The translations under genes and the position numbers were made by a program. Below are positions 1 to 32,754 of a stretch of DNA of 32,754 nt, piece by piece. The notes beneath the pieces were generated by a model. That model had not been told where the DNA came from, made no database searches, and saw only the letters and a program-made list of their open reading frames with translations. The DNA comes from a bacterium (lineage in GTDB: Bacteria > Patescibacteriota > Saccharimonadia > Saccharimonadales > JAUPVS01): positions 92,873-125,626 of the forward strand of contig JAKOXV010000013.1 in assembly GCA_029780855.1 (NCBI GenBank), written 5' to 3'. Each line of letters begins with the position of its first letter. The first letter of the stretch is position 1.

Positions 1-147
1 ATTGCTGCAGATTTGGCAGCCCATTTTGGGGGAGGGGGACATCCATACGCGAGTGGCTTTAAAGTTACGGAATCTGTCCAGTTTGCTGAAATAAAGAATC
101 GGTGCATTCAAAAAGCTACAGAACTACTAAAATTAAAGCAATCGTAG
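1..147 (+). CDS. DHH/DHHA1-family phosphoesterase (NrnA/RecJ-like), C-terminal fragment
   Basis: Frame 1 reads IAADLAAHFGGGGHPYASGFKV...LKQS* with the DHHA1 motif GGGGHPYASGF; 5' end is outside the window. Confidence 0.8.
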   Translation: MAADLAAHFGGGGHPYASGFKVTESVQFAEIKNRCIQKATELLKLKQS

Positions 148-154
148 GAAAAGC

Positions 155-1567
155 ATGCGTCTATTTAACACATTGACTAAAAAGATCGAATCATTCATGC
201 CAATCAAGCCCGAACTTGTTCGCATATATAGTTGTGGACCAACCGTATATGATCATATTCATATTGGTAACTTGCGTTCTTTTATAGCAGCTGACACGCT
301 TCGAAGATCTTTAAGAGCAGCAGGATATAAAACAAAGCACGTCATGAATATAACGGATATTGATGACAAGATGATCGCTCGTAGTCATGAGCTCTATCCT
401 GATCTCACGCCTGAACAAGCACTTAAAAAGCTAGCACAAAAATACGAGACAGTATTTATGCACGACATGACAGCAATACACAATGAAGTAGAAGCATATG
501 AATTTGTGCACGCAACTGATCAAGAAACTATTAAGAGTATACAGCGATTAATTACGAAACTTTACGATGCCGAAATAGCATATATTGCAGATGATGGCGT
601 GTACTTTTCAATTGAAAAATATACTCAAGCCGGTAAGAAATACGGGCAACTACTTGATCTAACCAAACAAAACACCAGCAATGCTCGCATCCAAAATGAT
701 GAGTATGATAAAGATTCAATACATGACTTTGCACTTTGGAAAACTCGAAAAGACGAAGAGCCTGCTTGGGAGTTCTCTTTAGATGGGCATGAGCTCCTTG
801 GCAGACCAGGTTGGCATATTGAATGTTCAACCATGAGTACCGACGCACTGAACATGCCATTTGATATACACACGGGTGGAATAGATCTGATATTTCCGCA
901 TCATGAAAACGAAATAGCCCAAAGCACTGCGGCAACCAGTGAAAGCATTTACGCAACTTGTTTTGTGCACAATGAGCATCTCCTCGTTGAAGGAAAGAAA
1001 ATGAGTAAAAGTCTCAATAATTTTTTCACGCTGCGAGACATTGAAGAGAAAGGTTTTGAACCGCTATCATTCCGTATGCTCTGTCTTCAGGCGCATTACC
1101 GTAGTCAGCTTAACTTTTCATGGGAAACTCTCCAGGCAGCCCAAAATCGGCTACAGAATCTTAGAAATGTTGCCACGCTACGATGGCAAGCGCAAGAAAT
1201 GTCGAAAGACCCTATAGACCTTTCTGCAAGCCTTTCGGAAATACAGGCATCAATGTTAGATGATATAGATACGCCGAATGCTCTGGCAAAGCTTGGAGCA
1301 CTATGTAATGAGTTTGATAATCGGCTCGTTGCAACAAGTGAACTAGAATCGTTTACACACTTTATAACTGAAATTGATGCGCTGCTTGGCCTAGACTTGA
1401 TGCAACAAAAAGACATTACAAAAGATCAGAAAAGCCTTATTGCCCAAAGGGAGGCAGCAAGGCAGTCAAAAGATTGGGAAAGATCCGACACGTTGCGAAC
1501 CCAGCTACTTTCTGAAGGAATAGGAATTAGAGATACAGAAACAGGCACGGTTTGGTATCGTACCTAG
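155..1567 (+). CDS. cysS: Cysteinyl-tRNA synthetase
   Basis: 470 aa; HIGH-type motif (HIHIGN), KMSKS (GKKMSKSLNNF), GRPGWHIECS, FPHHENEIAQS. Confidence 0.98.
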   Translation: MRLFNTLTKKIESFMPIKPELVRIYSCGPTVYDHIHIGNLRSFIAADTLRRSLRAAGYKTKHVMNITDIDDKMIARSHELYPDLTPEQALKKLAQKYETVFMHDMTAIHNEVEAYEFVHATDQETIKSIQRLITKLYDAEIAYIADDGVYFSIEKYTQAGKKYGQLLDLTKQNTSNARIQNDEYDKDSIHDFALWKTRKDEEPAWEFSLDGHELLGRPGWHIECSTMSTDALNMPFDIHTGGIDLIFPHHENEIAQSTAATSESIYATCFVHNEHLLVEGKKMSKSLNNFFTLRDIEEKGFEPLSFRMLCLQAHYRSQLNFSWETLQAAQNRLQNLRNVATLRWQAQEMSKDPIDLSASLSEIQASMLDDIDTPNALAKLGALCNEFDNRLVATSELESFTHFITEIDALLGLDLMQQKDITKDQKSLIAQREAARQSKDWERSDTLRTQLLSEGIGIRDTETGTVWYRT

Positions 1568-1580
1568 CTACGACCTATGG

Positions 1581-2684
1581 TTATTCTTCAGTTTTGTTCG
1601 ATTTAGTAGAAGGAGCTACTTCTTCACCAATCTTATACTCAAGGAGAACTCTGATACAACCAGCCACTGGGATCGCTATGAATGCACCAAGCAACCCCCC
1701 AAAACCTGCTCCAATTAGCGCAGCAATAAACACTAGGAGAGGAGTTAACTGAGTTCCTTTTGACTGAATATGAGGAGTTAAGGTAGCATTTTCAATTTGC
1801 TGATACACAGGAAAGTATACTGCCATGATAATCGCCAGGGGAAGCGATACGAAGAGACAGGCAATTACGACAACGATTGCAGCAAGCGTATTACCAATCA
1901 GCGGAATAAGTCCAAATAGGAACACGATTCCGGCCATCGCAACGGCATTGATGCTTACATGTAAGATATGCGTTGCAATAATTAACGCTATCATGGCAAA
2001 AGTAGCAGCCACGAAAGCGATAAACACCTGGCCATTTATATACCCTGTAACCACTCTATACATCTTATGTACGAGTGCTTTGTAATCTTTTCTTTTTGCC
2101 TCTGGAGTAAACGACCAGAAAAGCTCCATCCATCGTGGACCCTCAACGAGCATCATAAAGGTTAACACCAGGATGGTAAGAACTGATATCACTACACCAC
2201 CGACTCTGCCTGCAATATCAAAAACCGTACTAGGAATATCACTTACCCGGGCACTGAGACTGTGACCTATCTCTTTCACCTGATCTTGAAGATTGTAACG
2301 CTGCACAATCCGACCAACTGGCGAAGTTTCATTCTGTAAATCATTAACTGTGGTAGGCAAGCTCTTCACAAATTTAACAGATTGGTTGACGAGCGGCGGA
2401 ACGACAATATACATGAAAAGTCCAAGCGCAATAATGACAATTAAATACGCCAAACCCGTTGCGAGTATTCTATTTTTTAGCCGAAATTGCTTTGAAAGCT
2501 GAGATACTGCGGGGTTTAAAGCCAGCGCTAGAAAAAATGAAATCCCAATAAGCTGTAATTGATAACTGATATTGCCAATAAACTTCATTACGATGACCGC
2601 AGCAAAAACAAGCGCGATTGCCCGAATAATTGCCTCGGTGGTTATGTTGACAGTAATGCCGCGTTTCATGCTTATTAGGCTCAT
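1581..2684 (-). CDS. AI-2E family transporter (PerM-like membrane protein)
   Basis: 367 aa multi-TM protein with family-typical C-terminal IPLIGNTLAAIVVV...GAGFGGLLGAFIAIPVAG segment. Confidence 0.88.
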   Translation of the reverse strand: MSLISMKRGITVNITTEAIIRAIALVFAAVIVMKFIGNISYQLQLIGISFFLALALNPAVSQLSKQFRLKNRILATGLAYLIVIIALGLFMYIVVPPLVNQSVKFVKSLPTTVNDLQNETSPVGRIVQRYNLQDQVKEIGHSLSARVSDIPSTVFDIAGRVGGVVISVLTILVLTFMMLVEGPRWMELFWSFTPEAKRKDYKALVHKMYRVVTGYINGQVFIAFVAATFAMIALIIATHILHVSINAVAMAGIVFLFGLIPLIGNTLAAIVVVIACLFVSLPLAIIMAVYFPVYQQIENATLTPHIQSKGTQLTPLLVFIAALIGAGFGGLLGAFIAIPVAGCIRVLLEYKIGEEVAPSTKSNKTEE

Positions 2685-2702
2685 AATATTACCCTTATAG
2701 TA

Positions 2703-3815
2703 TCATGTTTTATGTAGTAATTGCTTATACTTAGAGACTATTTTGGCGCCTATAATACTTACATCAAATTGTTCTACAAACTTTTGCTGGGCTTGGTGAA
2801 TAATTTCTCGATCCTGATTGCTAGAATAAAATCGCTCAAGTACCGCAACAAAATCTTGAATATTTGTAGGTTGGAATAACGTATGCTCAAAGGGATACAA
2901 CACACTGGAATAACCCGGATTATCACCGCCTATGACAACGCCTGCTCTTGCGGCCATTGCTTCTAGCAGAACGATCCCAAAGCTTTCACCGCTTTTGCTA
3001 GGAAATACTGCGAGGTCAGCAGAAGCAAGATAGTCAGCTTTCTCCTCTTCGCTAATGAACCCAGTAAAATCAGTATTTAAACCATGCCGTTCAGCATACG
3101 ATTTCAGAGTTTCGAGTTCGGAACCCTTGCCACAGATCACCAGCTTAATATTTTCATTCTGATGCTGTCCTTCAAACTGCCTAAAAGCTTGCAGTAGTTC
3201 CTTCGCGCCTTTTCTTTCTACCAGCCTTCCTAAGAAAACGATCGTAAAACAATTCTGGTACTGCGGTTTAGGTTTACCTGAACGGAAAGATGCTACATCA
3301 ATTACATTAGGCATGATCGTTGATTCTATACCGAGGGACGTGGCAAATAATTGCGCTGGCTTAGAAACACTAAAGATAGTATCAAATCTCAGTAAAGACG
3401 ATCTTGTCCACCAAGTTAGCACCCTAGTAGCAATCTTTTGAAACGATCCGTAGGGTAGTATGTGAAACGTTCCTACTATGGATGTACTACTTGGAGCGGC
3501 TTTTATTATTTTGGCTGCCAAGAATGGACTGTAGGGCATTTGAACGTGTAGTACGTCATACTTTTCCGAGGCCAGCAGCTGGCGGATCCTTTTTCGGGAA
3601 GCGGGTAGAGGCATCGTCATTTTATTTCCGTTGAAACGCACCGATATATTTTTAGCCAGACTATGAATGTTCTTTGCATTGTATGTTTTAGTCTCACCCA
3701 CGAGGAAGTGGACCTCGTGGCCTTGTATGGACATCCAGCTTCCCAATGATTTCACATACTGTTGTACGCCGTCCGTACTGTCCAGCGAATCGTCAAGAAC
3801 AAAGGCAATCTTCAT
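2703..3815 (-). CDS. Glycosyltransferase family 4 (PimA-like)
   Basis: GT-B signatures FLGRLVERKGAKELLQAF, FPSKSGESFGIVLLEAMA, GDNPGYSSVL. Confidence 0.9.
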   Translation of the reverse strand: MKIAFVLDDSLDSTDGVQQYVKSLGSWMSIQGHEVHFLVGETKTYNAKNIHSLAKNISVRFNGNKMTMPLPASRKRIRQLLASEKYDVLHVQMPYSPFLAAKIIKAAPSSTSIVGTFHILPYGSFQKIATRVLTWWTRSSLLRFDTIFSVSKPAQLFATSLGIESTIMPNVIDVASFRSGKPKPQYQNCFTIVFLGRLVERKGAKELLQAFRQFEGQHQNENIKLVICGKGSELETLKSYAERHGLNTDFTGFISEEEKADYLASADLAVFPSKSGESFGIVLLEAMAARAGVVIGGDNPGYSSVLYPFEHTLFQPTNIQDFVAVLERFYSSNQDREIIHQAQQKFVEQFDVSIIGAKIVSKYKQLLHKT

Positions 3816-3820
3816 GGAAG

Positions 3821-4951
3821 CTACTTTACTTTCGCGTTCTGCTTCATTAGGCGATCATACACCGCTTCATACATATCAACGACTTTGGCGTACTCATATT
3901 TTTTCACCGCCTGTTCGGCCCATTCATGCCACAGTCTTCTCAGATCCATATCTGTCAAAAGCAATTCTAATTGACGTGCAAAATGGCTGGTATCTTTAGG
4001 ATTAACCAAAGAAAGTGCGCCTCTGTCCGTAAGAACGGAAGAATAGCCCGGATTATCTCCAGCAAGCGTAATGACGCCTTTAGCCATAGCTTCTAGTAAG
4101 ACGATCCCAAAACTTTCCCCGTATGGTGCCGGTGAACAAAACAAATCTGCTTCATCAAATAGTGCTTGCTTTTCTGCTTCATCTACATAGCCAAGAAAAG
4201 AAACATTAGGGATATTCCTATTTTCAACTATGTTTTCCAACTTACTTCTGTCAGGCCCATCGCCCGCAATAATTAGGCGCGCCGCTGGAACATTCTGAAC
4301 AAATTCAGCAAACGCATCCACAAGGTACTTAACTCCCTTGCGTTTTTCTAAGCGTCCCACAAATAAGATCATTGGGCGCTCGTTCACGGCTACTGTCCCG
4401 GTCTTTTTGTATTTAGATAAATCAATGCCGTTCGGAATAATTTCGATTGGTTCATCGGTTATTGTTTTCACGTACATTGCCGCAGCATCAGAAACAGCAG
4501 TCAGAGCGTGGAGATTTTTCATAACCGATTTTGTATATGGAGTTATAACTTTTTCTATTGTTTTACTCATGACCGTTTCGGGAAGTTTGGCATGAAAAGT
4601 AGCGATATTGAGCGCACTAGAGTTCATCAGTACCTGCCGACTCATAATAGGAACCCATGGCTCATGGAAATGCAAAATATCAAATTGTTGCGCCTCTAAA
4701 GTTTCCCGGAGACTATTTACGTCAAGATGTACAGATACCTGCGCAGTTGTATGAAAGGGTGATTTAAAATCGGCAGAAGTGCCAATAAAGATAACGCCGT
4801 TATTCTTGACTTCTTTTGCACCGCGCGGGAGTGGCGTAACAATCTTTACGTCATGACCTCTAGCAATAAGCTCTTCTTGCATCGCAAGAACGCACTCCTG
4901 GACGCCTCCGCCCCTAAATATGTCGTACGGACAAACTAGACCGATCTTCAT
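3821..4951 (-). CDS. Glycosyltransferase family 4 (PimA-like), tandem paralogue of the neighbouring GT4
   Basis: FRGGGVQECV, FVGRLEKRKGVKYLVDAF, PYGESFGIVLLEAMA, GDNPGYSSVL. Confidence 0.92.
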   Translation of the reverse strand: MKIGLVCPYDIFRGGGVQECVLAMQEELIARGHDVKIVTPLPRGAKEVKNNGVIFIGTSADFKSPFHTTAQVSVHLDVNSLRETLEAQQFDILHFHEPWVPIMSRQVLMNSSALNIATFHAKLPETVMSKTIEKVITPYTKSVMKNLHALTAVSDAAAMYVKTITDEPIEIIPNGIDLSKYKKTGTVAVNERPMILFVGRLEKRKGVKYLVDAFAEFVQNVPAARLIIAGDGPDRSKLENIVENRNIPNVSFLGYVDEAEKQALFDEADLFCSPAPYGESFGIVLLEAMAKGVITLAGDNPGYSSVLTDRGALSLVNPKDTSHFARQLELLLTDMDLRRLWHEWAEQAVKKYEYAKVVDMYEAVYDRLMKQNAKVK

Positions 4952-4984
4952 AGTTATATGTAGTATAGCAAAACAACGTTATGC

Positions 4985-5914
4985 TTACTGCTTTTCGAGT
5001 ACTTTTCTAATTTTTCTTGGGAAAAGTGGAGCGGCTGTCTTAACATCCGCAATGACACTAGGCGCATGGCTGTCCATTTTTGATTTTGCTTCCTGAAAAT
5101 CGCTAAAAATAACCCGCATATGTTGTTCTACACTATTATTATCAAAATACTGATCAGCCTTAACCGAAACGTGCCAAACAGGTAAATCAACCTGCTTTGT
5201 GCAGTTATTTAGCGAAAGAAAATCTACCGTTGTAAAGAAATAGGTTCGCATTTCATTGCAATGCCACAAATACACTTCAAAGTTCATAAGTTCTTTGTGT
5301 TCGTCTTTAGCTTTATTTTCAAATTTTGATTTGGCATTATGCATGCGACTGTAAACTAATCTGAGCAATATTGGGTTCAAAAACACGCTTTTGAAGAATA
5401 GAGACGGTAAACGGTGCGCAAAAAATGCCGAACCATATTTATAAAAGAAAAAACGAGGCTTAGAAAACGTGAAATCTTCATGATGGGCAAATCCAACCAC
5501 ACTTACAAGTAAGTCAACTTTTTTAGCGATATCAGGATAGCGCTGGAGCATTCTGGTTACCACCACAAAGCCGTATGAGAGCCCGGCAATCGTCACCCGG
5601 CGATTTTTATAGCGCAGTTTAATAAAGGCTGCTAAATAGTCGGCCATGTTATCGATGGTGGGTTTTTCGCCAATTTTATAAAAGCTATCCATGCCACCAA
5701 AACCAGGGAGATCCGGTACGGTAACGCCGCCATATTGATTAAGATCTTGTATGACACCCCACCAGCGTTCTAGGCTTGAATGATGTCCATAGATAAAAAG
5801 AATCTCACGTTTCTTATTTTTGGGTGGAGGCATGCGGAGCATTCGGCCCTTAAGACCATTCATATTTAGCGGATAGATGTAGTCCGCTGGCTTTTTTTGA
5901 GTTTTCTTTGTCAT
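4985..5914 (-). CDS. Alpha/beta hydrolase fold protein
   Basis: Nucleophile elbow GLSYGF (GxSxG), FIYGHHSS near the N-terminus, late DSHAPS candidate catalytic His. Confidence 0.8.
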   Translation of the reverse strand: MTKKTQKKPADYIYPLNMNGLKGRMLRMPPPKNKKREILFIYGHHSSLERWWGVIQDLNQYGGVTVPDLPGFGGMDSFYKIGEKPTIDNMADYLAAFIKLRYKNRRVTIAGLSYGFVVVTRMLQRYPDIAKKVDLLVSVVGFAHHEDFTFSKPRFFFYKYGSAFFAHRLPSLFFKSVFLNPILLRLVYSRMHNAKSKFENKAKDEHKELMNFEVYLWHCNEMRTYFFTTVDFLSLNNCTKQVDLPVWHVSVKADQYFDNNSVEQHMRVIFSDFQEAKSKMDSHAPSVIADVKTAAPLFPRKIRKVLEKQ

Positions 5915-5991
5915 CGTTGATACTAACTTTAATAGATATTTGACCTCTGGGCAAGCAAAAGTGCTTTGATACGTGCGGTATAATACGACAT

Positions 5992-6789
5992 ATGAAAATT
6001 AATAAACACAACACCAAACTGCTTGGTGTCCTAACACTACTGGTACTAATTGGTGGAATAATAGCCTGGCAGATATTACATTACGAGTCTCAAAAAGATA
6101 AAAATGATACCCCCATGGATATTTCGAAAAGCCAGAGCCAAAGCGATACTGATTTCAAACCAAGCAAAAGTAGCTTTAATAAGGAGCAATACTCAATTTC
6201 TGACCCAACGAGTATTTGGGTTATCGTAAATAAACAACGCACCCTGGATCCTGCAGATTATGCACCAAATGACTTAGTAATACCGAGCATCCCTCTCAGG
6301 TCAGGCAGGGGTAGCTCTGAAATGTTGCTTAGAGATGTAACTGCAAAATCTCTGGAACAAATGGCATCAGCCGCATCATCTGAAGGTATCAATCTTATGC
6401 TAGCCAGTGGCTACCGATCATACGCCCTGCAAGTTGCTGTCTATGGCAATGAGGTAAAGACCTACGGTCAGGCTCAGGCAGATGCGGAAAGCGCTCGTCC
6501 CGGTCACAGCGAACACCAAACCGGCTTTGCGGCCGATCTTGAACCCTCATCCAGAGAATGTGAAGTTGCTGCATGCTTTGCCAATACCAAAGAAGGGAAG
6601 TGGTTAGCTGAAAATTCCTACAAATACGGATTTGTTATTAGATACCCACAGAACAAGCAACAAATTACCGGTTATATCTATGAACCATGGCACGTGCGAT
6701 ACGTGGGAATTGAACTAGCGAAGCAAATACATGAAACTGGCCTGACGTTAGAGCAGTTTTTTGGATTGCCAGATGCTCCACAGTACTAG
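5992..6789 (+). CDS. M15-family D-alanyl-D-alanine carboxypeptidase (VanY-like), membrane anchored
   Basis: N-terminal TM helix; GYRSYALQ, SEHQTGFAADL (SxHxxGxAxD) and EPWHVRYVG metal-ligand motifs. Confidence 0.93.
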   Translation: MKINKHNTKLLGVLTLLVLIGGIIAWQILHYESQKDKNDTPMDISKSQSQSDTDFKPSKSSFNKEQYSISDPTSIWVIVNKQRTLDPADYAPNDLVIPSIPLRSGRGSSEMLLRDVTAKSLEQMASAASSEGINLMLASGYRSYALQVAVYGNEVKTYGQAQADAESARPGHSEHQTGFAADLEPSSRECEVAACFANTKEGKWLAENSYKYGFVIRYPQNKQQITGYIYEPWHVRYVGIELAKQIHETGLTLEQFFGLPDAPQY

Positions 6790-8045
6790 CGCCGCATAAT
6801 ACGCCACTGCCATGTAGGGCTGCTTATAGCTGAGCGCAGTTTCAAGTTTACCGTTTTAGATTCAAGTTTTGTTGTTGCTTTCAGTGTACCAACAATTTTT
6901 CCGGCTGGCTGATCAGGCCATAGCGGCGAAAGAGGATACACAAGACTGGGCATCTTACCCCTCCAGCCCCATATCGTCAGATCTTGATCAGCAAGCACAT
7001 CAACTGAAGCAGACCACGGTACCTGATATTTTGCTATAACCTGATCCTTTTTTACGACAGTAATAGGACCAAACCCAGCAAAAGCGCTCTGTAACAACGC
7101 TGGAGCACTATCTATAGCCCGGTAAAGGTTCTGCGCGCCCATTATGGCGCCAATTAATGTTACCGAGGAACCATTGGCTAGCGTTCGTTCTGCCGCAAAA
7201 AGATAACAGCCACCCGCTTCCTCGGTATTTCCTGTTTTTATCCCTATAATATCGTGCCGTCCCAAAAGGTAGTTAACATTGTAGACCGTACCAACCACCG
7301 GCAAATCTGCAGACCGTTGCGATACAATCTCTTTTATTACTGGATTCTGCATAGCCGCCTGGCCTAAATACACCAGATCAGTAGGAGTACTGACAGTAGC
7401 AGGATTATATCCACTCGCATCGCCTGCAAATTTGGTTTGCGTCATTCCATAGGTTCCAGCCATATGATTTGCAAAAGTAAAATAGTCTTCAAGACTTCCG
7501 TAAGCCCACTCAGCTAACATATCGGCAATATTGTTGGCAGATGGCAACAGGATCGCCTGGAGGGCTTGATACTCGGTTATTTGTTCGCCTTCCTGTACCG
7601 GTATGACGGACCCGTCCTTGGCTACATAGTCGTTATATCTTTGCACGTCTTTGGCGGTGATTGTTATGATGGGTCCCTGTTCGTGTAATTGCAAAGGGTG
7701 TTGTTTAAGTACTGAAAGCGCAACCATGATTTTTGCAACACTCGCTGTCGGCACGGGCTTTTCATGGCCGGTTGACGCCAGAATGCCTCCGTTTAGTGTA
7801 CCGACTGCTGCTTGTGCGTTTGCTGGCCAAGATAGCACTACTTCCTGAGGCGCTTGAGCAGACAAACTATTGGTAGGATCTGCTGCAGGAAGCTGACGAG
7901 CGTACGCTAAGTAGCCAACCGGGACCGTTAAGAGTACCGCTAGTACCAAAACACTCGTAATGCGGGCAAGCGTCCGTTTGAAGTGCTTTGTATGAACATG
8001 TCTCCGGTTTTTACTCCGGAAATCTTTCGGTTCTCGGATATTCAT
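6786..8045 (-). CDS. S11-family serine D-alanyl-D-alanine carboxypeptidase (DacA/PBP5-like)
   Basis: SxxK (ASVAKIMVAL), SxN (PSANNIADML), KTG (GIKTGNTEEAGGC); N-terminal TM/signal anchor. Confidence 0.93.
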   Translation of the reverse strand: MNIREPKDFRSKNRRHVHTKHFKRTLARITSVLVLAVLLTVPVGYLAYARQLPAADPTNSLSAQAPQEVVLSWPANAQAAVGTLNGGILASTGHEKPVPTASVAKIMVALSVLKQHPLQLHEQGPIITITAKDVQRYNDYVAKDGSVIPVQEGEQITEYQALQAILLPSANNIADMLAEWAYGSLEDYFTFANHMAGTYGMTQTKFAGDASGYNPATVSTPTDLVYLGQAAMQNPVIKEIVSQRSADLPVVGTVYNVNYLLGRHDIIGIKTGNTEEAGGCYLFAAERTLANGSSVTLIGAIMGAQNLYRAIDSAPALLQSAFAGFGPITVVKKDQVIAKYQVPWSASVDVLADQDLTIWGWRGKMPSLVYPLSPLWPDQPAGKIVGTLKATTKLESKTVNLKLRSAISSPTWQWRIMRR

Positions 8046-8071
8046 CTTATGCTTAAGTATACCAAGCTTAC

Positions 8072-8100
8072 TTGAGAATTACTCCGTTTTCGGTTAAAAT
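8072..8100 (+). promoter_or_regulatory. Sigma70-type promoter of the tRNA-Gln gene
   Basis: TTGAGA (8072-8077), 17-nt spacer, TAAAAT (8095-8100), about 19 nt upstream of the tRNA. Confidence 0.6.
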
Positions 8101-8118
8101 CCATCTGTTACTTAGTAT

Positions 8119-8193
8119 TGGGACGTGGCCAAGTGGTAAGGCACCGGGTTTTGGTCCCGGCATTCGGGGGTTCGAATCCCTCCGTCCCAGCCA
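8119..8193 (+). tRNA. tRNA-Gln (anticodon TTG), CCA encoded
   Basis: Cloverleaf: TGGGACG/CGTCCCA acceptor, GCC/GGC D stem, CCGGG-TTTTGGT-CCCGG anticodon arm, GGGGG-TTCGAAT-CCCTC T arm, discriminator G then CCA. Confidence 0.95.
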
Positions 8194-8230
8194 AAATATA
8201 TTCAGAACAGCTCTAAACGCATACGAAAAC

Positions 8231-8812
8231 TTAGATAACTTCTACTGAAACGGCCGGTTCAAGTGTCCTGGGATTGATTACATAAACGAGATAATTTTGT
8301 AGATTAGAATTTACTATTCTGCGTAACAACTTTGGCTGAAGCACCAAAATATTCTTATCCACCAACAGCTCTTTTATGATGCCTTCGATATATTGTTTTT
8401 TTACTGCATTTGTACGGTACCCATGAGTGCTGTCGAACCATAAGAAATCAAATGGATTAAAGTCAGAACCGGTATTTCTTATTCGTACTTTCTTTCCGAC
8501 AAACAGTTTGTTATTAACCACCATAAGTTCTGAGCGCTGCGTTGTACTCAATGTTTTTAACTGCGCTGCTTGTACTTTTTTTACATGCGCATCTAGACTA
8601 ACTTTCGCTACCCGCGCTCCAATTTCATCGTCAAAACTTGCCGGGTTCAGATAGCCACCGCTCTGTATAGCGACCAATTGATTCATAAGATCCGATTCAG
8701 AAACCGCAGCTTCTGTTTCCGCATACTCGCTCATGGCTCGGGATAAGAAAATCGTCTGATAGTCGACTACCAGCTGTTGACCGGTGCTATGCGAGTGTCT
8801 AGCGTTATCCAT
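8231..8812 (-). CDS. Uncharacterised protein
   Basis: 193 aa intact ORF with no motif I recognise; fills the tRNA-rhodanese interval. Confidence 0.75.
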   Translation of the reverse strand: MDNARHSHSTGQQLVVDYQTIFLSRAMSEYAETEAAVSESDLMNQLVAIQSGGYLNPASFDDEIGARVAKVSLDAHVKKVQAAQLKTLSTTQRSELMVVNNKLFVGKKVRIRNTGSDFNPFDFLWFDSTHGYRTNAVKKQYIEGIIKELLVDKNILVLQPKLLRRIVNSNLQNYLVYVINPRTLEPAVSVEVI

Positions 8813-8902
8813 ATCTTAGTATCCCTAATTACTTTTCATATCATGAATATAGTCATTATATCGTAGGCAGGAAGTATAGCTTATTCTTCTTATTGTAAAT
8901 TG

Positions 8903-8930
8903 TTGACATTAGCAACTTTAAGCTTATACT
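8903..8930 (+). promoter_or_regulatory. Sigma70-type promoter of the rhodanese gene
   Basis: TTGACA (8903-8908), 16-nt spacer, TATACT (8925-8930); expected start only about 3 nt before the ATG at 8940. Confidence 0.75.
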
Positions 8931-8939
8931 TACATACAT

Positions 8940-9200
8940 ATGAAGACACTTATTATCGACGTTCGAGAACCAAATGAATTTAATGCCGGACATGTATCGG
9001 GAGCGATCAACATGCCTCCGTCAGAAATTATGGCCGGCGCAAAACAACTAGCCAATACACCAAAGGATACCCAAATAATTCTGTACTGCCTAAGTGGCAG
9101 TAGGTCGAATGTGGCAATGAATATTCTTCGCGGGATGGGATATACCCGGCTTATAAACGGCATAAATAAAGAGCGCGTAGAAGCGGCTCTACGTAAATAA
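8940..9200 (+). CDS. Rhodanese-like domain protein (single domain)
   Basis: IIDVREPNEFNAGHVSGAINMP, active-site loop CLSGSRS, GYTRLINGI. Confidence 0.92.
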   Translation: MKTLIIDVREPNEFNAGHVSGAINMPPSEIMAGAKQLANTPKDTQIILYCLSGSRSNVAMNILRGMGYTRLINGINKERVEAALRK

Positions 9201-9264
9201 TCGACCTGAAGCAAAATCCTATCTATTCCGGTATACTATGACGTATAAGGTCTGAGGAGACAAC

Positions 9265-10206
9265 GTGAAGGTTATTATTCAGGTACCGTGTTTTAACGAA
9301 GAAAAAACACTTCCACTAGTTTTTGAAAAAATGCCAAAATCAATTCCTGGTGTAGATATTCTCGAGTATCAGATTATTGATGATGGTTCTACTGACAAAA
9401 CCGTCGAGGTGGCTAAAAAACTTGGCGTTCACCATATAATTAGTCGACCTTGGCAGGGCCTAGGAAGATCGTTCCATGATGGCGTAAATAACGCGCTTAG
9501 CTTAGGTGCTGACATAGTTGTTAATACTGATGGTGATAATCAATACCCAAGTGAACGAATCGCCGACCTAGTGCAACCAATTATTCGCAGAGAAGCAGAT
9601 ATTGTAATAGGAGACCGACAAACCCAAACAATTGAACATTTTTCACCCCTGAAGAAAAAACTCCAAAAAATCGGCAGTAGTATCGTTAATGTAGCAGCCA
9701 ACACACAGATCCCAGACGCTGCCAGCGGTTTCAGGGCTTATTCACGCCATTCACTCCTGCAACTAAATACCATAACCCGCTTTAGCTATTGCATGGAAAC
9801 TATTATCCAAGCCGGTAATAAACAGCTCGCCATCCAGAGCATTCCGATCAAAACTAACCGCAAAACTCGTGAATCACGCTTATTCAAGAATATGTGGGAA
9901 CATATCGGGAAATCTTCTATGGCAATTATTCGGGCATACATTATGTACCGTCCTTATGTAATTTTTGCTTCCCTTAGCTTATTTTTTGCGGTTCTGGGTA
10001 TAATTCCGTTCTTACGCTACGTATATTTTGCACTACAACATGAACAAGGTGCCCATCTACAGTCGCTACTATTAGGATCGGTACTTCTAATTGCATCCTT
10101 CTTATCAATGATGCTTGGCGTGTTAGCAGACCTCACTCGCACCAACCGGATTTTGATCGAGAACTCTCTAGAACATCTGAAAGAAATTAGGTTCGATAAA
10201 AAGTAA
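9265..10206 (+). CDS. Glycosyltransferase family 2 (dolichyl-phosphate mannosyltransferase-like) with C-terminal TM helices; GTG start
   Basis: VPCFNEEKTLP, IIDDGSTDKT, NTDGDNQYP; upstream SD GAGGAGA. Confidence 0.92.
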   Translation: MKVIIQVPCFNEEKTLPLVFEKMPKSIPGVDILEYQIIDDGSTDKTVEVAKKLGVHHIISRPWQGLGRSFHDGVNNALSLGADIVVNTDGDNQYPSERIADLVQPIIRREADIVIGDRQTQTIEHFSPLKKKLQKIGSSIVNVAANTQIPDAASGFRAYSRHSLLQLNTITRFSYCMETIIQAGNKQLAIQSIPIKTNRKTRESRLFKNMWEHIGKSSMAIIRAYIMYRPYVIFASLSLFFAVLGIIPFLRYVYFALQHEQGAHLQSLLLGSVLLIASFLSMMLGVLADLTRTNRILIENSLEHLKEIRFDKK

Positions 10207-10207
10207 C

Positions 10208-11695
10208 CTAGCGTGAATACGGCACTACATAGTGGACCATTTTTTGCGCTCGGCTATTGATATCCACAACCGTTTGATTCTTCCAGTACCATTCATCATT
10301 GCTCCTGGCTATGTAGGTGAGCGCTCCGCCGCCTAACAAGAAACACCCAATCACCACTGAAGACAATACAAACTGTAGTCTAGCACTACGCCCTGTCAAT
10401 TGCTTTATACCCATAAAAGCCAGATAGTATAGAGGAATAAGGACAGGTAGCAAGTATCGTCCCTGTATAGCAACCGGATTTCCTAAATGAATATACTCGG
10501 ACAAGTTCTGCATAAAAAGTATGAGTATATACAGCGCAGAAACCACCGCAAAAAACCGAGTGATAGGATTGGCAAAAATGCGCCTTGCGTATACCAGCAA
10601 TCCAAGCAAACCCAGAAAGCTAGCTAAGATGAACCCGGTTTTAGGCCAAATAATAGGATTTGCCGTGGAATATCCCGTCCAATAACCGTTTACCGCAAAA
10701 AGCAGATTAAAGACTATTCTGCGCATCCAAAAGTTTACATACCAAAACGGTCGGAGACTAAATGACGTTTTTTGCTGTAGATACATATAGTTTCTTGCCC
10801 AAGGCCCGTAAGCTTGGCACTGATCAATACTAAGTACCTGATCACACTCAGGAATAGGCGTTTTATATCGTATCGTATTTACACCGTATCGCTCAATAAA
10901 CAAAAAGCTGACTAGTACCAGGCTCACTATAAGTAACCCTTTTAGCAGTGGTCGCACGGACTGAAGAGACTGGGTGAGTGATCGGCGATACATACGGGAA
11001 TATTTTGCATGCATCAGTACCATAACCACCAGGTAGGCAACCGTAATAACAAAAATAGGCAGAAACGCATACTTAACTAAGGAAGTCATCAAGCCCAGCA
11101 ATAGCAGTAGCCCTACATCAAGAGCATCAAGCTGTTGCTTCTTTAATGCGCTAAGTATTCTCAAGGCGCTAAGCATGAATAATCCGGTCATTAAAAATAA
11201 TAGGTTATCGTAGTTTATCTGGGCAGCGACGAGTGGTATTACCGGTGTTAGTACAAATACCAAAAGGATGATATTTACCGCTACGGTTTCTATACCGGTG
11301 TTCCTCAACACGTTTCTCCAAATCCAGATTCCTACTCCGAAGAGTATGATGTTGAGTAACCTCATAGCAATAACCTGTGCCTCAAAGGAATGTATGAAGT
11401 GCGTAATAACCCGCCAAGGATAACTCATCACATAGTGATAAAGATACGAAGGATCACGCGAGACTGCCCCAAAGCTTTCTGTTCCAGGTATATGAGCCCC
11501 AATTATCGGATTAAACCGTGAAGCGTAAAGCTTAATTATTCCTATGTGAAACTCTTCATCAAAGGCCATAGGGTATCGGCTTGAGATGGCTATCCAGAGC
11601 GCACTCAAAGCAAATGCAGCTATGATTACCCAAAAGAACGCCCCTGAACTAAACCATGCAATACTACGGTTTTTCAACCTACTTTTTATAGTCAT
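10208..11695 (-). CDS. Multi-TM membrane protein, GT39/PMT-like (GT-C) glycosyltransferase candidate
   Basis: About 10 or more hydrophobic segments; early acidic DEEFHIG motif after TM1, typical of GT-C proteins. Confidence 0.65.
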   Translation of the reverse strand: MTIKSRLKNRSIAWFSSGAFFWVIIAAFALSALWIAISSRYPMAFDEEFHIGIIKLYASRFNPIIGAHIPGTESFGAVSRDPSYLYHYVMSYPWRVITHFIHSFEAQVIAMRLLNIILFGVGIWIWRNVLRNTGIETVAVNIILLVFVLTPVIPLVAAQINYDNLLFLMTGLFMLSALRILSALKKQQLDALDVGLLLLLGLMTSLVKYAFLPIFVITVAYLVVMVLMHAKYSRMYRRSLTQSLQSVRPLLKGLLIVSLVLVSFLFIERYGVNTIRYKTPIPECDQVLSIDQCQAYGPWARNYMYLQQKTSFSLRPFWYVNFWMRRIVFNLLFAVNGYWTGYSTANPIIWPKTGFILASFLGLLGLLVYARRIFANPITRFFAVVSALYILILFMQNLSEYIHLGNPVAIQGRYLLPVLIPLYYLAFMGIKQLTGRSARLQFVLSSVVIGCFLLGGGALTYIARSNDEWYWKNQTVVDINSRAQKMVHYVVPYSR

Positions 11696-11773
11696 TAGGT
11701 TCTATTATACTATCCCTTTTCTGAAGCAAGCCTTAAGTAGGCGAATGTTAGGATATGAGCTAGTATAAGTACT

Positions 11774-12685
11774 ATGAATTCTAAGCTTGTCGTTCTGGCA
11801 CGGGCAAAGTGGCGGCGCATAAAGCCGATTGCCATGGTCGCAATAATTATCTTGACCGTGTGTTTGTTTATTGCCTTTTTTGCCCGAAATCCAGAAGCAA
11901 TACATCAGCTCAAAACTATGAACAAGTGGTCGCTCGCGATAATAATTGGACTCTACGCTGTGGTTACGCTTGTTTTGGCCTTCGTCTATGATCTTATGCT
12001 AAAAATGTGTCGTAAGGATCTAAGCTACAAGGAAAACTTCTTGATAACTGGGTATTCCTCGATTGTTAACTTTTTTGGACCACTACAAAGTGGTCCAGGG
12101 TTTAGGATTGCATACTTAAAGAAAAAACACGATGTCTCAATGCGATCCTACTTTTACACGGTCGTGTTGTATTACGCATGTTTTTCGGCGGTTAGCGGAA
12201 CATTCTTCATAGTAGGCTTTTTACCGCTGTGGCTGTGCGCAATTCTGTTTTTGCTAGGTAGTGGCTTTCTTTACATGGCACTTAAAATCTACAGGAAACG
12301 AAAAGGAAACCCGCGGCTTCATTTCTCTCCTGGACTAGTTGTTGGTTTTATCTTTGGGGTACTTGTTCAACTAAGCCTGATCGCGACCATTTACGGGGTA
12401 GAGTTGCATAGCCTCGGTCACGATCTGACCATCAGGCAACTACTGACTTACACGGGTACGGCAAATTTCGCCCTTTTTGTATCACTAACACCAGGTGCGC
12501 TTGGTTTCCGGGAAGCATTTCTAATATTTACCAAACAGCTTACCGGCCTAGACAACGCAGCTATCGTGACCACCAACTTTGTGGACCGTGTCATGTATGT
12601 CACCTTTTTAGCCCTACTATTTGGCTTTATATTACTGGTGCTCGGAAGAAAAAAACTTATAGCCCTACGTTTTCAAGAGCGTTAA
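11774..12685 (+). CDS. UPF0104/LPG-synthase-TM (AglD/MprF-type) flippase-like membrane protein
   Basis: 303 aa multi-TM; NFFGPLQSGPGFRIAYLKKKHDVS and SLTPGALGFREA are typical of the family. Confidence 0.82.
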   Translation: MNSKLVVLARAKWRRIKPIAMVAIIILTVCLFIAFFARNPEAIHQLKTMNKWSLAIIIGLYAVVTLVLAFVYDLMLKMCRKDLSYKENFLITGYSSIVNFFGPLQSGPGFRIAYLKKKHDVSMRSYFYTVVLYYACFSAVSGTFFIVGFLPLWLCAILFLLGSGFLYMALKIYRKRKGNPRLHFSPGLVVGFIFGVLVQLSLIATIYGVELHSLGHDLTIRQLLTYTGTANFALFVSLTPGALGFREAFLIFTKQLTGLDNAAIVTTNFVDRVMYVTFLALLFGFILLVLGRKKLIALRFQER

Positions 12686-13745
12686 ACAACTGCTTGGCAA
12701 CCGATTCGTTTGAAAAGGTTGACACGTAGGTTCTATGACCTTTTTCAGCAATGTTCTTTATGAGTTGTGGATTTTTAGCAGCCCATCGAATTGCCTTTGC
12801 AAGTGCGGCAGCGTCAGCCTGCGGAACTTTTAGGCAATTTACCTTGTCATCAAAGTAGATAGCAGTATCTTCATTGTCGCCCACCACAGTTGCCACTCTG
12901 CAAGCTAAACTCTGGTAGGTTTTACCGGTAATAACGTGTTGTGCCTGGGGGGTATCCCCTAATGGTCCGGCAATAAATAGGTCAGATTGACGCATCCTGT
13001 CAGCTATTTCCTCGATCGGCAGATATTTTTCATAGCTGATATTTGCCCCACTGCGAACGGCCGACTTTACCATATTTTTTGTTTCTCTGTCTCCACCCAC
13101 GATATAGAAAGAAACGCCCGGATCATTAGCTACTGTAACCGCTGCATCTAGAATCGTTTCTAGGCCATGTAATGGCAGAACATTGCCGTAAAAGAATACC
13201 GAAAATGAATCGTTGCTAGGAGGCGTACCCGGCTTAAATATCGTTTCATCAGTACTCACCGGTATACCAAGATACTTAGAACGGTTTGTGCGAGATATCC
13301 TGGCTGCGTAGTCAGCATGCGACTTAGTATCTATGAGAACCAATGCACAATGATTAAGCATCCAGTAATATGGACCGGCAAAGTATTTCCATAAACCCAT
13401 TAGCCAGGAGACAATACCCGATTTTTGCATTCTATGTTCTTCTACGGCCTCCACTGGCTGACTAAACTCATCGTAAATCACGGGTCGTTTACGAGCCATG
13501 AACAACACGAATGGAAGAAGCTCATACCCTCTAAAGTTTAGAAATATTGCATCTATTGATTCGGTTTTCAAAAGTTTTCTTAGGTGCCATAGTACCTCAG
13601 GATACTTCAGGAATCCTGTTTTTGAATTTTTAATCACAAAGGGCTGGTAGCGGCTACTTTTTGCAAAAGCATTTCTAATTACACGCGAACGGATATAATC
13701 CGCATCTTTATAGCACGTTACGACGGCTATTTTTATTTTCTTCAT
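12657..13745 (-). CDS. Glycosyltransferase family 4-like protein
   Basis: GT-B organisation with FFYGNVLPLHGLETILDAA, GKTYQSLACRVATVVGDN. ORF opens at 13796, but MKKIKIAVVT at 13745 is the likelier start, with a -10-like TATATT 7 nt upstream. Confidence 0.83.
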   Translation of the reverse strand: MKKIKIAVVTCYKDADYIRSRVIRNAFAKSSRYQPFVIKNSKTGFLKYPEVLWHLRKLLKTESIDAIFLNFRGYELLPFVLFMARKRPVIYDEFSQPVEAVEEHRMQKSGIVSWLMGLWKYFAGPYYWMLNHCALVLIDTKSHADYAARISRTNRSKYLGIPVSTDETIFKPGTPPSNDSFSVFFYGNVLPLHGLETILDAAVTVANDPGVSFYIVGGDRETKNMVKSAVRSGANISYEKYLPIEEIADRMRQSDLFIAGPLGDTPQAQHVITGKTYQSLACRVATVVGDNEDTAIYFDDKVNCLKVPQADAAALAKAIRWAAKNPQLIKNIAEKGHRTYVSTFSNESVAKQLFNALENVGL

Positions 13746-13819
13746 TACCATCAATATAGCATAGATACCATTTCTTCTGCTTGCGCACTGGTACAATAGA
13801 TCTAGTTAAGGAGTGGAGT

Positions 13820-14341
13820 ATGAAAGTAGGATTAGATTGTGAAAATAAATCAATAACCAAGAAAGCCCAAGCAGACGTACATGGTCCAGACGTTCAGGGG
13901 AAGGCGTCCTTTACCGAATATGAAGTAGACGGCTATAAATACGTACATGTTCATCTTGAACTTAGCGGCAATCCAGAAGTCTTAAAACCAGGCAAACATG
14001 CTGTTCACATTCACGAAAAGGGAGACTGTGAGTGTAGCGGATTTACCTGTGCAGGAGGACACTTTGACCCAGGCCCAAATGGCAACAGCGATGCAGATGC
14101 AAATCACGGCTACCACGCCGGAGATCTTCCTAGTATTACGATTGGAAATGACGGAAACGGTGTACTCGAAGCAATAACCACCCGTGTGACTTTGTCAGAT
14201 GGACCAGTTTCTATTCTGCAACCAACAGAAGGAACATCATTGATGGTACACGGCAACCCCGACCCATACACACCAGGCGAATCTGGCTCTGGGCATAGTG
14301 GTGGCCCAAGGCTTGCCTGTGGCCGCATATCTGTAGCCTGA
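13820..14341 (+). CDS. sodC: Cu/Zn superoxide dismutase family protein, no obvious signal peptide
   Basis: HAVHIHEKGDC, GGHFDPGP, NHGYHAGDLPSI, LMVHGNPD, SGGPRLACGRI; ATG at 13820 preceded by SD GGAGTGGAG (ORF track opens at 13781). Confidence 0.93.
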   Translation: MKVGLDCENKSITKKAQADVHGPDVQGKASFTEYEVDGYKYVHVHLELSGNPEVLKPGKHAVHIHEKGDCECSGFTCAGGHFDPGPNGNSDADANHGYHAGDLPSITIGNDGNGVLEAITTRVTLSDGPVSILQPTEGTSLMVHGNPDPYTPGESGSGHSGGPRLACGRISVA

Positions 14342-14409
14342 GTAGATACTGAACCTGCCCCTGGTTGTGCAATTCAGAATACTCTCAACCTCATCAGTTA
14401 CGCTGTGAG

Positions 14410-14425
14410 TGCTGGACATCCAGCA
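14410..14425. repeat. Perfect inverted repeat TGCTGGA-CA-TCCAGCA (candidate operator)
   Basis: 7-bp arms and 2-nt centre in the intergenic gap upstream of the His-rich secreted protein. Confidence 0.45.
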
Positions 14426-14477
14426 ATACACAAGCCGGCTAGTACTTTTTAGTAACCGTAATAGAAAAGGGGAGTTA

Positions 14478-14972
14478 ATGATTAAAAAATCATTACTTAT
14501 TGGGGGTGCAATATTGAGCGTAACGGCCGCAGGAATAGCCGGTACGGGCATCGTATCAGCGCAAAGCCAAGTCACACAAAGTTCCAGCTTAGTAGATAAA
14601 ATTGCATCTACATTCAATCTAAATAAATCAGAGGTACAAAAGGTCTTTGATGAAAACAGGCAAGAGAAGGAGACTCAACACCAGCAGCAATTCAAAGAAA
14701 AGCTTGATCAAGCAGTAAAAGAAGGAAAACTTACCCAAGATCAAGAAACGAAATTGCTCGCTAAACTAGATGAGCTCCGGAAGTTTCGAGAATCACTCAA
14801 AGATAAGTCAATGAGCGAAAGAAAGGACGCCATGAAAACTAAGATGGAGGAGTTCAAGAAGTGGCTAACCGACAATAAGATTCCGTCAGAGTATGCGCCG
14901 ATGGGCGGACATGGCCCGCACGGGCACCATGGTCCACAGGGACAGACAGAATCCGACAATGACACGCAATAA
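14478..14972 (+). CDS. Secreted Lys/Glu-rich helical protein with His-rich C-terminus
   Basis: Signal peptide MIKKSLLIGGAILSVTAAGIAGTGIVSAQS; tail MGGHGPHGHHGPQG; SD AGGGGAG before ATG at 14478. Confidence 0.85.
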   Translation: MIKKSLLIGGAILSVTAAGIAGTGIVSAQSQVTQSSSLVDKIASTFNLNKSEVQKVFDENRQEKETQHQQQFKEKLDQAVKEGKLTQDQETKLLAKLDELRKFRESLKDKSMSERKDAMKTKMEEFKKWLTDNKIPSEYAPMGGHGPHGHHGPQGQTESDNDTQ

Positions 14973-14981
14973 AGTTATTCT

Positions 14982-15012
14982 ATCGCAGCCCGGTAAGGTT
15001 CTGGGCTGCGAT
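14982..15012 (+). terminator. Intrinsic terminator-like hairpin
   Basis: ATCGCAGCCC ... GGGCTGCGAT perfect 10-bp stem followed by ATTTTC; lies just after the 14972 stop. Confidence 0.8.
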
Positions 15013-15066
15013 ATTTTCAAGCGTTAATACAGGCTTTTCTCAGTCACCACGGTATACAATAGAACT

Positions 15067-15747
15067 ATGAGAATACTTATAGTAGAGGACGAGCATAAAA
15101 TCGCAAATGCAGTAAAACAAGGTTTGGAGCAGCAGTCCTATGCGGTAGACGTTGCGTATGACGCAGACGATGGACTCGCAATGGCAACTAGTGAACCATA
15201 TGACCTGATTATACTTGACCGTATGCTACCCGGTTCTACTGATGGTATTGGTATTGTGCAAATACTAAGAAAACAGAAGAACCACGTTCCAATTCTATTA
15301 TTAACTGCACGTGACAAAATACTTGATAAAGCCGCCGGACTCAACGCCGGAGCTGATGATTACTTAGTAAAGCCTTTTGCTTTCGTGGAGCTTATCGCCC
15401 GTGTCAGAGCACTTCTCCGGCGCCCTAAACAAGCTCTTGATACCTCATTATCATATGAAGATGTAGTGCTTGATACGGACAACTACAGTGTTACTAGGGA
15501 AGGTGCACAAATTGAGCTTACAGCCCGTGAATTTGCCTTACTAGAATACATGATAAGGAATGCTGAACGAGTGTTGAGCAAAGACACCATCATGAGCCAC
15601 GTTTGGAACTATGACAGCGACATTCTGCCGAACACCGTAGAAGTTTACATGGGATACCTTCGTTCTAAAATTGATAAACCATTTCCCAATAAGCCAGCAC
15701 TCATTCATACTAAAAGAGGATTTGGATACGTATTCGGTAAAAAATAA
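15067..15747 (+). CDS. OmpR/PhoB-family response regulator (CopR/CusR-like)
   Basis: ILIVEDE, LIILDRMLPG, LLLTAR, VKPFAF receiver motifs; C-terminal winged helix ending GFGYVFGKK. Confidence 0.96.
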   Translation: MRILIVEDEHKIANAVKQGLEQQSYAVDVAYDADDGLAMATSEPYDLIILDRMLPGSTDGIGIVQILRKQKNHVPILLLTARDKILDKAAGLNAGADDYLVKPFAFVELIARVRALLRRPKQALDTSLSYEDVVLDTDNYSVTREGAQIELTAREFALLEYMIRNAERVLSKDTIMSHVWNYDSDILPNTVEVYMGYLRSKIDKPFPNKPALIHTKRGFGYVFGKK

Positions 15748-16754
15748 TGTTTCACAAGGCTTCGCTTAAACTTGCAGCATTTTACCTGGCTATCATTATG
15801 GTGATCAGCCTCTTTTTTAGTATTAGCCTATACAATGTTTCCATACAGGAATTTAATAGACAATATGACCGCCAAACTTCTCTATTACAAAGATTCCAGA
15901 ACTTTCCCGCAGACTTCCAGCAACGTTTTTATAATGAGCGACAACGTGAATATGACGAAGCGTGCGACCGGTTATTGCGGCAGTTGCTTTTAATTAATCT
16001 GCTCATATTACTTGGCGGTGGCATACTAAGTTACTATCTTGCCAGCAGAACGTTACGTCCCATTGAAGAGGCGCATGAAGCCCAGAGCCAATTTACCGCA
16101 GATGCCAGCCACGAACTCCGAACGCCGATCGCAGCTATGCAAAGCGAGATAGAAGTGGCACTTATGAACCCTAAAATGACACTTTCAGATGCTAAGAAAT
16201 TATTGCACAGCAACTTGGAAGAACTCGGAAAGCTGACCACGCTTTCTGAGGGCTTGCTGCGATTAGCTCGCATGGAATCACACGAACTAGAACTTGTTGC
16301 CGTTGAAGTGGATGACATAATCATAAAAGCCCTGCGGCAAGTCTCCAAGGCGGCAGAGAAAAAGCACATAGCTATTAAAGTTTCTGGTACGAAAGGGTTG
16401 GTGGTCTTAGGTGACGAGCCGAGTCTAACAGAGGTGATCGTCATACTGCTCGATAATGCAATAAAATACAGTCCGGACAAATCTCCGATAACAATTACTA
16501 CAGCGAAAGATCAGACAAAAGTTACCATCACCGTCTCAGACAAGGGGATTGGTATACATAAAAACGAACAAAAACGGGTATTTGAGCGCTTTTACCGAGC
16601 AGATGCGGCCCGAACAAAAGCAACAACCGGAGGGTATGGCCTTGGTTTAGCTATCGCAAAAAATATTGTCACCATGCATCAGGGTGAAATAAGCGTGAAA
16701 AGCGAAGCCAATAAAGGCGCGCGCTTTAGCGTGCGTATTCCATTCGTCCACTAA
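15747..16754 (+). CDS. Sensor histidine kinase
   Basis: Two TM helices, ASHELRTPIAAM H-box, N-box DNAIKYSPD, DKGIGI, GYGLGLAIAKNI; starts in TAATG overlapping the regulator stop. Confidence 0.96.
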   Translation: MFHKASLKLAAFYLAIIMVISLFFSISLYNVSIQEFNRQYDRQTSLLQRFQNFPADFQQRFYNERQREYDEACDRLLRQLLLINLLILLGGGILSYYLASRTLRPIEEAHEAQSQFTADASHELRTPIAAMQSEIEVALMNPKMTLSDAKKLLHSNLEELGKLTTLSEGLLRLARMESHELELVAVEVDDIIIKALRQVSKAAEKKHIAIKVSGTKGLVVLGDEPSLTEVIVILLDNAIKYSPDKSPITITTAKDQTKVTITVSDKGIGIHKNEQKRVFERFYRADAARTKATTGGYGLGLAIAKNIVTMHQGEISVKSEANKGARFSVRIPFVH

Positions 16755-16799
16755 AGCCGGCTCAGCTTATACTTAGGTTTAGCCCATACAATTAGGGTA

Positions 16800-18116
16800 A
16801 TGGACACCAAAACTACCAGAACTTCCTTTCGGCGACTGTTTTATACCGGATTAGTTGCATCAATTACAATTCTCTTGATTGGTTGGTGGCTAGGTAGTGG
16901 AGATATGTTTCATCTTCCTGGCGGGCAATTAATTGCGCTGGGAAGATTGTTTGGTCTACTAGCAACCTTCTCAATTCTGTTGGAGGTGCTTTTAATAGGA
17001 CGAATACCGTTTATTGAAGAAAGTTTTGACCTCCATGAGAATATGGAACTTCACCGATTGAACGGTTACCTTATGTTGCTTAGCATCAGTGCGCATATCG
17101 TATTTTTTGTAATAGGTTACGGAGTTGGAGGGCATTTAGGTTGGTGGCCACAATTTTTACAACTCAATACTCAGTTTGAAGATGTTTTCAAAGCGACCAT
17201 TGGTACTATGATATTTTTTGCAGCTACTGCTGTTTCTGTGCAAGCGGTTCGTAAACGAATGCGCTACGAAATCTGGTTTCTGTCTCATCTCACCATCTAT
17301 GCAGCAGTACTACTAACATTTCTACACCAGGTCAATTCTGGGGGCGATTTTGTGAAACAGCAGTGGTTCGTGGCGTACTGGTATATGCTATATCTGCTCG
17401 TTTTTGGGCTCTTAGGTATATACCGGTTTATACGCCCCCTATATATAACCCTGAAACATCGATTTAAGGTTTCTGAAATCGTTAGTGAAGGAGAAGGAAT
17501 TTATTCCATCTACGTTACGGGTAGAAATATTGAGCAGTATGCTTTTCGCCCAGGGCAATACGCTACCTGGTGGTTTATAGCGCCCGGTATGTGGTGGGAA
17601 GGGCATCCATTTTCATTTTCTGTGGCGCCACAGAAGGATAGGCTTAGACTAACAGCCAAAGCAGGGAGCGGCGATTTTAGTGCCAAACTTCAGAACCTTG
17701 CCGTGGGAACTCCCGTGATCATTGATGGACCAAGAGGTGCATTTACGCTTGAACGAGCTACTTCTCCCGACATTCTTCTCATCGCCGGCGGCATCGGAGT
17801 AGCACCGTACCTAAGCTATATTGACCAGCTCATCGGGGAAGGCAAACGGGTAACCCTACTGTATGCAGTTCGCCATCCCAAACAGATCGCTTTCAGGAAC
17901 GAACTTGCCGCCTTACAGGGGAGGGGCTTGCGAATAGAGGTGTATGTTAGTGGTAATAATAGATACATCGATCAAGCTGCCATTGCACCGTTTGTTGGGC
18001 CAAATACAGTGGCATACATTTGTGGGCCAGATGGCATGTCAAAAGACATAGAGACACTTCTAAAGCACAACGGCTTTCCACAAAAGAGAATTATCAGCGA
18101 GCGGTTTGCGTTTTAA
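16800..18116 (+). CDS. Ferric-reductase-like transmembrane flavocytochrome with FAD/NAD(P)-binding domains
   Basis: Paired TM histidines (LHRLNGYLMLLSISAH; LSHLTIYAAVLLTFLH), FRPGQYATWWF, HPFSFSV, LLIAGGIGVAPYL, YICGPDGM. Confidence 0.92.
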   Translation: MDTKTTRTSFRRLFYTGLVASITILLIGWWLGSGDMFHLPGGQLIALGRLFGLLATFSILLEVLLIGRIPFIEESFDLHENMELHRLNGYLMLLSISAHIVFFVIGYGVGGHLGWWPQFLQLNTQFEDVFKATIGTMIFFAATAVSVQAVRKRMRYEIWFLSHLTIYAAVLLTFLHQVNSGGDFVKQQWFVAYWYMLYLLVFGLLGIYRFIRPLYITLKHRFKVSEIVSEGEGIYSIYVTGRNIEQYAFRPGQYATWWFIAPGMWWEGHPFSFSVAPQKDRLRLTAKAGSGDFSAKLQNLAVGTPVIIDGPRGAFTLERATSPDILLIAGGIGVAPYLSYIDQLIGEGKRVTLLYAVRHPKQIAFRNELAALQGRGLRIEVYVSGNNRYIDQAAIAPFVGPNTVAYICGPDGMSKDIETLLKHNGFPQKRIISERFAF

Positions 18117-18838
18117 GAACGCTGAAAATTACTCGTAAATGATAATTCTGCGGCAGCGCTTATAATCATAGCTTCGTAATCTGGCTGATTTTCAATATAT
18201 TCTTTGCCCTTCGCTACACCCATTGCACATACTGTGGTGGCTAAAATATCGGCTCTAATAATGTCAGGACCACACACCGTAACACTTAAGACTTCTGTCG
18301 CCTTGCTCGCAGTTTTAGGGTTTATGATATGCGCCCCCTTCTCGTACGTTCCCGATGTTGCAATCGCGCCATTTCGTAATGAAATAACACCAATTGTCTG
18401 CATTCTGTTTTGCGGATCAGCAATCCCAATATTCCACGTTTTACTTGAGTTACTACTCACCAAAACATCGCCACCCGCATTTATATAAAAAGTTTGCAAC
18501 TTGTGCTGCCGCAATAGGGTAGCTACCTGCTCTATACTCCAGCCCTTCACATATCCAGAGGGGTCGTATGTACCACCATACCAAGCAGAGAAATAGCCTC
18601 TAGTGTTAGACTCAATTTCCTTACAAGCACCCATGACTTTCATAAAATCTTTGCTAGTATTTTGCAGCTTCAAAGATCCGCTGCGATACCGTGACACCTC
18701 AGTGTTAGGATGATAGGTGCTAAAAATAGAATCAATTTCATGCAGACGGGAGAAACACTCATCGAATATAGTATCGGTAGCACAAGCAGGAACATCAACA
18801 CTAATTGGCATACCCATAATATGTGCCACTCTTCTCAT
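18113..18838 (-). CDS. apbE: FAD:protein FMN transferase (ApbE)
   Basis: MGMPISVDVP, DPSGYVKGWSIEQV, FYINAGGDVLVSS, ATSGTYEKGAHIINPKT. Confidence 0.93.
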   Translation of the reverse strand: MRRVAHIMGMPISVDVPACATDTIFDECFSRLHEIDSIFSTYHPNTEVSRYRSGSLKLQNTSKDFMKVMGACKEIESNTRGYFSAWYGGTYDPSGYVKGWSIEQVATLLRQHKLQTFYINAGGDVLVSSNSSKTWNIGIADPQNRMQTIGVISLRNGAIATSGTYEKGAHIINPKTASKATEVLSVTVCGPDIIRADILATTVCAMGVAKGKEYIENQPDYEAMIISAAAELSFTSNFQRS

Positions 18839-18846
18839 GGCATATG

Positions 18847-19341
18847 TTACCGCTTAGCCTGATCAAGCGCCGCCTGCAGAGAGGTGACATAGCTCTCGCT
18901 AGTATATGTTGCGCCAGAAACGCCATCTATGTGGGCACTTTGAGCTGTGATGGTCTGGCTTTTTAATTCAGGTGCAGCGTGATGAACAATCGAATAAGAA
19001 TGTCCACTCTCATAGGTAAGCGCTGTAAATGTCACGTCGGTAATTTTTCCACCGCCAACCGTAACCATTACCTGTACATCATTGTATGGATTACTTTCTT
19101 TTGTACCAGTGTAGCTTCCATCTTTGTATGCACCCGTGGCACTGTTGTTAGAAACAGGAGATATTGCCACCGCTGCTTGCTGCCCAGAAGTAGCGTGTGT
19201 GGCAGTGGCATTTGTGTCGTTGGACACTTGAACGGTGCCTTTGTTCGATAACCCGTTGTTTACTTTAGAATGTGGCACCACATACGTTGCTAAGACTCCC
19301 AGAACCGCGACCGCTAAAATTATGATGAGCGCCTTTTTCAT
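18847..19341 (-). CDS. Membrane-anchored FMN-binding domain protein (flavinylation substrate)
   Basis: N-terminal TM helix; C-terminal DGVSGATYTSESY matches the ApbE-target SGAT[Y/x]T flavinylation motif. Confidence 0.92.
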   Translation of the reverse strand: MKKALIIILAVAVLGVLATYVVPHSKVNNGLSNKGTVQVSNDTNATATHATSGQQAAVAISPVSNNSATGAYKDGSYTGTKESNPYNDVQVMVTVGGGKITDVTFTALTYESGHSYSIVHHAAPELKSQTITAQSAHIDGVSGATYTSESYVTSLQAALDQAKR

Positions 19342-19416
19342 TAGGTCTCATAGTATGCCACTATTCTGAGAGGTCGCTGATACAATGTCCTCTCGTTGGT
19401 CGTTTTCGATAGCGAT

Positions 19417-19485
19417 TTACCGGCGTTTATGCGGATCGCGTGGGGCATCCTCTAAATCTTCAAAATATAGTTTCACATCTTCCAT
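19417..19485 (-). CDS. Candidate 22-aa micro-ORF MEDVKLYFEDLEDAPRDPHKRR
   Basis: ATG preceded on the minus strand by SD-like GGGAGGG about 9 nt upstream; too short for the supplied ORF track. Confidence 0.3.
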   Translation of the reverse strand: MEDVKLYFEDLEDAPRDPHKRR

Positions 19486-19567
19486 CACTACATCCCTCCC
19501 ATCTACAACCCTACAGTTAGCCCTACCGTGCTACCATGATATTTTTCACAATAAAACAATACGGTTG

Positions 19568-19583
19568 TGTGAAAAAAATCACA
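19568..19583 (+). promoter_or_regulatory. CRP-type operator TGTGA-AAAAAA-TCACA
   Basis: Exact match to the CRP consensus; 21 nt upstream of -10 TACTAT (19605-19610), so centred near -41.5. Confidence 0.75.
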
Positions 19584-19637
19584 GCAGGGCATTAGCATTT
19601 TAGCTACTATGAAACTGCAACAAGCAAGGGGGGTATA

Positions 19638-19793
19638 ATGACAAAGGTAAACTTTTCTAACAAACCAACAAGAGCTGATGAGGTATACAGCAATTTTGAT
19701 GAGCTGTATGATGATATTTCGTCAGATTGGCAAGCTAAAGCCGATAGGCTACGTGCGCGTCGTTGGAGAAAACTAAAACACCAGAGCATTTAA
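19638..19793 (+). CDS. Small uncharacterised protein (51 aa)
   Basis: MTKVNFSNKPTRADEVYSNFDELYDDISSDWQAKADRLRARRWRKLKHQSI*; SD AAGGGGGG, promoter upstream and terminator downstream; below the ORF-track length cut-off. Confidence 0.78.
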   Translation: MTKVNFSNKPTRADEVYSNFDELYDDISSDWQAKADRLRARRWRKLKHQSI

Positions 19794-19811
19794 AAACCCA
19801 ATGCGTGACAT

Positions 19812-19843
19812 AAAAGCCTTCCCGGTAAAAGGGAGGGCTTTTT
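19812..19843. terminator. Bidirectional intrinsic terminator between convergent genes
   Basis: AAAAGCCTTCCC ggtaaaa GGGAGGGCTTTTT stem with one wobble pair, flanked by A-run and T-run. Confidence 0.85.
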
Positions 19844-19852
19844 ACTGGTTAC

Positions 19853-20515
19853 CTATTTTTTAATCCTCGCTTGGTCATATTCTTCATCAAGTATGGCGTT
19901 TAGTTCGGCGGTGTGCACGATATAGTTTTGCCGCCGGTAGGTTACGACACCCTTTTTTTCTAATTTTTTAAGTTCAATGCCGGTAGTTTCTCTCGTTAAG
20001 CCCATGATGTTTGCTAGATCTTGCTGCGTAAGCGGTAACCCAATCCTAACGGTATTTGGTGCCAATTCCCGGCCATGTCGGATGCTCAAGTAGTGAAGGG
20101 TGTGAATAATCTTATCAATTGCCTTTGGCTGTTCTAGTGCATTTACCCGCATTTGCAGATTAAGATGAGCAACAACGAAGTTTGCAAATACGTCATATAA
20201 AGATTCTTTACGGGTTTTTAAGTACTCAATATACTCCTCTCGAGGGACAATATAGATCTCGCAATCGGTAAATGCACCGTAGTAGTACTGTGCCCACGGC
20301 AATAGGTTAAACACCCAGCCAAGCGGAAATATATCCATTTCTGAATCAAAACTAATGGGGCGTTCTAAACCATCGGAGGTAATAGAATAGCTCTTTACGA
20401 TGCCACGTTTTACCACATAGGCTGACTGTGGCGCTTCACCGCCGATAATAATAAGCTCACCTTTATCGAACTTCTTCGTAGGGAACTTACTGACGAACTC
20501 ACGAAATGCTTGCAT
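19853..20515 (-). CDS. Crp/Fnr-family transcriptional regulator
   Basis: N-terminal cNMP-binding-like beta roll; C-terminal HTH LTQQDLANIMGLTRETTGIELKKLEKKGVV. Confidence 0.93.
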   Translation of the reverse strand: MQAFREFVSKFPTKKFDKGELIIIGGEAPQSAYVVKRGIVKSYSITSDGLERPISFDSEMDIFPLGWVFNLLPWAQYYYGAFTDCEIYIVPREEYIEYLKTRKESLYDVFANFVVAHLNLQMRVNALEQPKAIDKIIHTLHYLSIRHGRELAPNTVRIGLPLTQQDLANIMGLTRETTGIELKKLEKKGVVTYRRQNYIVHTAELNAILDEEYDQARIKK

Positions 20516-20573
20516 AATTCCAGCCCCCCTTAGTTATGTTTTATCGCTTCTCTAGAATAGCAGCAATTGATGA

Positions 20574-21101
20574 TTATTTAGCAGATTTTTTAACAGACGA
20601 ACCATTTGGTTTAATGCTCGAGGTAGATTTGAAATACTGACGTACTTGAAAGATGACATAGAGCGAAAGCACGGTTCCGGCTATAGTCCAGATTATTGCC
20701 ATGAAAGTTGAATAATTGGCGTAACGCAAATCTCGAAATACATCGTATACAAAAAACGCCAAGATACTGTAGAACAGCAGGTCCCATCCTGATTTATCCA
20801 TTTTTTTAAGTTTAGGAATAGCTATCCCTAACACCACTAGGTAGGCTGCCATAAAAAGCATTGACACCCATGCCATAAAAACATAACCCCCAGCACCTAC
20901 CACTACACCAAAGACGGACACGACACCAAGTAGGGCTAGTAAAGAAAAGAAGCCAATAACGCCGAAAACCAGTCCTATGAGGGCAAATACCCAAGCATAT
21001 GTAGCGATCCATTTACGCCAGTTATCGGGGAGTTGGACCGGCGCCTTATCAACAAGCATTTCATTAAGTTTCGCTTCTAGATCCTGTAAAGCCGTGGCCA
21101 T
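20574..21101 (-). CDS. Uncharacterised multi-TM membrane protein
   Basis: 175 aa, four to five hydrophobic helices; SD GAGGAGGAAA upstream of ATG. Confidence 0.78.
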   Translation of the reverse strand: MATALQDLEAKLNEMLVDKAPVQLPDNWRKWIATYAWVFALIGLVFGVIGFFSLLALLGVVSVFGVVVGAGGYVFMAWVSMLFMAAYLVVLGIAIPKLKKMDKSGWDLLFYSILAFFVYDVFRDLRYANYSTFMAIIWTIAGTVLSLYVIFQVRQYFKSTSSIKPNGSSVKKSAK

Positions 21102-21228
21102 AAGATTTCCTCCTCGATCATGTTGTTACTTTAAGCATACTGCTGCAAGAAGATAAATAAAAGATCCAACCTAACTAGAGTCGTTAACCTGTGCATAACT
21201 CGGTAAAACCGGTACAATACATGGGTAG

Positions 21229-24200
21229 ATGGGGAATTATGAAACAGAATTTGCCGCGCTCAATCAAGCGCAAAAACAAGCGGTCACCACGATTGAGGGG
21301 CCTGTATTGGTTATTGCCGGTCCTGGAACGGGGAAAACGCAGCTACTGAGCGTCAGGATTGCGCACATCCTCAAAACCACCGATACGCTTCCGCAGAATA
21401 TCTTATGTCTTACATTTACAGAATCCGCTGCACATACCATGCGACAAAGGCTCGTGAACCTAATAGGCCAAGCGGCCTATGATGTCACCATTAGCACGTA
21501 CCATGCGTTTGGAAGTGAGTTGATTCGCCGATATCCTGATTTTTTCTCTACTGAAATGCCCGATGCCCGACCAATAGATGATCTTGGTATGGACCAGATC
21601 CTTCGCAAAATCATTAAAGCTCTTCCATACGGAAACCCATTAAAGTTCGCTGACGCGTATATCTTTGACATAAAATCTTTGATAAGTGACTACAAACGAG
21701 CTCTGCTTGAACCTGAGGACATCAGGAACATTGCAAAACAAAATGAATTATTTATTCAGCGCACTACGCCAATCGTGCAAGAATGCCTAGCTGTGGTCAA
21801 TCGTATTGACAAACGTTCAGTTGCGGCCTTTTCTGAACTGTACGATATAACCTCTAAAAAGCAACAGAGCGAACAGATCGACGGCATCGTTCCGCTTGCT
21901 AATCTATGGATTAGAGAGCTTGGCCAGGCATTGCAAGAGTGCGAAGAAACCGGAAAAACAACCACTTTGACCGCCTGGAAGAATGCTTGGCTCGCAAAGG
22001 ACGAGAACGGGAAATTTGTAGTAGATGGTGTACATACCATAGCTAAGCTCTACGCCAGCGCCGATATATATGAGAAATACCGCGATACTCTTAAAAAACA
22101 CAACCTGTACGATTACGACGACATGATACTGAAAGCAATAAGAGGTCTCGAGAAGCACAGCGACCTCAAATATACCTTACAGGAGCAATATTTATATTTG
22201 CTGCTAGACGAATTTCAGGACACTAACGCTGCCCAATTAAGATTGGTAGAGTTACTAACCGACAATCCAGTCAATGAAGATCGACCGAATGTCCTAGCTG
22301 TAGGTGATGACGATCAAGCAATTTACGCATTTCAGGGTGCCGATTATTCACACATGCTTGCTTTCCACCGGAACTACAGAGATGTACTGGTCATTCCGTT
22401 ACGTGAAAACTACCGTTCCCACCACGAAATACTCCAAATGGCCGCAGGAATAGCCGGACAGATCAACACCCGTCTTCACTACAATTTTCCAAACATAGAA
22501 AAAAATATCGTTGCTAAAAAAGCCGATTTGCCCAAGCAATCAGTTTTGGAACGTCACGAATTCAAAAGTGATCTGGCTCAGTTTGTGTGGGTTGCAAAGA
22601 AAATTAAGCAGCTTATAGCCGAAGGCATGCAGCCAAATTCCATTGCTGTATTAGCTCCAGAACATAAGCATCTAGAACCTCTTGTCCCATACCTCCAGCA
22701 AGAAAGCATATCGGTACGGTATGATAAGCGCGAAAACATATTGGATGACCCAGCAGTATCCGAGCTGCTACAGATGGCGCGATTAGTTGAAGCGCTTTCT
22801 ATGCAAAATGAAGCACTGAGCGCAAGCCTCTGGCCAGAGGTTTTAAGTTTCGAGTTTTGGGGTTTGGAAACTGAGGAGATATGGAACCTCTCTTGGAAAT
22901 CCTACGACACCAAAACTTCGTGGACGAACATGTTGCTTACTACTCCAAAAACTGAGCACATCGCACTGTTTTTCATTCGCCTAAGCCTAATTGCAAGCCA
23001 TGAGACGGTAGAGCTACTGCTTGATTACCTTATCGGATCTGAGCCGCTACACTTACATGAAAAAGACGCTAAGCCGTATAGATCGCCGTTTTACCAGTAC
23101 TATTTTGGTAAAGAGAGGCAGCAAACTGAAGGTTCGAGTTTTTGGTCACTTCTTTCAAATCTCACCGTTCTCCGTCAACATTTGCGAGAATACCGGGCAG
23201 CTGATACTGATCCACTTACGATAGGCGATCTACTTGAGTTCGTAGAAGCACACCGTCAAGCAAATATCAAAATTCTAAACACCAGCCCGTATCACGAATC
23301 CTCAGACGCCGTCGAAATCATGACGGCGTACAAAGCTAAAGGTCAAGAGTTTGCTGCTGTATTTGTGTTAGCTTGCCTGGATGAGGTGTGGGGCTCTAAA
23401 CATCGCGGCGGATCCTCAAAGGTACCGCTCCCACAAAACCTTCAATTTATCCGCTATGGTGGTGCCAACGAAGACGAACGACTACGCCTCTTTTATGTTG
23501 CTCTCACTCGCGCAAAAACCAATCTGTACTTAACCAGCTATGAAAATAACTTTGCAAAAAAGACCATGTCGCACTTAAAGTTCCTAGGCGAAACAGAAGA
23601 AAACAAATCCATAACTAGCCCATTATTGCCGGAAGGCAGGCAGGTAGTGCATCTTGATGATGGGAATCCTCCCGCCGTACATGAACTGTCTACTTTCTGG
23701 CAGAATCGACATGTAGCCAATTCTCGGGCTGTCTCGCTGAAAGCTCTGCTTTCTAACCGTCTTGAACGCTACCAACTTGCTCCTACTCACCTTAATGCCT
23801 TCACCGACGTCATGTACGGGGGTCCACAACAGTTCTTTATCGATACTTTGCTGCGTTTCCCACGTGCACCGATGATAGAGGGCATCTATGGCGATGCCTT
23901 CCATAAAACTATCCAGTACATGCATATTCATCAGGTTAGTTCAGGAAGTTTGCCCTCAACTAAACAGATTCAACAGACATTTGAAAGCATCATAGTTTCC
24001 CAGCGCGTAGCAACAGATATAAAGGATCAGCTCTTGCAGCGGGGCAGGAAAGCTCTTATGGATTTCTACCAGCAAAAGAAAGATAGCTTTTTTCCAGACC
24101 ACCTCCATGAACGAAATTTCCGCGAAGAAGGTTCATTTATTGAAGAAGCTCATTTAACTGGGAATATCGACAAACTTGTTATTAATAACACGGATAAGAC

Positions 24201-24555
24201 TATCACCTTGATAGATTTTAAAACAGGAAAATCGCATGCGAAATGGCTGACAAACGATGTAAAACTTCACAAGTATCGACAGCAGCTTTACCTATATAAA
24301 ATACTAGTCGAATCGTCACATAGCTTTAAAGATTACAAAGTTACTGATGCCTTCCTGCAATTTGTAGAGCCCAACGAAAGCGGAGAGATTGTTGATCTGC
24401 ATTTGCACTTCAACGAGACCGAGGAACAGCGTATACGACAGCTCGTACAGGCGGTTTGGAAGCGGATCACTGAACTAGATTTTCCCGATATCACTCATTT
24501 TCCACCCTCCACAAAAGGTATCATAGCCTTTGAAGATAGTTTACTAAAAAAGTAA
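21229..24555 (+). CDS. UvrD/Rep-family ATP-dependent helicase with C-terminal PD-(D/E)XK nuclease domain
   Basis: Walker A GPGTGKTQ, LTFTESAA, LLDEFQDTN, DDQAIYAFQGA, YVALTRAK; C-terminal GNIDKLVI...TLIDFKTGKSH nuclease core. Confidence 0.93.
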   Translation: MGNYETEFAALNQAQKQAVTTIEGPVLVIAGPGTGKTQLLSVRIAHILKTTDTLPQNILCLTFTESAAHTMRQRLVNLIGQAAYDVTISTYHAFGSELIRRYPDFFSTEMPDARPIDDLGMDQILRKIIKALPYGNPLKFADAYIFDIKSLISDYKRALLEPEDIRNIAKQNELFIQRTTPIVQECLAVVNRIDKRSVAAFSELYDITSKKQQSEQIDGIVPLANLWIRELGQALQECEETGKTTTLTAWKNAWLAKDENGKFVVDGVHTIAKLYASADIYEKYRDTLKKHNLYDYDDMILKAIRGLEKHSDLKYTLQEQYLYLLLDEFQDTNAAQLRLVELLTDNPVNEDRPNVLAVGDDDQAIYAFQGADYSHMLAFHRNYRDVLVIPLRENYRSHHEILQMAAGIAGQINTRLHYNFPNIEKNIVAKKADLPKQSVLERHEFKSDLAQFVWVAKKIKQLIAEGMQPNSIAVLAPEHKHLEPLVPYLQQESISVRYDKRENILDDPAVSELLQMARLVEALSMQNEALSASLWPEVLSFEFWGLETEEIWNLSWKSYDTKTSWTNMLLTTPKTEHIALFFIRLSLIASHETVELLLDYLIGSEPLHLHEKDAKPYRSPFYQYYFGKERQQTEGSSFWSLLSNLTVLRQHLREYRAADTDPLTIGDLLEFVEAHRQANIKILNTSPYHESSDAVEIMTAYKAKGQEFAAVFVLACLDEVWGSKHRGGSSKVPLPQNLQFIRYGGANEDERLRLFYVALTRAKTNLYLTSYENNFAKKTMSHLKFLGETEENKSITSPLLPEGRQVVHLDDGNPPAVHELSTFWQNRHVANSRAVSLKALLSNRLERYQLAPTHLNAFTDVMYGGPQQFFIDTLLRFPRAPMIEGIYGDAFHKTIQYMHIHQVSSGSLPSTKQIQQTFESIIVSQRVATDIKDQLLQRGRKALMDFYQQKKDSFFPDHLHERNFREEGSFIEEAHLTGNIDKLVINNTDKTITLIDFKTGKSHAKWLTNDVKLHKYRQQLYLYKILVESSHSFKDYKVTDAFLQFVEPNESGEIVDLHLHFNETEEQRIRQLVQAVWKRITELDFPDITHFPPSTKGIIAFEDSLLKK

Positions 24556-24564
24556 AACGCAATT

Positions 24565-24596
24565 AAATAGCTCCAGGTGTAAGGCTGGAGCTATTT
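24565..24596. terminator. Bidirectional intrinsic terminator
   Basis: AAATAGCTCCAG / CTGGAGCTATTT perfect 12-bp stem between convergent helicase and aquaporin genes. Confidence 0.88.
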
Positions 24597-24617
24597 TGAT
24601 GCAACTACGTAAAACGT

Positions 24618-25361
24618 TTACTTTTTCTTGGTAGTCGTCTTTTTAGCTGGTTTCTTCTTTGCGGCGGCCTTCTTTTTTGCTACTGGCTTAGCTGTAGTAG
24701 TTTTGCGAGAAGCGGTTGCTACTGCATATGTTGGTCGTTCACTTGCAGGCGCAAAAAGATATGCGTATAGGTTGACACCTACTACACCACCAAGTAAGGG
24801 GCCTAACACATATGCTCGACTCCAGGACTGGACTCCCAGTGCTAGGGCTGGATTAGCTAGACCATTTGAAGCAACAGATGCAATCAGTGCTCCCAAAAAT
24901 ACTGCACCACCTAAGGTTGCAGAGTACTTCAGGCCTCTATAGCCAGAATACGCTGCGGCGGCAAAACCAAGTGTCAGCACAAACGCACCAACCACCTCTG
25001 CCACAAACACCTTCCAGCTAAAGGTATTGCCTGCGATGTTTGTAAGTTTTTGACCAACGAGATACACATACAGCTGCCAAGCGGCAAGTGCGCCCAAAAA
25101 CTGTGCAGCAATATATAGCACTGCATCTAGAGTTGAGATTTTTCTGGTCGTCCACATTCCGAGCGTAACAGCAGGATTGTAGTGTGAATTCGATGCTCCT
25201 GCCAAGGCAAGCGACATAAGAAATACTGCAAAACCGACGCCACTCGCAATAAACAAGCTAAAGCCTACGCCCGACTTACTAATAGAGAGAATTACCGTTA
25301 TCATACTGGCAACTCCCAAAAATTCTGCCACAATCATGGCGAATTTAGATCTTCCGAACAT
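24618..25361 (-). CDS. MIP/aquaporin-family channel with Lys/Ala-rich C-terminal tail
   Basis: Two NPA motifs (SHYNPAVTLG; GLANPALALG), six TM segments, tail AKKKAAAKKKPAKKTTTKKK. Confidence 0.92.
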   Translation of the reverse strand: MFGRSKFAMIVAEFLGVASMITVILSISKSGVGFSLFIASGVGFAVFLMSLALAGASNSHYNPAVTLGMWTTRKISTLDAVLYIAAQFLGALAAWQLYVYLVGQKLTNIAGNTFSWKVFVAEVVGAFVLTLGFAAAAYSGYRGLKYSATLGGAVFLGALIASVASNGLANPALALGVQSWSRAYVLGPLLGGVVGVNLYAYLFAPASERPTYAVATASRKTTTAKPVAKKKAAAKKKPAKKTTTKKK

Positions 25362-25384
25362 GGAAACCCTCCAATAAATTTTAC

Positions 25385-25401
25385 TTATGCTACAAGCATA
25401 A
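25385..25401. repeat. Inverted repeat TTATGCT-aca-AGCATAA upstream of the aquaporin gene
   Basis: Perfect 7-bp arms, 3-nt spacer, about 24 nt upstream of the aquaporin start. Confidence 0.4.
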
Positions 25402-25437
25402 TACGAAATGCAGCATATGTAAAAAAGATTTTATAGT

Positions 25438-26475
25438 TTATACCGCTTCAGAGGTTTCCGCGCTATCTTTAGGGAGCCGAACAAACAGTCGTAGACTGCC
25501 ATCGGTAAGATCTAACACCGTAGAAACTGCGTCTGCAAGCACATAGAATGCATCCTCACCGTGTTCTTCTAAAATTGCCCATACATCGAGATTAAAGTTT
25601 TGGATCTTTCCTTGAGTAAAACTATTGTAGTGGTCACGATGGAACGTGGTGCCTTCTACGAAATTCAAAGTAAGTGAAACTTCGTTATGTGACCCAACAA
25701 GCTTTTCTACAGAATGCGAGTTTTGACCCTTAAGGTCATCTATGACTAATTCTTTTTTATTAAAGTAGCTCTCTGCATGTTTGGAAAGAATAGCTGCCTG
25801 CTGCTTCAATGCATCTATCTTCTCTTTTGGTATCGTTTGATCTACCGCACCATACATAGCCGAAAGAACGGCTTCTAGTGATTTTGCGCGGTCGCTGATG
25901 TAAACTCCTAGCTTCCGTTCTTGTCCGTCAACTGCACCGCAACCCGTCTTACTTCCTTCGGCATGATCGTCAACGTGATCACCGGGAGCGTATTTGCTTT
26001 GGTTGTGAGAAAGATATGCTTTAACGTCGTCAACGAAAGTGGCTCCTGTTTCATAGCCTTTTTTAAAGCGATCAGCAATCACATCTCCTGCTGTTCCGCC
26101 TTGGACTTGTGGCCCTAGCGCTCTACCATACCAACTTGCAGCGGTATCTTGATAACCCTCAATCGTTCGTCCATCTACACAACGCTTAGGAGCTCCTTCA
26201 GACACATTCACAAAAGATTGTGGCAATCGCTCGGTAGCTGCTTTGACATCTTCTTCGGTTAGCTCTCCTGACTGAAGTCGTTTTTCTAATGAAATTGCCC
26301 CGGTCCAATGCTGTTTATCTGTTTCACCGCGTAATTCTCCAGCATATAAGAAGGTTGCTTCCATCATAGACTTCTCCTGTAGTTCTTGTTTTGTAATATC
26401 TAGTAGATGCTGCTCATCAACAACTTCGTCAGTCGTTTGTACCACATTAAAATCAGAAGGATTCATTTCTTCCAT
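25438..26475 (-). CDS. Zeta-class (cadmium-type) carbonic anhydrase-like protein
   Basis: CVDGR (CxDxR), GDHVDDHAEGSKTGCGAVD (His..GCG metal ligands), VGSHNEVSLTLNFVEGTTF; compared by memory with diatom CDCA repeats. Confidence 0.72.
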   Translation of the reverse strand: MEEMNPSDFNVVQTTDEVVDEQHLLDITKQELQEKSMMEATFLYAGELRGETDKQHWTGAISLEKRLQSGELTEEDVKAATERLPQSFVNVSEGAPKRCVDGRTIEGYQDTAASWYGRALGPQVQGGTAGDVIADRFKKGYETGATFVDDVKAYLSHNQSKYAPGDHVDDHAEGSKTGCGAVDGQERKLGVYISDRAKSLEAVLSAMYGAVDQTIPKEKIDALKQQAAILSKHAESYFNKKELVIDDLKGQNSHSVEKLVGSHNEVSLTLNFVEGTTFHRDHYNSFTQGKIQNFNLDVWAILEEHGEDAFYVLADAVSTVLDLTDGSLRLFVRLPKDSAETSEAV

Positions 26476-26508
26476 TTCTTCCTCTTTAGTTTTCTTAGCC
26501 AGAGTCGT

Positions 26509-26537
26509 ATTTTACGCTTGTCTGATCTGTTTTTCAA
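26509..26537 (-). promoter_or_regulatory. Sigma70-type promoter of the carbonic anhydrase-like gene
   Basis: On the minus strand: TTGAAA (26537-26532), 17-nt spacer, TAAAAT (26514-26509). Confidence 0.65.
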
Positions 26538-26565
26538 ACGTTACGTGCTAATTATCCCAATATTT

Positions 26566-26583
26566 TTGTGACAAATGTCACAA
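26566..26583 (+). promoter_or_regulatory. CRP-type operator TTGTGACA-AA-TGTCACAA
   Basis: 18-bp near-perfect palindrome containing TGTGA-N6-TCACA; 21 nt between TCACA and -10 TACGAT (26604-26609). Confidence 0.78.
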
Positions 26584-26639
26584 GCACAATATATGGGGTC
26601 TGCTACGATATGCTCACACTATTTTGGAGGGGTCCAAAC

Positions 26640-26999
26640 ATGACCACGACAGGTAAATGTATACCAAGCGTTTTAGAACTACCGGCCGCAGCGTTTGATT
26701 CATCTCTGCGAGACATTGAGGAGCGACCAGAAAAAGTCGACGAAATATGGGCTGAACTTTCTCACGTTAACCAAGAACTGGCACTTTCTATTTTGCGTTC
26801 GTCTGCAATGTTTAAGGCTAGTGGCGAAATACCCGATCCAGCCGCTTTAAAAACAACAATTGCGCTACTTGGCGCCATAGTAAAGCAAGAAACAGCTAGC
26901 AGCTTGGAAGATCAGCTGAACCAGCCTAGCGACGTTGACGGCGAGGTCGTCTACGTCGAATTTCCGCAATTTTCAGACGAACCTGAGAACGATCAATAA
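26640..26999 (+). CDS. Uncharacterised acidic protein (119 aa)
   Basis: ATG at 26640 preceded by SD GGAGGGG (ORF track opens upstream at 26568 inside the operator); promoter at 26604-26609. Confidence 0.8.
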   Translation: MTTTGKCIPSVLELPAAAFDSSLRDIEERPEKVDEIWAELSHVNQELALSILRSSAMFKASGEIPDPAALKTTIALLGAIVKQETASSLEDQLNQPSDVDGEVVYVEFPQFSDEPENDQ

Positions 27000-27363
27000 G
27001 ACTCTGGGCTTTGTCTAAAGAAATTTGGTCGGTCGCTTTGGCTCGTAGTTCCTGAGCATTTTGGTAGGCTTTTTCTACTTCTGCTTGGTTTATTTCATCT
27101 TCGTGATCGGCTTCATCAACCAACACTCGTACGCGATTGTTAGCCACCTCTATAACACCACCGTTCAGTGCAAAATGCTCTAAAAGCTCATCAATATCGC
27201 CAGGTTTTCGCTTAATCGTAGCGATCCCCGGAACGGCAACGCTTACCAAAGGGCTGTGGTTGGGGAGAATACCTATCTCTCCATCAGGGGTAGGGAGGCG
27301 TACCTCGTACACCTCTTCAGAGAACTTTGTACCATCTAGGGTTACCAGTTCAAATTGCAGCAC
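26926..27363 (-). CDS. atpC: F-type ATP synthase subunit epsilon
   Basis: LQFELVTLDGTKF...LPTPDGEIGILPNHSPLVS; last gene of the atp cluster. Confidence 0.95.
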   Translation of the reverse strand: MLQFELVTLDGTKFSEEVYEVRLPTPDGEIGILPNHSPLVSVAVPGIATIKRKPGDIDELLEHFALNGGVIEVANNRVRVLVDEADHEDEINQAEVEKAYQNAQELRAKATDQISLDKAQSLIDRSQVRLKIAEIRRRRPRRQRR

Positions 27364-27365
27364 TG

Positions 27366-28748
<1,383 letters not shown>

Positions 28749-29198
28749 CTATGCTTCTCCTTCGTTTGCTGAATGTGTATACGATGTTTCTCTCGTTACG
28801 TTTATATGCTCTCTTGGCCGGAACCGTGCTACGGTAATTTCCGCTCCTGGTGTATTCTCAAAAAGATACGGCACGGGTACGTCTGCGTATTCGTAATTAC
28901 TACTAAAAACACCAACCCTTGCCCGTCGAGCACTGGTAAATAGTACGGCTCCGAGCGCTATCTTTGCTGCATCAGTCCAACCATCGCGCAACAGGTCTTC
29001 TTGAATTAATACGTGGTCTGCTCTGAAGAATACTTCTGCACGCATGTCGTCAGCGTAAGGGTTTGCAGACGCCGGCAGATCAGTGTAGCCCAGTAATGTT
29101 ACCGGTAGGGGCAATGTAGCTGCGCGACGGATTTCATCAAGGTTACCGTGATCGACATCGTGCAAGATCACTGCTTCAGGAACGTATCCTACGCTCAT
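28749..29198 (-). CDS. Uncharacterised protein encoded within the ATP synthase operon between atpG and atpD
   Basis: 149 aa; start overlaps the atpG stop by 4 nt and its stop abuts the atpD start codon. Confidence 0.85.
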   Translation of the reverse strand: MSVGYVPEAVILHDVDHGNLDEIRRAATLPLPVTLLGYTDLPASANPYADDMRAEVFFRADHVLIQEDLLRDGWTDAAKIALGAVLFTSARRARVGVFSSNYEYADVPVPYLFENTPGAEITVARFRPREHINVTRETSYTHSANEGEA

Positions 29199-30061
29199 TT
29201 GATTGCCTCCGCACCGCCGGTGATTTCTGCGATTTCTTGGGTAATGCTAGCCTGACGCGCAGTGTTGTAGGCTAGGTTAAGATCGTCAATAATTTCATTA
29301 GCGTTATCAGTAGCGTTCTTCATGGCAATCATGCGCATGGAGTGTTCTGATGCAAGGCTTTCAAGAAAGTCCTGCGTTAATTGCGACTCTATGAGCCTAA
29401 GCGTCACATTCTCAAGTACTGCTTTTGGTGAGGGTTCGAATATTGCTTCTTCTAGATCCGGTTCAATTTCTACAGGCTGAAAAGCAGCGGGGAGGAGGTG
29501 ATCGGTAGTTACCTCTTGCCTGATGCTAGAAAGATAGTTCGTAAAAATAACTTCGACCGCATCGACTGATTTTTCGGCAAAGTGCCTAGTCACGGTATTG
29601 AGAATTGGACGGACATCGTTTGATGAAGGATGGTCTGGGAATTCTTCATAAATTCCAATTACATCACAGTGTTCAACTTTGCTAATGAACCGAGCAGCCT
29701 GTTTACCGACTACTATCGCTTGACTTTTTATGCCCAGCTCAACATCATCTTGCAGTCGCTTGGTAAAAGCTTTTAAGACATTGCTGTTGTAGGCGCCAGC
29801 TAGACCACGGTCGCTCGTAATAACTACGTACAGACGAACTTTGATTTTACGCTGCTGGAACAGCGGATGCATATCGACGTCTGTGAGCTCACGCAAGCGA
29901 GTCAGGATCTGACTAGCCATTGCACGATAATCACGTGACTTGGCAGCATTTTCCTGGGCACGACGCATCTTACTGGCAGACACCAGCTCCATTGCCTTGG
30001 TAATCTGCTTAGTGTTCTTTATAGAACCCATGCGCCGTTTTAATGCCTGCGTGCTAGCCAT
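29195..30061 (-). CDS. atpG: F-type ATP synthase subunit gamma
   Basis: ALKRRMGSIKNTKQITKAMELVSASKMRRAQ, TSDRGLAGAYNSNV, MKNATDNANEIIDDLNLAYNTARQASITQEIAEI. Confidence 0.98.
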   Translation of the reverse strand: MASTQALKRRMGSIKNTKQITKAMELVSASKMRRAQENAAKSRDYRAMASQILTRLRELTDVDMHPLFQQRKIKVRLYVVITSDRGLAGAYNSNVLKAFTKRLQDDVELGIKSQAIVVGKQAARFISKVEHCDVIGIYEEFPDHPSSNDVRPILNTVTRHFAEKSVDAVEVIFTNYLSSIRQEVTTDHLLPAAFQPVEIEPDLEEAIFEPSPKAVLENVTLRLIESQLTQDFLESLASEHSMRMIAMKNATDNANEIIDDLNLAYNTARQASITQEIAEITGGAEAIK

Positions 30062-30062
30062 G

Positions 30063-31607
30063 TTATTTCAGGGATTCCTTTACTTCATATGTTTTAGCAA
30101 CATCTTTGGCGACTTTAAGAATGGTATTCTTGATTTCATCAGTTGGCTTGTCGCCCTTGTTGAGAACACCCATTTCTTTCTTTGCGTCGCTGCGTAATCG
30201 TTTTAGCAAGGCGTCTTGAGCTTGCTTAATCTGGTCAACTGGTACGGTATCAAAAACACCCTCGTTGGCAGCCATTAGGGAAGCCGTCTGTTCCCAAACT
30301 GATAGTGGGGAATACTGCGGCTGTTTGAGTAGTTCGGTCAAACGCTGACCTCGGTTGATCCTTGCCTTAGTTTCTTCGTCCAAATCAGTAGAGAACTGTG
30401 AAAAGGCAGCCAGTTCCCGGAACTGTGCTAGTGAAAGACGAAGGTTACCGGCAACACTTTTAACAGCCTTGGTTTGAGCGGAGCCACCCACACGGGATAC
30501 AGACAGACCAACGGAAATAGCAGGCCGAATACCTTGATAGAACAGAGTTGTTTCCATAAATATTTGGCCATCCGTAATGGATATTACGTTTGTTGGAATA
30601 TACGCACTAATGTCACCAGCTTGCGTTTCAATGATGGGTAGAGCAGTAAGAGAACCGGCACCTTTTTCATCGCTCAGTTTTGCGGAACGCTCCAGCAAAC
30701 GAGAGTGCAGATAAAACACGTCACCTGGATACGCTTCGCGTCCCGGTGGACGGCGGAGCAATAGTGACATCTGGCGATAGGCAACGGCATGCTTTGAAAG
30801 GTCATCGTAAATGATTAGCGCATGCTGACTGTTGTCGCGGAAATATTCCCCGATGGCAGTCCCCGTGTAGGGTGCAAGGTATTGCAAACTTGCAGGATCA
30901 GAAGCTGAAGTAGCGATGACGATGGTTTGATCCATCACGCCTTCGCGCTTCAGGCGCTCAATGAGGCGGGCAACTTTGGACAATTTTTGTCCAACAGCAA
31001 CGTAAATGTTAATAACACCGGTTTCTTGCTGGTGCTGGTTAATCATCGTATCAATCGCCACGGCCGTTTTACCAGTTTGGCGGTCGCCAATGATAAGTTC
31101 ACGCTGACCACGGCCAATTGGCACCATGGCATCAATAGCCATAATTCCAGTCATAAGTGGTTCGTGTACACCCTTACGATCCAAAACACCGGGGGCTGGG
31201 CGCTCGACCAAACCTGTTTGCTTGGTTTTTATGGGACCTTTATCGTCAAGTGGCCGACCAAGCGGGTCAATCACACGACCAACAAGCTCTGGGCCAACTG
31301 GCACTTCCAGCACTTTACCGGTTAGTCGGGCGTTGGTGCCTGCTTTTATTTTTATGTCGTTTCCGAGCAATACAGCACCAATTTCATCTTCCATAAGGTT
31401 GAGTGCAAACGCAGTTACTGTCGTTCCATCCTCGGCATCTATTTCGATCATCTCATTAAAGCCACAGTCACTCAGCCCATAGATCCAAGCAATACCGTCA
31501 CCGACTCGGGTTACTACACCTACCGTTTCAAAATCACCCTGTGTTTTAAGCTCATCAATCGCCTTGCGAATGTCTGAACTCAGTTCCTTTATTGAAATAT
31601 CTGCCAT
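30063..31607 (-). CDS. atpA: F-type ATP synthase subunit alpha
   Basis: [60 protein letters not shown]. Confidence 0.99.
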
Positions 31608-31628
31608 CTACGCTCCTTATTTTCCTTT

Positions 31629-32024
31629 CTAAACCACCGCTTTGGTTAATCTCCGCAATTTACCGCGAGCCGTCTCATCAAGCTGTTTTTCTGAAGACTT
31701 AATTTTGATTCCGCTCAAAACCTCAGGGTTTACCTCTTCATTGATAATGAATGTACTGCCACTGGGGTAATGATTTGCCAGTAAATCCTCAATCTGCCGT
31801 TTGGCATCTGAACTTAATGGGAAAGCCGAAGTAATAGTTGCTTCTACTTGTCCTTGTTTTTCCCGTAGGGAACGAACATCTCGCATAAGCTGCTCAAGTT
31901 CTCGGGTCTGATGGGTTTCAACTAGAAAAGCGGCTATTCTCTTGGCTAGCGTTGACTGATCCTTGGTTTCAGAAACCAAAGTCGCTAATACGTTTGCCAG
32001 TTCGCCCCTTGTAATAGTTCGCAC
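31629..32024 (-). CDS. atpH: F-type ATP synthase subunit delta, short form (131 aa)
   Basis: Position between atpF and atpA and C-terminal delta/OSCP-like sequence ending ...NPEVLSGIKIKSSEKQLDETARGKLRRL. Confidence 0.85.
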   Translation of the reverse strand: MRTITRGELANVLATLVSETKDQSTLAKRIAAFLVETHQTRELEQLMRDVRSLREKQGQVEATITSAFPLSSDAKRQIEDLLANHYPSGSTFIINEEVNPEVLSGIKIKSSEKQLDETARGKLRRLTKAVV

Positions 32025-32561
32025 CTACGTAACCTCCTTAAGCAAACGCTCTACAAGCTCTCGATCTTTTTTACTATCAATCTTTTCGCCGATTACCGCT
32101 TCCGTTGTGTCGGCTACTAGATGGACCATTTCTGAACGCAGCTCATTCTTTGCCCGTTGTATATCTTCATCAATGCGATTATGGGCATCTTCAATAAGTG
32201 CCGAAGCCTTACGGGTTGCTGCTTCTTCAGCGGCCTTGATAATCTCTCCTGCTTCACGATGACCACCGGCGATGATTTTGTCAGATTCCAAACGAGCTTC
32301 ATGGAGTAGCTGCTCAACCTTCTCATCTAAGGCTTCTTTTTCCTTTTCCATTTTCATACCCAGAAGCACGCCTTTATTTATGGTTTTTCGGCGATCTTCA
32401 AGGGTGTTAACGATTTTATCAAGCGCGAAACGCTTGATTACCCAAAAGAGAATCAAGAAGGTGACGGCCTGAGCAAGCAGCGCCCACGGATCAATCCCCA
32501 GCGCAGAAATTCCTTGTGGCTCTTCTGCTGCTGCAATTATGTGTGGTAAAAATCCTATCAC
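32025..32561 (-). CDS. atpF: F-type ATP synthase subunit b
   Basis: N-terminal TM (LLAQAVTFLILFWVIKRFALDKI) followed by long charged coiled coil. Confidence 0.95.
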   Translation of the reverse strand: MIGFLPHIIAAAEEPQGISALGIDPWALLAQAVTFLILFWVIKRFALDKIVNTLEDRRKTINKGVLLGMKMEKEKEALDEKVEQLLHEARLESDKIIAGGHREAGEIIKAAEEAATRKASALIEDAHNRIDEDIQRAKNELRSEMVHLVADTTEAVIGEKIDSKKDRELVERLLKEVT

Positions 32562-32582
32562 CTTCTGTATCCCTTTCTTTGA

Positions 32583-32754
32583 TTAGCTCAACAAGAACGC
32601 GCCGAGTAGGAACGCAAGTAGAGCGGTAACTTCAATCATGGCTGCGATAATAACGATCTGGCCGGCAGCCTTACCAGCCTCTGGGTTACGCCCCAGTGCT
32701 TTCATGTAGTTAGAACCTACGAGTGCAAGACCGAATGCGGCCGCACCAAGTGCT
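32583..32754 (-). CDS. atpE: F-type ATP synthase subunit c (5' end outside window)
   Basis: Reverse strand translates ...GAAAFGLALVGSNYMKALGRNPEAGKAAGQIVIIAAMIEVTALLAFLLGAFLLS*, with polar loop GRNPEA and TM2 Glu. Confidence 0.95.
   Translation of the reverse strand, partial: ALGAAAFGLALVGSNYMKALGRNPEAGKAAGQIVIIAAMIEVTALLAFLLGAFLLS

Follow-up and report, generated by a model that had tools for sequence, protein, structure and literature searches.

The window, that is, the whole analysed stretch of 32,754 nucleotides of Saccharibacterial DNA, contains two perfect TGTGA-N6-TCACA palindromes, operators A and B. We interpret both, with a probability of about 75%, as class II operators of CRP/FNR-family activators, operator A acting via Crp1, which is encoded in the window, and operator B more likely via its distant paralog Crp2. 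In class II activation of this kind, a dimer of the family would bind the palindrome at about -41.5, stand in for the -35 element and recruit RNA polymerase to the -10. Operator A would thereby drive a conserved 51-aa protein, most likely via the convergently encoded Crp1 next door. Operator B would drive a 119-aa ORF from the class II position, and probably also a divergent CDCA-like gene from -72.5. Sequence comparison gives the operators, their spacing, conservation, synteny and half-site classes, and from these we infer binding, activation, the assignment of regulators and the signal. The features, in window positions, are as follows.

19535..19550, + strand: weaker operator-like CATGATATTTTTCACA (8/10), 33 bp upstream of operator A; putative
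19568..19583, + strand: operator A, perfect TGTGAAAAAAATCACA, in class II position for the 51-aa gene; orthologous operators precede this gene in other genera
19605..19610, + strand: -10 TACTAT, 21 nt from operator A; predicted TSS ~19617, operator centre -41.5
19626..19633, + strand: Shine-Dalgarno AAGGGGGG, read in the sequence
19638..19793, + strand: 51-aa gene
19817..19846, + strand: terminator-like structure (hairpin and T run) separating the 51-aa gene from crp1
19853..20515, - strand: Crp1, Crp/Fnr-family regulator (cNMP_binding and HTH_Crp_2), convergent with the 51-aa gene; proposed activator of operator A
25438..26475, - strand: CDCA-like protein, 345 aa, with a CVDGR motif; second proposed target of operator B
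26509..26537, - strand: promoter-like TTGAAA-17-TAAAAT for the divergent CDCA-like gene; operator B at a predicted -72.5 (class I position)
26567..26582, + strand: operator B, perfect TGTGACAAATGTCACA, between divergent genes; Crp2-class half-sites (C/C)
26604..26609, + strand: -10 TACGAT, 21 nt from operator B; predicted TSS ~26616, operator centre -41.5
26626..26632, + strand: Shine-Dalgarno GGAGGGG, read in the sequence
26640..26999, + strand: 119-aa ORF, no convincing homologue; its 3' end overlaps the convergent atpC

Class II promoters of E. coli CRP combine the TGTGA-N6-TCACA consensus with a centre at -41.5 and the lack of a good -35 element, and the window promoters share these properties. 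As the first-pass annotation had read them, both palindromes are perfect and stand exactly 21 nt before a TANNNT -10 element, the -10 elements and both 21-nt spacers lie where it placed them, and a search of the two + strand promoters found no independent sigma-70 -35. Even with one mismatch allowed, operators A and B are the sole TGTGA-N6-TCACA matches in the window. Class II geometry, about -41.5 as calculated from the -10s, is well supported for operator A and a reasonable reading of operator B for the 119-aa ORF, and the spacing recurs in relatives. The comparisons support operators A and B as CRP/FNR-type sites in class II position that are conserved in relatives.

Palindromes and spacing could in principle be coincidental: when one mismatch is allowed, two matches arise in 21 of 100 shuffles of the window, and one-mismatch palindromes show no excess in the organism's own genome (872,261 bp in 24 contigs), at 22 against 20 for a reversed-pattern control. 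One-mismatch palindromes were not used as sites for this reason. The 16S rRNA of this genome is an exact match to four TM7/Saccharibacteria oligonucleotides, which identifies the organism as a Saccharibacterium. Perfect palindromes, however, number 4 in the same genome against 0 control matches, which agrees with the earlier claim that the sites go beyond chance, as does their retention in related bacteria. This excess, with the strong order-wide conservation and the position statistics below, makes coincidence very improbable, and for operator A it is already contradicted.

The strongest single result concerns the 51-aa family, in which an operator (at least 7/10) followed after 21 or 22 nt by TANNNT is found in 17 of the 31 upstream regions compared, one of which is that of the window. 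Shuffling these regions (200 dinucleotide-type shuffles) gives the composite 0.3 times on average and twice at most, and an offset scan peaks at 21 nt (12) and 22 nt (5). The composite is absent from 14 of the 31 family members, and the orthologous operators there are mostly imperfect palindromes. The nearest relative (G001) has TGTGAGAAAGTTAACA-N21-TACTAT before its 51-aa gene. A profile search detected the protein in 47 of 393 genomes across the order, in 30 genera, and in about ten genomes from several families the gene adjoins Crp1 orthologues. Pfam, NCBIfam and PHROGs gave no match; judged by its sequence, it is a new small-protein family. Operator A is probably real because many related bacteria conserve it in front of this very small gene, and the promoter at 19568 is strongly supported by these comparisons.

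The wider distribution of the palindrome is similar. Across 149 relatives, one of them from the same family, perfect palindromes number 181 against 117 controls, the excess being confined to relatives with a Crp-like gene. Genomes with such a gene have 1.55 palindromes each and those without 0.36 (Mann-Whitney P 3e-6); the reversed control gives 0.82 and 0.69 (P 0.43). The palindrome-N21-TANNNT composite occurs at 32 places in these relatives and the window, which contributes two, against about 7 for reversed-pattern controls. Distinct retrieved sites are mostly intergenic (107 of 152, where the intergenic share of sequence is 11.4%), and 14 of the 152 lie directly upstream of a Crp/Fnr gene. 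Among 103 site directions, taken without selecting on spacing, TANNNT is most frequent at offsets of 21 nt (12) and 22 nt (10) compared with a mean of 3.5, and a peak of 12 arises in mono-nucleotide shuffles with P 0.0015. Class II geometry appears real because the palindromes track Crp/Fnr genes, are intergenic, occur before crp genes and have -10s that peak at 21-22 nt. A further TANNNT peak, at 44 nt (10), equals that at 22 nt. Composites with two mismatches were weakly above control and were kept as leads only.

The region upstream of a ClpC-like gene in the organism's own genome (L001 2951-3060, contig C7) contains the CIRCE-like inverted repeat TTAGCACTC-N9-GAGTGCTAA and, downstream of the CIRCE promoter, a perfect TGTGAAGATTGTCACA in what is probably the 5' leader of clpC. 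Because of this location the clpC palindrome was not accepted as a class II site.

Activation is unlikely at the clpC palindrome, and the sites could instead be repressor operators, acting by roadblock or by occlusion of the -35. CRP/FNR proteins can repress, and the nearness of Crp2-upstream sites to the Crp2 start also fits such a role. Both window operators, however, occupy the -35 region of promoters with no independent -35, and the distance to the -10 is held tightly at 21-22 nt, which is what class II activation would require. We consider repression unlikely on this evidence and retain activation as the preferred reading.

Three Crp/Fnr proteins are encoded in the genome, Crp1 in the window, Crp2 (C9:210098) and Crp3 (C9:54338). 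Crp1 is a member of the Crp/Fnr superfamily, with a cNMP_binding domain and a Crp-type HTH that score above cut-off (PF00027, 37.9 bits; PF13545, 47.8 bits; PF00325, 28.5 bits). A scan of genome contigs for Crp1 gave one distant match only. No operator was found upstream of crp1 itself. The description of the operators as CRP-type holds for the CRP/FNR family but is unlikely to hold for CRP in the cAMP sense. Against the CRP equivalog NF008732 Crp1 scores 41 bits (cut-off 266), and the cAMP phosphate-binding cassette (GELGLFEEGQERSA in E. coli) is missing from both Crp1 (PLGWVFNLLPWAQY) and Crp2 (PLLWAFTGEGRNV). Class III adenylate cyclase (PF00211) was not found in the own genome and is present in 1 of 61 relatives. 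With the cassette missing and no class III cyclase found, cAMP was rejected as an unlikely effector, and the effector is probably another one. Compared with E. coli CRP, the recognition helix residues R180/E181/R185 are all present in Crp2 (RETTGR), whereas Crp1 (RETTGI) has isoleucine in place of R185, and the base after TGTGA is paralog-specific.

The solved structures closest to Crp1 by sequence are FNR/NtcA-type regulators, which share the Crp/Fnr fold, class II positions at about -41.5, and respiratory and energy targets. Crp1 differs from FNR in lacking the N-terminal cysteine cluster, with one cysteine in its whole sequence, and the window operators are TGTGA-type, unlike the TTGAT or GTA-N8-TAC of these regulators.

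Half-sites help to assign the regulators. Crp2-type genes usually have a palindrome of their own upstream, and the base after TGTGA is a purine or a pyrimidine in a ratio of 28:6 in 51-aa promoters and 5:21 in Crp2-upstream sites (Fisher P 1.3e-6). Operator A is of mixed class (A/T) and operator B is C/C, 15/16 identical to the Crp2-upstream operator of the own genome, TGTGACAAATATCACA. Operator A is most likely read by Crp1 because the two are linked, and its mixed class means that Crp2 might bind it too. Operator B is more likely read by Crp2 than by Crp1, given its half-site class and the 15/16 identity.

The first-pass annotation had proposed one local regulon, with both operators under the Crp1 encoded between them. 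The link between the 51-aa gene and Crp1 stands, but control of both sites by Crp1 alone lacks support in a genome with three Crp/Fnr genes. The two sites are close together and share the N21 geometry exactly, the tie between operator A and Crp1 is clear, and G012, a genome from another family, shows synteny of the CDCA locus and crp1. These points speak for a shared regulator; the Crp2-class half-sites of operator B speak against it, as do G001 and G009, which keep Crp1 and the 51-aa gene but whose interval from atpC to the aquaporin gene contains neither a CDCA gene nor an operator. A single local regulon under Crp1 is not established and seems doubtful, and we continue to favour Crp1 for operator A and Crp2 for operator B.

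At the syntenic place in G012, between atpC and the CDCA homologue, there is a palindrome with N21-TATAAT, and the leftward ORF at this conserved operator is short or broken. No homologue of the 119-aa ORF was found in the 149 relatives, and Pfam, NCBIfam and PHROGs gave no match; a small ORF in G007 was dropped as a candidate, its similarity being too weak. G007 and G050 have a similar divergent pair, in which a small ORF stands opposite the gene of a CMDERR-motif protein; its kinship to the window pair is putative. CDCA denotes the cadmium carbonic anhydrase repeat, and the CDCA-like protein with its CVDGR motif occurs here in a Saccharibacterium.

Genes near palindromes across the order include those for ATP synthase subunit a, PyrD, cytochrome bd subunit I, cytochrome b and a flavodoxin-like protein, and by reading of the sequence ribonucleotide reductase-like and acetate kinase genes are further candidate targets. 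The cytochromes, ATP synthase operon, PyrD, ribonucleotide reductase-like protein and flavodoxin make a redox, oxygen or energy signal the likeliest reading for these Crp/Fnr proteins. FNR-family regulators, of the same phylum and protein family as those here, have been noted in the Saccharibacterium T. rhizospherense and proposed to detect O2 (PMC6031116), a suggestion with which the redox or energy reading is in line. The available part of that account does not describe their operators, targets or promoter geometry.

Crp/Fnr operators in Saccharibacteria were not described in the literature searched. The kind of system is known; within that literature its Saccharibacterial occurrence, the operator classes and the 51-aa family appear new. 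Transcription control is poorly understood in the reduced Saccharibacteria (CPR), for which these results offer a specific operator code, promoters of fixed geometry, candidate respiration and stress targets and a new small-protein family, all open to binding assays without culturing the organism. More speculatively, Saccharibacteria may have a Crp/Fnr network that works without cAMP and uses two or more operator dialects (TGTGAR and TGTGAY). The 51-aa protein, spread across the order and often encoded beside Crp1, could be a hallmark output of this network, perhaps acting on Crp1 or RNA polymerase as a feedback partner.

Several further loci were observed. Four genomes belonging to a single family (f6) carry palindromes before the gene for ATP synthase subunit a (L158, L161, L166 and L171). 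In the own genome, a perfect palindrome separates Crp2 from a divergently oriented bacterial PH-domain gene (L002 2293-3783, contig C9), with a second, degenerate composite before the PH gene. Eight loci have a PH-domain homologue next to a palindrome, in most cases with a crp gene on the other side. A degenerate operator at C15:23813-23882 (L268/L285) of the own genome has N21-TANNNT both ways, towards a YtxH-like gene and an aldo/keto reductase gene.

Follow-up and report, generated by a model that had tools for sequence, protein, structure and literature searches.

A zeta-class carbonic anhydrase homologue beside the ATP synthase genes of a Saccharibacteria genome

Why would a bacterium with a reduced genome encode, next to its ATP synthase genes, a relative of a diatom carbonic anhydrase (CA)? 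Zeta-class CAs are diatom enzymes only in a 2020 review (PMC7215798, Table 1), and full-text searches of open-licence papers, judged by titles and abstracts, returned no report of a zeta CA in Saccharibacteria or Patescibacteria. The window (the whole stretch of 32,754 nucleotides that was analysed) comes from a Saccharibacteria MAG of 872,261 bases at 97.8% completeness, in agreement with the reduced genome that the original prediction had assumed. Its features are collected in Table 1. On the evidence of family models, predicted fold and aligned residues, the CA gene probably encodes a cytosolic, single-domain zeta-class CA with catalytic activity.

Table 1 Features of the window around the CA gene.
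Feature	Position	Strand	Basis
Zeta-class (CDCA-like) carbonic anhydrase homologue, 345 aa	25438..26475	-	ORF, Pfam, HMM-HMM, Foldseek
CVDGR motif, predicted metal ligand C99 and D101/R103 dyad	26167..26181	-	Residues 99-103, aligned to CDCA1 CVDGR
H167 to C179, predicted second and third metal ligands	25939..25977	-	Aligned to VHGDHSSDMLGCG of CDCA1
Second-lobe motif GSHNEVSLTLNFVEGTTF, residues 261-278, H263/E265/N271/T277	25642..25695	-	Aligned to GSHAEKVVYINLVENKTL
MIP-family channel (aquaporin-like)	24618..25361	-	PF00230, E 6.7e-18; 76 bp downstream of CA gene
atpC, atpD, (149-aa unknown ORF), atpG, atpA, atpH, atpF	26926..32561	-	atpC by PF02823/TIGR01216
CRP-type operator TGTGACAAATGTCACA, between CA gene and divergent small ORF	26567..26582		Perfect TGTGAC-N4-GTCACA
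Candidate promoter TTGAAA-17-TAAAAT of CA gene	26509..26537	-	Consensus scan, 10 of 12
Divergent small ORF, 119 aa from ATG at 26640, no confident family	26640..26999	+	ORF list
Crp/Fnr-family regulator	19853..20515	-	PF13545 and PF00027

Family assignment and predicted metal site

The ORF starts with ATG and its product carries no obvious signal sequence. The Pfam CDCA model (PF18484) matched residues 89–301 with 38.4 bits (curated cut-off, 29.2 bits; E 1.3e-9), which bears out the zeta-class homology proposed in the original prediction, and the same model matched 61 of 75 homologues at E ≤ 0.01, with no other enzyme family recurring among them. The top PDB matches of a 16-sequence family profile were three CDCA1 sequences (E 3e-6 to 8.5e-5); a phmmer search of the PDB with the single protein as query returned no match, and no NCBIfam model matched the protein or its relatives. 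The HMM-HMM comparison that had been proposed as a check was made between the larger-family profile and the three CDCA1 repeats, and matched across the whole domain (residues 88–323) with 97.5% probability and an E of 5e-12, the value for a single-pair comparison. One Saccharibacteria homologue reached 110 bits against the Pfam model; bacterial sequences may therefore already sit in the Pfam CDCA family, and zeta-CA-like proteins may already be named by annotation pipelines. Pfam would already label the CDCA domain of the protein in the window.

The predicted structure points to the same family. An AlphaFold model built from 75 sequences (mean pLDDT 93.1, pTM 0.90) retrieved six PDB chains at E < 0.001 with Foldseek, all of them CDCA1, and the next match had an E of 0.21; a shallower model likewise retrieved CDCA1 only, so that the second proposed check also came out in favour of the zeta class. 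In the Foldseek alignments, TM scores were 0.55–0.57 by CDCA1 length and up to 0.37 by query length, with an rmsd of approximately 10 Å and 15–20% identity to CDCA1. This superposition is loose; we interpret it as one shared fold in which the lobes are displaced and segments inserted. The model had no match in a viral fold library.

CDCA1 of Thalassiosira weissflogii is a zeta-class CA with structures 3BOB, 3BOH, 3UK8 and 7BEZ. It shares with the bacterial protein the CDCA domain, the Cys-His-Cys ligands, the CVDGR, GCG and GSHxE motifs and the order of the two lobes. The bacterial homologue differs in having one domain rather than three repeats, an extra N-terminal extension, a large inter-lobe insertion (approximately residues 185–255) and a His-to-Cys spacing that is two longer; it adjoins an ATP synthase and, unlike CDCA1, is not part of a photosynthetic carbon-concentrating mechanism. 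Beta-class CAs (Pro_CA, PF00484) resemble it in their site, a Cys-His-Cys zinc with an Asp-Arg dyad, and are set apart by the family model, as Pro_CA matched neither the homologue (E up to 1) nor anything in the genome (E up to 0.01). According to one proposal, a single CDCA1 repeat imitates the dimer of a beta-CA (PMC4413181).

The HMM-HMM alignment placed C99 on the Cys of CDCA1 CVDGR, H167 (the H of GDH) on the first His of VHGDH and C179 on the Cys of GCG, with G178-C179-G180 all matched; residues 165–183 read GDHVDDHAEGSKTGCGAVD. GG126-127 and, in the second lobe, H263, E265, N271, T277, F294, D297 and W299 also aligned with their CDCA1 counterparts. For the middle part of CDCA1, the letters were those of the PDB entry in its alignment with a query. 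We take the exact CDCA1 ligands to be the Cys of CVDGR, the first His of VHGDH and the Cys of GCG. This assignment agrees with the placement of the CDCA1-R2 hinge glycines G316 and G324, which lie beside two ligands and have been linked to Cd/Zn exchange; two Cys and one His bind the metal in CDCA1 (PMC4413181). The residue mapping of the original prediction was correct, with C99, H167 and C179 on the three ligands and D101 and R103 on CVDGR, and these three residues are the predicted ligands of one metal. Of the hinge glycines, the one before the Cys is matched by G178 and the one after the metal His is replaced by V168, a change that bears on metal exchange and not on class membership. "Cd-type" is a family name only, and zinc is more likely than cadmium here.

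Across the 75 Saccharibacteria homologues, the mean column identity was 20% and the only invariant columns were C99, H167 and C179. D101 and R103 were each conserved in 96%, H263 in 95%, E265 in 89%, and GG126-127 and F294 in >94%; D101, R103 or H263 was lost in a few copies, and the loop from H167 to C179 spanned 9–25 residues. Cys-His-Cys was also kept, wherever the region was present, in outlying copies at atp loci that were found after the alignment had been made (weakest matches, E 1e-13). The view of the zeta class would be altered by a bacterial branch that is widespread and far diverged yet invariant at its metal site, and such a branch would offer many variants in which to study the choice between Cd and Zn. 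Two genomes (G002 and G038) carry tandem zeta-CA-like genes (L019:4838-6864 and L020:5686-7890), in which one copy is canonical and the other has a changed motif, CPDPR or CIEPR.

Distribution and genomic neighbourhood

With the 75-sequence profile, matches were obtained in 114 of 391 genomes and 78 of 156 genera of the order, leaving approximately 71% of the sampled genomes without one. The gene belongs to a widespread family in this order of Saccharibacteria and is no one-off. A phylum-wide sample gave matches in 8 of 335 genomes with the 16-sequence profile, six of them from this order and two from elsewhere, of which one is marginal; as the profiles were built almost wholly from one order, weakly matching relatives in other orders could go undetected. 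A scan of GTDB contigs with a four-sequence alignment returned two matches, both in Saccharibacteria MAGs of the same order as the source, so the spread outside the phylum cannot be gauged from that scan. Phage and plasmid records held no relatives, nor did IMG/VR when queried with the homologue of G232.

The ATP synthase neighbours noted in the original prediction are real; for the genes other than atpC, the names rest on their order and on clusters of similar proteins in the genomes compared. Context was available for 22 loci, of which two break off where the contig ends, and in 18 of the 20 assessable ones the CA gene stands behind atpC, beside the ATP synthase genes (exceptions, L125 and L133). 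We also inspected the atp locus of 20 genomes that had given nothing or only a partial match with the first profile: eight hold a divergent CA copy (one a fragment), ten have none and two contigs end too early. In G001, the sole other genome of the source's family, the CA gene is absent and the MIP gene directly follows atpC, an arrangement that would fit a loss of the CA gene. The 149-aa ORF between atpG and atpD (28749-29198) has no Pfam match, and small ORFs between atp genes occur in other Saccharibacteria too.

A MIP gene follows the CA gene in about half of the loci, and then, in most, a convergent UvrD-type helicase gene. Co-dependence of the MIP and CA genes was considered and found no support, as genomes with both, either or neither exist; given this independent presence and absence, adjacency alone is no proof of joint function. 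Aligned with E. coli AqpZ, the MIP channels beside CA genes (24618-25361; L019-L156) keep their NPA motifs but have neither the helix-5 His nor the filter Arg that follows the second NPA, and so may not be ordinary water channels. Farther along the window, genes for ApbE (flavin transferase) and an FMN_bind protein adjoin (18113-19341), possibly a flavinylated extracytosolic electron-transfer module.

On its other side, the CA gene is separated from the atp genes by the divergent small ORF, which makes a shared transcript unlikely in the window. In 14 Saccharibacteria genomes, a divergent gene next to the CA gene encodes a 100–140-aa protein of one family that lacks any noteworthy Pfam match (for example, L120:7034-7396, L132:6981-7418, L127:198-614 and L125:7044-7445), including in G018, where the CA gene lies away from the atp locus. 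A comparison of the window's ORF with this family gave no significant homology; the ORF is a positional counterpart only.

Proposed function and alternative readings

In the mechanism that we propose, C99, H167 and C179 would coordinate a single metal ion, which in the cell is most likely Zn2+, with D101 and R103 as the Asp-Arg dyad beside it, and a metal-bound hydroxide would attack CO2, yielding bicarbonate and a proton. The enzyme may serve to handle pH and CO2 near the F-type ATPase. In the genome, no alpha-CA was found, and the carbamoyl-phosphate synthase/biotin carboxylase ATP-grasp family gave one marginal match (20.1 bits, in a 331-aa frame); together with the lack of a beta-CA, this makes pH and CO2 handling more likely than a supply of biosynthetic bicarbonate, within a search that covered alpha- and beta-CAs and this ATP-grasp family. 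That the gene keeps its place behind the ATP synthase operon points to a role in the proton economy of the F-type ATPase. We infer this physiological role and the coupling to the ATPase, and the locus suggests a function in CO2 and acid balance so far undescribed for Saccharibacteria. A gene-essentiality study raises the question of why Saccharibacteria, presumed fermenters, retain an F-type ATP synthase, which is dispensable in one tested species (PMC10633639). A CA that supplies or removes protons beside the ATP synthase is a reasonable and testable idea, and a CO2- and proton-converting enzyme tied to the atp locus would provide a concrete hypothesis on why the synthase was retained.

The same residues and neighbours bear on other readings. 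COS and CS2 hydrolysis arose within the beta-CA fold, and a metalloenzyme of the zeta-CA fold could likewise act on another small-molecule substrate such as these; the wide divergence from CDCA1, the inter-lobe insertion and the variable loop between H167 and C179 leave room for it. We regard this as rather unlikely, as every position aligned with the CDCA1 catalytic residues is kept, and the neighbourhood consists of an ATP synthase and a channel, with no sulfur-metabolism gene recognised. The stricter conservation of the three metal ligands than of any other position, and the few copies that have lost D101, R103 or H263, would fit a protein in which the metal site alone is kept, for non-catalytic metal binding or for metal or redox sensing. 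That D101, R103, GG126-127, H263 and F294 are conserved beyond the needs of metal binding makes such a protein most improbable.

The gene might also have been acquired recently and have no special role in a reduced genome, its proximity to the ATP synthase being accidental. Its absence from G001 and from most sampled genomes of the order would fit such a history, which is nonetheless very unlikely given the position behind atpC in 18 of 20 contexts and at the eight further atp loci; the recurrence of this position across many families points to a gene that is old and has been lost repeatedly. Returning to the zeta-class CA, we put forward tentatively, and at somewhat less than even chances, a broader reading in which the zeta class is bacterial and old and the gene an ancestral member of the Saccharibacteria atp locus, kept in some lineages and lost in others. 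Its enzyme would then act together with the F-type ATPase (and, in part of the lineages, with a MIP channel and a small divergently encoded partner) in the proton and CO2 balance of these host-attached cells. If the class is indeed old and bacterial, the diatom CDCA would be one distant branch.

CRP-type operator and candidate promoter

The CRP-type operator named in the original prediction proved to be a perfect palindrome, and TGTGACAAATGTCACA has no other exact match in the genome. Upstream of CA genes, TGTGA-N6-TCACA occurred exactly at 3 of 32 loci and with at most one mismatch at 9 of 32, counts that are not of fully independent events since the loci are related; dinucleotide shuffles averaged 0.02 and 0.33, respectively, and none of 300 reached the observed counts. 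Permuted half-sites gave at most 0 exact matches and 1 with at most one mismatch. The candidate promoter would place the operator near -72, a usual position for CRP activation, and promoter-like sites in the region upstream of the CA gene were no more frequent than in shuffles. Judged from these sites, the CA gene would be under CRP-family control. The Crp/Fnr-family regulator of the window is one of three proteins with a cNMP-binding domain in the genome. A one-mismatch copy of the operator (G000:C9:210782-210797; L117:1283-1298) lies 19 bp before a CRP-family gene, where autoregulation is possible, and a second CRP-like site, TGTGAAAAAAATCACA (19568-19583), lies upstream of an ORF of approximately 50 aa near the CRP-family gene of the window.
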